Positions 1-64,000 of a stretch of DNA of 64,000 nucleotides are shown piece by piece (position 1 is the stretch's first letter; each line of letters begins with the position of its first letter). The position numbers and the translations under genes are program-made. Under the pieces are notes generated by a model. It saw only the letters and a list, made by a program, of their open reading frames with translations, searched no databases and was not told where the DNA came from. The stretch comes from Nigrospora sphaerica (taxonomy: Eukaryota > Ascomycota > Sordariomycetes > Amphisphaeriales > Apiosporaceae): the NCBI GenBank assembly GCA_018287875.1, contig JAGVVL010000009.1, positions 124,001 through 188,000 of the forward strand. The letters are read 5' to 3'.

Positions 1-2
1 CC

Positions 3-941
3 CCGTCCTTCACCCTCGCTGTCTCGATCCCGCTCCGGACGATTCCCGACGCGGTCCTGCGCGCGCTCGCAGAGGCTTTCGCCCGGCAGGACCTGGCCGC
101 CGACGCCGAGGAAGCCCGCTATCAGCGATATTATCGTGGCCGCGCCATCGCTGTTGACCTGGCCGCGCCGAATCCCGCTGGCATACCTTCTGTGGCTGAG
201 GTTGCGGGCTACCGGCACCAAGATAACAAGGCCTCGGACCTCGATGTCCAATCTCAGACCGTACCGGCTTCTAGCTATGGGGTATTTGGAGCCCAGCCGC
301 CGTCGTACCAAGTCCCGCCGTCGTACAACCAGTCCGTCGATGAGTCTTCGTCGCCTGATCCCCTGCGCGGCTCGCCCCCGACTAAGAAGCGCCGGCGCGC
401 GAGCCCCGGGCCCAACGCCACCTCCGGCAAGGCCGAGGGGCTGCTCCCGATGCTCCAGCGCCTCGAACAATCGGTGGGCCGGCTACAGGATGCCAACTGG
501 CGGATACGTGCGGAGTACCAGGAGTTGCGGAAGGAGAACCGGGCGGCGCGCCAAGAGAACGCGGGCCTGCGGGCTGAGAACCAACGGCTGCATGTGGCGC
601 AGCGGCGGGTGCAAGCCGACAACCAAGAACTGCGGGCGGCCGTCGCGGCGCTGGAGGCACGGGTGGGCGCGCTCGCGGGCCGGTTGGACGCCGAGAGCAC
701 GGCACGTGGCGAGAACCAGGAAGACGTTGAGGCAAGGTTGGACCAGGTGGACGAGCGACTCGATGGCATCGACGAAGAGCTTATCACAATGGAAGTATGG
801 CGCGACGACCACGACATGGGCCGCGACGAGGTCGACCGCGAGGAGATGCGGGAGGTGGCGCGAGAGGTTCTGGACGACGAGACGGAGGGACTGTGCGAAA
901 AGGTGCTGGACACCATTGTGCAGAGGCTCGGGTGCGGCTGA
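3..941 (+). CDS. Coiled-coil nuclear protein, 3' part (5' end outside window)
   Basis: The frame is open from the left edge to TGA at 939-941. No in-frame ATG is visible before the conserved-looking part, so the true start lies upstream of the window. The visible part has a Tyr/Arg-rich segment, a low-complexity Pro/Ser/Gln/Tyr linker, a basic stretch (PPTKKRRRASPG, around 371-405) that looks like a nuclear localisation signal, then about 90 residues of heptad-like Leu/Ala/Glu/Gln/Arg repeats (coiled coil) and an acidic C-terminus. I do not recognise a named family. Codon use is strongly GC-rich, unlike the repeat debris that follows. A structural or regulatory nuclear protein is possible but is inference only. 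Confidence 0.6.
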   Translation, partial: PSFTLAVSIPLRTIPDAVLRALAEAFARQDLAADAEEARYQRYYRGRAIAVDLAAPNPAGIPSVAEVAGYRHQDNKASDLDVQSQTVPASSYGVFGAQPPSYQVPPSYNQSVDESSSPDPLRGSPPTKKRRRASPGPNATSGKAEGLLPMLQRLEQSVGRLQDANWRIRAEYQELRKENRAARQENAGLRAENQRLHVAQRRVQADNQELRAAVAALEARVGALAGRLDAESTARGENQEDVEARLDQVDERLDGIDEELITMEVWRDDHDMGRDEVDREEMREVAREVLDDETEGLCEKVLDTIVQRLGCG

Positions 942-1053
942 TGCCCATGTCTAAAGGTTTCGGGGTGCCTTTAAATGTCATACAGGCTTCTTCAGTCGCT
1001 CTCGTTCTTGCAGTGTCGCCCCTTTATGGATTTCCCCTCGTAGTCTTGTGATA

Positions 1054-1977
1054 CTAGATCGTGCTAGTGATATGGAACAGCTTTTCGTACTTCTCTAGGC
1101 ACGGACTAAACTGATGAAAATACAGCCTCGTTACTTGTGATACCCGACAGTCAGTTTGCCGGCACACCCCATCACTTGGCCGCTTAAAACGTCTCGCGAT
1201 GCATGCAGGTCTTACCGATCGTGCCTTGTGCTCAAGGGAGGGCGACATCATCTGCCATTTCCTAAGACTGCGCGCCGAGAACCTGTCCGAGGACCTTTTT
1301 AACGTGAGGGCTTTCGGACATTTGCCCGGGTTGTACTTGATCCTCGCCATTAGAAAATGGCTTGGTACGTTCGTGTCCTCGTGTGTCCACCATTTCGTGG
1401 CCTGCTCCCTAATCTGAAGCCTGGCCATTGACTTAGTCCCGGCGGCTGTGGACGCGGCGCCGGGGTCCCGGTGCCCTTTCCCTGCTCCCGCTTTCGCTCG
1501 TTCGTCTGCGGCTGCCTTTGTGGCCCGAGCTCCATTTGATGGTGACCACTCGGTCTTGCATAATCCTGCGGATGGCTACGAACACCCACTGGAACGTCGT
1601 GAGAGCGTCCTTCTGGGCGCTCCATATCGTAGCCGTGTTGTCCATGTGGAGGGTAACGGGGGCGTCAGGGTAGAGATTGGTTGCTCTTTCGAGCCCGCGC
1701 AGAGCCTCGAGAGCTTCCACGTCGGATACCATGCTGCAGGCGGCGAGAGCGCTTGCCCTTCCGCTGCTCTTCGGTGCCCCTCGTATATCACGTAGTTGTA
1801 TCCGATCTCCTCCTGCGTCCGAGGTCCATCCAAAAAAACCGTGGTGTCTCGCAGGACTCGTTCTGCGAACCAGCCCTCGAAGGCGACCGCTGCGTCTTCC
1901 TTCTTGTGCGACCCCACCGTATCTACGGGGCTCCCTGGGCTAGGACCCAGGACGCACAGGCCATCTGCGCGCTGCAC
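1054..1977 (-). pseudogene. Degenerate non-LTR retrotransposon 3' end (RNase H and C-terminal tail)
   Basis: Translating the minus strand gives RNase H pieces spread over shifted frames: TTVFLDG followed by EIGYNYVIYEGHRRAAEG (about 1870-1780), then DVEALEALRGLERAT and LHMDNTATIWSAQ (about 1725-1630), then IKWSSGHKG. The acidic residues D, E and D of an RNase H site are visible, but in different frames. Further downstream, REQATKWWTHEDTN and LKRSSDRFSARS resemble the C-terminal tail found after RNase H in fungal Tad/CgT1-like LINEs. At least one frameshift near 1740 and another near 1550 break it. It is not an obvious copy of the LINE at 25.6-30.7 kb, whose RNase H region is different, so it is probably a separate lineage. 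Confidence 0.6.
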
Positions 1978-2876
1978 CTGCAGCTGCTGTCACTTATACC
2001 AAGAAACACTTCGTGACGTTCAAGAGCTGAAAGCCTGTATAGAAATTGAATTCAAATATCTAGTAGGAGTAGGAAATGTAGGAGATATGAAAGATCAGCA
2101 TATTAAGATACCACAGGAAAGGAGAAGAGTACAGCCAGGCCGTGCTGTGAGCCCTCAAGTCTAGCGCCTACGTAGGTTGATAATGCAGGGTGTTCTATGT
2201 GCTCACCAGCGGCGGTATAGTCATCCAGTCCGGATCATCCCCCCAATTGTCGAAACTGCTCACCGTCCTGGGTCCGACGGGGTGGACTGAAATGTCCAGT
2301 AGTAACCATAGACTTCACAGCCAAGGTCGGCGGAGCCGGCTTGCATGGGTATGAGCCGTTCTATGGCCAGCAACCTCATCGCATTGCCCGTAGCTGCATG
2401 GTTTTGGGCAGGTTGCTCTACACCGGCACTTACCCCTCCTGTGCGTGAGCAACGCTCCAAGGCGGCAGTTTCAGTCTGCGGCTATACGGATATCTTAACT
2501 GCCACCATGCGATCGCATCGCGCAGTACCGCGCACTATCGCACCACCGTAAGTCTCCTACAGAATCACCACAATCAGTGGACGCTTTACGAGACGTATTA
2601 GCCATTCCTTCGTATTCATTCTGGCCTTGGTCACTCGGCCTACCAAGAGCTCTGCCGCAGCTGGAGTCTGTATGTGAGCCTCGGCAGCCCACCATCCAGT
2701 CTGCCGTCCATCCCTTTTGTAAGCCAAGACTAGGCAGAAAATCACCTTCACCCCATTCGAAAGGTAAGACAACAGACAAGTCGGTCGATGACGGAGCGCT
2801 GTACCGCGCCATGCCCAATTTAGTGTAATACACCTGCTAGCTATACCAGTTGCCCTTCACCCCCTCAGCCGCGTGG
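1978..2876. other. Intergenic, no gene recognised
   Basis: I see only short chance frames here, no homology that I recognise and no clean splice-compatible exon. The composition is mixed and the stretch resembles decayed repeat DNA. Confidence 0.4.
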
Positions 2877-3424
2877 TCAAACAAACGTGCAGCAGCAACA
2901 GTAGGAGCAGGCGATCCTCGAGTGTAGCATACGGTCCATCATATAGAACCCCATGATCTCCCCCGTGCATCTTGCTCTTGCAACCCAGACAAAGGTGTTG
3001 GCATACGGGACTGCTGGAGAGCCTCCAAAGACAGCCCCTGCAGGCACTTCGCCGTGTTCCATTCCACGGCTGTTCGGGACGGCGTACAGGAGCCCGGTAG
3101 ATCCAGCACCATCGCATGCTGTGGTCTGGTGCAGGATCAGGTTTCCGCTCATCGCTTGGGGATATCGCAGACCACTATCGAAAAGTGGCAGGCCGAGGGG
3201 AGGCCCATAGTGGTTGGCAGCATATCCATCTACTGAGATTAGTCCTGCCCATGTTCCTATGAGGATGCGTTACCTGGGAGGAGTGGCTGCCAGCCGGTGT
3301 AGGCCTGCTGTCCCTCGCGACCCACGACGTTAGATTCCTGCATGGCTCCGTATGGCTGCCAGACAGCATAGTTCTCTGGCTGTGCCTGCCGTGCTTGGCC
3401 CATCATGTTGAAAGGCGCGTTCAT
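2877..3424 (-). CDS. Small two-exon hypothetical protein inside repeat copy A1
   Basis: Exon 1 runs from ATG at 3424 to 3274 and exon 2 from 3232 to 2877. The intron (3273-3233, 41 nt) starts GTAACG, has a GACTAAT branch-like site and ends CTCAG. The product is about 168 aa, Gln/Asn/Tyr-rich at the N-terminus (starts MNAPFNMMGQARQAQ, later YAVWQPYGAMQE) and neutral in exon 2 (LILHQTTACDGAGS, VPAGAVFGGSPAVPYANT). I recognise no family. The reading frame is uninterrupted, whereas the matching stretch of repeat copy A2 (about 19814-19590) carries in-frame stops; this argues that the frame once coded. The cysteine-rich last residues may reflect a wrong 3' end. It could equally be a chance-surviving relic. 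Confidence 0.38.
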
Positions 3425-4790
3425 GGTGGTCTGTGGCCAGGCGACTGTACGTCGAGGGACGAGGCCGGCGGCCCGTATTTATGCTCGATTCTACCAGCTG
3501 AGCTTCCAAGCAAGGGCCAGTGCAGCGAACGCAATCTTAGGCTCTCGCTTCGTGCTTCCGAACGTGAGGCAAGGGATCGAGTAGGCCAGACGTGGCGGGC
3601 GCCATTCCATGAAAGGATGCACGGCCGCATCCAACGCTCCTGTCTGCGCCACGGCAAGAAAGGGACCGTTGGTGCGACTGCTCCGCCGACACATCGCAGT
3701 GTTAGCGGCTAAGGCACCGATACTAAGGCGGCGGCCGGCATCGACCCCGAAGATGCTGCGGCTATCCTCCGAAAACAAGGCGTCCACCGCGGGTGGCTAC
3801 ACCAGGTAGGCCCGCTGTGTGCGGGCCCTGGTATTCTCGTGGGTCACTCGGCTTGTCCAGCGTTTGCGCCATGACATGGAGACGAATGGGACCGATGAAC
3901 ATGCACCATCGCATGTGTCGGCCCGTGTTTGTGTTGCGGTGTCCGCCTGGCGTGGTGGTGCATTGTCGCTCGTGTGCCGCACTTGGAGACTGGAGGTCAA
4001 GGCCGGGCTAGCGCTGTGTGGTATGGTACCCGTCTGTTCTCGCACGCGGTGCATTCTACCTATTCTCGCTGATGAGTCGTGGGAAAGTCGCGTCGTGGTC
4101 TGCGATCTGGTTCGGTGCGAGGTGAGAAGATCGGCATGGCGGGGCGCCTTGGATTGAAGGGATGTCGGGGACTTAACGACCAAGGCAGCCTGAACGTCCA
4201 TCGCTCGCCGGGCTCGTGTGGCGTACGGCAGAACGGGGAGACGTATCGGGCGTCCCTAGGTTCCGAGGCGATACCGGGCGGTACAGAGGAACCCTCCGTC
4301 GCGTGCCGTGACGCTGTCCGTACAAAACGCGTCAGGGCGCTTGCTGGGGTGCCCGGCTCCACTGGCCAAGTATGACCCAACCACAGGGATGCCGGCGGCT
4401 TTGCGTCGATGAGGGCCAGGCGCCGCCGCCGTCGTGGCCAGCTGTGGAGGGTCAAGCATGCACGGCGAGGTACTCTCTGGCTCAACTTGGATAACAGAGC
4501 GACTATGCGAAGCGACAATGGAATGCTGTCTTCCGATATTCGTGTCGCGTGCTTCCGTAGGCCCAGTATTGGACAGCCCCGCACCCGCACCACTACACAA
4601 CGCGTCACGACACGCTTTGCCGACGACCGGTGGCCACTGGCTACTCCCCATTCTATTCCCTCCGTTGGGACGGCCAATCGACATCGCAATCTTTCCATGA
4701 CCACAAGGCTTACTGTGTTATGCATTGAGGAGAAGGGAGCGCGTTCGATGTCTCCTTCGCGCCTTATTCTCGACAATAGCTAACATGTTT
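3218..4790. repeat. Dispersed GC-rich degenerate repeat, copy A1
   Basis: This stretch aligns by eye with 19590-21065 (for example the block around GCGTTCATGGTGGTCTGTGG at 3417 and 19808) and, in its right half (about 3560-4700), with 57640-58720 (the CGATAC ... GGTACAGAGG ... CCTCCGTCGCGTG block at 4266 and 58258). Copies are highly diverged and carry no long conserved frame other than the small gene at the left end. Each copy lies beside a HET or NACHT-WD40 gene. Its origin (old transposon or duplicated flank of the immune genes) is unclear. Confidence 0.55.
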
Positions 4791-5806
4791 CCTAAGACGC
4801 GTTACTGCCTGCTCCAGCAAGACATCGAGGGTCGTAACCGTGATGCCAGCTTCGTCATCTTGTAATACTAGACAGGACACGACCGGCTTTAGGAGCTAAA
4901 GTGGCTTCCAGGCAGGGAAGATCCAATAGCCAAAATCCATACAAGCTATAAGCCCACCGTTTAGTGCGATGGCCAGCGGCTGAGAGAATGATGTACGCCG
5001 ATTTGATCCCGTCGTCCATACAGCCAGAATTTGCTTGGCTACCCTTCGGACTGGGCGAGGGTGATCACGTTAGAAGCTGTGCGTGTTCTGCATCAAGTGT
5101 GGTTTGGAACGAGGCGAGCCAGGCAGCGGAGGTCGGTGGTCTCTGGGGTTCGTGGCCCAACCGATCGTCTGTTCCAAGCAGCGCAGTTGATTCGGATGGG
5201 TAAATTTCAGGTGGTTGGAGAGCGCTAGAAAGCACCTCACATACCTACGCTGGGTTCCATGGACGCTAAGTCCCACAATGCCTGTTAGACTCATGTACAG
5301 GGCGATGACTCGGCGAAGCCCAAACCCCCGAAGTAAAATGATGTCGGGGCATTTGCTGTTCTGCACTGCGAGTGCTACCCCGCACGGGGACCAACTGTGC
5401 GGCTGTAGCACCTGGCGGGGCATTGAAGCTACTCTGCCTTATTCATACACACGGCGTATGTGTACAGCGCTCCAGCAATGCCTACACAAAGGTGCTGGCA
5501 CGTTCGATTCACCACTCCGCTTGAGGTCGACTCTCTGTCTAGTTTATACTGGACTGGCGTCATGTGCAGTGTTTCTCTGGTTGCACCCGCGGCATGGACT
5601 GGTGTAGCTTCCCAGCCCACGGGGAAGGAGGCCAGCCTGCCATCCAGCGCTTGCGCAGCATGCATACGCGGTGCCACAACAACACGGCGAAGTCCCAAGC
5701 GCGGCTCCGCTCCGCTTCGATGATCGCGCGCGTATGAAGGTCCGAATTATACTGCACCTGACCTCTACTTCATCCCGCCACTTCAACACGATTACTGCAC
5801 CTCGCC
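4791..5806. other. 5' flank of the HET gene, no gene recognised
   Basis: No gene is recognised. The last roughly 350 nt are weakly similar to the stretch just before the HET-NACHT-WD40 gene at 59.3-59.7 kb, including the start context CCATGCGCCTCCTACA, so the two loci share ancestry beyond the coding part. Minus-strand fragments rich in hydrophobic residues (around 5423-5225) look like decayed coding sequence but cannot be assigned. Confidence 0.4.
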
Positions 5807-6868
5807 ATGCGCCTCCTACAGCTTCAACGCGATGGGGTCCTGAGCCTGACGGAGGACCTCATCGACGGGATCCCGCCATACGCCATTCTTTCCCACACGT
5901 GGGGGACCGATCACCAGGAAGTCACCTTCCAGGACATCCAACACCACACAGGCCAGCACAAGAAGGGGTATAGGAAGCTTACGTTCTGCGGCCAGCAGGC
6001 GGCTGCGGACGGCTTACAGTACTTCTGGGTCGACACGTGCTGCATCGACAAGTCGAACAGCACGGAGCTATCGGAAGCCATCAACTCGATGTTTCGCTGG
6101 TATCAGAACGCTGTTCAGTGCTACGTCTATCTATCCGACGTTTTGGTGGGCGCTAGCGAGAGGAAAGGGAAGCCTGACATATCTTGGGATGCGGCCTTCC
6201 GGGAAAGCCGATGGTTTACCCGTGGCTGGACGCTTCAGGAGCTGATCGCCCCGAAGTCAGTCATCTTCTTCTCAGAAGACGGCCGGCAACTAGGCGACAA
6301 GGCGTCGCTCGAGACGCTTCTGTATGAGATCACGGGGATCTCGATCGACGCACTTCGAGGGAAGCCTTTACCAACCTTCAGTGTGGAGGAGCGACTTTCC
6401 TGGAGAGGAGAGCGAAGAACCAAACGTGCAGAAGACCGGGTCTACTCCTTGCTCGGGATCTTTGACATATTCCTGCCGTTAATCTACGGCGAAGGGGAGC
6501 AGAACGCGTTCATCCGACTCCAGGACGAAATTGACAAACGCGCCCAAAGCCGTTCTAAAATACGCAATGGCAAGTTAGCTTCCCTCTCCGTATTTCGTTT
6601 GCTAATTTCCCTAGCATTCCACGTAGACGATGGTTTCCAGTCAGCCAGGCCCGCAAGTCTCCGCATAAGACAAGGAGGTTCGAAATTTCAGAGCAACATC
6701 ACTTTGACTGGCAACGCATCGTCCGACCAAGGCAACAAGATAAGAGGCGTTACCCATGGCGACATAGTGCAAGAGGGATCGGAATTCAGTGGAAACGTGA
6801 ATGCGGGAGGCAGAGCTCAGGCGTTGCAGGGCAACCAAATCGACGCGAAGACAGCTACTATGGAGTAA
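5807..6868 (+). CDS. HET-domain effector with two C-terminal amyloid-like repeats
   Basis: Two exons, 5807-6569 and 6615-6868 (338 aa). The intron of 45 nt has a GC donor (ATG/GCAAGT) and a CTAATTTCCCTAG acceptor. Its length is divisible by three, so unspliced RNA is also readable. Residues 1-250 form a HET domain with its hallmark blocks: YAILSHTWG near residue 24, FWVDTCCIDK near 80 and RGWTLQELIAP near 145. HET domains trigger incompatibility cell death in fungi. After a linker come two repeats about 33 residues apart: GSKFQSNITLTG...DQGN (starts near 276) and GSEFSGNVNAGG...LQGN (near 309). They match one motif at the N-terminus of each neighbouring NACHT-WD40 protein. Exon 1 is closely similar to the HET exon of the gene at 59.7 kb. 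Inferred role: downstream executor activated by the receptors through templated amyloid folding. Confidence 0.8.
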   Translation: MRLLQLQRDGVLSLTEDLIDGIPPYAILSHTWGTDHQEVTFQDIQHHTGQHKKGYRKLTFCGQQAAADGLQYFWVDTCCIDKSNSTELSEAINSMFRWYQNAVQCYVYLSDVLVGASERKGKPDISWDAAFRESRWFTRGWTLQELIAPKSVIFFSEDGRQLGDKASLETLLYEITGISIDALRGKPLPTFSVEERLSWRGERRTKRAEDRVYSLLGIFDIFLPLIYGEGEQNAFIRLQDEIDKRAQSRSKIRNGKLASLSVFRLLISLAFHVDDGFQSARPASLRIRQGGSKFQSNITLTGNASSDQGNKIRGVTHGDIVQEGSEFSGNVNAGGRAQALQGNQIDAKTATME

Positions 6869-7587
6869 GCGGGTGCTCTGGCCACTTGGTAGCGGGAGCG
6901 CGATGGCATCGTTATAGGAGACCTGTAAGATCTTCGTCCATATGAAATCTTTAGGTTTACTGAATGATAGATAGGCCGGGAAAAACATCACATTTTGGGG
7001 AAAATAGAGCCACAAGCTAATGCATGAACTCTAGGTATATCCCATAGCTGGCGAGCTGTCATGCGCTTATGCCTGTGGCAGGGACGACCCATCACCCTGT
7101 GCCTCGATAGCTCCGTCGCTAGTGTCCCGTCTGCCCTAACACATTGGCCTTCGGATAGGATTGGGTAGGCTCGCCCTGCCCCGCACCCTATCTGCCTGGC
7201 TACCCCTCCTACCGGCCAACGGCACCGTGTCTACTACTCCCCCCTAGCAGGAGCTCTGTCCGAGTACCTACACAAAGTAGTGGAAAGGTTTGCGTGAATA
7301 TCGAAAGGAGACAATGAAGCCGTGTCCCGCCACGTCTCAATACACACATGTAATCACGGCTTTCAGTACTGCATAGCACCAACAACTAACAGAGCCGCTG
7401 TTAGCTCCGGCAGGCTGACGTAGGCTGCCTACGCTGCTAATCCCGCACCTTGAACGTATCTTCCAGCGTCGCTCCATGTACCGGAAGGTTCTAGCTATGC
7501 CAGCGGTGGCAATGCCAGTAGGTGGCAATGACGGCAGGTAGCAATGACGGCAGGTAGCATGTTGTCGGCTGTGCACTATCGTCGGAA
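6869..7587. other. Intergenic between HET effector and convergent NACHT-WD40 gene
   Basis: No gene is recognised. It contains short GGCAATGACGGCAGGTAGC-type direct repeats (about 7508-7558) just beyond the 3' flank of the NACHT-WD40 gene. Confidence 0.35.
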
Positions 7588-10500
7588 GGCCCATCATAAC
7601 TAATAGGTGTCTTCCACGAACTACGGTCGCATTCGTTCGTATAGAAGACGAGCTATCGATTCGTAACGATTCGTCGATAAACCTTGTTCTCGAAGATTCC
7701 GCCACAACAGTGCAAGGTCTATAAATTTGTGCCGCCCCCTAGGACCCTCCTTTACAAAGAGATCAGATTAGAGCTTGGAAGCGATCGAGGAAGGGTTAGA
7801 AGCGTGACAAATGAAAGAGATAAACCCGACCGGACGCGCAACCGAGAACGAGGTTCGTGCCCTTCTCAGTCGCGAACACGGCGGACGTAGTCGGCCGGTA
7901 CTCGGGCGGGAGCCAGAGGACCGGATGCGATTGCTGCTGAATCCAAGCCCCATCGACACTCAGGCCGAAGTCTTCCTGTGGCGGAGGGGCGGGTGTTGAC
8001 TTTGGGAGGTACGTATCGTCTTCCCCCAGCATCGCTTCGTCGATGCGAATATCGCCCTTGTCGGTGTGGATCCGGGTGCCGGTCGGATCGAACGCGACGG
8101 TCGAGGTGAGGCCGGCGTGGTAGGTACGGAGGCATACGCCCGTCTGCGCGTCCCAGAGCCGGACGGTGTTGTCGCGCGACGCCGTGACGACGCGCCGCCC
8201 GTCCGCCGAGAAGGCCGCCGACCGGACCCAAGAAGCATGGCCGTCGAGGACGGCGTCGCACGTGCCGGTCTGCGCGTCCCAGAGCCGGACGGTGTTGTCG
8301 TCCGACGCCGAGACGACGCGCCGCCCGTCCGCCGAGAAGGCCGCCGAGTAGACCGAAGAAGTATGGCCCTCGAGGACGGCGTCGCACGTGCCGGTCTGCG
8401 CGTCCCAGAGCCGGACGGTGTTGTCGACCGACGCCGAGACGACGCGCCGCCCGTCCGCCGAGAAGGCCGCCGACCTGACCCAAGAAGTATGGCCATCGAG
8501 GACGGCGTCGCACGTGCCGGTCTGCGCGTCCCAGAGCCGGACGGTGTGGTCGTTCGACGCCGAGACGACGCGCCGCCCGTCCGCCGAGAAGGCCGCCGAG
8601 TAGACCGAAGAAGTATGGCCCTCGAGGACGGCGTCGCACGTGCCGGTCTGCGCGTCCCAGAGCCGGACGGTCTTATCGTCCGACGCCGAGACGACGCGCC
8701 GCCCGTCCGCCGAGAAGGCCGCCGAGTAGACCCAATCCGTATGGCCCTCGAGGACGGCGTCGCACGTGCCGGTCTGCGCGTCCCAGAGCCGGACGGTCTC
8801 GTCGTGCGACGCCGAGACGACGCGCCGCCCGTCCGCCGAGAAGACCGCCGAGTAGACCGAAGAAGTATGGCCCTCGAGGACGGCGTCGCACGTGCCGGTC
8901 TGCGCGTCCCAGAGCCGGACGGTCTTGTCGCTCGACGCCGTGACGACGCGCCGCCCGTCCGCCGAGAAGACCGCCGAGTAAACCGAAGAAGTATGGCCGT
9001 CGAGGACGGCGTCGCACGTGCCGGTCTGCGCGTCCCAGAGCCGGACGGTCTCGTCGTGCGACGCCGAGACGACGCGCCGCCCGTCCGCCGAGAAGGCCGC
9101 CGAGTTGACCCAATCCGTATGGCCGTCGAGGACGGCGTCGCACGTGCCGGTCTGCGCGTCCCAGAGCCGGACGGTCTTATCGTCCGACGCCGAGACGACG
9201 CGCCGCCCGTCCGCCGAGAAGGCCGCCGAGTTGACCGAATCCGTATGGCCCTTGAGGACGGCCTCGCACGCGCTCCATTGCTCCGCTAACTTCGTTTTAC
9301 ACTCCACCCATCGTGGTGCCTCGTGCTTGAAGAGGTCTCGCATTAGGCTCTGCCTTGGGCTCAGCACGAGTGGTGCGGCGTACGCCTGAAGCGGCCGGCT
9401 CTCGATAGCCGGCCAAAAGGTTTGCAGAAGACGGCAGGCGTCTTTCACGAGCGCTTGAAGTCTCGACGCCCCCGGCCGTTCCTTTACGCTTTTAGCTCGA
9501 AAGACACCGTGCTAGGGCGTGTAAAGGCGTACCTGTAAATGCCGTAGTAGCCTCTCTAATGCGTGCATCCCTTCCGATATGCTCCGCAGCAGACTTAAGG
9601 ACTCGATCCAGTAGAGTCCCTTGCCCCGAAGGAACCTATCGACCACCTCGTACTCTCGTACGCTATCGTCCCTCCCCGGAGCCTTGTCAGCATCGATGAA
9701 ATGGTCGACCCAGTAGACACAAGAGTATCCTGTTACCGCCAATAGATCGGGGTTAGGTCTCCGCCGAGAGACATCCTCGATAGGGAAGCCTAGGTCGTGC
9801 AGCCTGTAGATGTCGCGTTTCAGCGTCTGGGACATGGCCTCGATCGACTTGGAGAAAATCCGACCGTGGAGGGCGGCTTGCTGTTCGGGGAACCGGGTGA
9901 CCGATTGCTCCTTCATTAAGAAATCCTTCGCCGACTGGTGGACGAAGTAGACCGTCTCCTCGCGCACCGTAAGGAAGGACCCGCAAAGGCGAACCATATC
10001 GTGGAGGGATTGGATGTTGCCTAGCATGCCTTGCCATTCCTCGATAAAGACAGTCGACTCAGCGAAGGAAAGTGGCCGGTATGCGGTTGCGACCAAAGTC
10101 AGGATCCTATGGCAGAGCGCTGCATACCGCGACGCGGAGATCTGTTCCATCATTCGCTGGTAGAGGGGGCCAAGTCCTAGCGGGAATGATTTCGCTGTTT
10201 GCACCGCTTCCCATTCAAATGCCATGCTCAGCTCCTCGCAGACCAAGGCGACCCAGAGGAAGGTGCCGTCAGCACTCGACGATAGGTACCCACGCACTTC
10301 GTTAGCGGTGCTATCTCGGTAGCTCATACGTCGTGCAAGGTCAGACACCTTATAGGTGATGTAGTTGTCCACAGCGGCTGTGACCGACTTCGCATTAACC
10401 TCTAGCGAGAGCCGGTGCGCTACTTTTGACAGCTGCCGCCCGATATGCGGCAGATTCCGGCTCGAGACGAGCCATTTGGCACAGGTTGATCGCGAGGTCT

Positions 10501-11125
10501 CGACAATTAAATCGAGGAGCTGTATTAGGTCTTTCACACACTCGTCCAGTGCATCGACCACGAGGCAGACGCCTTGTAGCTTCGTGTCCTGGAGCATATT
10601 CATGAAGATCTCGGACAGCGCCTGCCACGCGTTCGCATCCTCAAAGAGCGCCTTGCCAGCGGTGTCGTATTTCTTCTTTATGTGTGACATAAGAGAGGCG
10701 TCTTGGTTGAGAAGCATGAAGATAAGACCGCGTAGGACGGCTGTCGCGGTGTTAAGGCGTCCGTCGGTGGCTTGGCAGAAGAAGTACGAGCGGTGACTTC
10801 TCTCGGCCGGTGGCTTTTCTAGTTCGTCGATGATGCCGCAGAGGAGCATGGTCTTGCCCTTGCCCGGGTCGCCCTTGACCCAGAGCAGCCGCTGGTCGTC
10901 GTTGTCGCGCCATTGGCAGAAGTCGGGGTTGTCGAGCACCCAAGCGTACGCGTCTGCGAGCAGGCCGCCCTTGGTGCTCTGGATGCGCTCCTTGTCGTGG
11001 CGGGGGTCGGTGATGCGCAGGTCGGCGAGGCATCGGTCGGCTGTCTGGTAGTTGTTGACGGTGTTGCCCTGATGTAAGATTCCAGACACCTCGTACTTGC
11101 CGTCGAAATGGGAGCCGGACTGGTC
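7588..11125 (-). repeat. Left arm of an inverted duplication carrying a NACHT-WD40 gene
   Basis: This arm matches 15415-18712 on the opposite strand, from the motif near the start of the receptor through the whole gene and about 200 nt of 3' flank. The flank includes the identical block GGAGGGTCCTAGGGGGCGGC. The arms differ mainly by two extra 126-nt WD40 units here. The spacer between arms is about 4.3 kb. Confidence 0.75.
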
Positions 11126-11209
11126 TATAGAGGCATCTGATCTTGCTGTCCGAGTCGTTAGATCAGTAGCACATGGCGATTTCCTTTCTGGTAGGCAACA
11201 TAGGATCAC
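7796..11209 (-). CDS. NACHT-WD40 NOD-like receptor with N-terminal amyloid-like motif (NLR-2)
   Basis: Exon A 11209-9533 and exon B 9481-7796 are joined by a 51-nt intron (GTACGC...GTAAAG). Near the N-terminus is one motif GSHFDGKYEVSG...HQGN, matching the HET effector's repeats. The NACHT ATPase follows: Walker A GDPGKGKT, Walker B LVVDALDEC. Exon B carries nine WD40 units of 42 residues (9250-8117), nearly identical apart from a few positions, then a conserved tail ending FHLSRF. The architecture is that of NWD/HNWD receptors, in which WD40 repeats sense a ligand and NACHT oligomerises. The start is unresolved: 11209 is a GTG, the frame stays open upstream to about 11318 without an ATG, and a separate exon with ATG at 11475 may be spliced on. 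It is transcribed divergently from NLR-1 and convergently with the HET effector. Confidence 0.82.
8117..9250 (-). repeat. Tandem array of nine 126-nt WD40 units
   Basis: Nine in-frame 126-nt units encode GHTxxVxSAAFSADGRRVVSAS followed by xDxTVRLWDAQTGTCDAVL. Nucleotide identity between units is very high. Differences cluster at residues 4-5 and 7 of the unit and around the xDx triplet. This pattern is expected from unequal exchange or gene conversion combined with diversification of the binding face. Confidence 0.85.
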
Positions 11210-11475
11210 ATACGACGCACTACTGAAGACGCAGTTTTTGGATCGTTTTCTCCTAGAGGAATTGAATATTTGTCTGATACCGTTGCCCGGCAGATATTGG
11301 TCGTTGATATTCCGGTAGCGACCTCATCCACACGTGGCGTCGACTCACGGGAATGTTGCTGGCTCGGTTGCTGTGAGGAATGCGCCCCCCAAAACAGCTG
11401 GTACACGCACGCAGCAAGTAGAGCTACAACAGTCACCCCAAGAAGCAGATGGGTGGGAAGTTCCACGGCACTCAT
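11206..11475 (-). CDS. Possible membrane-anchor exon or small membrane protein upstream of NLR-2
   Basis: ATG at 11475 opens a frame of 89 codons with a strong hydrophobic segment (HLLLGVTVVALLAACVYQLF, residues 9-28) followed by a Ser/Gln-rich stretch. A good splice donor, GTGAGT, follows codon 42 (about 11349). Joining it to an acceptor CCTACCAG near 11188 would give a 161-nt intron and restore the NLR-2 frame, placing a transmembrane anchor in front of the amyloid motif. That acceptor lacks a clear branch site, and the sister gene NLR-1 has no such exon, so an independent small membrane protein or a chance frame is just as possible. Confidence 0.3.
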   Translation of the reverse strand: MSAVELPTHLLLGVTVVALLAACVYQLFWGAHSSQQPSQQHSRESTPRVDEVATGISTTNICRATVSDKYSIPLGENDPKTASSVVRRM

Positions 11476-11511
11476 TGTGTAAGACCCGACGTTTGCTCTT
11501 AGGAAACACAA

Positions 11512-13392
11512 GTCCGGGATTTGCGCGTGAGGGAGGATCTATGTGACCTATGCTGGTTTCCTCTACAATTGCGCACTTGAGGCACAGGCTCGCGCCAAAA
11601 GCGGGCTGGCCCGCAGACTGGGCTGAGATGCGTCCGAACCCCTCCCGAACAGATTAGCCTTAGGAAAATCGGGGAATTACCCCGTTGTATAGACGAATAA
11701 CCGCTGCGGAAACGCCGGTGATAAAGTTACAAGCGGCGGGCCGAGTCGACAGCGCCTATGCGGGGTGTTCTAAACGTAAGCCGGCTCGCTATGGGCCTCG
11801 AGACTGTGCGCCTTGCCAAGCAGAAAGACATTAATTTGGGCTGACAACTTTTCCGAAATTTCACCGGGAACTGCATTGGATAAAAGAAATCCCACCGCAT
11901 AAGCCCAAAGCAGCATGGCGGGAGAGCTTGGAAGGCGGATTAAGCGCCCTTGGCGTTGAGCGATTTAGCTGTATGCAGAGCCAGGGTACCCAGAAAGCCC
12001 TAGACGGCAGCGGGTACAGTGAACAGACGAATGCGATAGGGCCACAGCAAGGCTGGCAAAGGTGGCGGCTCTGTGAGATGACTATGCTGCGGACAAGGGG
12101 GCTAGTTCCAGGCGCTACAGCACAGCCTTTGGCCATTGAGACCGCAGTGCGCAACCCTGAACCTTGCCTTCCGAGAGCAACAGCTGTGATGCAGTCGGTG
12201 ATGTGGGAAATAGACGCTTGTGACCGCGCAATAGTTGCGTCTTTGGATCGTCGTCAAGACAGAGTTCGTTATGTGAAGCGCGACTAGAGACTGGTACGGG
12301 TCCAGTCGCGGATACCCCAGTCAGGGACACTACCCCGCAGCTTCGTGGGCGCATAGGGTGATAACACAGCCAGTCGATCATGCGCCTCAAGCACGCCAAG
12401 CTTAGCCCAATACTGCGAAGGGTGACCGCCGTGTGGCATTGGGCCTGGGTCGAGCGGTGCCGCACGAGCCGGTACCAGCCCATAGGACCCATACGGATAC
12501 AGCAGCGGCGCTCGCCGCGACTAAGCTTGCGTGGCGCCAAAGAACGCTGTTGGGGGCACTGCCGCCGGCGACGCCGCCGAGGCGCGGGGGTGGCCTGGCC
12601 AGCGGGAAGAAAGAACGAGACATGCAACGCCTACCAGTATGTCTCAGTACATCACAATAGCAGTATCGCTTGCGTGGCGGGTCAGATAGGCGAATGCTAC
12701 CTGGGCTTCGCGCGTTGGCCTCGAGCGCGCTGGCCCACACAAAGCTCTCCTGCAGCCGCGTTCGCACCGCCATGGGCTGCTTCCATAGCCAGATTCGAAA
12801 GCCGGTCCTACCGGCCCCAGAACGGGAGACTTGGAAAGCTGAGCAATTATAGTGCAAAAGCAAGCAGCGTAAGCTAGCTATACGACGTGCGGTGTCGACG
12901 TTCAGGGCGGCCAATTCGGTACCACTGCCTATCACGGCCGCCGTCGGCACGGCACACTCGACTCCATGAACGGTATCGTGCCTATCGAGAGCCACACTTG
13001 CTCAATGCATGCTCTTTCCGCGATGCTAGCGTTATGTTCGAAAACGCCGCCTGAATATATCCGTGCATACGTATTTGGTGGAAGCTCTCATTGCATGCTC
13101 TGACCAGATTACTGCTTCGTGGCCCGCCTCGTCTGTACACAGCAGGGGGAACCACAGAACGTCCGACGTGCTATTGACACCCAAAGACGGATGCTGGCTA
13201 CTCATACTACATTCGTTTCAAAGGGCCACATGGAACATGTATCTGGTTGGTAGCATAACCAAGGTATGCTGCCAGACGATTGACTCCATTCCCATGCCAA
13301 TATCTCGTGGTTCACGTCGCATGCCGCCTGCCGTCGCATCCGGTCTGCTAAGCCATGGTATATGGTGGCCTTCTCGGCATCGAAAGATCACC
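11512..13392. other. Spacer of the inverted duplication, left part; no gene recognised
   Basis: Only fragments without recognisable homology are seen, including several overlapping frames of 170-200 codons around 12.1-13.0 kb with unnatural composition. On the minus strand just downstream of 13393 an open stretch continues (about 13388-13210) that could be read-through from the orphan exon at 13393-13674, but no family is evident. Confidence 0.35.
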
Positions 13393-13674
13393 CTAAGAAG
13401 CCGTGACATTTCCCTCGTCCATCTTGTCGTCCTCCTCCTTCACCGTGCCGTCGACCCTGTTCCCTTGCGACAATCGTGCGTTCTCATCACCGGTGATTTC
13501 ACCTTCGTATTGAGACCCCTCCTGGCGCACAGCGCCACCCTGATGGCCAGTCACGGAGTTGCCCTGGCTTGCCGAGGCGCTTTTGCCCAGCTTAATTATG
13601 CTCTTGAATTTGGAAGGTCCTTGCCAAACTTGATTGCTTTGACCTGTGACGGTCGCTGTAGCTTCACCCTTTAG
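13393..13674 (-). pseudogene. Orphan C-terminal exon of a second amyloid-motif effector
   Basis: On the minus strand a frame open from 13674 to TAG at 13395-13393 encodes two motif copies: SKFKSIIKLGKS...SQGN (starting about 13618) and GSQYEGEITGDE...SQGN (starting about 13518), followed by an acidic tail. They match, in order and spacing, the two C-terminal repeats of the HET effector at 5.8 kb and the single motif of the two receptors that flank this exon. Plausible splice acceptors lie just upstream (CTAAAG or GGTGAAG near 13670-13662). No HET, HeLo or other effector domain could be recognised up to 15.3 kb on this strand. I interpret it as the surviving last exon of a second effector, either decayed or with an unrecognised N-terminal domain. 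It may still be expressed. Confidence 0.6.
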
Positions 13675-15376
13675 TCAGTTTGTCTGTGGAAGTGTAAACT
13701 GCTCTGGGGCCTCAGACCAGGCTCGCTAGCTTCGACCGTCTCGACACTTTCCGATTGGTTAGTAAAGGCTTGAACGTTGCCTAACAGCAGCAGGTCTTAC
13801 ACCGACCCAGTTCCGAGTTGCCGTCCTGGACCGTTCATTATGTATTTGGTCGACTGTTAGAAGCGTTGTGGTTCGTGGAGGCGTTGAATGTCGCAGTAGA
13901 TTGGGTACGCTTTCGTGGCGGAATGTGGTTTGATGCGATAGGAAGGAACCTCGTGACGCGAAATTTCCGTTCTCGCTGAAGAGCAGCGTACAGCTTGGTC
14001 AAGTTTATAATCAATGGTTTGGGGCGAAGTTAAAGCCTCGCAGGCACGCAAGGGCTCCATAGGTCCGCTAAGAGCTTGTCCTGCGCAGCTGAAGGGGTCG
14101 TGTGGCGTTGGGGTGGCCACGTACATGAGCTAAGCACACCTACCGCCTGTCGCCAGATGCTGAGGTCGATGTCGTGATATAGCAGCTAGCCTTCCCCCAT
14201 TCCTCTAGGAAGGTTAGCTCGCGAAACATCACCTTACTGTACACAATCGAGCCTGCAGACGGCGGCAGGTTTCCTGCTGAATAAGCTACGTAGGGTTGAG
14301 CCGTCCTAATCGGGTGTGGTAAGGAGCAGCTTCGATAGTGGGTGTTGGGATCACCCACCAAGCTCCCCCACAGTCTTCACCCGAGGCACGATAGCTCTGC
14401 TCTCTAGTTAACATGGGCCATGAAGCCTGATGCTAATTCGCACGGCAATATCCACGACGGGGCCCATACTAACCCACATTCGCCATGCAGGTCAGATTCG
14501 ACATTGACGAACAACCACACGGCCATGGGTATGATCACCGGTGTCTTGCTTGACGCACAGCCGACGGCACCACGGTTATTGCTCCCGGCGAGGGGCAAGG
14601 TGGAGTCCATGATCACGATGACCGAGGCAGGCTCTAGCGCTCCTGGACCCTCATCCTAGACCGCGGGACCGGCCGTCTCGCAAGCCTTGCCCAATCCTGC
14701 TATGGTCCTATCCCATTCGCCCACTCACTGCATCCTCTGCCGCCCGGGGCTTCCAGCAGTTCCTTAGCGCTACGCACCGCTGAACCGCCCGACGCTACAG
14801 GCGCTTGCAGCGTCCTACTCCTTGTGCTCAGGATCGACGCTGTGCTTTCTACCACTGCAGACTTCTCTGCCTAGTTAGTGTCTCGGCGCCTAGCTTGCTG
14901 TGGTGGCTAGACCTGGAAAAAGCCAATTTCAGGGCTATTTCACTAACCTGCATCGTTACCTATTCCCGTATAGGAGCGTCCTTGTCCCCATAGCCAAAAA
15001 GTGCACCGACCGAATGCGCTTGGCGATGGGGTGACGGCTTGCAGCCTTGCAGTCACTAGGCGCTGTATCATGGTCACTCGTTCAATCATATGGGCTCCTT
15101 TCCTAGCTAGCATCAAGCCATCAATGCAGGTAGACGTCAATCTAGGGCGGCTGTCTTCAGGCTCTGTGCAGAGGGCTCTTCAATCTGGACATACGCAGGT
15201 ATGGTTATTCAACAGGGAATCGTCATTTACCTTTAAGGGCTTTACTGTTGTATCGCTAAACACCGCTTGTTTAGCTGTAATCACTGGAGTGAAGTGTTCC
15301 TGGGTTCGAATGTGAGTGCTTTTCCCTGGAAGGAATCAGCTTGAAGTATCTCCTAAATCTGTATCTGTGGCAGCCG
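13675..15376. other. Spacer of the inverted duplication, right part; no gene recognised
   Basis: It includes the 5' flank of NLR-1 and the stretch where the body of the second effector would be expected. A minus-strand segment around 13800-13700 (hydrophobic and Gln-rich, then VETVEASEP) could be an upstream exon of the orphan. Nothing else is recognisable. Confidence 0.35.
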
Positions 15377-18300
15377 ATGGATGCAGTACAAAGTATCAAC
15401 ATGGGAACGCACATCAGCCAAAGCGGCTCGCATTTCAACGGCCAGTACGACGTGTCAGGGTCATTCCAACAAGGTAACATCATCAACATCCAGCAGACGG
15501 CCGACCGATGCCTTGCCGACCTGCGTGTCACCGACCCCCGCGACGACAAGAAACGCATCCAGAGCACCAAGGGCGGCCTGCTCTCGGACTGCTACGGCTG
15601 GGTGCTCGGCAAACCCGAATTTTGCGAATGGCGCGACCACGAGGACCAGCAACTGCTTTGGGTTAAAGGTGACCCGGGCAAGGGCAAGACCATGCTCCTC
15701 TGCGGCATCATCGACGAGCTGGGACGAACACCGGCGGAGAGAATGCGCCTCGCCTATTTTCTCTGCCAAGCCACCGACGGACGCCTTAACACCGCGACGG
15801 CCGTCCTACGCGGTCTTATCTTTATGCTTCTCGACCAAAACGCCTCTCTTATGTTACACATAAAGAAGAAATACGACACCGCCGGTAAGGCGCTCTTTGA
15901 GGATGCGAACGCATGGCAGGCGCTGTCCGAGATCTTTACAAACATGCTCCAGGACACGAAGCTACAAGGCGTCTGCCTCATGGTCGATGCACTGGACGAG
16001 TGTGTGGGTGGCCTACCGCAGCTCCTAGAGCTGATTACCGAGACCTCGCGATCAACCCGTGCCAAATGGCTTGTCTCAAGCCGCAACTGGCCGCAGATTA
16101 AAGAACAGCTGTCCAACGTGGCGCACAGTCTATCGCTCGAGGTCAATGCGAAGTTGGTTGCAGACGCAGTGGACAGCTACATCACGCATAAGGTTGCACA
16201 CCTTGCACAACGTAAGCGTTATCGAGACAACATGGCCGAAGGAGTACGCCAGTACCTGTTATCGAACGCCGACGGCACTTTTCTCTGGGTTTCTTTAGTC
16301 TGTCAGGAACTCGAGAAGACACGCCAAGGGAGGGCTTTACGGATGATTAAGACTTTCCCACCGGGCCTCGATGCTCTATATGAACGGATGATAAAACAAA
16401 TCCAAGCATCGGACGATGCCGAGCTCTGTATGCAGGTGCTTGCTCTCGTTGCAACAACTTATCGTCCACCTTCACTTACCGAGTCTACTACGTTTATCGA
16501 GGAAGACAGCAGCATGGTGGAAGATGCCGAATCGCTGGAAGAGATTGTCAGCCTTTGCGGCTCGTTCCTCACAATGCGCGAAAGGACGGTCTACTTCGTC
16601 CACCAGTCGGCGAAGGACTTCTTGATAAAGACGCAATCAGCCGTTCTTTTCCCCCAAGAGCAAGCCGGCCTCCACGGTCGGATCTTCTCCAAGTCGATCA
16701 AGGCCATGTCCCGGACGCTAAAACGCGATGTCTACGAGCTGCACGACCTAGGCTTCCCTATCGAGGATGTCCCTCGGCGGAGACCTAACCCAGATCCATT
16801 AGCTGCAACACAATACTCCTGTGTCTACTGGGTCGACCATTTCATCGATATTAACAAGGCTCCGGGGAGGGACGACGGCATGCAAGCGTACGAGGCGGTC
16901 GACAGGTTCCTACGAGGCAAGGGGCTCTACTGGATCGAGTCGTTAAGTCTACTACGGAGCATATCGGAAGGGATGCACGCATTAGAGAGGCTGATACGGC
17001 ATTTACAAGTACGCCTTTATATGCCCTAGCACGGTGTCTTTCGAGCTAATAGTGTAAAGAAACGGCCGGGGGCGTCGAGACTCGAAGCGCTCGTGAAAGA
17101 CGCCTGCCGTCTTCTGCAAACCTTTTGGCCGGCCATCGAGAGCCGGCCGCTTCAGGCGTACGCCGCACCACTCGTGCTAAGCCCAAGGCAGAGCATCATG
17201 CGAGACCTCTTTAAGCGCGAGGCCCCGCGAGGGGTGGAGTGTAAAACGAAGTTAGCGGAGCAATGGAGCGCGTGCGAGGCCGTCCTCAAGGGCCATACTA
17301 GAGACGTCACTTCGGCGGCCTTCTCGAGGGACGGGCGGCGCGTCGTCTCGGCGTCGCGCGACAAGACCGTCCGGCTCTGGGACGCGCAGACTGGCATGTG
17401 CGACGCCGTCCTCGAGGGCCATACGGATTCGGTCAACTCGGCGGCCTTCTCGGCGGACGGGCGGCGCGTCGTCTCGGCGTCGCGCGACCACACCGTCCGG
17501 CTCTGGGACGCGCAGACCGGCACGTACGACGCCGTCCTCGACGGCCGTACGGATTCGGTCAACTCGGCGGCCTTCTCGGCGGACGGGCGGCGCGTCGTCT
17601 CGGCGTCGGACGACACGACCGTCCGGCTCTGGGACGCGCAGACCGGCACGTGCGACGCCGTCCTCGAGGGCCATACGGATTCGGTCAACTCGGCGGCCTT
17701 CTCAGCGGACGGGCGGCGCGTCGTCTCGGCATCGGACGACAACACCGTCCGGCTCTGGGACGCGCAGACCGGCAGATGCGACGCCGTCCTCGACGGCCAT
17801 ACGGATTGCGTCTACTCGGCGGCCTTCTCGGCGGACGGGCGGCGCGTCGTCTCGGCGTCGGGCGACAAGACCGTCCGGCTCTGGGACGCGCAGACCGGCA
17901 CGTGCGACGCCGTCCTCGAGGGCCATACGGGTTGGGTCTACTCGGCGGCCTTCTCGGCGGACGGGCGGCGCGTCGTCTCGGCGTCGGGCGACCAGACCGT
18001 CCGGCTCTGGGACGCGCAGACCGGCACGTGCGACGCCGTCCTCGAGGGCCATACGGGTTGGGTCAACTCGGCGGCCTTCTCGGCGGACGGGCGGCGCGTC
18101 GTCTCGGCGTCGGACGACCAGACCGTCCGGCTCTGGGACGCGCAGACTGGCGTATGCCTCCGTACCTACCACGTCGGCTTCACCTCGACCGTCGCGTTCG
18201 ATCCGACCGGCACCCGGATCCACACCGACAAGGGCGATAGTCGCATCGACGAAGCGATGCTGGGGGAAGACAATACGTACCTCCCGAAGTCCACACCCGC

Positions 18301-18514
18301 GCCTGCGCCACAGGAAGACTTCAGTCTAAGTGCCGATGGGGCTTGGATTCAGCAGCAATCGTATCCGGTCCTCTGGCTCCCGCCCGAGTACCGGCCGACT
18401 ACGTCCGCCGTGTTCGCGACTGAGAAGGGCACGAACCTCGTTCTCGGTTGCGCCTCCGGTCGGGTTTATCTCTTTCATTTGTCACGTTTTTACCCCTTCC
18501 TCGATCGCTTCTAA
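15377..18514 (+). CDS. NACHT-WD40 NOD-like receptor with N-terminal amyloid-like motif (NLR-1)
   Basis: Exon 1 is 15377-17008 and exon 2 is 17060-18514. The 51-nt intron begins GTACGC, has GCTAAT as branch site and ends GTAAAG. The product is about 1028 aa. Residues 17-38 hold the motif GSHFNGQYDVSGS...QGN, matching the HET effector's repeats. The NACHT domain follows with Walker A GDPGKGKT and Walker B LMVDALDEC, then seven WD40 units (17291-18172) and the conserved tail. Compared with NLR-2, the usual stop after FHLSRF has changed, adding seven residues. I chose the ATG at 15377; a second ATG at 15401 is also possible. Known family role: ligand sensing by WD40, NACHT oligomerisation, then templating of an effector. 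The ligand is unknown. Confidence 0.85.
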
Positions 18515-18712
18515 GCTCTTACCTTTTCTGATCTCTTTGTAAAGGAGGGTCCTAGGGGGCGGCATAAATTTATAGACCTTGCACGGTTGTGGCGGAATCT
18601 TCGAGAACTAGGTTTATCGACGAATCGTTACGAATCGATAGCTCGTCTTCTATACGAACGAATGCGACCGTAGTTCGTGGAAGACACCTGTTAGTTATGA
18701 TGGGCCTTCTGA
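15415..18712 (+). repeat. Right arm of the inverted duplication carrying NLR-1
   Basis: It corresponds to 11125-7588 on the minus strand. Similarity stops close to the codons of the amyloid motif at the 5' end and about 200 nt past the stop codon at the 3' end. Confidence 0.75.
17291..18172 (+). repeat. Tandem array of seven 126-nt WD40 units
   Basis: Seven in-frame 126-nt units are nearly identical to each other and to those of NLR-2. The variable residues are again at unit positions 4-5 and 7 and around the xDx triplet (RDH, DDT, DDN, GDK, GDQ, DDQ). Confidence 0.85.
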
Positions 18713-19589
18713 TGATGGCGCACAGCTAAGGACACGCTATTGGCCGGCATAGCTAGAACCTTCCGTTGCACGGAGCGACGCCGGAAAGACCGTTCAAGAT
18801 GCGGGGTTGGCAGGGCAGGTTTTTGTCTCCTTGCTAACTCCGACTAGCACCGTACTCATTTTAGACTGCACAGCAAGATCTCTTCGTCGGGACAGAGGGT
18901 AGGATAGCGCAATCCTATAAACATGTGACTCCTCCGTATGGCATCATTCTATCATTGCTCCTTGTCTGTAGATTTGGCCTCTAAATGGCCGTCCTTATGT
19001 TTACTCCCTATTGCACATATACTCCTCTCGATCACATACTACCATTTCTTACCTACCTAGGATAGGAACAAGATCCTAGCATGAGGATAAAGAGACCAAT
19101 GCGGTGAGAAACCCCTGGAAGTATATTATGAAGGCGACGCCGAAGTTTAGCACGAATGCTGATACAGTCTAGCAGTGGCTCTCCAGAAGGCCCTCCGCGG
19201 CAGCAAGGACCTGCAGCCCCAGGACGATGTGAACAATGCCGGTCGGAAACAGAGTCGGCCTATTGATGCAAAAAATTAAGCGTTGTCGTGGTACTCTGCC
19301 GTTGGAACACCAATTTTGGAAGTGGGATTGGAACGTGCAGGTCCAGCCTCGTCAACAGGATCTCGCCGTAATGGCACCGAGGTACCACGTCGCCATCATG
19401 AATTTGGGTCCGATCGGCCTAGAAGCCACCAAGCTGCGGCAATGTAACGCCGGGACAAGCCGGAGGCTCGCGCCTTATGTTACGGAAGTCAAAGACGTGC
19501 CAGAATCGATATCGGTATGCACTGACATAGCTCAGTGCAGTGGGAGCTGACGGTGGCTTTTTTCGTCCCGAAAATGGTGGCCTGGGGGA
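18713..19589. other. Intergenic, no gene recognised
   Basis: This is low-information sequence between the NLR-1 3' flank and repeat copy A2. One open frame of 104 codons (19236-19550) has no recognisable homology. Confidence 0.35.
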
Positions 19590-21065
19590 TAGCCCGTAGT
19601 GGTTGACGGCGCATCCGTCTACCGACAGTCAGTCCTGTCCGCGTTGCCATGTGGGCGCCTTACCTGGGCAGGGTGCCTGCCAGCCGGCGTGGGCCTGATG
19701 TCCTTAACGACGTGCAACGTCAAATTGCTGCATGGCCCTGTATTGTTGCCTGACAGCATAGTTCTCTAGCTGTGCCTGTAGTGCTTAGTCCATCGTGTTG
19801 AAATGGGCGTTCATGGTGGTCTGTGGCCAAGCGACCGTCCGTAAAGATGAAGGCGACGGCCTGTACTTATGCTTGAAACCACTCTGGGCTTCTCAGCAAG
19901 AGCCGGTGCCGCAGCACTCGTGATCACTGGATGTCGTTTCGTGCTTCCGGACAGGGGGAGCGAGTAGGCGAGACATAGAAGAGTGGCATTCCCTCGGAAG
20001 GAAACGGTATGGCCGCATCTAACACCGCTATCCGCGCTGCGGCAAGCCGGAGAGCCATCAGTGCGACTAGTCCGCCGGCACGTCACAATGTTGGCGATGG
20101 CAGCCACCGTACCAAGACGGGGGCAGGCATCCATACGATGTTACGGCTGCCCCCTGAAGCGAGACGGTTGCTGCGCAGGACCACACCAGGTAGGCTGGTC
20201 GCATTTGGCTAAGGCACGATGGTAGATCACGGGGACCGTCCAGCCTTTGCGCCAAGTATTGCTACGAATGGGCCGACGAAAAGGCAAAGTCGCATACGCC
20301 GGCCCGCGTTTTTCCCACGGCGTCAACTTAGGACGCGTTTGCTGCATTTGCGCGCGACTGCATCACGCGGAGGTGGGAAGCCTGAGCTAGAACTGTGCAT
20401 CCCTCTGTTCCTAGGCGCGGCGCAACCATCCCTCTTGTCGATGGCCTTTCTCAGTGGGAGGGGATTGCCCTCGTAGCAGACAAGGCCAGCATATGCGCAC
20501 TAGCAGCCCGGTGCATGTCGCCCGTCTTCTCGTGCTGTTCTCGGTGGTAAGTCGTGAGGGAAAGTCGCGCCGTGGTTTGCGATCTAGTTCGGGGTGCTAG
20601 GGGAGGGGGGTCGATGGCGAGGGCGGCTCGGGTCGCAGAGATTTCGAGGCTTTGACGATCGAGAGGCCGCCTCGACGTTAATCTCTCGCCAGGCTGGGGT
20701 GACGTATAGCAGAACAATGAGGCGTGCTGGGCGTATCTTGGTTTCAAAGCGATACGAGGCTGTACAGAGGGGGCCTGCCGCCCCGCCCCGGCACTACCCG
20801 CCCACAGTGCGTCGTAACGCGCTTGCTGACGAGTGTTGGACACGATGCGGCTCTACAGCTGTCGACGACGGCATTCATCTACGTTGCGATCTTCGCTTTA
20901 CTTCAAGATGGCTATTACTTAACAGCCAAGCAGGGCGCGGTCGGTCCTGCTCTTCGCGTCTTTCGGTCGTGTCCCGTACGCTTCCCGAGACGCGCCACTC
21001 TGCCTCGGCAGGACAGCAGGGACATGCCTCTGATCTCCGCGTTGTCATCTATCAATACTAGATAG
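19590..21065. repeat. Dispersed GC-rich degenerate repeat, copy A2
   Basis: It is the counterpart of A1 (3218-4790) in the same orientation. The stretch equivalent to the small gene of A1 (minus strand from 19814) still starts MNAHFNTMD but has in-frame TAA codons soon after, so here it is a pseudogene. It lies about 0.9 kb downstream of NLR-1. Confidence 0.55.
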
Positions 21066-21453
21066 ACATTGCCGGTTTCTAGCATTGCAACATGAAGTCT
21101 GCGAGTAGTAGACAGGAAAATAAACGAAGCGCCGGATTGCTCCGACTAGATGCTTCCCCAAGCATGAACCAGTCGCGCTTGGGGTTACCCAACCCGCGTT
21201 TCCATAAGGGCGGCATAACGGGTGACATAGCTAGTTTCGCGACTATAGGACTTGCCAAAGCATTCCTTCCCTGTAGACTAACATTCCAACCTAGATCTAT
21301 GCAAAACGCCAACATCCACTAACTTCCATAGCGCCAGTGTCTCCTAATGCATCGTCTCCGCCTCCGCGTATTTCCTTAGCAAGGTACGCCCTTCGGTAAC
21401 AGTGTATTGTAAAAGTAGTAAAGCGCTCTTATCGGGATATTCATCCTTAAACT

Positions 21454-21766
21454 TCAACACCGCTTATGCGTGCGGTAAGTAAGAACTCTACGCGTTTCGA
21501 TTTCCGTGTATCGGCCACGGAAACCCTTAACGAGATACCGCAGTATGTCCGTCACCTGCTCGCTCTGCTTCTGCTGGATCTGGACCCAGCTACGCGTAGC
21601 CAGGTGCATGAGCCGGCAGACATCGAATCGGCCTAGCGTCTGCCGATCCGTGATGAAGGTATACGCCTGCAGGGTACTGATTACCTCATCTTTCTCCATC
21701 GCATTCTCCTTAGGTGGGAATAAGAACACCGGGATGTCTTTTTCTACGACGTATGCGATAGATTAA
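21454..21766 (-). pseudogene. Relic of an NB-ARC/TPR-type STAND receptor
   Basis: The minus-strand frame reads AYVVEKDIPVFLFPPKEN, then ISTLQAYTFITDRQTLGRF and DVCRLMHLATRSWVQ. This matches the winged-helix region that follows NB-ARC in fungal NB-ARC-TPR proteins, where the family has sequences of the type 'LxxLxAYSFIxxR ... DxHRLVHLATRNWL'. Neither a P-loop nor TPR repeats are found around it, and the frame closes on both sides. It is therefore an isolated fragment of another STAND receptor class. Confidence 0.5.
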
Positions 21767-22196
21767 AGGTAGCGGGCTGCTAGTAGCACGTGGCGTTAGA
21801 TAAGACAACGCAAAGTAATCTTTCTTCCATACTTATAGTACAGTAGTCGTAAGCAGTAAGAGTTTGCTATCAAACCTAGGATTAGGATCTCATTGTATTG
21901 TAGTGGGCTAGGCAGCTTATGACGCCAGGGAAACTTTTAATAGAGCAGATTCCTAGTGGATACTGTCGTGGAAGTAGTATCGTAACTGGAAAAAGACGTA
22001 TCATGACTTTAAACGGTTCGTCTTATTTCTTGTAAGTGCATCTACCATGCACGTGTATCTACACCCACACAAGGTATCTTGGATGCTGAGCTAGCCAAGT
22101 CGTCTTTAGAGCTCCTCGAACAAATTTTCTTTATTACAATGCACATCAAACAAAAACCTAAAGAAAAATCAAGTCCCGTCCGAACACGCCACACTG

Positions 22197-24640
22197 CTAG
22201 CAGTGGGGCTGGAGCCGTACCCCATGAACGGTTTCCACATGATTCCGGAAGTGGTCCACATCCAGGAGCTTGACGCCATCTTTGATACACTGAGGGTGCT
22301 CGCAGAAGATCAGATTGTCCTGCTGAAGGCTGTGTAACTCTTTCAAGTGTTGGTTGTTAAAATGCTTGTTCCTCGTACCCGTCCGACCGTACTCAAATGT
22401 TCTTTCCTCGTACGAAAGGCGAACATCACCAATGCATCGCGGACACTGTTTAGCCAGCATAAGTAGAGGAAATTCTTGTTCATGGCGGGCCTGCTGGTTC
22501 GGGGGCTGATGTTTAGCTCGTTTTTGAAGTTCGACTCGTTTGGCAGTTTCTCGCCTATGGCAAAGGTCGACCATAAGGTTGCAAGCATGCGAACGTAGTT
22601 CTTGCATCTCTTCGAACGTTGTGGTGGCTGGCTGGTTGCAAAGGAGCTCTGCTAGGCGAGCACGCTCAGGTATCTGGAGTTCGATTTCTGGTTGCGTGAG
22701 TTCCTCTTCTTCCCCAGATTCACTTTCGACATCCCATGTTGGCCGGTTGTAGAAGTAGAATGAACGGTAAGACTCCTGGAGTTCTTTGTCCCGTCGTGAC
22801 CGTTTTGCTCGGATTTTTCTCGTGAGATCACGGATCTTTTGCTCGTTTGCCCGACCTCGATATCTATGCTGACCGTTCTTGAGTGCTTCGCGTTGTATCT
22901 CTAATGCAGTGATCTCGGGGTCGGGGGGTAAGGTCTCCCTCACTTCATCGGGGACCATATTCCGCTGGGCACGAGGGTCACGCGACAAACTGACATGAGT
23001 GAAAAGCCCGATCAGACTATCTTCACTTGGTTCATCGATGAAGGCGTTTTGGATATCGAACTGCACGTTCTCATTAATGTATGCGCTGTTAAACGTGGCC
23101 CATTTCGGATCATGGCGCATCATCTGGTCGCGTACAGCATCGGAAGCCTTGCCTGTAGGGAGTTAGTATGTACACACCAATGTTTCCATGGGTACTTTAC
23201 CATTGACAGCATTTGCAGCACCTCGACGGAAGGCCCTCGGCTCGAGTGCTTTCTCGAAACCGCAGTCAAGGCTCTGGCGTTTGAGATCGTCGCGAAGCTT
23301 GTGGTATTGGAGGGCCTCATCAAGCAAGACATCGGATCCCTCGAACCGGCGGAAGATGGGTCGCTTTAGCCACTCCTTCTTCCATCGAAGAGGTGTGCAT
23401 TTGACCGGACCACGGTTTCTAACCTGGAATATGCGTTCTGCCAATGTGAGGCTTGGGGCGTCGAAAGCACCATCGCAAAGAGCCAGGCTGATAATTACTG
23501 TGATCCAACACAAAATGATCTTTCGGGTCATAGTGAAATAGAATATCGTTCTGCGGTACGTTAGTAAGGGTGTTCAAGGCAGAGAGAGCTTGCTTACGGT
23601 TTTGGCTTGTGATCAGCTCCTTTGTGGTGCACAAACTTGACGGACATGGCCAGGACGTCGAGGCCATTCTCGGGATGTCGAACTACCATGAGGTTAATGT
23701 CCTCGTAGCACAGCGCTTTCGGACGACCACGATCCGTGGTCTCCCGTGTCAGAATATCCTCCAGTATCCTGGAGTCCTCATCCAGCACTTCGTCTTCGTC
23801 GCATGGGTCATCCGGGCCCCTCGACGGAAACAAGTCCTCCCAGGAGCCGTCTTTTGGCCGGGCTTTCTCATTGTTCACAAGCTCGCCTGGCCGGGCTCCT
23901 GTGTAGGCGAGGCCCAGATAGATGCCGAGTAGTTGGACACGATGGCGCTCGGTTGGGAAGATGCTAGGATCATAGGCAACGTTGAAAACTTGGAGGACCA
24001 GAAGATCGTCGGAATTCAGAACTGGCTTGCCGTTGATGTTCGAAGGGCGAAGCCCGAACTCACGCACCAGTGAAGCATCGTGGAACTGAAGTTAATTTAG
24101 CAAAAGGAAAGTGGGGAGGGGGGCTCGATCCATGGTAATTACCTTAAGGATTTCCTTGTTGTCATTCGTGTCAATATAACGACCATTCACGCTTGAGAAC
24201 AGCTGCTTGTATTGGCGATAGTACTCCCATGATGTCCCCTGAGATTTGATCTTGTAAGTCTCGCACAAATGGTACAGGAAGCTCATTGCCATTGCGCGGT
24301 CGGCCTGTTCAATTGCGGGTTTCCAATGTCCTAGGTCGTGGGTCGCACAGAACCTATCAACCCATGAGTATGGAGCCGGGTGAGCCCGGAATTGAGGATA
24401 CACATACCTCTTCCATTTTTTCAATATACCCGCTACGTTCCGCTTCGTCTGGTCGGCCCACGCTGGCTGGAGGAATCGTTTCCTTTGCAACTGCTCACGA
24501 AGCGCAGCGTGTTGCTTCGCTGACAGAGGCTTTGGACGCTTCGAAACACGGTTCCGGTGCTCTCCCTCCGTGAATTGGATGATGAAGTCTATGTTAGCAT
24601 CTCGACGGCGACGCCGTGGCCGAGATCGCGTTGGGGCCAT
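22197..24640 (-). CDS. DUF3435/FluG-type tyrosine-recombinase-like protein with C2H2 tail
   Basis: Four exons on the minus strand: 24640-24143, 24085-23598, 23550-23201 and 23152-22197, with introns of 57, 47 and 48 nt that all have GT-AG ends and keep the frame (763 aa). After a very basic N-terminus comes the conserved core with GLAYTGARPGELV (putative catalytic Arg), PKALCYEDINLMVV, FVHHKGADHKPKP, RRGAANAVNG and MRHDPK...FNSAYIN (candidate nucleophilic Tyr). Then come DEPSEDSLIGLFTHVSLSRDPRA and a C-terminal part with two CxxC/CxxxxC...H...H zinc-finger-like units (CPRC, CEHPQC). DUF3435 is the family of Starship 'captain' tyrosine recombinases, though many members are not active captains. 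No disabling change is visible. If it is a captain, the element would extend leftwards from here. Confidence 0.82.
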
Positions 24641-25629
24641 CTTTAGCACGTGTAGCCTGTCCAAGATACGTAAAGAAACAGTTGCATGACTGGAAGGCAG
24701 CTAATACCTGGCACTGGGTGAACCAGCTCAACCCGTTGGTATGAAGATGTGAGTCGTGTTTAATTCAAGCAGCGTTAACGGCGGCAATGGCGACGATGGC
24801 TTTATAGTCTCAGCAAGCCTGGTATTGAGGCAGGAAACGGACTCCTCAAGCCGCCAAGGCGTCTCCAGCCGCCGAGCTGCTGCAGGGTGGGTGGGGCCCA
24901 ACAATGGGTTGGCTCGATGCTGCTTTGGTCGGCCTGGTGGGGCGGAGGTACCTAGTACTGGACAGGAACCATGACCAGGGTCGCCCCTCGGTGCCATGCC
25001 ATCAAAAAACGGGATCCCGCGCTTGCCAAATCCGGCCTCCAGAACACCGCCTTCTCTCTTTAACCTGTAAAATACTTACACAAGATCAAAACGGGACAAC
25101 GGAAGAATATCCCTGACAGAGCCGAATCGACCTTAGTTCGCAATTAGACCTCTTACCAAGTCTAAAAATGGAAGTAGGGGATTCCATCCAATTTGACAAT
25201 TGTGTGCAGCCCACAGAGCTCCAGTACTGCACTACTAGACTATTGATTTTAATACAGCGAAGAAGCGAATTACTGCTCTCGGCGAAACTAGCCGTGCTCT
25301 TGTCTACTCGATTACCTTTTACACACACACACAATTTATTGACGCCCGGGCGGCGGAGCCGAAAGGGCAACTATCGCTGCTGTGCTTACACTGCTGACAC
25401 TTCTCTTGTCACCCAAAGCCCTTACATGATCCTCTTTTGGCCTGTCTTCTCTTTCTGCCGTTCCTCTGCTGACCAAGTCCCCGTGTTTCAGTCCTGTATG
25501 TCTTCGCAAGCTAGCTTAAAGGCCATTCTTTAAGTGTCCAGCATCCTATCTTCGGCAGCTGAAGCGGCGCCTGCGTTTGGAGGCACGGGGTAATAGTGGC
25601 TGTTAGTTAAGTTGTAGGTTGCTGTATTC
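24641..25629. other. 5' flank of the DUF3435 gene and 3' flank of the LINE
   Basis: No gene is recognised. If the DUF3435 gene were a Starship captain, the element's 5' end should lie in this stretch. I found no convincing short terminal direct or inverted repeat by eye. The untranslated 3' end of the LINE probably occupies the right part, but no poly(A) or clear target-site duplication was identified. Confidence 0.35.
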
Positions 25630-28600
25630 TCAGTGCGCTTCCCTCACGGGCTGTTGCGCGTCAAGTCGGCCTGTAGCCATAGCGAATCGTATGGTGGCCC
25701 GAACGGCGTCCATGTCCGGGGTCCAGAATCGGTCATCGGATGCGGACCTCCCTCCTAGGTAAAAGGAGAGGTTGCTTCGATGGGTCTCGGTGTATTGTAG
25801 CATGTCTCGTCGATGTTCTATCCATTGGTGGCATCGGAAGAGGAAGTGGTCTACCGTTTCTCTTGCTTGTCCGCAGGCGCACAGGTCGGACGGCGCTACC
25901 TCGATTCGGTGGAGGTATGCGTTCAACCTGGCCATCCCCGTCCGCAGCTGGGCGAGTACGCTTGCTTCTTTCGAGGAGAGGGGGTCGTATAGTGCTCTCG
26001 TGTGTTTGCCTGGTAATGCTGTATCGATCTTTTTCGAGTATTTTCCGACGTCTTCTGGTAGCCTGTTCGACGGCATCTTCTCGCGCCACGCATTGTTCAG
26101 GATTGTCGATCGTGCTCCGGATATCGGTGTCGGCGGACTAGCGCCCAGACGTGTCGATATTTTCGCTTCCTTCTTTGCCAGGTCTATGCGTTCGTCGCAT
26201 TCGTCTGTTGGGAACCAAGTAATGGTGATGCTGCTTCCCTCTCTTCGTAGTCTCCGCATCGCCTCGTAGGCCTGTCGGACGTGCCTTTGGCCCGACTGCT
26301 GGCGGGGTTTATTTAATGTAAGCACAGCTGCTTTGTTCCGTGTTAACAGTATGATGTTGCGGTACCGCATCCTCGGCAGCGAATCCAAGGCACTGGCTAT
26401 GCCTGCTAGCTCGCCCGTAAACGGGTTCTGTTCCGATCTTGGGCCGAGAGTCGCAGACCAGGTGTTCGTCGTGGACTCGCTATGAACCGACGTCTTTGTT
26501 TCGGTGGCCACGCCATAGCCAACGAGGCCGTTCCGTGCCGAGCTGCTTACGGCAATGCATACCGCGCAGACGGTGGCGGACTCTTTTGCCGGTTCTTCGG
26601 TCACTGTCCGTACTCGGCTCTCCCAGGGGGCCAGCGTAAACGGGTCGACCGTCTCAAGGCATTCCATAGGCATCTCTTTCAGCGCATCAGCCACTTGGTA
26701 GAGGGGCGAGCGGTGGTACCGCCTAAACTTGCGCATGCGGCCGATGCAACTGCGCAGGGGGTTCGTGTCGGGTAGTGTGTGAATGTCCGTCCAGGTCTTG
26801 ATCGCTTTCCGCCAGAACCGCCCTTGGAGGGTAGCGATGTGGGCTTCGGCCTCCGCCACACTGGTGGCCACCGTCATGAACGTCCCTATGATTGCCTGGG
26901 CCCCGATCTTCTGGATCCGGTGGATCGGTCTTGCTGCTTTATATTGGCATTCGTGCATCCACACGCTCGAGGCATAGTCCACAACGGGTGCTACTGTCGC
27001 TGTGAAGAGCTGCCGTGCCGTTGCCGGCGACAGCCCTTTCAAACGCTTCAGTTCTAGCACCGCCTCGAGTCCCTTAGCCCCAGCGCGCGCGATGTGTTCT
27101 CTGTACTTGAGCTTGGTGTCCATGATGACTCCGAGGATCTTAACATGGTCTCGGGGCCGTACGGTTTGTCCTTTGATCGTGAAGGGCTCCTCACTGGCCT
27201 TGTACGCTTTACGGGCGAAGTGGATAACGGCCGTCTTCTCGGCTTCGAACGTTGCGCCGCTCCTCTTTTCCCAGTCAAGGGCGTCTTTGATGATGGCCTC
27301 TATGCCGGCACGGTTGTCCTGAGCCGTCGGGCCGACAACCCAGGCTGTGAAGTCGTCCACAAAGGCGATCGCGCCCCCGTAGCAGTCGATCCGTCGCTGG
27401 ACCAAATCTGCATTAAAGAAGAGGAACAAGATGGGGGACAGCGGCGATCCTTGCGGGAGGCCAGCCTGCGGTAGCGCTCGAACTTCTGAGACGTGTCCGT
27501 TGACCATGATCGTCGCGGTTCGGTTAGAACAGAACGCCTCGATCCACTGGAGCAGTTCATTCGGCACGCCGCGCGCTTTCATCCTTTGAAGCAGCCGTTC
27601 CTTGCATACCCCATTGTATGCTCCCTTGACGTCGAAGCTCACGAGACTGAGGACCTTTCGGCCCCGCCAAGCAGCATAGACCTGCTCCTGCAGGAGTAGC
27701 AGTGCCTGCTCGGCGGACCGCCGTTTACGGGCCCCGAAGTGGTTCGTGGGCAGGAGGCCGTAGGTCTCGACCATGTGTGAGATCCTCTCAGCAACAACCG
27801 ACTCCAATACCTTGCCCAGGGTTGCGAGGAGCGAGATCGGTCTCCAGGCTTTCGCTTTCGTGTAATCGTCTTTCCCCGGCTTCTGGAGCGGGACGATTCT
27901 CGCATGGAGCCACTGGGTGGGCAGTTCTCCGGTTTTGAGAGACGCGCGGAATAGCGTCAGGACCCGGTCCTTCACCACGGGCCATGTTTCTTTCCAGACG
28001 ATGGCCGGCAAGCCGTCCTCTCCTGGTGCTTTCCATGGTTTGGCTGCGAATAGTTGCCTCTCCACCTCTTCCATCGTGATGGCGCGCATGTTGATAGGGG
28101 TCCTCCGGGGTCTGTCGCCCTCGTCGGCAATCTCACTCGGAAGGGGAGGGAAGAACGTGGCGAGCAGTTCTTCCGCCTGTTCCTTGTGGCCCGTCGTCGT
28201 TGTGCCGTCCGCCCTCGCGAGTTGCGGCACTTTCCCGAACGCCGACGCGTCGCCCGACTTCAGGTATTTGGCCGCCTTCCAGATGTTGTCGTTGTCCGCG
28301 AGAAACTCGTTCCAGTGCTTCTTCTTCTGTTGGCGGATGGCCTCATGGTACTGCTTGGCTGCGCCTCTCGCCGTTTCCTCCAGGTCTGTCCGGGTCCGCC
28401 CCGCTCTTCGCTCGGCCCTGCTCTTGTTTCTCCAGTACGTGTAGATGCGTCGCAGCTGTGTCAGGTCAGTCGTCCACCAGCGCTTTGCGTACGGTGATGG
28501 TTTGGCACGGGGGTAAGCGTGTGCACGGCTTCCCGCACTGCGCTCATCAGGCGGTCGGCTTGCTGCTGCACACTACCTCCCGTCGGGGTTGTCGCCAGTG

Positions 28601-29402
28601 CATTCGCGATCCTGGCCTTGATGTCTTTCCATGGGGCGTTTTTAAATAGGAGTCGCTCCTGGTAGTTCGAGGAGGGCCCTGCCACGTCAAAGACCGTCTC
28701 GATGGACCGGTGGTCCGACCCATGTTCCGTCTCTAGTGTCCTACATTTAATCATTGCGTCCCTTAACTCTCCCGAGGCGAGAACAAGGTCGATTGTCGTG
28801 CTGTTCTCCCCGTCGCTCCACGTCTTCGTGCCCCGCGGTAGCAAGCTTGCGAGGCCGTATTCGTTCATCAGGTCGATGATCGGATCCGCCTCGCCCTGCC
28901 GCTCTAGTCGTATCTCGTCTCCTCCCCAGAGTTGGTCGTGCCGGTTGAAATCCCCCATGATGGCCAGTTCGACGGCCTCCCCGGCGCTGCCTCGTACCGT
29001 CTCAATCGTCCTGCGGAGCTCCTCGCACGTATCCTTAAGTGCCTGAGCATCTGTCACTGGCACGTAGACCGACGCTACCAGGATCGTGCGCTCGGCTAAC
29101 CGTACGATCGCAGCCGTGAGGTCGGGAGAGTGAATGGGGACTTGCTTCGCCTCCGCATGTTTGTTAATCCAGAGCATGCTCCGGATGGCCCATCTCCCCT
29201 CCCTGCATATAGTCGGGATCATCTTGACCCACTCCTGATGCCCCATAGGCGTCGTGAGGAGTCGTCCCTGGATCTTCCTCGCGTGTGGTTCTTGTATCGC
29301 TATAACTGTTGCGCCCCTTGTTGTCTCGTCGTTCATTAGGCTGTCCAGCACCGGTCCTTGCTTCCGTACGTTGTGTTGAATCATGCGAACCGCTTTACTC
29401 AT
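25630..29402 (-). pseudogene. LINE ORF2: AP endonuclease, reverse transcriptase and RNase H-like region; one frameshift
   Basis: ATG at 29402 overlaps the stop of ORF1 (ATGAGTAA). The first part encodes an exonuclease/endonuclease/phosphatase domain: MIQHNVRKQG, IAIQEPH, IMGDFNRHDQLWGG and GSDHRSIETV. At about 28504 a one-base deletion shifts the frame. Reading resumes ([19 protein letters not shown]) and stays open to 25630. The second part carries reverse transcriptase blocks: [39 protein letters not shown] and the active-site box AFVDDF. An RNase H-like region follows without a complete D-E-D set, then a C-terminal [17 protein letters not shown] zinc-knuckle-like tail. This is the organisation of Tad1-clade fungal LINEs. 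Apart from the frameshift, which could be a sequencing error, it looks young. Confidence 0.85.
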
Positions 29403-30696
29403 GACGGACCGGGTACAGCTTCGGGCAGTTGCGGCTGAACGATTCGTGCGGGCCTCCACACGGGACGCACTTCAAGATAGGCTCTTCGCAGCCGCGGTGG
29501 CTGTGGCCCTGCTTCGCGCATCGTCCGCAGGTCTCCGCGTTCTTACACTGGAAGGCCTTGTGCCCAACCTGCTGGCAGTTGTAGCACTGCTCCGGCCGGT
29601 CGCGTCGCTCAAACACGCGTGTGTAGCCCGATTCGCCCCCGGCGTAGAAGAAACCCTCGTCCAGGAACCGGCGGGCGTCGGCCGCTTTCGTCAGGTAGAC
29701 GACCATCGAGCCGTACGCCTTCATGTTGTCCTTCTTGCTCAGCCATACGATCTTAGCCACACTCGTTTCGTTCTCTTGCCCAAATGCCTCGGCCGCGCCG
29801 TCTCGTAGTTGGTTGTTTTCGTCCAGGACCGCCGTGCGCTTCACGCTGTCCACCTTGATCGGATACAGTTCGTCTCGCAGCACGCGTGCCCCGGAGACGG
29901 CTGTCTTCTCCGCGGCTCGTTTGACTAGTCGGTGCTCGTCTTCGTTTCGGCAGATGATCTTGATCCGTTGCGGCTTCTTAGGGTCCGTCGTGACCGCGCG
30001 GCATCGCCACTCCTTGTGTTCTTCCATTGCTCGCATTTCCTTCTCAATGGCGTTTCGGACTGTGCCGGCTGAGACGTTGGCTCGTTCGTCATCTCCTAGG
30101 TGGGATGTATCGATAGTGCAGTACAGTGTGTCGGTGAACGACGTCGGCGTCGTGTTCATCGAGCTAAGCGTGCGGACGTTGCTGGGCTGGCTCGTCGGCG
30201 GCGTTCGAGCGATCCCCGCATAGGACGCCTGTGGGCTGGTCTGGGCGCTGATATTGAGGGCCGCGCTGTTCTGAATCTCCTCCAGTTGCTCCCGGACGAG
30301 CTTTAATTCCTCTGCCATACGTTGATTCTCTTGCTTCGATGCTTCATATTGTTCGGAAAGCCCACGGATTAACCCCTCTTGACTGCCGATGGTCTCGCTT
30401 TGGGCCGTCACCATCTGCTTCAGGTCCTGGATTTCGGTTCGGGAGTGCGCGACGAGCTCCAGGATCTTCTGGAGGTACGTCCTAGCGGCGCCTCCATCGC
30501 GGCTCTTCTCGGTCGGTTCGGGTGTCCCGGCTTCTCCGTCGTCTTCTGCGTCTTGGTTCGCTTTCCCTTGGATTTTGGCCGTCGGCTTCGTCGCGCGGTT
30601 CGATCGCCTGCTGGCCGCCGTGGCGGGCTTCGCGATGGTCGTCGCGTTTGAGTTTTGCGACCCCACCACAATCGATTTCTCGGCACGGGCCGCCAT
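29395..30696 (-). CDS. LINE ORF1: Gag-like RNA-binding protein with CCHC knuckles
   Basis: It starts at ATG 30696 (MAARAEKSIVVG), is 433 aa and ends TAA at 29397-29395. It has a basic, Ala/Thr/Ser-rich N-terminal third, a coiled-coil stretch (LIRGLSEQYEASKQENQRMA...), a central domain with KRIKIICRNEDEHRLVKRA, and at the C-terminus three cysteine-rich knuckles (CYNCQQVGHKAFQC, CGRCAKQGHSHRGC, CVPCGGPHESFSRNC). This matches Gag-like ORF1 proteins of Tad/I-type LINEs, which coat the element RNA. The frame is intact. The stop overlaps the ORF2 start as ATGAGTAA, suggesting termination-reinitiation coupling. Confidence 0.85.
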   Translation of the reverse strand: MAARAEKSIVVGSQNSNATTIAKPATAASRRSNRATKPTAKIQGKANQDAEDDGEAGTPEPTEKSRDGGAARTYLQKILELVAHSRTEIQDLKQMVTAQSETIGSQEGLIRGLSEQYEASKQENQRMAEELKLVREQLEEIQNSAALNISAQTSPQASYAGIARTPPTSQPSNVRTLSSMNTTPTSFTDTLYCTIDTSHLGDDERANVSAGTVRNAIEKEMRAMEEHKEWRCRAVTTDPKKPQRIKIICRNEDEHRLVKRAAEKTAVSGARVLRDELYPIKVDSVKRTAVLDENNQLRDGAAEAFGQENETSVAKIVWLSKKDNMKAYGSMVVYLTKAADARRFLDEGFFYAGGESGYTRVFERRDRPEQCYNCQQVGHKAFQCKNAETCGRCAKQGHSHRGCEEPILKCVPCGGPHESFSRNCPKLYPVRHE

Positions 30697-31109
30697 GGTC
30701 GCGTCTTCGCGCCACCTCAGCTCCCTCAATTCACCACCTTTCCGGCTTAACGAAAAACCAATATCGCAACAGTGGGATGGCTCCTGCAGCGCTCCGTAAA
30801 CGATGCCCAGTGATCTCCAGTGATACAGAGGTTTCCATTTCCTTTTACAGTGGGGTTCATGTTCAGCGTCCAGGTCCAAAAATGGACTCTTATGGAATAT
30901 GGAGCCTGGGGTAAGCTTATGGACAGTGCGGCGCTAGTTGTGAGAGGTACTGCTGCTGACCACAGCCTAACACCAGCTGGTTTCAGGTCTATTCCAACGG
31001 TGACTCTCAGCTCTGACCACCTGGCTGGGGCACCGTTTTTTTCCTTGTTCGCTAACCGCTTCCTAACGCTGACAAGTCCAGAAAGCGCGTAAGCATCTAA
31101 CATATCATT

Positions 31110-31328
31110 ATGGCGCCCCGGCTATCAAAAGTCCACCACGAACAGATCCTTTCTATGATCCTCCGCGGATTCTCGAACGAAGACATCGCCGAAAGCGTTC
31201 CCTGCACGACGCGCGCCGTCCGCCGCGCACGATCCTCGCACTCGCGATTCGGCACCATAATCGTTCCTTCGAGCCGCACCGGTCCCGATCCCACGATTAC
31301 TGTACGAAAACAAAATCTTCGGGAATGA
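31110..31328 (+). pseudogene. N-terminal HTH remnant of a Tc1/mariner-type transposase
   Basis: ATG at 31110 opens MAPRLSKVHHEQILSMILRG, then NEDIAESVPCTTRAVRRAR and FGTIIVPSSRTGPDP. This is the start and first helix-turn-helix typical of fungal Tc1-like transposases. The frame stops after 72 codons, and the DNA immediately following (31330-31410) is the end sequence shared with the small elements at 39.6, 43.2 and 53.7 kb. The catalytic DDE part is absent, so this is an internally deleted copy. Confidence 0.6.
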
Positions 31329-31329
31329 T

Positions 31330-31412
31330 CTACTTGTTGGAGTCATTCTGTCCATTTCTACACTATAAGTGCTACTCCTGCAGGGAAACGATTGCCAGGT
31401 CGTACATAACAA
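31330..31412. repeat. End fragment of a Tc1-related small TIR family
   Basis: The sequence TTGGAGTCATTCTGTCCA ... CTACTCCTGCAGGG ... TTGCCAGGTCGTACATAAC matches, in reverse complement, the left half of the element at 53702-53871 and the copies at 39629-39776 and about 43190-43320. Confidence 0.5.
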
Positions 31413-32075
31413 CTAGTAGCAGCCCGTTTCAGCTATTCGAAAAATGCAACCTTACATAATTAGGTGTCACGCTGAGGCGACCTCCGAAGTAGACATTCAG
31501 GCTCTGCAGGTCACATGACCTAGTCCATTAGCATCTAGATGCCTACAAAGACGCTGGACGCGTATTTCATCACCAGCGCTATCTTGCCGTAAGTAGTTGT
31601 CTAGCTGTCTATTGTATAAGAATCGGTTTTCTCATATCCAGCAAATTCACGTCGGAGGGCGACCAAAACACATGTACATCATGGAGCAGAACTAGCTTTT
31701 AAAAGGATACAATGCTGACTAAGCAAGAGGGCGTGGATACTGAGTTAGCAGCGGAAAGACAAGCGAGCGGCAGTCACTCAAGGAGGACGCAGCCGTGCGA
31801 ATGGTGCTGTGGCAATCCAAATTTATCAAAATGAGGACACTTGCCGAAGAGAAGTAGAAACCTGTATAGATCCGAATGCAGATTTTTTCATTCGTTTCAC
31901 GGTGCCGTGGGCTGGGTAAAGGTTTACAGTAGTTGGGATGTGCGGGAAGCAACACTCCCTCTCAGGCGACATTGGTAGGTGTAGTAGTGCAGTGTAGGTA
32001 TGGAAACACGATGCTAATAGAATGATAGTTAGCCTGTTGGTAGCATTGTACATGGTTAGGTAACTCCATGCTAGA
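31413..32075. other. AT-rich intergenic, no gene recognised
   Basis: This is the 3' flank of the DUF3723 gene. Only short chance frames are seen. Confidence 0.35.
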
Positions 32076-33939
32076 TTAATTTTGAGAATGCAAAAGTTTG
32101 TCAACTGCATGTCTCAGCTCATCGTTGATGCTAATACTATCCACCTCCATGAGGATTATCGCATTCTTTCTACTTCTTCTCGCCTCATCGTAGCATTCAT
32201 GCGGAAGTATTGGTTGCAACAGCATTGAAAATGCCTGTACGTTGGAACTCATAAGGCCCTGTACTCGTGATTCGATTTCGGCTCGTACTTTGATTTCAGT
32301 TCGTGTTTCATTTTCAGCAGGAATTGTCATCACAGTTTTCCATCCTCCTCTTTCGTAAGTGATGAAGCGAATGGACTGGGCACCAAGACTTGGGTGTACA
32401 GGCCTATCTTCTGTGCCATTTTCGGCTGGTGGGCCGAATTGCGGCTGCAGTGGTATCCCCATCGTTCTAGGCGTGCTGGGCGAAGATTCTAGTACTGCAG
32501 GTGCTATGGCTTCAGGTTCCTCTGGACTCGGGGCTCGAATCAGGTCTAACGCGGTGTCAGATAGAACGACGCTATCCCAGTCTGACACGTCCTGTTGATT
32601 TTCTATGTCTTTTGACGAGTATTTTTGTCTTGGAGTTATTCCCATAAAGGCCATATATACGCATTTGCGTACAAAAAATGAAGTGATGTCGCCGTCTTGC
32701 GTAACCATTTGTGAAGGGATGTCCTCGTGTACGTTATCCAGAAAAAGTAGAGCCTTGTCGACAGCATGGTGATTAAGCTCGGGATATCCACACCTGCTTT
32801 TCAAATGCTTGGCCTTGACTGGCATTGGTTTCAACCCGGATTGCTTGTGGTGGCGTGTTTGACCAGCAATGATGCCCTCGACATGTCCCATGATTGAGTT
32901 GATCGAGTGCCAACAATCGTTTAAATCGGGCTGCAAACCTTTGACCAAAGCCGAGCGAATCATTTCTGCATTCATCAAGGCGAAAGACTTCTGGTCCAGT
33001 CGTGGTGTTCTGAAACCTAATCGAACGGCAAGCGTCGAAAATCCCAACAATGCATCCGCTTCAGCCTTCTCTGGCCTCGCTTTTGTGAGAAGTCCTTTTC
33101 TCTCCTTCACGGGTGGCGTCATATGGGGGTAATCGCGCATGACACAAAGCCAAAGCTGCCGCTTGCTTAGCTCGAGACGCTCGCTGAATAAACAGCTTCG
33201 TAGAGTAAAGTTTCCGTCTCCAACTTCCACTTCACAATAGCCTGGGTTTGAACTTGGCTCCTTGTAAGAGGCCTCTAGGCTGGCGGAGAGCGTGACTTTC
33301 TCGTGCTGGAAGCCCATGATTGCTCTTATACTATCAGCACATGATTGCAAATATTTTATGTCCTCGAAGAACGTATAGAGCGAAGGGACAATACAATCCA
33401 GTTGTACTAGGTTGTTCCAGATGAGTGTCCGTTCAAGATTGTTGAAATTTACTAGAATCTCGCCAGCATCAAGCTTGGTCCGAAGATCATGAGTATCTTG
33501 GACCGAAAGCAGTGGACACCTGAGCTGGAATGTGCGGACTGTCTTGGAGTCGACTTTTGCCAGCATTGAGAGCTCGTTCCCGACAAGCGTGGCCCAGACA
33601 TCGTATATATGATTGAGATAATTCAAGATCTCCTAGGATCGATGTTAGGAAGCTGTCCAGTTGCCAATAGAAACTACTCACCTCATCACACCTGCCACTA
33701 AGTAACTTGTGTAAGGTGCTGAGTCTCATATCATCCCAGAGCCCCGGAATAGCTAGAAGGCGATCGAATCCGTCTATTAAGTTCTTTGACTTTACAAGCT
33801 TCTTGAAGTATTTCCGCTTGTGGTTTGAGAGATGAGATAACCAGAGGGATTCAAACACGACGTTGTTTTCTTGTTGGAACTTTCGCAGGTTTAGGTAGTA
33901 CTCTCCATCAGGAATTCTATCCCATAATATGCCGTCCAT
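32076..33939 (-). CDS. DUF3723 family protein
   Basis: Two exons, 33939-33682 and 33632-32076, with a 49-nt GT-AG intron (GTGAGT...CCTAG); 604 aa, starting MDGILWDRIPDGEYY. Blocks that I recognise from DUF3723 proteins are LRKFQQENNVVFESLW, IPGLWDDMRLSTLHKLLSG, LNHIYDVWATLVG, LDCIVPSLYTFFEDIKYL and SCADSIRAIMG, and further on LGFSTLAVRLGF and HHAVDKALLFLDNV. The biochemical function of the family is unknown. It is one of the accessory families repeatedly found in Starship elements. The C-terminal 200 residues are Ser/Pro/Glu-rich with no recognised domain. It is divergently transcribed from the pseudokinase gene across 678 bp that hold a minisatellite. Confidence 0.72.
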
Positions 33940-34030
33940 TATTACTGAGTCCTTGCAGGTGTTTATGGTTGGCTCTATTTTCCAGTTTATTTATTTTATA
34001 TACAGGGTGATAAGATGCCGGTTTTTAGAT

Positions 34031-34528
34031 TGGTCCTGGGATCCGAAATAATCCTAGGATCCGGAATGGTCCTAGGATCCAGAGAGATCCTGGGATCCAG
34101 AGAGATCCTGGGATCCAGAACGATCCTGGGATCCAGAATGATCCTAGGATCCGGAATGATCCTGGGATCTAGAGCGATCCTGGGATCTAGAGCGATCCTA
34201 GGATCCGGAGCGATCCTGGGATCCAGAGCGATCCTGGGATTCAGAGCGAATGATCCTAGGATCCGGAACGATCCTAGGATCCGGAACGATCCTAGGATCT
34301 AGAGAGATCCTAGGATCTAGAGCGATCCTAGGATCTAGAGCGATCCTAGGATCTAGAGCGATCCCAGGATCCGGAATGATCCCAGGATCCGGAATGATCC
34401 CAGGATCCGGAATGATCCCAGGATCCGGAATGATCCCAGGATCCGGAATGATCCCAGGATCCGGAATGATCCCAGGATCCGGAATGATCCCAGGATCCGG
34501 AATGATCCTGGGATCCAAGGAGATCCTA
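34031..34528. repeat. Palindromic 18-bp minisatellite, about 27 units
   Basis: The unit is GATCCTAGGATCCGGAAT or close variants (CCTGGG or CCCAGG in the middle; AGAGCG, AGAGAG or GGAATG as spacer). Each unit contains a perfect or near-perfect palindrome, GGATCCTAGGATCC. Variants occur in runs; the last eight units are almost identical GATCCCAGGATCCGGAAT. It lies between the start codons of two divergent genes. Both strands happen to be open (ILGSRA-like and PDPGII-like hexapeptides) because the unit length is a multiple of three. Confidence 0.9.
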
Positions 34529-34617
34529 GGATCTCGTCATTTTCTATTTGTTATTATACAAGACTAAAACCTAGTTGATATGTACAGCCACCTGGTCGAC
34601 TCGTATCTGCTTCCACG

Positions 34618-35713
34618 ATGGATGAACCACGCAACCGCCGCACTCAAATCGGCATCCTTACCCCTGAAGGACTTGGCTTTCCAAACAATGACGACCCACT
34701 ACATAAATCGAGTCAGGGAATAGTATCACCAAAGTCTGCTAAATCTTTAAGCGAGCAGGATGAAATCAGCCGAAAAAGCCTCCGACGTGCGAGGTTGAGT
34801 AAAGACAAAAAGCCTGGAAACACCTTTGCTTTGAGCCATGGGTCACCCCACAGCCACTACAAGATGACATTCAAACTCGACCTTGGTGGCTTTGTCACCT
34901 TTGCAGTCCAAAAGAAAGCCCCATACACCGTTTTCCATGTGAAGGAACATCCTTCCTCTCAGGCAACTGAAGTATTACAATGGCACCAGCGACTTTGCAA
35001 CAAATACGTCCTTAGCATCCATGAAGCCTTTTTAACGAACGATACTCTCTACACCATACTGGAAGAGACTGCAGTGAGCTTGGAAACATTGATCAGATGT
35101 CCGTTATATCCTGACGAAACTCAACTTAGCACCACTGTCCAGCAGGTAACTCGTTTCGCCCTAGTTGACTCTATATACTAACATCCCAGCTTATCGATGC
35201 ATTGACCTACCTTGAGTCCGAACATATATTCTGTGCTCAGCTGAACTGCAAGACGATCCTACTCAATCGAGAAGGCGAAGTCAAAATTGGTACGTATTAA
35301 TTTGTGGTCTCTTGTAGTCGAATTCAATCATTAATGCCTGTACAGCGAGTCATGAGTACCAGCTGCAAGAAAAATATGATTTGTCCCAACAGTTTGCTCG
35401 CCATGTGGATCTGGTGCGAACCGTAACAGGGAGACTAATGTATAAGGTCTTAATGGGTGAAGCTCCTTATACGAACGATACACGGTGGCCGCCATCTTCA
35501 GCCGCCAATCAGTTGTATATCGCGACTAAATCTGCGGAATCCATCGCGGAGCTACTGAATGTGAGTTGCGAACCTGTTTCCAATCTTTCGCGCCTAACGA
35601 TTTAGCAACCGCTTCTCTCCGCCCGCCACCCCAAAGAGTCATTAAAAGATTTGATCCGACTTGCCGGTATTGCCGTCCCATTCAACTACCAAATTAATTC
35701 TCGTCCTCCGTGA
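34618..35713 (+). CDS. Protein-kinase-like protein, probable pseudokinase
   Basis: Four exons, 34618-35145, 35190-35289, 35346-35560 and 35606-35713. All introns are 44-56 nt with GT-AG ends and the frame is kept throughout (316 aa). After a polar N-terminal tail comes a kinase-fold segment: FKLDLGGFVTFAV (where the Gly-loop should be), YTVFHVKEHP (Lys strand), LHEAFLTND-like hinge text SIHEAFLTNDTLYTILEE, then ALTYLESEHIFCAQLNCKTILLN and GEVKIASHE. In an active kinase the last two would be HRDxxxxN and DFG. Here both catalytic aspartates are absent and the Gly loop is eroded, so phosphotransfer is unlikely. It pairs divergently with the DUF3723 gene; a shared role is inference. Confidence 0.65.
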
Positions 35714-36114
35714 CGTAATCACCACTACCGAGGGTTAGGTTGCCTACAATATGGAGACAAAGGCCTTAATGATACATTTTCTTTTGCGAAAAGCCACCAT
35801 TAACAACGATGGGTGTTAAGAGACTTAGGTATAGAGAAGGCTGAGGTTTCGATATTGTTGTTTTCCCATTACCACGAAGCTGGGAAATCTGTACCTCACT
35901 GAAAACTACCATTCTGAGCTGCTGCAATTCGCCAAGTATTATTGACTTTCCCGTTGGCCTTCCCGTTGGCTTTCCCACTAAACCTGTATACTACTTCATT
36001 CCGGCTGATAATCCAGTTCTCTGATGAGTATATCTCGTGACACGTAAGGCTTGACACAATCCCTCAACTTGTCTCTCAATTCGCCATCACCCGACACTGC
36101 TTGGGTATTAGCAT
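35714..36114. other. Short intergenic between two convergent genes
   Basis: No gene or repeat is recognised; 3' flanks of the pseudokinase and ferric reductase genes. Confidence 0.35.
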
Positions 36115-37756
36115 TCATTCACTAGTATGCATATGGGAAGTAGTACCCAGTAAGAGCATATTGCCGGACTCTCTTTTGAACTCCGCAAGAACCCTCTCCG
36201 ACTGGGTGAGGTTGGTTGTAGCACCTCTTTCGGCTGGAAAGCCCTCTACTTCCTGCAGAAGAATCTTTGCAAAGTCCGGCGTCCCCATTAGGACAGTAGC
36301 ACGGCGGCCAAAGGCTACGTCACTACTGCCCCGCTCGTAATATATAGATATCGAAAGAATCTCAGGATTGATCAGCTCATTGCTTACGAAAAGCGTTCAA
36401 GGCACTTACATAGCTCCCACCTAAAGTGTCGTCGTCCAGGGTGTTGTTTAAGAATGATCGCGCTGCATTGGCTAATTCTGGATAACTTAGAAGTGTAGCA
36501 TGCCCATGGACAAGCTTCACGTACCGATATCCTGGATCTGCCATATGAGGTGAACCCTGCGGGTGCATCCTTTGCCGAAGTAGTAGCCATGGATCAACTT
36601 TGTCAGGTATGGCAGAACGGCAGCTACACCAGACCCGCTTGCAATGAGGAGGACAGCCTTGTAATCCCATACGGGAATGCTAATTCCATGAGGACCGCTG
36701 AGGAGGGCACGGCGCTGTATGTTTCGGCCACCATATCTATGACAGTGACGTGAGAGCTTTTCGCTGAATCCTCGCCGTGGCCGGACGATTATCTCTATGG
36801 AGTTTTGTTCGACCTCTGCCCAGGAAACTACGACAAACGGATGCACCTGAGTGGGCGCTGAGATGCTCACACGAGGTACCCAGAGCAATATGTATTGACC
36901 GGCGTCAATCTTCATTGGCCGTGGCATGTGGAGTCTAACGTGGGTGACCCCATGACGGTCGTTCAGGATTGCTCGCGTGCTTTGTTCGCCCCATTTAATG
37001 TTTTGGTGCAGAGTCTTGATGGCCCGTATGAGGCCAAAACCCACGAGAGCTCCCAAATATGACACAAACACTTGAAATTGGATGCTTGTGGTAGGAAGCA
37101 AATGTTGGCAAACTCCGGTCACGAAAATAAGAGCCAACAGTCGATGCATCCACAAGAAAATTTCGTAAGCCCTTCCACGAACTACGGGGAGCGCCGAGAT
37201 GGCTATGGTACAAAACGATAGTGCTGCCTGCAAAAGGTCAGCAGGAGCCAAGCTGTGATTGGGTTATTCATCATACAGAGTAAGAGAAAATGTTTTCGTA
37301 AAACGCAGTACTACCACTCCTGGTAACAATGACCAGGACGTGGAACAAAATGAGGCCGAAGGACATCAATCCAGTCAGGCGATGAGCAAACAGAGCTGAC
37401 CCTCTAGAAATGCCGAACAGATCCGCTGAAATCCCAGGTTCGGCATTAAGAACAATGGGAAACTGATTGAGCAAAGCCAAACTTCCAGCACGTAAAGCTG
37501 AAGCTTCCAAAGAAGGGGATCGGAACGAGAGGCAAAAGGCATTGATGACAATGTAAGTGGAAATCAATATGGCCGACGCGAGCGTTACCGGCCCGAAAAA
37601 CCCCCGACGCTTCCAGAGAAACCTGTATGCTAGAAGCTTCACAGATTGTAGATAGATGCACCTCAGTCGAGACTGGTACCGGATGAATAGTCTGTAAATG
37701 GCCAGGACGAGCGGTAGGCTACACCATGCAATCGCGTAAATCAGTATTAATTCCAT
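36115..37756 (-). CDS. Ferric/cupric reductase-type transmembrane oxidoreductase
   Basis: Four exons, 37756-37277, 37227-36525, 36471-36410 and 36360-36115 (496 aa), with GT-AG introns of 49, 53 and 49 nt. The N-terminal half has several hydrophobic helices with paired haem histidines: FAHRLTGLMSFGLILFHV and LWMHRLLALIFVTGVCQH. The FAD-binding box appears as HPFVVVSW, the NADPH region as ASGSGVAAVLPYLTKL and the C-terminal contact as MGTPDFAKILLQEV. The expected function is electron transfer from cytosolic NADPH through FAD and two haems to metal ions outside the plasma membrane. It is shorter than secreted-domain-bearing relatives and has no signal peptide. Ferric reductases are one of the recurrent Starship cargo families. 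The exon 2/3 junction is the least certain. Confidence 0.82.
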
Positions 37757-38018
37757 GGCGAGATTGTTTGAAATGCTTCCACTGTAATGAAAACCGAACG
37801 GGTGCTGTAGAGCCGTACTAGCTCGCTAGCTAATGCGTGTGCCGCGAAATCATTCACCGGTTCAAAGAAAGCACCATTCATTAGGCGAAACCTGTGCACA
37901 CGCGTGTTTTATGGTAAAGCACCAAGGACCGAAACTGGCCACCACACGTGCCTTGGGGTGGAAGTGGCTGCTGCAATTAAAATCGTCGAAATTTAGCTAA
38001 AAAATGAGGGATACAATA

Positions 38019-38335
38019 GGTAACGAAATTGGATTCCTATGCACACAGTAAGGACACAAATTCTCCGCTCCGTCCATGTCTATTTTTGGATCGTATACTG
38101 TGTTCCTTCTCTGCTGGTGAACTGTGTCGTCAAATCACCCTGAAAGTCGTGGCAAGCATCTGTTATCGGCGGCCTAATAGGTCATTTACAGCAAAAATTC
38201 TGTTACTGGACGTTGACGGCACTTCGCATGTAGCTCTGCGTTATTTTCTGGTCGCTTGGACAATGAGTCAGGCTTACGCTGTGACCTATTTGAGGCGACC
38301 ATGCCGTTACAAAACGATTCAATAGCACACAGTAC
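38019..38335. mobile_element. Truncated left half of the GGTAACGAAATCGG TIR element
   Basis: It begins TA/GGTAACGAAATTGGATTCC like the intact copy at 50158 and follows it, including CTATTTTTGGATCGTATACTG, to about 38335. There similarity ends and the MADS-like gene region starts. Confidence 0.6.
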
Positions 38336-38407
38336 CCGCGTACTCGAAATCAAAGACCTTTCTCTGAATTGGACTCAGGACAAGTTAAAAGATCCACTCG
38401 ACCCAAT

Positions 38408-39334
38408 ATGGGCTTCTTACATAGCAAGAAGCAGAAAGACAAGGCCAGAAAACGCGGTGCCTCTCTAAAAAACAAAGGCCTGGAACTAGGACAGTACTGC
38501 AATATATTCAGTGCTGTCATATACTGGGACCCGACGCACAAAAAGATAGAAGCAGCCATGCATCTTCCCGAAGGTCAGAAAGCGCCAGAGTTCAACGAAA
38601 TCGTAGGTTATTTTCCCTCATTTTCCGTATTTCGGCTCTAGCTAATATGCTCAGTTTCGTGACCTCCAGACCGAAGCCAGTCAGACTCAAAGCCGGGGTC
38701 AAGTGGGCGCCACGCGAGGTAGGGATCTGCCGAGGGGTGTTCCGACTAGGCACAGGAAAAGAGCCCATAAGGAATGCGAAAATAGTCTTGAAAGCCAGAC
38801 AAACCCGGGTTCCCCATCGTTTGAAATCAATGAAGGTGTGAGCGAAAGAACACCGAACAAGAGAGTCGGTATGTCCATTATAATGTGTGGAGCTACTAAT
38901 TGCCTGTTTACTGATCGAACTGGTCGATAGCATCGTGTGCTAGCGACAATAGTCTCAATGACAACTCAAATATCGGACCAAATGCGATTCAAGAGCTTAG
39001 CCCGGGCAGTGAGATGGATTTCGACCCTGAAAATCTGGAACCTCTTGATATATTTCAGTCGGATGCTGCCGCATATAATACCGATCCATGTTACCCTGCA
39101 GTAGCCAAAGCTGACACGGAAACGGTGGAACCTTCGTCTCTCCAGGGATTCTCCTTGGCGCATGTCGAAGACTACAGTCATGACGGCGACAATGTGTCCG
39201 CCTTCGGACAGAAAGCCGATCCAGAGAACGGGGCTACCAGCCTAGGTATGGAATCAAGTCCTCGATACCGTTCCTCGGAATCCTTAGCTCGAAGAGTCCT
39301 GAAGCTGTTAGGAGAACTTGTGGATGATAACTAG
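38408..39334 (+). CDS. MADS/SRF-like DNA-binding protein
   Basis: Three exons, 38408-38602, 38655-38868 and 38931-39334, with GT-AG introns of 52 and 62 nt; 270 aa. Exon 1 resembles a diverged MADS core: KKQKDKARKRGASLKNKGLE, then LGQYCNIFSAVIYWDP (basic helix followed by the hydrophobic beta strands) and a short I-region-like end. Exons 2 and 3 are polar, Ser/Asp/Glu-rich, as in regulatory tails. MADS proteins bind CArG-like DNA as dimers, and a transcriptional role is inferred from that. An extra 3' exon is possible: a frame AIEESILSLPLQPHF at about 39422-39505 follows a good acceptor. A truncated TIR element abuts its promoter. Confidence 0.5.
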
Positions 39335-40255
39335 GTATGAATTATGTGTTTCAACCGCGTTACCGGTTGTCGAAATATTTTTGTGGCTGCACAAAATCAA
39401 GACTGAATCCAACTATTTACCAGGCCATCGAAGAGTCTATTCTTTCTCTGCCCCTCCAACCCCACTTTGATGATCCAGCAGGTGATAGAGTTAATATCAC
39501 CTGAATCTCACTTCGATGACACGAATGTGATAGGGATCGATGAAAGAAATTTCCGTATGTCGGTTTTACGGCTCTGTGATAATTATATGTTTGGAAGCTA
39601 CTTTAAGTGAAGCCCTGTTGGATGGGTGTGTTGCGATCGCGCAATGGTTCCTGTGAGGAGTAGCACATATAGGAGAGAACTGGACAGAATGATTCCGACA
39701 AGTGGATAATTCCCGAAGGTTTTGTTTTGTGCCTTAGCGAAACTTTGGTCCAGGCGCGCTGTAACAAGGTGAAACATGTATTATATAATACTTGTTCTTG
39801 GCCTCCTGCGATATAGGGACAAACAAGGTTTTAATAAACCAAGCCATAAAAGAGCAACGTGGCTTTGGAATCGTATAGACATGCGCAGGGGCTGATAAAT
39901 CTGTGGAGGAGAGAATCTCTACAACGAATCCCGGCCACAAAGGTAGTGCTGGCCATATTGAATAACTAGCTATAGGAGTCACTATTGCGAATGGTTGATG
40001 ACATCATGTAATTACAGGGCTTAAACTTGCCCAGTTCCTACTTGTATGTGTTGGCCTTTTGTGTTCAGTGTTCCAGCTCTCATGAGAGCTCCATGGAGGA
40101 TTTCAGAAGTTACCCTTCATACGGACAATAGACTTCACTGCATTTGACCAGAAGGTTCTTGAAGTTGCTGGAGCTCAAAGACTCGCTGTTTATCCAAGTA
40201 GGAAATTCCAAAATGTGGCATTCGGGTTTCGTTTCAACGGAGCCCGAATTTGCGC
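39335..40255. other. Intergenic with one small TIR element
   Basis: Apart from the element at 39629-39776, I see only a possible last exon of the MADS-like gene near 39422-39505. Confidence 0.35.
39629..39776. mobile_element. Degenerate small TIR element of the TGTTACGG family
   Basis: It shares GAACTGGACAGAATGATTCC, then AAGTGGATAATTCCCGAAGG and CAGGCGCGCTGTAACA with the clearer copy at 53702-53871. Its ends (TGTTGCG and GTGAAACA) are eroded. Confidence 0.5.
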
Positions 40256-40789
40256 TTAATCGCAAATTTCCGAGTTCCCTATTGCTGTCTTCTTTCCAGA
40301 ACAACGCTCATTCTCTCTCAATTTCCAGGTCGGATAAACTGGGCGCCCAGTGCGGGTGTAGCAGATCGCCTTAGTGGAAGTATTATGACTTCTTTGGCCC
40401 GTTGATCGTTGTTTAAGAGGGCTAGGCTTCAGCTTCAGCTTGAGTGGCTGAGTGGTCTGCGTGTTATGGTAGATTTTCTCGCGGCCGCGCTCTTCGGAAT
40501 CCCTGATACGCTGTGAAGCTCTTGGTACTATACCAGGAACAACTCGCTGACCTCGCTGTCTCGTACGGTATGGGGCTTTTGGGGATTTTCGTGTTTGGTG
40601 TTGCTTGCCCACACTGTCCTGCTTTTCGTGACTCCTATGCGTCAAATTATCAAAAGATGAAATAGGTATTGAACCGGAAGTTCTCCGTTTGGAATTCCAT
40701 AGCTGGTTGAAAAGGTCCCCGACCAAGGCCATGGCGAGAAGAATGATGAGCATTGATACGCCCAAGAATACACATTCCAGTTTTTGCAT
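40256..40789 (-). CDS. Hypothetical single-pass membrane protein with basic tail
   Basis: ATG at 40789 opens a 177-codon frame. The first 30 residues contain one strong hydrophobic helix (VFLGVSMLIILLAMALVG), followed by a long polar, Lys/Arg/Ser/Gln-rich tail without recognisable domains. It could be a signal anchor or signal peptide. Codon use is unremarkable and no intron is needed. The left end of the frame is close to repeat-rich DNA, and a chance frame cannot be excluded. Confidence 0.35.
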   Translation of the reverse strand: MQKLECVFLGVSMLIILLAMALVGDLFNQLWNSKRRTSGSIPISSFDNLTHRSHEKQDSVGKQHQTRKSPKAPYRTRQRGQRVVPGIVPRASQRIRDSEERGREKIYHNTQTTQPLKLKLKPSPLKQRSTGQRSHNTSTKAICYTRTGRPVYPTWKLRENERCSGKKTAIGNSEICD

Positions 40790-40891
40790 TTATATATCGG
40801 CCTTTTAAACCTTAGTGGCAGGCAAGTGGAACCAGTTCCAGTTCGGAGTCGGCCTTTCTCCTAGGTCCCACCACCACTACTTAGTAGAGTA

Positions 40892-41440
40892 GGTGGCGAA
40901 ATCGGATTCCTATATGCCCAGCGAGCGGGAAAATTCCCCGTTCGGTCCATGCCTATTTTTGGATCGTATACTGTGTTCTCTGGACACTAGGCGGCTGTGT
41001 CATCAAGTCCCCCTCGAAGTTTTGGCAAGCGTCTGTCATCAGCAACCCAACAGACCCGTTCGGCAGATAAAGCGGTGGACCTAAGATGATTCTACGTGTG
41101 AGTCATTTTCGTTGGAATGTGAACCAATCACTGGAATGTAAAACTATCACTGGAATGTGGAAGACTCTGGAAAGCCAATCAGGATCCCTTGTGGAGATAG
41201 TCCGTTTTCGGACGAAGGCCAAAAACGGATTGTATACCTTTCCAGGAGGGTGTGGACTGCCGAAGGCAGCCATCCACAAATCCACAAATGATGATGACAA
41301 GTACCTCCTAAGCCAGATAGGGGACTTGATGGCACAGTCGGTCAAGGTTCAAGGAATACAGTATACAATCCAAAAATTGGCATGGCCCTAGCGGAGAATT
41401 TGTCCTCTTCCTTCGTACATAGGTGTCCGATTCCGTTACA
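40892..41440. mobile_element. 549-bp TIR element, second copy (diverged)
   Basis: It is collinear with 50158-50706 and of the same length. It starts GGTGGCGAAATCGGATTCC after TA and ends GTGTCCGATTCCGTTAC. Both inner TIR blocks (CTATTTTTGGATCGTATACTG at left, its complement CAGTATACAATCCAAAAA at right) are visible. It has no transposase. The right target TA is no longer recognisable. Confidence 0.7.
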
Positions 41441-41446
41441 GCCATC

Positions 41447-41822
41447 CGCGAAATCAGTGTCCTCTGGTTTGCTCTCTTATTTCTTATACAGGAGAGGTAT
41501 TAGCGCTTCTTGGCATTAATAAAGTACTGAACAAACAAAGTACGTACCCTCTAAAACGTTGTACTTGGAAAGAAACAACCATATCCGACTCTTACGCCAG
41601 AATTCTGTGTCTAGCTTCTGAAGTGCACAGGGATAGATGGCAGGGCTTTTTACACCGTGAATTGACGAAAGGCTGTGAATGGAACGCTTGAGAGGCAAAA
41701 TTAGATGTATGTAGAAAAGGTATTAGGTACCGGTAATACATGGTCAGCGCTAGGAATGTACTTGGCAGAGCCTAATAACAAAATTGAAAGAGCAAACAAG
41801 AGGACACTGATTTCGCGGACGA
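41447..41822. mobile_element. About 376-bp TIR element, related end sequence
   Basis: The left end CCGCGAAATCAGTGTCCTCTG continues GTTTGCTCTC. The right end is its complement (GAGCAAACAAGAGGACACTG followed by ATTTCGCGG). The outer part resembles a diverged form of the 549-bp family's end. It lies directly after that element and is followed by a further fragment of the 549-bp family, suggesting nested insertion. Confidence 0.5.
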
Positions 41823-41854
41823 CTGTATTTATTTTACTAAGTCTTCCAGGGTGA

Positions 41855-41975
41855 CATGATGACACCGTTGATCAATGTTAGAGGAACTCAGTACACGATC
41901 CAAAAGCAGGCATGGCCCGAGAGAAGAGCTTGCCCCCTTACCGTGCACGTAGGAGTTCGATTTCGTAGCCGACTG
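41855..41975. mobile_element. Right-end fragment of the 549-bp TIR family
   Basis: GGAACTCAGTACACGATCC, then AGGCATGGCCCGAGAG and CGTAGGAGTTCGATTTCGTA match the last 100 bases of the copy at 50158-50706. The rest of the element is missing. Confidence 0.5.
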
Positions 41976-42221
41976 TAATTCTTAGCGAGCGCCGATTACA
42001 CTGCCCTTAGGGGCTTTGCTTGATTTTGGTCAGATTGGCAATAGTCCCAATTCTGGTCTACCTCCTCAGTGCTTAGCATCCAGTTTTTCCTAAAGTGGAA
42101 CAATGTTAGTCTCACAAAGCGGACGCTAAGCACAAACCCCACAGTACTGACCTTGATTGTCAAATATTTAATCATGTAGGACCGCGTTCTTCAACATCAA
42201 TAACCGCCAAGGCTTGTCGCA

Positions 42222-43030
42222 ATGGGGTTTCCACAGCTTCTTTCTAAATCGCAAGAACACAATCTTGGATGCCTCGGGTCATATTTGGTTCCAAATAAGA
42301 CAACAGCGGGAGCGTGCGAGACCGTCAATGTATTAGCCGCCCAAGCGATTGGGCCCCAGAATGACACTCGGACCTCTCCACTTGGAGTTCAAGAGTGCCC
42401 TGAGCCCTTCACAGAACAGACACGTCCGTCATCAACTGCCTTCACCTCCACTAAGTCGCATAGTCAACCAACAGCTTCACCTAACGGCGTATCAAATAGT
42501 ACTTGGAGCTGGAACCCCTCTCACGTCTATCCGTCCTCGACGTCAACGGCGAGTTCAGTTGTCACCAGTGCCTCATCGCGTGTTCACGCATGGTCACTCT
42601 TTTACCTATTCATTGTATTGCACATATTTTCTTCAATTCCCTGGTGACCACGTTGGTCTGCCGTTAAAACGTAGCGAGGCCCCCGCTTCCTCCACAACAG
42701 GCATCGGCACCTCTAGTGCCTATGAACACAGCGCCACGGAAAACTTCTAGTGTGTATTCAGATACCGATGTTTTCCACCTAGAAGATGTTCTACACCGTC
42801 TGTCGAAACGGGACTCTGCACAGGGGGCGGTGGCGATGCAGGACTTAATAGAAGAAAATAAGGCACTGAAGCAGGAGGTTGCCCATCTGCGGCGGCTTTG
42901 GACTTACGTTTACAAAATTATGACAGAAGTCAACGGCGGTGATTTCTACTTCAGTAGGATACTACAAGAAGGAGACTGGCGGATGGAAAAGGAACGTCAA
43001 AAATGGTTAGCAAATTGTACAGCCATCTGA
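42222..43030 (+). CDS. Possible gene: Ser/Thr-rich exon and coiled-coil exon
   Basis: Two frames may belong together. From ATG 42222 a Ser/Thr/Pro-rich frame of 141 codons ends in a hydrophobic stretch (WSLFYLFIVLHIFSSIPW). From ATG 42722 a second frame runs to TGA at 43028-43030, encoding HLEDVLHRLSKRDS and then a coiled-coil-like LIEENKALKQEVAHLRRLW. A splice joining GTGACC at 42644 to ACAACAG at 42700 is possible, but it does not connect the two frames directly. The second part (42722-43030) looks the more gene-like. No family is recognised. Confidence 0.3.
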
Positions 43031-43619
43031 TTTTACAAAATAATTTGTACCCTGCACCCTTAGTTAGCCAGATGAATTACAATGGATGTATTAGCGTCAT
43101 GAAGGGACGATGTTCGACCCAAGGGGCAATTAGTCTGCAAAAATCTGTTCATATACTGAAATTACATTGAGATGTCCGGCACAGCTAGTATTACGTAATA
43201 GCAGTGGGTCCCCTATAGGGGTAGCACTTAGAATATAGAACAGGGCATAATCACTCCAATAAATAGGCCATTCCCGAAGCTTCTGATTTATGCCTCAGTT
43301 AGTGTTGGTCAAGACCTCATGTGCCATCTAGCCCAGTGCCAACATGACCTTTGAAGGACACTCATGGCTCCTCTACATGAGCCCCGGTTCAGTGATGTAC
43401 AAGGCTATGACGACCATAATTAGTAGTTCTGTCATGTCAACTCGTGCTTGGTACGTAGAAATGAGCGGGGGGCATGTTAATGAAGCCCGCCAAGGCTGCT
43501 TACATATTGTGTGGGTAATTGCATGCCTTGCGTAAGCCAAGTAACTGATTTTACGGAAAGTTTGGTGGAAGTATTGCATATTGCAAGAGATAGAAATAGA
43601 TCGTGAGTCACGCCATTTA
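43031..43619. other. Intergenic with a degenerate small TIR element
   Basis: About 43190-43320 is another decayed copy of the TGTTACGG family (GGTCCCCTATAGGGGTAGC, then AGGCCATTCCCGAAGCTTCT and GATTTATGCCTCAG). The rest is unassigned. Confidence 0.4.
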
Positions 43620-45547
43620 AGTTCGACACCCGCCACTTGGGCCTACCCAGACTTGGGCCACCAAACCTATCGTGAGACCCCTTAAGCTGGCTTCTGGTGT
43701 CTTGTAGCCACAACTAGGCCCAGTAAGCTAAAATCTGACCTGTATCTCCTCGAGGACCTCCTCTATCTCCTGATCCTGGCTATCTTCAATTTCCGGTGTT
43801 TCCGATCGTGTGTTTGTCTGCTGGCGCGCAGACCTCCGTAGGCGGACTCGATCCGTTTCATCCATCAGCTGATACCTGGCTTGCGAGATGTCCTCCATGT
43901 CAACAAACGTCTGTTGAGACCTAGGAAGGACTCGACGCTGTTTTTGAGGTCTCTGTCTCTCGAGTGTAGCTTTTAATTGCTCAATTAGCTGCTGGTGAGC
44001 GACGTTACTAGCGGTAAGGACGTCGAAAGCCTTCTGTAGCTTCCAAAGGTCTCGACGCTGCGCTGCAGTCGCTAGCACGCTGTCCGCTGCCAACATGCGA
44101 TGTCCTAATTCCTTCACTTCCCTGCTGTTCGTTGGAGTCTTAGGTTCGTTTTCGTTTAACGCTGCGCTTTGGTCTGGTGTTTTCGCGCGCTCCGGTTCTC
44201 CTGGAGTCTGCGCGTCCGCCTGGGCAGTTAGCCTGCTGTTGAGAGGCTTGGAACGATCCCATGGAAAGATTCCAGTTGCCTCCCAGCCTCTCAGGATCTT
44301 GTCCACTGTTAGGGCTTCATTTCGAGCCCTTTTGCAAGCAGCCACGAACTCTGGCTTGCCGGCAACGGTGGCCATCATAGAATAGCAGGTGGCACGCAAA
44401 ATGGACCTGAACTTGCGCTTCAATGCGGAGAAGGGGCCAACGTCGAGGGGCTGGAGCATCTGTGAGCAGTGCGCCGGTAGGAAATTGAGCCAGAATTGCG
44501 CTTGGAGACACTCCAGGGGGAAGGCTCCGTTGGTGTGGCTGTTGTGGCCGTCGATAATGAGGTGACGCCATTGGCGATAATTCTGAGGCTTCGTCCGCGG
44601 AAGAAACACCTCACGCAACCAACGCAGCGCTATTTCGTTACTAGACCAGCCGGAGGTATTAGAGCCGAACTTCCACTGCTTGAGTTTATCGTCGCTAAGC
44701 ATTTCGTCGTCGAACCATTGCTATTGGACGTTTTTGCCGCCGAAGATAATTAAGGGGAAGAGGGCTCGGCCATCGCCAGACACACACTCCACAATAGTCA
44801 CCCAATCTCTGTTGAGGGGGTCCTTAATAAGGACCCCCTTGAGCTCAGAAGGTCCGATAACTAAGGGAGCGTCCCCAATACCGATCATCGTCCCTATCTC
44901 GTCGGCGTTATAAAGTGTGAGCTGGAGGGATGGCAGCCATCAAGGGGTCATCCAACCGTTGGAAGAACTCCTCGATATTGGTTGAACAAGCTGCGTTGGC
45001 GCGCCTCCAGTCATAGTGGACGCTGCATAAGGTCTTCAGCTCTTGATTAAGCTGCAAAAACCGCTGGATCCAGTGTCTCCCAAAGGTCTTAGGGCCTCCA
45101 GACGCTCCGGAGATCCTCAAAGCGTACATTGTGAACCTTGAGTGAGGCTGCGCGAAGCCTAACTTGGTCTGCGTCTTGACCCAGCGCACCAGACGGGCCT
45201 CCTGGCGTGGCGATGGGTTTTGCTGTTTCTCGTGAGCCTCACGAATAGTCTGTCCACCGTCAATGTGGCGTTGAAGCGTCGACCTAGGGATGGAGTATTT
45301 TCTGGCAGCGGCGCGCACAGTCAGGCCGCTTCTGTGCCCGCGAATGGCTGCTTTCATGCGTTTCTCGCGGTCAGAAGGCATGTAAATCGATGCAAAATTG
45401 AAAGGCGATGAAGATGGTCTAATAAATCTATCTATTGGAGTCCTGGTTGCTGTTTTATCTACAAGTGAAGCTGTTGGCGGTGTGGAGGATGGCGATACTT
45501 TGTTTGTGGCCCAAGTCTGGGTTGGCCCAAGTGGCGGGTGTCGAACT
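43620..45547 (-). mobile_element. Fot1/pogo-like DNA transposon, 1928 bp, with TIRs and TA target duplication
   Basis: The left end AGTTCGACACCCGCCACTTG continues to GGGCCAC at 43661. The right end is the inverse complement up to 45547, with a single mismatch in about 42 bp. TA flanks both sides (43618-43619 and 45548-45549). The ends begin AGT, as in Fot1. The single gene inside is on the minus strand. Confidence 0.85.
43728..45381 (-). pseudogene. Pogo/Fot1-type transposase, two lesions
   Basis: The N-terminal part from ATG 45381 holds an HTH of Psq type (AAARKYSIPRSTLQRHIDG) and a CENP-B/Tc5-like domain (RWVKTQTKLGFAQ...). At about 44920 a one-base deletion breaks the frame. The continuation reads YNADEIG...LVIGPSELKG...VECVSGDG. 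Near 44725 a TAG stop replaces what was probably a glutamine codon. From there to 43728 the frame is open with IIDGHNSH and LPAHCSQMLQPLDVGPF. The aspartates of YNADE, IIDGHNS and PLDVGPF are the D-D-D triad of the DDE_1 superfamily. The C-terminal tail is acidic and polar. Only two lesions in 1.6 kb imply a fairly recent loss of function. Confidence 0.85.
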
Positions 45548-45549
45548 TA

Positions 45550-46825
45550 ACGCCTGTTATAAACGTCACCGTCAGCACTGGTGTTTCGTCACACTCTACA
45601 ATCCACTTAGCGGATGAGAACCTTACGTACGTTTGAGCCGCCAGAAATCTTCCAGTCTGGCATCCGGTCGCTCGGCAAACTAGATTCAAAGCAACCCCTA
45701 TCGCTTACTTCTCCCATAGTGAACGACTCAAAATCGATTGCAAGGGCCCCTGGCTTTGTTGCCTTTTTGCCCCGCCACCACACATCTTTGGTTGATGGGA
45801 TGGAAAACACCTAATTTTCTAAATGTAGGAACAGTCTCGCTTTGGCCTTTACCAGTCCATATTTGTTAGGTCGATACCCTTGAAATTTCTGTGTGCGGCA
45901 TCGGGAGCCTCTGGCGATATCCGTTGGAGGAACCTGTGACGAATTTGTCACCAGCTATTCGCTTAATACTAGCTATCGTGATGTGTTCATATAGAATCGA
46001 GTATATTCATATCCTGCTTTTGCAATCCACAGAGGTGTGGTCGATAACAGCGAAACTGACTCACGCCGGAGAAATCAACCTGGAGCTACCTACTACTGGT
46101 CACCTAGGGGTGCCTTGCAGGACTACTCTAAAGGATAGAGGTTGCGGCTTATAAATTGGATAGGCCGTGTACGTAACAAATCTCGATGGGCATATGGAAA
46201 GGCATTGCGTACATAGGAGGTTAAGGCTCATAAGGGTAAGGTGTTGAGGACCTAAGCGAGCAATTCATTCTATTTAAATACCGTTTTCCTCCGTCACAAT
46301 GAAGCTTCTTCCTATATTTCACAGTATAAGATAGATTTGGGGCCACAAAGGAAACAGAAAGTAGTCAGAAGTATTTTAGATCTGGATGGTAGAGATCAGG
46401 ATGCTATCAAGTCAGTGTGATCTTTGAAATCCTGATATGGCCAAAAGGTCGACGATGGTAATAACTAATATATTGAACGTCAGGTGCGGGTGGTTATGGG
46501 CTGGGACTCACGACCCGGATCACTCCACGTGTTTGAATCTATAGTATCGCAGTGATAAATATATAGCCATCCGAGCTTGGTAAAGGACCAGATACAGCTA
46601 GCTGACTTTTTAAGTTCCAATCTACAAAAGCCAAAACCCGTCATTATCGTTAGCCAATGGCCCTTTAACGTGCCACGGTTGACAATATAATAGCATGAAC
46701 GGGCCCCTATCGGGAATTATACATTATTTGCCATTGCTTCATCACAATTGCCAGCCTCTTATCCTCGCAAATATCGTCGGTCCCCGAGAATGAGTCAAGA
46801 AGTTGACGTCTCCAGAATACACGCA
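45550..46825. other. AT-rich intergenic, no gene recognised
   Basis: Only short frames without homology are seen. This is the 3' flank of the patatin-like gene at right. Confidence 0.4.
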
Positions 46826-49800
46826 CTACAGTCTTCGTCTTTTGCGACCGTGCTCCTCGATAGCAGACCCTTGCATTGCTCTTTTCCGGTGATCCGACGT
46901 TCCAAAAACAGCATCGAGTTTCTGTTGTTGGATGAGACTGTCGAGCGTGAATGTAGAGCCGCTTATATTACATAGAAACCCACCGTCGTCCAGTTGAATA
47001 TAGAGTTCCTCGTGTCTACTCCCCACTTGAAACACCACTTCTTTATCAAAGCAGACGTTGGCATCCGCAGCGGCCTTTGCTCGAAGACACTCAACACTAG
47101 ACTGACTGCCGATTTGGAATGTGGCTGCGCTTTGCTCAAGTTGAGACATCAATGCCCTGAACTCGGGAGTACTCGGTCGCAGCCGACAGAGGATTTGCCC
47201 GGTGCATCTATAGGTTCCGTCGCCGCGCCGAACTGGGACCATCGTCTTTAGTTCGAAAACGAACAATTCTGCACGGATTTCGTGAACGAGGCGCCCCAGA
47301 GCCGGCGACCGCACGATTTCGTCGTGTGCTAGCCGCTCTACCTCCTTCATTCCCGATACACTATCAAGAGCTGGTCCTGGGCCTTCAAATTCGATATCGA
47401 ATCGGAAAAAATCACTACTCGTTCCCGTATATGTGTGACTGAGAAGTTGCTGCCAGGCCCGATGTGAGCTGCTGCTTTGCCAGAAGGCGCGGAAAACGCG
47501 CATCGGAAAGGAGTCACGCAGTACATGTCGCGACTCTGAAAGGATGAGATTATCGGATTTGGCGGAGCCGGTCCCGAGCGACACGACAAGGCTAGGCCTG
47601 CTTCCCGTGGCGAACGCCTCCCTGACCGCTATGGAGGCAGGGTTGTTAAAGGCAAGGCCGCCGTCCTGGAACGTTCCTAGGCCCTCAATATGCCGCGGCG
47701 TAAAATAGCTGGACGCCTGTTAGTATATGTGAGTGCAGGATTCATGGTTACTAACTAGGGCGCTGCTGTACTGCATCGAATGCTACTACAGGGTCAGCAT
47801 TTGTCTTCCATCCAATCAAGTTGGCCTCACATCTCCCAGAGGGGAATTCGGCTGAGTCCGCTTTTGGGTTTCAGGATATGGTAGTCTACTAAAATGAGTG
47901 TGGCCCTCCAAAGGTTGGCATTTGACCCACCGGTATCGTCCTTACGGTCTCCGACACCGTTGTAGTTGGTGAATACACAGGCTCTTGCTTCGCGAATAGT
48001 GGTTACTGGGATGCCAAGTTTGGTACCCATTTCCGTAGCTTTTGAGCAGGCCAGCATACTTCGTGTCCCGAGTATTCGCTGCAGGACTTGTTCGAGTTGC
48101 GCTCCAGAATACTGACTGTCCAGCAGTACAGAAGCCAAAATTCGGACAATTTGCGACAAACCTGGAATGCGAGGCCACCACCATTGACGTTGAAAGGTCC
48201 GTCGCGCGAAGGACTCAAAGTGCGTAATGCAATTCTCAATGGACCAGCCATTGACACACATAGCTGCGGCGATGATTGCCCCTAGAGGTTCCATGTCAGT
48301 ATCAATAGGATGCTTGTCAAGTCTTTCATACCGGAACTGGTTCCGTAGACAATGTCGAAGTGACCCTGCACGGGATACGGGATTCCAATGTGTTTCTCCA
48401 GAACTCGGATAAACTCTAGCGGCGCCCTGCCCCGTGTGCCTCCCCCGTCGATACTTAGGATCCGCACACTGGCGGTGTCGGGCTTGACAGCGATGTGGAC
48501 GCCGCCCGTGTCCTCGCCACATAGAAAACAGGATGTAAGGCAGTAGCTCCAAGGGTCTCCCCGGAACTCGCCAAAGACCCTCACGCAGTTCTCGCAAATA
48601 CTATGCGAGCAGGGCAAGCTGAACTGCGGTCGCCGTCTGATACAGCAGAAGCAAGTGTCATCCGAATGCGTATTGACCCACTCATCACGAAAGAGGGCGG
48701 CAACATTGCGGTGAAGCTTTTCTGCCGAGTTGAGTCTTCGGAAATCTCCGAAAAGGATCTCCATCTTTTTCTCAAGAAGTTCCACGAAATTGCTCGGCAG
48801 TGCAAAGTTCGCCGTCGTCGTTGGGGCCCAATCTTCATACACATTCCGGCAGGTGGATCTGTATAAAGCGCGGAATACATATCTAGGACCGAATACTGAA
48901 GCTAATTAGCGCCGAGCCCACAACCATGTTCATTTGACTCACAATGCATTCCGGGCGGATAATGGTCTAATATTAGAGCTGATGCAACCATCAGGATACC
49001 AAAATCTACAACAGCGGCAGGACATCGCATTGTCCTCAGGAATGTAGTGAGGTGGACTTGAAGGTCGGTTGCCGTGGGGTTCTTCCAACGCGACGCACGA
49101 ACAATGTCGAAAGGCCTCGGGTCTAGGTTTGTAAGATACCCCAAGGCACATCGCAAAAGTTCTGAAATGTGTGAAAACGAAAGCAGTAGGTCCTCTTTGC
49201 GACGTTTTCGACGTGAGAGTTGTGAGAGCGCCAAAATCTCTCTGTGTAGTCTATCCCATTGACTCTCTCTACGAGCACGGCGTGCTCTGGTCTGGGGACC
49301 CTCGACTGACAGATAAAAAATACGATACCCTTGAAAGAGAGCTTCGGCAGCCTTTTTAGTTTTACCTTGAAAGAGGTCGCGTATCGTAGTCTGCGAATCA
49401 CCTTGCAATTCTTTATCGACCACAAAAATTAGCCACGGTCGAATTCCTGTTACTGAGAAGCTGTCGGGCTGGCTAAGCCATGTTTCAAGTCGCTTAATGA
49501 CTTTCGCAATTCCTCCCAAGTCGTCAACAAAAAGACAAACCACATCTGAAAACGGGAGAAGTAGTCGATAGTGTATCAGATCTTCAACACCCCCATTCCT
49601 TTCCAAAGCTACTTTATGAACGTTGGATTCATGACACAATGGGGCCCGGTACGTCTTATTGGCTCCATGGGCCGAGGAATAACTCGCATCAAACACCAAG
49701 AACGGTTCTAAATTGCCCTGCAAAGTTGGGACATGTGTCGCAAACACGCCAACTTCACCATTGGCCCTTTTGCTGTTTGATTGCAAATGATTCACGCCAA

Positions 49801-49978
49801 AACTCTGGAAAGCGCAAATCTTTTGCTGATTACCGAGGAGGAAGATGACGTTTGGGAATCGTTCCTCCCCATCTGGGAAGATGCTTTTCAGCCTCTCAAG
49901 CCTATCAAATATTTCGAGACCGGACTGATCGTTTTGGCGTATAACTCGTAGCCAATTGGAATGTTTGCACAGCTTCAT
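46826..49978 (-). CDS. Patatin-like phospholipase with RING-like centre
   Basis: Exons: 49978-48943, 48895-48332, 48281-47931, 47888-47831, a doubtful 10-nt exon 47765-47756, and 47716-46826; about 969 aa. The N-terminal 340 residues (CLFVDDLGGIAKVIKRLETWL) are of the type found in long fungal patatin-like proteins. The middle has a RING-like cluster: CFCCIRRR...LPCSHSICENC...CFLC. The patatin domain follows: RILSIDGGGTRGRAPLEF (oxyanion loop), VYGTSSGGAI (nucleophile Ser of GxSxG) and FQDGGLAFNNP (catalytic Asp, DGG). Expected activity is serine lipid acyl hydrolase. This family is a recurrent Starship cargo. The join between WE(I/M) and SSYFTPRHIEG needs a 10-nt exon, where relatives have a longer conserved piece, so the gene may be damaged there. 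An earlier start exon is possible. Confidence 0.75.
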
Positions 49979-50157
49979 GGTTGATGCGAATATCAATACA
50001 GTTTCCCTTCCGACGTCGAGGACGGGTGCAAGTCTTATATACTATGGACAGCGGGCGGTAGACCGGCTTTTGGAGCAGGGTCTCTGCACTCATTGTTTCT
50101 TTCTAATAGCTTTTTGGATTTGACGCTGTTACGTACGTAGGTACAGTAAGTGCAGTA

Positions 50158-50706
50158 GGTAACGAAATCGGACTCCGATGTACGCATCAAGAAAACAGAG
50201 TATTCGCTTTGGCCATGCCTATTTTTGGATCGTATACCGTGTTCCTTCAGCACTGGTCAACTGTGTCATCAAATCTCCCTGGAAGACTTGGCAAACACCT
50301 GTCACCGGCAACCTGACAGGCCCATAGCAGCAGACAGAGCCCAAGTAGAAAGAGGATTCCATGTGTGAGTCATCTTCAATGGAGTGTAAAATTATCACTG
50401 GAATGGAAAATTCTCACTGGATTGTGGAAGACTGTAGAAAAGCCAATCAGGACCCGTAATGGACATAGTCCGAAAACGGACGGAGGCCAAACATGGATTG
50501 TAGCTGTCCAGGAGGATGGCGAGTGCCGAGGACGGCCAACCACGAGTCCCCAAATTATGATGACAGGTGCCTCTCAAGCCTGACAGGGGACTTGATGACA
50601 CAGTCGGTCAAGGTTCAAGGAACACAGTATACGATCCAAAAATAGGCATGGCCCGAGCAGAGACTTTTTCTCCTCGCTGCGTACGTAGGAGTCCGATTTT
50701 GTTACC
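50158..50706. mobile_element. 549-bp non-autonomous TIR element, intact copy
   Basis: GGTAACGAAATCGGACTCC at left and its complement GGAGTCCGATTTTGTTACC at right are flanked by TA (50156-50157 and 50707-50708). Further inside, GGCATGCCTATTTTTGGATC-like blocks are repeated in inverse orientation, so the TIR region extends about 90 bp. No coding capacity. It ends 146 bp before the LPMO start codon. Confidence 0.8.
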
Positions 50707-50851
50707 TACCGTATATATTCTTGCTAGATCTTGTGCAAAGACCTTGACCATCTTATTTCTATGTAGACACCAGACGTTGGTTTCAGTACAAAACAGGACC
50801 ATAATAGTCAGCTACGAGCTTGGTTTCCATTTGAACAGCAAATTGTACATA

Positions 50852-51771
50852 ATGAAACGCTCCAATCTGATTTTCGTGTTTCTTGGCGCGACGCAAGCAC
50901 ACTGTAAGTGGATGGATGTGGCCACACACACTCCTCGAAGCTAAAAGTCATGTCTCTTCACAAGATGTTTTTCCGAGCCTGGTACATCATGGTGTCACGA
51001 CACCCGCGTGGGCGTAAGTTCGTGCTCCGTGTTTCACGTTCGCAACGAGACCAACCCGTGTTGCAGTTACGTGCGTCACACCGCAAATTATGAAAGCCAC
51101 AGTCCTGTGAAAGATGTTTCTGCAGTGCAGCTGCGCTGTCATGAACTTACAGGACCTCCATACAGCACGGGAACCCTGAAGGTAGAAGCAGGGGAAACGA
51201 TCAGTTTTCAAGTTAGCCCAAATATCCAGCATCCCGGTCCCGTTGCGTTTTATATGGCCAAAGTCCCAGAGGGCCAAACGGCAGAAACTTTCCGGGGCGA
51301 AGGCGACGTGTGGTTCAAGATTTTCCATGACCAGCCCAGCTTTGGGGCTTCCCAGCTTGCGTGGCCGTCAGAAGGGGTTGCAGAACTCTCCGTCCAGATT
51401 CCCCGTTGCATTGTCGCTAGCGACTATTTACTTCGCGTGGAACATATTGGTCTTCATGGTGCCTATGACCTAGGGGCTGCCCAAGTGAGTCATCCGGCAA
51501 TCCTTAATAGATGACGTGGAATGCTCACAATATCTAGTTCTTCCAAGCCTGTGCCCAACTTTCCGTGGGTGGTTCGGGAACCGAAGAATTCCCCGGTGTT
51601 TCACTTCCTGGGAATTATTCTGTAGGTTAGATGCACACCAGTTCATCATGAGACATGTCTGACCCTTCACAGGAGACTGATCCCGGAATTCATGTGGATA
51701 TATGGTGGCCTGTACCTACCAACTACACAAATCCGGGCCCTCTACCAGTAGAATGCCTCTCTACCTCGTAG
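50852..51771 (+). CDS. AA9 lytic polysaccharide monooxygenase
   Basis: Five exons: 50852-50903, 50965-51013, 51067-51484, 51538-51621 and 51673-51771. All introns are GT-AG, 51-61 nt, and the frame is kept (233 aa). The signal peptide MKRSNLIFVFLGATQA is followed directly by His, the N-terminal copper ligand of the histidine brace. The family text follows: YVFPSLVHHGVTTPAWAYVR, NYESHSPVKDV and RCHEL, then VAFYMAKVP, WFKIFHD and YLLRVEHIGLHGA with the second copper His, then FFQACAQLSVGGSG and a YSETDPGIHVDIWW-like end. AA9 enzymes cleave cellulose or hemicellulose oxidatively outside the cell. Where relatives have Tyr in QFYxxCAQ, this protein has Phe. There is no carbohydrate-binding module. 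Confidence 0.9.
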
Positions 51772-52776
51772 TCGTTGTATATCTAGCTCTCTTTAGCCTG
51801 CAATATTGAGATGGAGATACTGGAACGAACACCAAGCGCGGACCCTACAAAGGTGGGTTTCTATTATCTTATAGGTGGCACAGAGATATTTAATTCCAGG
51901 ATGCCATCTTCTTTAACTGCACAGTAGGGATTATTGCTTAGTTATTATTTTATTATTCTTACCTTTTTCAACCTACCAAGATTATCCAACCGTCTCCGTA
52001 CATTCTGAAGCCTAGGAAAATCGTTCCAGGACAATGTCCGGCCGGATGAAAAACCTAGCTATTCCTCTAATTATGGTCTTCTGTAAGCGTTTGGAACCAG
52101 AATGCTTCGGTCTCACACTTCCGGCAGATCCGATTACGAGCTATCTTGCAAGACTCCTGGTGCTGTTCCTTTCCGTCTTCTCTAGAATATAATTCTCACT
52201 TGACATCGGTACCATATACCTACAGCGATCTTTTGCGATGGCGAAACACATTCGTGATGTAGTTCGAGTGCCTCTATCCTCTCACGATCTGAGCACATTA
52301 CCGGAATAGTGATTTATTTATACCTAGCATATGATATTCATATGCCGCATCCTATGACCTAGTTGCAAGACAAAAGCATAATTATCATGCGGATTCGGCT
52401 TCGGCACAACCCAAGTTGCGCGTAAAGATCGAAGTGGGTCCCGGGCAAGAACAGCGCAACCTGCGTGCTTATAAAGCCCCTCAGTCCTCGCTTCTATTGC
52501 CGTCGTATCTTTTATTTCTTCCATACTTTTTCCAGCATTATCAAACGCCAGAAAGTTGGATCTCATATTTTCGGCTCTTTCAAAGAGCCAGCCCTTCGGT
52601 TGGCGCCTCCAACAACACCATATCCACACTAACACGACAAATCCCCAACGCGCGCTAGGAGTCACTACACAATAGCGCTCCATCGTCCACGCTACAACAT
52701 TGTTCGTGGTAAATCAAATGCCGATCATAAACACCAAACAGCAACGCAACCATCGGCATAGATTATCCCGGCGAAG
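51772..52776. other. AT-rich intergenic, no gene recognised
   Basis: Contains the LPMO 3' flank and the chromodomain gene's promoter side. A 119-codon minus-strand frame (52683-52324) has no recognisable features. Confidence 0.35.
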
Positions 52777-53427
52777 ATGAACATAGAAGAAGTATGGGCG
52801 AACATCTTGAGTTCATCGCTCCTGGAAGAACCTCCATTCCGCGCTGCCATAAGCAAACGAAATCAGCATTCATCGATGAACCCAGAACCTGCCTCAACTC
52901 CAATACCCAGACACCCAGCTCACGACAAAGACTTTACACTACGCTCACCCACGGACTGTAACCCCCAGATTATGTCGACTGGTCAAGAGGATTGCAATAT
53001 CGGCCCGCGAAACTCCCTTGTGCCACCTGGTGCCAGCAATCATGGTCTCTCGTCCCGCACCAAGGAAAGCCGAAAGCGAGGACACGGGGCATTGAATGCG
53101 GATAAGGCACTGACTACGCGATCCAAGGCGCCCAAGGAGACAAGAAAAAGACCCAAGATGTATAAAAGACGCAAGAGATACCTTCCTAGTACCTCTAGAG
53201 CCGACATTCTCGAGGACGACATTTTCGAGGTCGAGTCACTCGTTTTTCACCGCGCCGTTTCATCAGTAGAGACCAGTCAGGTTGAGTATCTTGTCCGCTG
53301 GGCAGGTGATTGGTCTCTGGACCAGAGATACACGTGGGAGCCGGAGGAAAACATCAATGCAACACTAGTGGGCGGTTATTGGAGGCGTTTGTTTGATATT
53401 GAATTTGCGGAACAGGAGGCCGCATAG
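52777..53427 (+). CDS. Chromodomain protein
   Basis: A single exon of 216 aa. The N-terminal two thirds are polar and basic, with a lysine/arginine-rich stretch (KETRKRPKMYKRRKRYLP, about residues 108-125) suitable for nuclear import or DNA contact. Residues 140-195 form a chromodomain: IFEVESLVFHRAV...EYLVRWAGDWSLDQRYTWEPEENI, with the aromatic residues used to hold methyl-lysine (Y, W, W). The C-terminal helix is typical. Chromodomains read methylated histone tails. It may be a host heterochromatin-type factor or a fragment of a chromodomain-bearing retroelement integrase; no integrase text is seen next to it, so the first is preferred. Confidence 0.7.
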   Translation: MNIEEVWANILSSSLLEEPPFRAAISKRNQHSSMNPEPASTPIPRHPAHDKDFTLRSPTDCNPQIMSTGQEDCNIGPRNSLVPPGASNHGLSSRTKESRKRGHGALNADKALTTRSKAPKETRKRPKMYKRRKRYLPSTSRADILEDDIFEVESLVFHRAVSSVETSQVEYLVRWAGDWSLDQRYTWEPEENINATLVGGYWRRLFDIEFAEQEAA

Positions 53428-53639
53428 GAATTCACCATTCGAAACAGGCAACTAAACAGGGTCGAGTACGAAGTGCAATATATAAATTCTTTCCCTTCTA
53501 CCTTTTCGCTGCAGGTTCCTCGCCCAGCACATAACACGGTAGTGAGGGGCGAACGGCTACTACTTACGTACCACAAGGCTGGCGAAATAAGAGTTATAGT
53601 AGGTCTGCACCAACACCAACTGAGGCAAAATATGAAAGC

Positions 53640-53701
53640 TTCGAGAAGGATCCACTCGTTGGGGTCATTCTGCCCAATTCGGCAATAAAGGGTTACTCCT
53701 G
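53640..53701. repeat. End fragment adjoining the TGTTACGG element
   Basis: GTTGGGGTCATTCTGCCCAA followed by GGGTTACTCCTG matches 31335-31380 and is the complement of the inner part of the element that follows. It is probably a second, broken copy into which the next one inserted. Confidence 0.45.
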
Positions 53702-53871
53702 TGTTACGGCCTGGTAGATTGGTCCCTGCAGGAGTAACCCTTGTAGTACAGAACTGGACAGAATGATTCTAAGAAGTGGATCATTCCCGAAGCTTTTGCT
53801 TTATGCCTCAGCGGGCAGTTGTTCCAGACGCGCTGTAACATCCTGCAGGGGCCAACTGCCAGGCCGTAACA
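53702..53871. mobile_element. 170-bp TIR element, TGTTACGGCC family, best copy
   Basis: The left end TGTTACGGCCTGGTAGATTG continues GTCCCTGCAGGAGTAAC. The right end is its near-complement, CCTGCAGGGGCCAACTGCCAG then GCCGTAACA, giving TIRs of about 37 bp. The interior (GGACAGAATGATTC, then GCTTTTGCTTTATGCCTCAG) is shared with the copies at 39.6 and 43.2 kb and with the tail of the Tc1-like remnant at 31.3 kb. Confidence 0.65.
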
Positions 53872-54437
53872 ATCCGCCATGTACTTCATGATATAGCCAC
53901 ACGTACACTGTACTTATTTCAGAGTCACTCATATAGGAGGTTATCTTTTGAAAGCTAGAATATATATTATGAGATATTTATTAGAGTAACTGTGGCAATA
54001 TGAGGCTATCACTAGTTTCGCCTCTGGGATCACGTGAGGAGCTACTGGTACCTGCAGTAGGTCCTATGGAGCATGTGGGGAGCAATCCCCAGCTACAAGT
54101 ATATAGTCTGCCATCTCTGGCACTTTCTTTTGTCATTTCTAATGGACAACCTTGAACCTTTCGCTTCCTACGCCTCCTTCAGTGCGACAGTAACATTTGC
54201 GAGTCACAGACAACTTTCGTCTCGATCAAGTTCAACAGGGGATGTGTACAAATATGAATGCTGGGTGTATTGACTAGACAAAATGCTACCCTTGCCGCCA
54301 ACCATATTCATCATCTTCCTTTCTTTGATTTCATCGTTATCCAGCTCGTGTCCATTATTTGGCTTCGACTGAGCAAATTCATTGCCAGCCGATTTTCCAG
54401 CAATTGTGGTCCGCGCGGCGAAACCCGGCTCATCACG
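53872..54437. other. Intergenic, no gene recognised
   Basis: Nothing beyond short frames is seen. Confidence 0.35.
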
Positions 54438-54863
54438 CTACGCCGAGCGCTTTTCATTCTGGAGGCGCTGGAAATAGACAATCCTGTTGATCGTATATCT
54501 TAGGAACGCCATGCCAAAGTCTTTTATCTTGTCCTGTAGTCCCGCCCTAACACTTTCCATATCGATGTGTTGTGAAGCCGTGGAAAAGCGCGAGAACATG
54601 GCGCATATATCCTGGATCTTTTGCAACCGCGATGTAACCAAGGAAATGACAAAAGTGCCGCGCATGAACGCATAATATGGGATCCAGGCTAAGACCGGCG
54701 CAAGACAGTATTCGGCGAGAAGCGCGCAAGCCAGAACACACCAGTAACGGAGCCACCAAGACAGCGGTGCTGGGTCTGAGGCGCTCAATGCCCTTTGAGA
54801 GTACGATAAGGGGGAAAGCATAACAAAAAAGTAGAATATAAGATTTAGAATCACCTGGAGCAT
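54438..54863 (-). CDS. REEP/DP1/HVA22-like membrane protein
   Basis: ATG at 54863; 141 aa in one frame. It has an N-terminal hydrophobic helix (LQVILNLIFYFFVMLSPLSY), then LSWWLRYWCVLACALLAEYCLAPVLAWIPYYAFMRGTF-type text with hairpin-like hydrophobic segments. This resembles the TB2/DP1/HVA22 domain that shapes tubular endoplasmic reticulum (W-L-x-Y-W...E...W-I-P-F-Y in the family). The tail has an amphipathic helix (LQDKIKDFGMAFLRYTINRI). It is shorter than typical Yop1 proteins and diverged, so it may be a paralogue or a decaying copy. Confidence 0.5.
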   Translation of the reverse strand: MLQVILNLIFYFFVMLSPLSYSQRALSASDPAPLSWWLRYWCVLACALLAEYCLAPVLAWIPYYAFMRGTFVISLVTSRLQKIQDICAMFSRFSTASQHIDMESVRAGLQDKIKDFGMAFLRYTINRIVYFQRLQNEKRSA

Positions 54864-56108
54864 GGTGAACGTCGATGTAAGGTGATACAGTAGTGCTATG
54901 GTTCGACCAAAAGGGGCAGGTCAGCGGTAAGATACCTGTTTATGTATGAACGAATTGCCGAACACCTAACACCATACTTGTGCCATTCCTGCATCGCCTC
55001 AAACCAAGGAGCGTATTCTGCTATGCAAGTTACGCAGAGGCTGTATAGGCGTAACGCCGCTTTCCTAGCCCCAGAGCGCCCGGAGCCACAGTTACGATAT
55101 CGACTCTATTCGTTATTTGGAATGCTTGCTGGACGCAGTATATATTGGCGCCGCTACCGAAATACTTCTTCGAATAAAACAACTTTCTAAGGTCGGTCTT
55201 ATAGCGTTCCTTCCAAAAATCATTTCTAGCTCTAGGTGCTGTGTTTCGAAGGTTAGATCGGCCTCTTTCTCCACAGGGTCTCTCCACTTGGTTTCCATAA
55301 TAAGACTAGGTCCATTTCTGTAACTCTACTAGGTGCTTACTTACTCATGTTCTAGGACCTGGATAGACCGCAGCAAAAGTTGTTCCATGGGATCCGGCGT
55401 GTGAACCAAGCCGGCGGAATGTGAAGAGAGAACACGCTCCGAAAGAGGCCAGCGGTGAAATCGTCCCCAGATAGGAATACTACCCCCACTACAGCTGAGG
55501 GGAGTTCATAGTCACGTAAAGTAATTACATATCTGCTTTGTGCATATGTAAAACTACAAGATTATCTTGCTGAAGGATCTGCTTTATTATACGTTGGACT
55601 ATTACATCACGTGCTTCGAGCTCTTTGAGCACATAAATTTTGGCTTAACGTTGCTTCGTTCTTGATTGGAAGTACTATACGCATGGCAACTCGGCATAAT
55701 GATGGCTTGTGACTGATTTCGAATTCGCCCATAGTGCGTGACGGCAGGTGCAGTAGTGTACGCTAACAGTGGCCTAGGTTGCGCAGGGTCCGTACGAACC
55801 CAGTTGTACAGCATGGCTCACCAATCACAGAGGGAGCAACGCCGTCTTTGGTCTAGGGAAGACCCGCATGGCTTAAGCCATCGGCGCTACGACATACTCA
55901 CCTACATTCGAACCACGTCAATTCTCCCGTATCTTTCCTCCCCTCTTCCGCTGACCTGCTCCCTAACATGAAAACAACAGCCAGCAGGGCCCGTATCCCG
56001 CAAAACCATTGCGACTCTCTTGCTCCATCATCTAAATTCCCCTTCCAAAAAGTGTTCTCCTTTACAAGGGCTTTCTTCATCCTTAGGGCTTTGCTCGACC
56101 TCTTGAGA
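54864..56108. other. Intergenic with unassigned coding-like fragments
   Basis: A minus-strand stretch at 55298-55113 (TKWRDPVEKEADLTFETQHLE-like, acidic) may be a relic. Nothing can be named. Confidence 0.3.
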
Positions 56109-57528
56109 ATGCCCCTTTGGCCGTGTGGTTTCGGGAGCTGCCCCAACCCAGCGGTTCGCGGTCAAGGCGATTGTGTGCTATGCAACCGCCACTTATGCTC
56201 GAGCCATTTACAGCCCAGCTTCCACAGCTGTCCCCGGTGGCAAGTCAGTGTGCTGTTCAGCCCATAGGTCAGCTGATCATAGGTGATTAACCTACAATCG
56301 GCAGGATGCGGATGTTTACGACCCCGCTGTCCGCATGGCTGAAGAACGAGAACTCATGCTGCTCATTGGCAAAATCAACATCCGGGCTCTCGAAGCCCGA
56401 GCCAGTCATCTACGGCACGGCATGCCCTGCTCTACCCCCCCGCTTCGATATGACCGACCCACGCAGAGTTCGGTTATGGGAGGCATGAACTACCATGTCG
56501 AGGTCCAATTCGAAGATGGAATCACTTGGATCGCCCGCATCCGCCGGTTCAACGCTACGTCGCCCCCGGCGGCATTACGCGACTATATTATCAGGAGCGA
56601 AGTCGCCACACTCAAGTTTCTAGAGAAGACCAATGTTCCGGCCCCCAAGGTTCACGATTTTGCGCTGGATGGGGCAGATAATCCCGTGGGGGTTGGGTTT
56701 ATACTCATGGATAAACTGCCCGGAAAGTCCTTGCGGTGGTCCCTTGCTAACCAGCAACAACGGACGAAGGTCATGAGCGAAGTAGCGGACGTTCTCGTTG
56801 AGCTCCACAAGTACCCTTTCTCCCTTCTGGGTTCACTCGACTCCCCAGGGGAAAGTCATGTTGGCCCGTTCGCCCGAGAATCACTTACCAACTTTGCACA
56901 GTCCGAAATGTGCGGTACAGGGCCATGCTCTTCCTTAGAGGAGTACTACCTGTCATCGCTACGGCTGATCTTGGACTTGATTATCCAAAAAGAGATGTAC
57001 TCTCCGCACTCCGTCGATGCCTATTTGATCCACCGATTTCTCCTCGACCTTGTCCCGCTGGTGCTACCGTCGGTGCCGGATCACAGCGTGTTTTATTTGA
57101 AACACGGCGACGACAAGGGAGATCACATCTTAGTCGATGAGAACTTCCACGTCACCGGAATCATCGACTGGGAGTGGGCGCATACGGCATCACCCGCGCA
57201 TGCCTTTAACTCTCCTATCGGCTTCCTTCCCGTCACCGCCTTTTACGATGGGAAAAACGACCTAGGCGATGACGAGATCGTCTTTGCCCGTCTTCTCGAG
57301 GGAAAAGGCCACCAAGATCTGGCCCGTTTTGTTTGGAACGGCCGACTACAGCATAGATTTGCCTTCTGCTGCGGGTACGACTTGGCGGACTGGGATGGGT
57401 TTCTCGGTCTTTTCCGTGGGCTTCGGGAAGCTGCGGCGGTGGATGCGGGCTTGGAATGGGATGAGTGGAAAATGGGTGCGTTGCGTCGTTACAAAGACGA
57501 TGCTGGGCTGCAGTCACTACTTGGTTGA
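56109..57528 (+). CDS. APH-fold phosphotransferase-like protein with N-terminal zinc-binding exon
   Basis: Exon 1 is 56109-56243, the intron 56244-56304 (61 nt, GTCAGT...GGCAG) and exon 2 56305-57528; 452 aa. Exon 1 encodes a short cysteine/histidine module (CGFGSC...GDCVLCNRHLCSSH...HSCPRW), probably zinc-binding. Exon 2 is an aminoglycoside-phosphotransferase/choline-kinase-like fold: WIARIRRFN (Lys/Arg strand), SEVATLKFLEKTNVPAPKV, ILMDKLPGKSLRWSL, then KHGDDKGDHILVDE where active members have HxDxxxxN, and GIIDWEWAHT with the metal-binding Asp. The His is kept (KHGDD) but the Asn is replaced by His (DHILVD), so catalysis is uncertain. Such proteins are abundant in ascomycetes and their substrates are mostly unknown. 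Confidence 0.78.
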
Positions 57529-57639
57529 TAACACGGCACCCCCTTTGACCACGAGAGAGCTGTCAGTATGGTGTGAGTGACGAAGTTGCTGAGAGTGACC
57601 TCACCGCATGCCAGGTATGTTCTGGACGCGATGGAGCCT

Positions 57640-58720
57640 ACCACAACTCACCGTGGGGTGCCCTCTGGGCGGAAGCCTAGGGGCATGCCAAGGACGGGGA
57701 CGCCCCTCTTCGCGGCACGGCGTTGGCAATGCCTAGGGTAGGAGGAAGAGCCAGGACGTCCAGCCTATGGCGTCGTGGAGCCCCGGAGGCCACCCGCGCC
57801 TTCGAAGTAGAGCGCCTACGAAATCATATGCTCGGCGAGACAGCTGGTCTACGCCGAGCCTCTCTCGCGGGTTCGGACCAGTACGTGGAGGAGGGTGTCG
57901 TAGATTCAGCATGGCTGCCGGCTCGATGCAGGCCTACCCCGCAACGACGATCGAGCCCGCGCGTCCTATGGTAGGCCGAGCCATGGGCCGTCCCGCGCCC
58001 CGGGAGCGGAAAGCTTCGCGCGCCTGCCCTGTTCCTCCTCTTGCTGTTTTTTACATTGTGGATCATGGACGAGTTCGCGTCGTGCGCCTGCTACAGGTCG
58101 AGGTACGGGGCAAGGCGCGTCGGATGGCTGGCGTAGCTCGGCTCGCGGTGGCTTCGGGGCCTCGGCTGGCGGGGGCGGTCTGGACGTCCAGCGTTCGTCA
58201 GAGTCGTGTATTGTACATCGGAACAGGGCGAGGTATGGAGGCTCTCAGGTCTCCCAAGCGATACTTTGCGGTACAAGGGGCCCTCCGTCGCGTGGCGTCA
58301 CGCTATTCGTAGCGTACGCAACCATGACCATGCTGGGTTCGCCGCTCGATCGCCGTAGAAGAACCGCGTCGCAGGGAGGGCCGGAGGCGCGTCTGACGAG
58401 GCCCAGGCGCCGCCTCGTTGTGACCGGCTGCCGGGGCTGAGCATGCCCATTGGGGACTTCGCGGTGCGAGAATAAGTTAGTTTCTTTCGGTGCCTCACGT
58501 CGCGTGCTTTATGGGCCCGCCCGGACTCATGGACCGAGTGCTGGCCAGCCCCGCACGTCCTAGGCACGTCGCAACGCGCTTCCCGGCGGAAAGTGGCCAC
58601 CCGTTGGCCCGCCCTATTCCTCTCCACGAGGGCGGCCAACGATTGCTGCCATCGTTCCATGACCACGCGGAGGCTACTGCGCTTGCATCACAGAGGAAGT
58701 GTGCTCGGTTTTGCTATTCG
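57640..58720. repeat. Dispersed GC-rich degenerate repeat, copy A3
   Basis: It is the partial counterpart of A1 (about 3560-4700), lacking the small-gene end. It sits about 1 kb upstream of the HET-NACHT-WD40 gene. No intact frame. Confidence 0.5.
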
Positions 58721-59698
58721 CAGCTCCTTCTCAGCCATGTCTAATATATCTCAGAGGACCCGTTATCGCGTGTCTCGGAGGGGAGCCGTGATGTCCACTC
58801 TCCTTTCTCAGCCCTACAACACAGAGTCCTGGCTGGCGGCAGGTAACAGGGGGGCTTCTGTGCAGAGCACCAGTATATAGTAAAGCCACACTAGCGGCAA
58901 GCGCATCTGTGAGTACGATGGTCCATGAGCACCTTAGCCAGCCGCCCGACTGTCTGCAATCCCCTATACGGCCATAACGCGCACAGTCGTCTTTCGAATG
59001 GTGCACCGTCAGATCGTGCTTCTTCGTCTTTGCGTACGGTTCGGTAGGCGGTGGGCCGGGTTCCGCAAGCCATTCTCGCCCGGTATCGGGGTTGAAAGGA
59101 TTCTCTGTCCCGGCGCTGCGCCGGTCGTGGTAGGGAGGTGTTGGGTCAGGCGCGCTTCCGAACCACGCATTGGGTGGGGTCGTGTGAAAGCTAGGCGCCT
59201 CGGAGTAGAATCTGGGAGATGGATCCTATGGCCTCGATCTGCCTTGCGCTATACTAGCACAGCTACCCGCTACCCCACACAAGGACCCGTGCGCGACCGC
59301 AGCACCTGGAAGCAGGTGGACATTGGTGCTGTTGTGCCTTTTCCATACCTACGCACGACACCTGTGCAGTGTGTTAGCAATGCCCGCGTAAAGGCTCGGC
59401 ATAGCAGTACGGTTTCGTTCAGTTCTGTTTCGCCATAGGCACGTCTCTGCTAGAATCGCATCGCATGGATTGTTCTGGTGGTACGCCCAGTAGGGACGGT
59501 TATGGCTTCGCTGCACGCGAAGGAGGTCGGCCTGCTGTTCCATGCTTGCTTATCATGCATGCACAGCGCCCCCTCAACGTGGCGATGCCCAAGACAGAGC
59601 GCTGCGCCGCCTAGATAACCTTACATAGCCGGACGCCTGCTGCTTCTTGCAGCTAGCTTCGTCTTTTCCCTTCCTCTCGCACGATCACGCAAAGCGCC
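58721..59698. other. 5' flank of the HET-NACHT-WD40 gene
   Basis: No gene is recognised. The part after about 59300 is weakly similar to 5440-5806 upstream of the HET effector. Confidence 0.35.
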
Positions 59699-62600
59699 AT
59701 GCGCCTCCTACAACGTCAGAGCGATGGGCTCTTAAGCCTGACGGAGGATCGCATCGAGAAGATCCCGCCCTACGCCATCCTATCGCACACATGGGGAGCC
59801 GACGAGCAAGAGGTCACCTTCCAGGACATCCAAAACCACGCAGGCAAGCACAAGGAGGGGTTTGAGAAGCTTGCTTTTTGCGGCAAACAAGCTGCCGCCG
59901 ATGGCTTGCATTACTTTTGGGTCGACACATGCTGCATCGACAAGCCGAACTATACGGAGCTTTCCGAGGCGATTAACTCCATGTTTCGCTGGTACCAGAA
60001 CGCTACGAAGTGCTATGTCTACCTACCCGATGTTTCCCTACTTAACAGCGACGGGAAAGAGACGCCCCGCGCTACGTGGGAGCTAGCTTTTAGGAGAAGT
60101 CGATGGTTTACTCGCGGATGGACGCTCCAGGAACTAATCGCCCCAAAGTCGGTGACCTTTTTCTCGAAAGAAGGCCAGAAATTAGGCGATAAGGCCTCAC
60201 TAGAGACGCTACTCCACGAGATTACAGGAATTCCAGTCACCGCACTCCGAGGGAAGCCCCTACCTATCTTCAGCGTAGAGGAGCGACTTTCCTGGAGAGG
60301 AAAGCGGTCGACAAAACGCGCAGAAGACCGGGTCTACTCCTTGCTCGGAATCTTCGATATCCATCTACCATTGATTTACGGCGAGGGAGAATCAAACGCG
60401 TTCATTCGACTTCGAGAGGAGATCGACAAGCGCTCTCACGGTACCTCCCGAACTTCCAATGGTAAGGAGGCTGTCGCGGACTATAGTTCATTACTAATGT
60501 TCGTATAACTAGGCAAAGACACGGTCGGCGAAACAGGCAAACGATGCATCGCCGACATCCGTGTGACCGACCCGCGCCACGACAAGACGCGCATCCAAGA
60601 GACCAAGGGCGGCCTGCTCGCGGATTCGTACGTCTGGGTACTCAACAACTCCGACTTTCGCCAATGGCGCGACGACGAGGACCAGCGGTTGCTCTGGGTC
60701 AAGGGCGATCCAGGCAAGGGCAAGACCATGCTCCTCTGCGGCATCATCGACGAGCTCGAGACATCGCCCGCCGAGGGAAGCGTCCTCGCCTACTTCTTCT
60801 GCCAAGCCACCGACGAACGTATCAACACTGCTACGGCCGTAGTGCGCGGTCTGATCTCAATGCTTCTCGAGAAGCACGCCACTCTCGTTTCGCACATAGA
60901 GAAGAAGTACGACATCGCCGGAAAGGCGCTTTTCGAGGACACCAATGCCTGGGAGGCGCTATGCGAGATCTTCACCAGTATCCTCCAGGACCCCAGAATA
61001 GAAGGTGTCTGCCTTATAGTCGATGCATTGGACGAGTGTATGAAGGGTCTGCCACAGCTCCTCAAACTCATTACGCAGATCTCACAATCAACCCGTGCTA
61101 AATGGCTCGTCTCGAGTCGCAATCGGCCGCAAATCGAAGAACAGATGTCCAACGTGGCGCAGAGGCTGTCGCTCGAGATCAATGCGGAGTCTGTCTCAGC
61201 GGCTGTCGAGTCTTACATCAGACAGAGGGTCGAAGAATTGGCCAAAGAGAAGACCTACAGTGTCACGACAAAGCAACGTGTACATCGCTACCTTTCCACC
61301 CATGCAAAGGGCACCTTTCTTTGGGTGGCATTAGTTTGTCAAGAGCTCAAGACAGTGCCGGAGTTTGGCGCCCTGAGAAAGGTCAAGACGTTTCCGACAG
61401 GGTTGGATGCTCTTTATGGGCAAATAATGAAGCAGATCGGCGCTTCCGAATTTCACGATAGATGTCACAAACTTCTCGCTGTGGCTGCAACAGTTTATCG
61501 CCCTCTCTCGCCACTGGAATACGGATCGTTCCTCAGGGACCTCAAGGACCCCCCGAGCGACACTGAGTCAGACGATATGGACTGGGAAGATGACCCAGAG
61601 CGTACCACCTCGGAAGAGAGTACCTTCGGCTTCACAAAGACGGTGCAGGATTTAGTTAGCCTCTGCGGCTCCTTCCTTACGGTTCGCGAGGACATAGTCT
61701 ACTTTGTACACCAGTCAGCGAAGGACTTCTTAATGAGGGAGCAATCGGCCGTTCTTTTCCCGGAAGAGCAAGAAGCCGTCCATGGGCAGATTCTCTTCAA
61801 GTCTATTGAGGCTATGTCGCGGACACTCACGCGCGATATGTATAGCCTGCATGAGCCTGGCGTCCACATCGATCAAGTCACCCCGCCCTCGCCCGATCCA
61901 CTGGCGACAATCAAGTACTCTTGCCTCTACTGGGTCAATCATCTAGTGGACTCCTGTAAGGCACCGGGTAGGGATGATGTACAAGACGGCGGGTTAGTAC
62001 ACAAATTCCTACAAGGCAGTTTCCTTTACTGGCTGGAGTCCTTAAGTCTGCTGAAGGGCATGTCCGAGGGGGTTTTAGCTTTGGAGAAGCTTATCGACTA
62101 TATGCAGGCAAGTCTATGTTTCTCCTACTCTCTAATTTACGGCTAACGGCGTGAAGACGCAATCAGGATCATCCCAAGGGCAAGCTCTAGCTCGCGACGC
62201 GTATCGGTTTACGCAAAGCTACCGAGTACTAATAGAAAGCCGGCCACTTCAGACGTACGCATCAGCACTTGTATTCAGCCCCAGACAGAGCTTGATTCGA
62301 GGCCTTTTTCAGCACGAGGCGCCCCATTGGGTCCAATGTAGGACACAAATAGCAGAGCAATGGAGTCCCTGCTTATCGACGCTCGAGGGCCACATATTTT
62401 CCGTCTCTTCGGCTGTCTTCTCGGCCGACGGGCGGCGCGTCGCCACGGCGTCCCACGACAAGACTGCTAAGGTTTGGGACGCGGCTACGGGAAAGTGCGA
62501 GGCGACGCTTAAGGGCCATACGGACGGCGTCTTGTCGGCCGTCTTCTCTGCCGACGGGCGGCGCGTCGCTACGGCGTCGCGCGATAAGACCGCCAAGGTC

Positions 62601-64000
62601 TGGAACGCGGCCACGGGAAAGTGCGAGGCGACGCTTGAGGGTCACACTTCGTACGTCTCTTCGGCCGTCTTCTCGGCCGACGGGCGGCGCGTCGCTACGG
62701 CGTCGCGCGATAAGACCGCCAAGGTCTGGAACGCGGCCACGGGAAAGTGCGAGGCGACGCTTGAGGGTCACACTTCGTACGTCTCTTCGGCCGTCTTCTC
62801 GGCCGACGGGCGGCGCGTCGCCACAGCGTCGCGCGATAAGACCGCCAAGGTCTGGGACGCGGCTACGGACAAATGCGAGGCGACGCTTAAGGGCCATACG
62901 GACGGCGTCTTGTCGGCCGTCTTCTCGGCCGACGGGCGGCGCGTCGCTACGGCGTCGCGCGATAAGACTGCTAAGGTCTGGGACGCGGCTACGGGTAAGT
63001 GCGAGGCGACGCTTGAGGGCCACACTTCGTACGCCTCTTCGGCCGTCTTCTCGGCCAACGGGCGGCGCGTCGCCACAGCGTCGGATGATAAGACCGCCAA
63101 GGTCTGGGACGCGGCCACGGGCAAGTGCGAGGCGACGCTTGAGGGTCACACTTCGTCCGTCTCTTCGGCCATCTTCTCGGCCGACGGGCGGCGCGTCGCT
63201 ACGGCGTCGCGCGATACGACCGCCAAGGTCTGGAACGCGGCCACGGGCAAATGCGAGGCGACGTTTGAGGGCCACACTTCCTCCGTCTGGTCAGCCGTCT
63301 ACTCGGCCGACGGGCGGCGCGTCGCCACGGCGTCGCGCGATAAGACTGCCAAGGTCTGGAACGCGGCTACGGGCAAATGCGAGGCGACGTTTGAGGGCCA
63401 CACTTCGTCCGTCTCTTTGGCCGTCTTCTCGGCCGACGGGCGGCGCGTCGCCACGGTGTCGTGTGATTCCACCGTTAAGGTCTGGGACACGGCCACGGGA
63501 AAGTGCGAGGCGACGCTCGAGGGCCACACTTCGTACGTCTCGTTGGCCGTCTTCTCGGCCAATGGGCGGTGCGTCACCACAGTGTCGGATGATAAGACCG
63601 CTAAGGTCTGGGACGCGGCTACGGGTAAGTGCGAGGTGACGCTTGAGGGCCACACTTCGAACATCTCGTCGGCCTTCTTCTCGGCCGACGGGCGGCGCGT
63701 CGCCACGGTGTCGCGTGATTCCACCGTTAAGGTCTGGGACACGGCCACGGGAAAGTGCGAGGCGACGCTCGAGGGCCACACTTCGTACGTCTCTTCGGCC
63801 GTCTTCTCGGCCGACGGGCGGCGCGTCATCACATCGTGGCCCGATAACACCGCTAAGGTCTGGGACACGGCTACGGGGAAGTACGAGGCAATGTTTGAGG
63901 GCCACACTTCGTACGTCTCGTCGGCCGTCTTCTCGGCCGACGGGCGGCGCGTCGTCACGGCGTCGCGCGATAAGACCGCTAAGGTCTGGGACGCGGCTAC
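59699..64000 (+). CDS. HET-NACHT-WD40 receptor (HNWD type), 3' end outside window
   Basis: Exons 59699-60461, 60513-62107 and 62157 to beyond 64000. Intron 1 (51 nt) has a GT donor; intron 2 (49 nt) has a GC donor (CAG/GCAAGT) and a CTAACGGCGTGAAG end. Residues 1-250 are a HET domain (YAILSHTWG, FWVDTCCIDK, RGWTLQELIAP), joined by a short linker (GKDTVGETGKRCIADIRVTD) to NACHT (Walker A GDPGKGKT, Walker B LIVDALDEC). After intron 2 come at least 13 WD40 units of 126 nt (62388 to the edge), of a different subfamily from NLR-1 and NLR-2 (TAKVWDAATGKCEATLE). This is the domain order of Podospora HET-E/HET-D/HET-R-type incompatibility proteins. It lacks the amyloid-like motif. The frame is open to the window edge. 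Confidence 0.88.
62388..64000 (+). repeat. Tandem array of at least thirteen 126-nt WD40 units
   Basis: Units start every 126 nt from 62388 (the last visible starts at 63900). The consensus is GHTSYVSSAVFSADGRRVAT followed by ASRDKTAKVWDAATGKCEATLE. Units 9-12 are more diverged (VSCDST, VSDDKT, VSRDST, SWPDNT) than units 2-8, suggesting that homogenisation acts most on the first part. Confidence 0.85.

Follow-up and report, generated by a model that had tools for sequence, protein, structure and literature searches.

HET domains abound in filamentous fungi, and how a HET protein that stands alone becomes active is described as mostly obscure (PMC10197012). The locus analyzed here raises that question for a HET gene that lies beside two receptor genes and has a short motif in common with them. 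In the 64-kb window (the whole stretch of DNA that was analyzed) the HET effector gene occupies positions 5807-6868 of the plus strand, with exons 5807-6569 and 6615-6868 separated by a GC-AG intron (6570-6614), and encodes 338 amino acids when spliced. A sequence-only reading had named a HET domain as the executor, and PF06985 bears this out with E=1.6e-14 (54.9 bits vs a cut-off of 22.5). The protein is 86% identical to Microdochium nivale P0001, from which the 15 residues of the 45-nt intron are missing.

The first receptor, NLR1 (7796-11475, minus strand), combines a NACHT domain (E=2.2e-11) with WD40 repeats and is modelled as exons 11475-11214, 11145-9533 and 9481-7796, with introns 11213-11146 (read by eye, in the same phase as at three other loci) and 9532-9482. 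Nine of its WD40 repeats are 126-bp units with 93% matches (8138-9270, minus strand). NLR2 (15398-18514, plus strand; exons 15398-17008 and 17060-18514, intron 17009-17059) is likewise a NACHT-WD40 receptor and carries seven such 126-bp repeats, also with 93% matches (17271-18151, plus strand). The sequence-only reading had placed these loci correctly but missed the effector's intron, the 51-nt intron that each receptor contains and the probable NLR1 start at 11475. It had also overlooked two further features. One is a divergent motif pair at 13396-13668 (minus strand), an orphan tail with no HET domain ahead of it, which may be a relic or an exon of an unrecognised gene. The other is a HET-NACHT-WD40 fused receptor that runs from 59699 to the window edge at 63995 (plus strand), and its HET domain is 77% identical to that of the effector.

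The motif itself had been reported as four copies, two in the effector tail and one at each receptor N-terminus, and a pattern scan recovered all four with the linkage and positions claimed. The effector copies R1 (6677-6736, plus strand) and R2 (6776-6835, plus strand) lie 33 residues apart from start to start, and the receptor copies, termed R0, precede the NACHT domain in both NLR1 (11063-11116, minus strand) and NLR2 (15425-15478, plus strand). The pattern has 6 matches in the window vs none in 150 simulated windows, and a narrower form has 5 matches, compared with none in 40 simulated windows and one in 150 others; its recurrence is not due to chance, although the pattern is post hoc for this window because it was drawn from these very copies. 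A slightly altered form of the pattern then picked up a new copy adjoining another motif receptor. In addition, a profile of the effector tail finds the NLR2 N-terminus with E=3.5e-4. The effector tail is constrained, since all 4 residues replaced between the window copy and the copy on contig C13 fall outside both motifs. The dN/dS of the motif in receptors is 0.35, not below the 0.25 of adjacent sequence, and R1 and R2 complement each other in charge only weakly, to a degree that 973 of 20000 shuffles reach.

Across this genome, 9 of 30 related receptors carry the motif, while in 13 of the 30, including the one inside this window, a HET domain of the same kind is part of the receptor itself, fused in cis. 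No HET match was found within 1.5 kb upstream of NLR1 or NLR2. Given this cis/trans alternation, the motif seems to substitute for covalent HET fusion. By eye, an intron donor at the effector's codon and phase is present in 2 of the 10 fused receptors inspected (C18:678283 and C33:184521); for the remaining 8, either the match to HET stops earlier or the candidate donor is elsewhere, so that a common intron in fused and split HET sequences is suggestive only.

Two motif copies in the effector and one in each adjoining receptor suggest that the receptor probably activates the killer by motif-to-motif assembly. We therefore favor, with moderate confidence, a split receptor/executor system in which an amyloid-type motif nucleates HET assembly. 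By analogy with the receptor family, a ligand bound by the WD40 repeats would cause the NACHT receptor to oligomerise, and the clustered R0 motifs could then bind and nucleate R1 and R2 in the disordered HET tail as a beta-arch assembly. The stacked motifs would bring HET domains together and this clustering would lead to cell death, with the motif doing the job that covalent fusion may do in the sister HET-NACHT-WD40 receptors. If this is true, the presence of a motif-controlled HET executor in one genome with fused counterparts offers a direct test of whether forced HET assembly suffices, and the motif class adds material for tests of cross-seeding specificity.

Motif-switched executors are known in fungi for other killers. 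In the running text of open-access papers, no HET protein was found described as an effector that bears an amyloid motif; a 2012 search reported no HET/receptor pairs (PMC3321046), and the "HET effector" of PMC8086366 is HET-S. Among the closest known systems are the receptors of the HNWD family (HET-E, HET-D, HET-R), which have NACHT, near-identical WD40 repeats and the same kind of HET domain. NLR1 and NLR2 resemble them in NACHT and in WD40 repeats of high internal identity but lack the N-terminal fused HET, carrying the motif instead while the HET domain is a separate protein. A Gly/Gln/Asn-rich motif also characterizes the GDQN pair of Fusarium oxysporum, a recently named single receptor/effector pair (PMC12261475), in which the executor is SesA rather than HET. 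Bacterial TIR effectors with BASS motifs (PMC7889193) also pair an executor, there of TIR type, with an amyloid motif linked to an NLR, and a motif-controlled HET protein would, if real, parallel them, even though the BASS systems are bacterial and use other motifs. The kinship of HET and TIR domains comes from papers and is only weakly supported in our analysis.

The arrangement at this locus is that of the HRAM systems, with two C-terminal repeats in the effector, one N-terminal copy in the receptor, linked genes and, as in amyloid NLR-effector pairs generally, a motif common to receptor and executor. In NWD2/HET-S of Podospora anserina (HRAM1), as in other HRAM pairs, the genes are likewise linked, with one receptor and two effector motifs (PMC4518210), but the executor there is of HeLo type where a HET domain is found here, and the motif string and profile differ. 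The motif could belong to HRAM as a sixth, divergent subfamily that folds into the beta-solenoid of HET-s, and not form a family of its own, a reading compatible with motif-nucleated HET assembly. Consistent with it are the two-plus-one repeats, a 13-residue R1-R2 linker within the published range of 6-18, a spacing that, on our reading, nearly fits the HRAM frame, the first arch being one residue longer, and D/E/K-poor receptor copies (0.073, vs 0.103 and 0.128), as reported for HRAM r0. However, the HRAM string (Gly at 19; hydrophobic residues at 5, 8, 10, 16 and 18 of a 21-residue frame) matches none of the 17 copies, yet it hits the HET-s-type protein that this genome itself encodes (L001), a positive control for that string only. 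PF11558 (HET-s_218-289), which is diagnostic of only part of HRAM, has no match at E<=10 in the effector tail, the two receptor N-termini or the orphan tail, the motif profile has no match among PDB sequences, and a profile comparison with the HET-s-type tail of this genome shows no similarity. These three negative results make a HET-s-like fold an analogy only, in agreement with the earlier observation that the motif differs from HET-s, and we regard a sixth subfamily as possible but unlikely. A register placing Q at HRAM position 3 was rejected, as Gly would then fall at position 5.

The published PP, sigma, PUASM and GDQN strings likewise match 0 of 17 copies each. That the motif fits no amyloid-motif model tested could mean that the same split wiring runs on a non-amyloid homotypic module, such as a small beta-clasp or an ordered short polymer. 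A beta-strand model of the effector tail (pLDDT 39.5) is uninformative on its fold, which leaves room for such a module. Against it, a short, Gly/Asn/Gln-rich, low-charge motif in a tail that comes out disordered in modelling, in two-plus-one copies, has the traits of published amyloid motifs (PMC3321046, PMC4518210), and we consider a non-amyloid module distinctly unlikely.

The order effector/receptor/receptor is repeated on contig C13 and in part on C16. These clusters are duplicated segments rather than independent origins, and the linkage of the HET form therefore counts once. No tail gene was seen within the 10 kb covered near motif receptors C13:1922487 and C18:352580. The repeated cluster, the cis-fused sister receptors and a second effector class all lie beyond the sequence-only reading and strengthen its case.

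The conservation in related species that this reading had asked about was found on both sides: M. nivale P0001 keeps both effector motif copies, and one Xylariaceae (Xylariaceae sp. FL0255) and one Colletotrichum (C. somersetense) receptor, P0002 and P0003, have the N-terminal motif. The receptor search yielded 14 proteins, 2 with the motif, and the effector-tail search 1 protein among 17 candidates, comprising only relatives with exact 5-residue words in common. Among the best 120 of 7999 scored HET homologues only P0001 has the tail; this leaves room for effectors in other species because these 120 were ranked by HET domain. It is improbable that duplication merely spread a tail/receptor exon of common ancestry while the HET protein acts alone, as might be suggested by the duplicated segments and by the turnover seen on C16, where an effector has decayed, and on C18, C33 and C5, where tails lack a HET domain. 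Against this, the motif is kept in species from two subclasses, the tail is under constraint, M. nivale retains both R1 and R2 although the two differ, and the second effector class has the same tail.

This second class is a gene on C18 that ends in one motif copy and adjoins motif receptor C18:799512. We take it to be lipase-like from its GHSLGG sequence, a PGAP1 match that is weak and does not reach the cut-off (E=0.006), and the features of SesB proteins. One motif class with two executors has counterparts in the PP pair, PNT1 with HELLP and the lipase SBP in Chaetomium globosum, one executor being lipase-like (PMC5485727), and in the sigma locus sesA/sesB/het-eN (PMC3321046), although the PP and sigma systems have no HET executor, unlike here. 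In a co-variation test the tail of the C18 lipase-like gene has its top score with the receptor motif linked to it and effector R2 ties for top score with NLR2, but effector R1 and the tails of the orphan locus and of C1 show no preference for neighbouring receptors; by this comparison, linked motifs are not in general the closest pairs.

We tentatively propose, while stopping just short of leaning towards it, a new fungal amyloid motif family in which one receptor family serves two executors, a HET/TIR-like protein bearing the motif twice and a SesB-like lipase bearing it once, and in which the first exon of some receptors, akin to the N-terminus of the lipase, would anchor them in a membrane. 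In NLR1 this hydrophobic first exon (open frame 11209-11475, minus strand) is related to the N-terminus of the C18 lipase-like gene (56% over 65 residues). By eye, a hydrophobic exon and phase-1 intron also precede the motif at C16, C18:799 and C13:1922; we therefore kept the exon in the NLR1 model, disfavouring a stray fragment, and NLR1 probably starts with it at 11475. A first-exon-related frame at L037 + 2364 was set aside, as it is without an ATG and has stops in the genome search. The hydrophobic stretch is clear in 2 of 4 receptors (KD19 2.34 and 2.05) and borderline in the other 2 (1.46 and 1.59).

The HET effector gene (5807-6868, plus strand) has an intron at 6570-6614; exactly these 15 residues are absent from a Microdochium nivale (Xylariales) protein that is 86% identical to the window HET protein (298/346 columns). 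Its tail carries two copies of a Gly/Asn/Gln-rich motif, R1 (6677-6736) and R2 (6776-6835). The receptor NLR1, on the minus strand with its end at 7796, lies tail to tail with the HET gene, while NLR2 (15398-18514, plus strand) lies 8.5 kb from it. Both receptors contain a NACHT domain (E about 2e-11) as well as WD40 domains, with nine 126-bp WD40 repeats in NLR1 and seven in NLR2 (93% matches), and each has one motif copy (R0) N-terminal to NACHT. The NLR2 N-terminus matches effector tails at E=3.5e-4. An orphan tail at 13396-13668 (minus strand) has no recognisable domain in front; it holds a divergent motif pair, 38-40% identical to the HET tail with key residues kept. Farther along, the 980-residue open frame at 25630-28572 (minus strand) resembles by eye the reverse transcriptase of a non-LTR retrotransposon.

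Our working pattern for the motif gave 6 matches in the window versus 0 in 150 second-order Markov windows and a narrower pattern gave 5 versus 1 in the same 150, both patterns being derived from the window copies that they count. In a forward test on 19.8 kb of contig C18 beside another motif receptor, we observed 1 new match versus 0 in 300 simulations, and this match is the C-terminus of a gene.

Querying the genome (51.6 Mb, 33 contigs), in which the window occupies C33:124001-188000, with the receptor N-terminus identified 31 places, 30 of which were examined. The motif is present in 9/30 receptors: the two in the window, C16:1201955, C13:672748, C13:670503, C18:352580, C13:1922487, C18:799512 and C1:2708622, the last with a divergent copy. 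A HET domain of the same kind (67-77% identical) lies directly upstream of NACHT in 13/30, including three identical copies and one decayed member (C13:4643427); such a fused receptor is found at 59699-63995 (plus strand), extending past the window edge. Eight of the 30 have neither, and none combines an intact HET domain with an intact motif, C18:352580 having the motif plus an upstream HET fragment of 71 residues. Among 10 fused receptors inspected by eye, 2 have a donor site that matches the end of the effector HET exon in both codon and phase. The three identical fused-receptor regions lie on separate contigs (C11, C13, C29) and are either recent duplicates or assembly redundancy.

In a NACHT tree of 33 rows, one clade (99/97) contains 8 of the 9 motif receptors, one receptor with neither feature and a Colletotrichum receptor. 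Another (100/98) contains 11 of the genome's own fused receptors, two with neither feature, a fused protein of Microdochium trichocladiopsis and the divergent C1 motif receptor. A Xylariaceae motif receptor falls outside both. PMC3321046 describes executor domains of this sort as either encoded in an adjacent gene or fused to the receptor, and reports no HET/STAND pairs despite a dedicated search for them.

The effector-tail query found 5 places in the genome, and the orphan-tail query 6, of which 1 was new (C5:3557485, a copy of the orphan tail interrupted by stops). A motif tail at C18:1116260-1116484 (minus strand) lies in an open frame that lacks a HET domain, and adjoins a HET-NACHT-WD40 receptor. 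C13 repeats the effector, receptor, receptor arrangement of the window in order and orientations; C16 keeps the order too, with an effector that has decayed and a single receptor. Long collinear blocks among the three segments are 80-94% identical in DNA; these are therefore duplicated segments, and the arrangement thus reflects one origin kept together rather than three. The three effectors form one clade (100/100) in the HET tree. Receptor kinship in the NACHT tree is at odds with synteny, NLR1 grouping with the C13 minus-strand receptor, which hints at sequence exchange among receptors. The C16 effector copy (C16:1197-1199 kb) is interrupted by stops and differs from the window effector at 59 of 900 aligned bases; 48 of these changes are G>A or C>T, against 5 in the opposite direction, a pattern that resembles repeat-induced point mutation.

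Between the window and C13 effectors, dS and dN are 0.147 and 0.026 in the HET domain and 0.096 and 0.021 in the 83-codon tail, where none of four replaced residues falls inside R1 or R2. Across six receptor pairs dN/dS is 0.35 in the 20-codon motif and 0.25 in the next 130 codons; the receptor motif is thus constrained, yet no more than neighboring sequence.

None of 17 motif copies matches the published HRAM, PP, sigma, PUASM or GDQN strings, of which HRAM alone had a positive control, matching the genome's own HeLo/HET-s-type protein at C18:809767. A canonical system therefore coexists in this genome. Effector tail and receptor N-termini had no Pfam match at E<=10, and a motif profile matched no PDB chain and showed no similarity to the genome's own HET-s-type tail. 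The sequence-only reading that the motif differs from HET-s is borne out. The motif may be identical to one of two in PMC9815663, NLR34 (unassigned) or NLR40 (HRAM-like); that survey used 19 starting profiles, HET included, and the pairs it names involve the PP, sigma and HRAM motifs and two PNP_UDP motifs.

We consider it quite likely that receptor and effector form a split system wired through the motif, and somewhat probable that this wiring also involves amyloid-type assembly. Receptor oligomerization would cluster R0 copies, which would template R1-R2 and so cluster the HET domains. One receptor copy, two effector copies and a disordered tail all fit this scheme, in which the templating step would, by analogy, be a self-templating amyloid one.

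A second executor may use the motif. A multi-exon lipase-like gene (C18:805356-807009) with one C-terminal motif copy begins 2.2 kb beyond the end of motif receptor C18:799512. Its product, hydrophobic at the N-terminus, contains a GHSLGG motif and gives a weak PGAP1 match; it is presumably SesB-like. One relative (C1:2714129-2715781) has a degenerate tail copy and lies 2 kb beyond the C1 receptor; a decayed one (C13:182457) has a clean tail and is not near any of the 31 places found with the receptor N-terminus. The first exon of the lipase-like gene is related to that of four motif receptors, including the probable hydrophobic first exon of NLR1 (11209-11475, minus strand), and exons similar to the latter lie ahead of the motif in the receptors at C16, C18:799 and C13:1922. 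About 3 kb beyond the lipase-like gene lies the HeLo protein, which is canonical and carries a HET-s-type C-terminal repeat.
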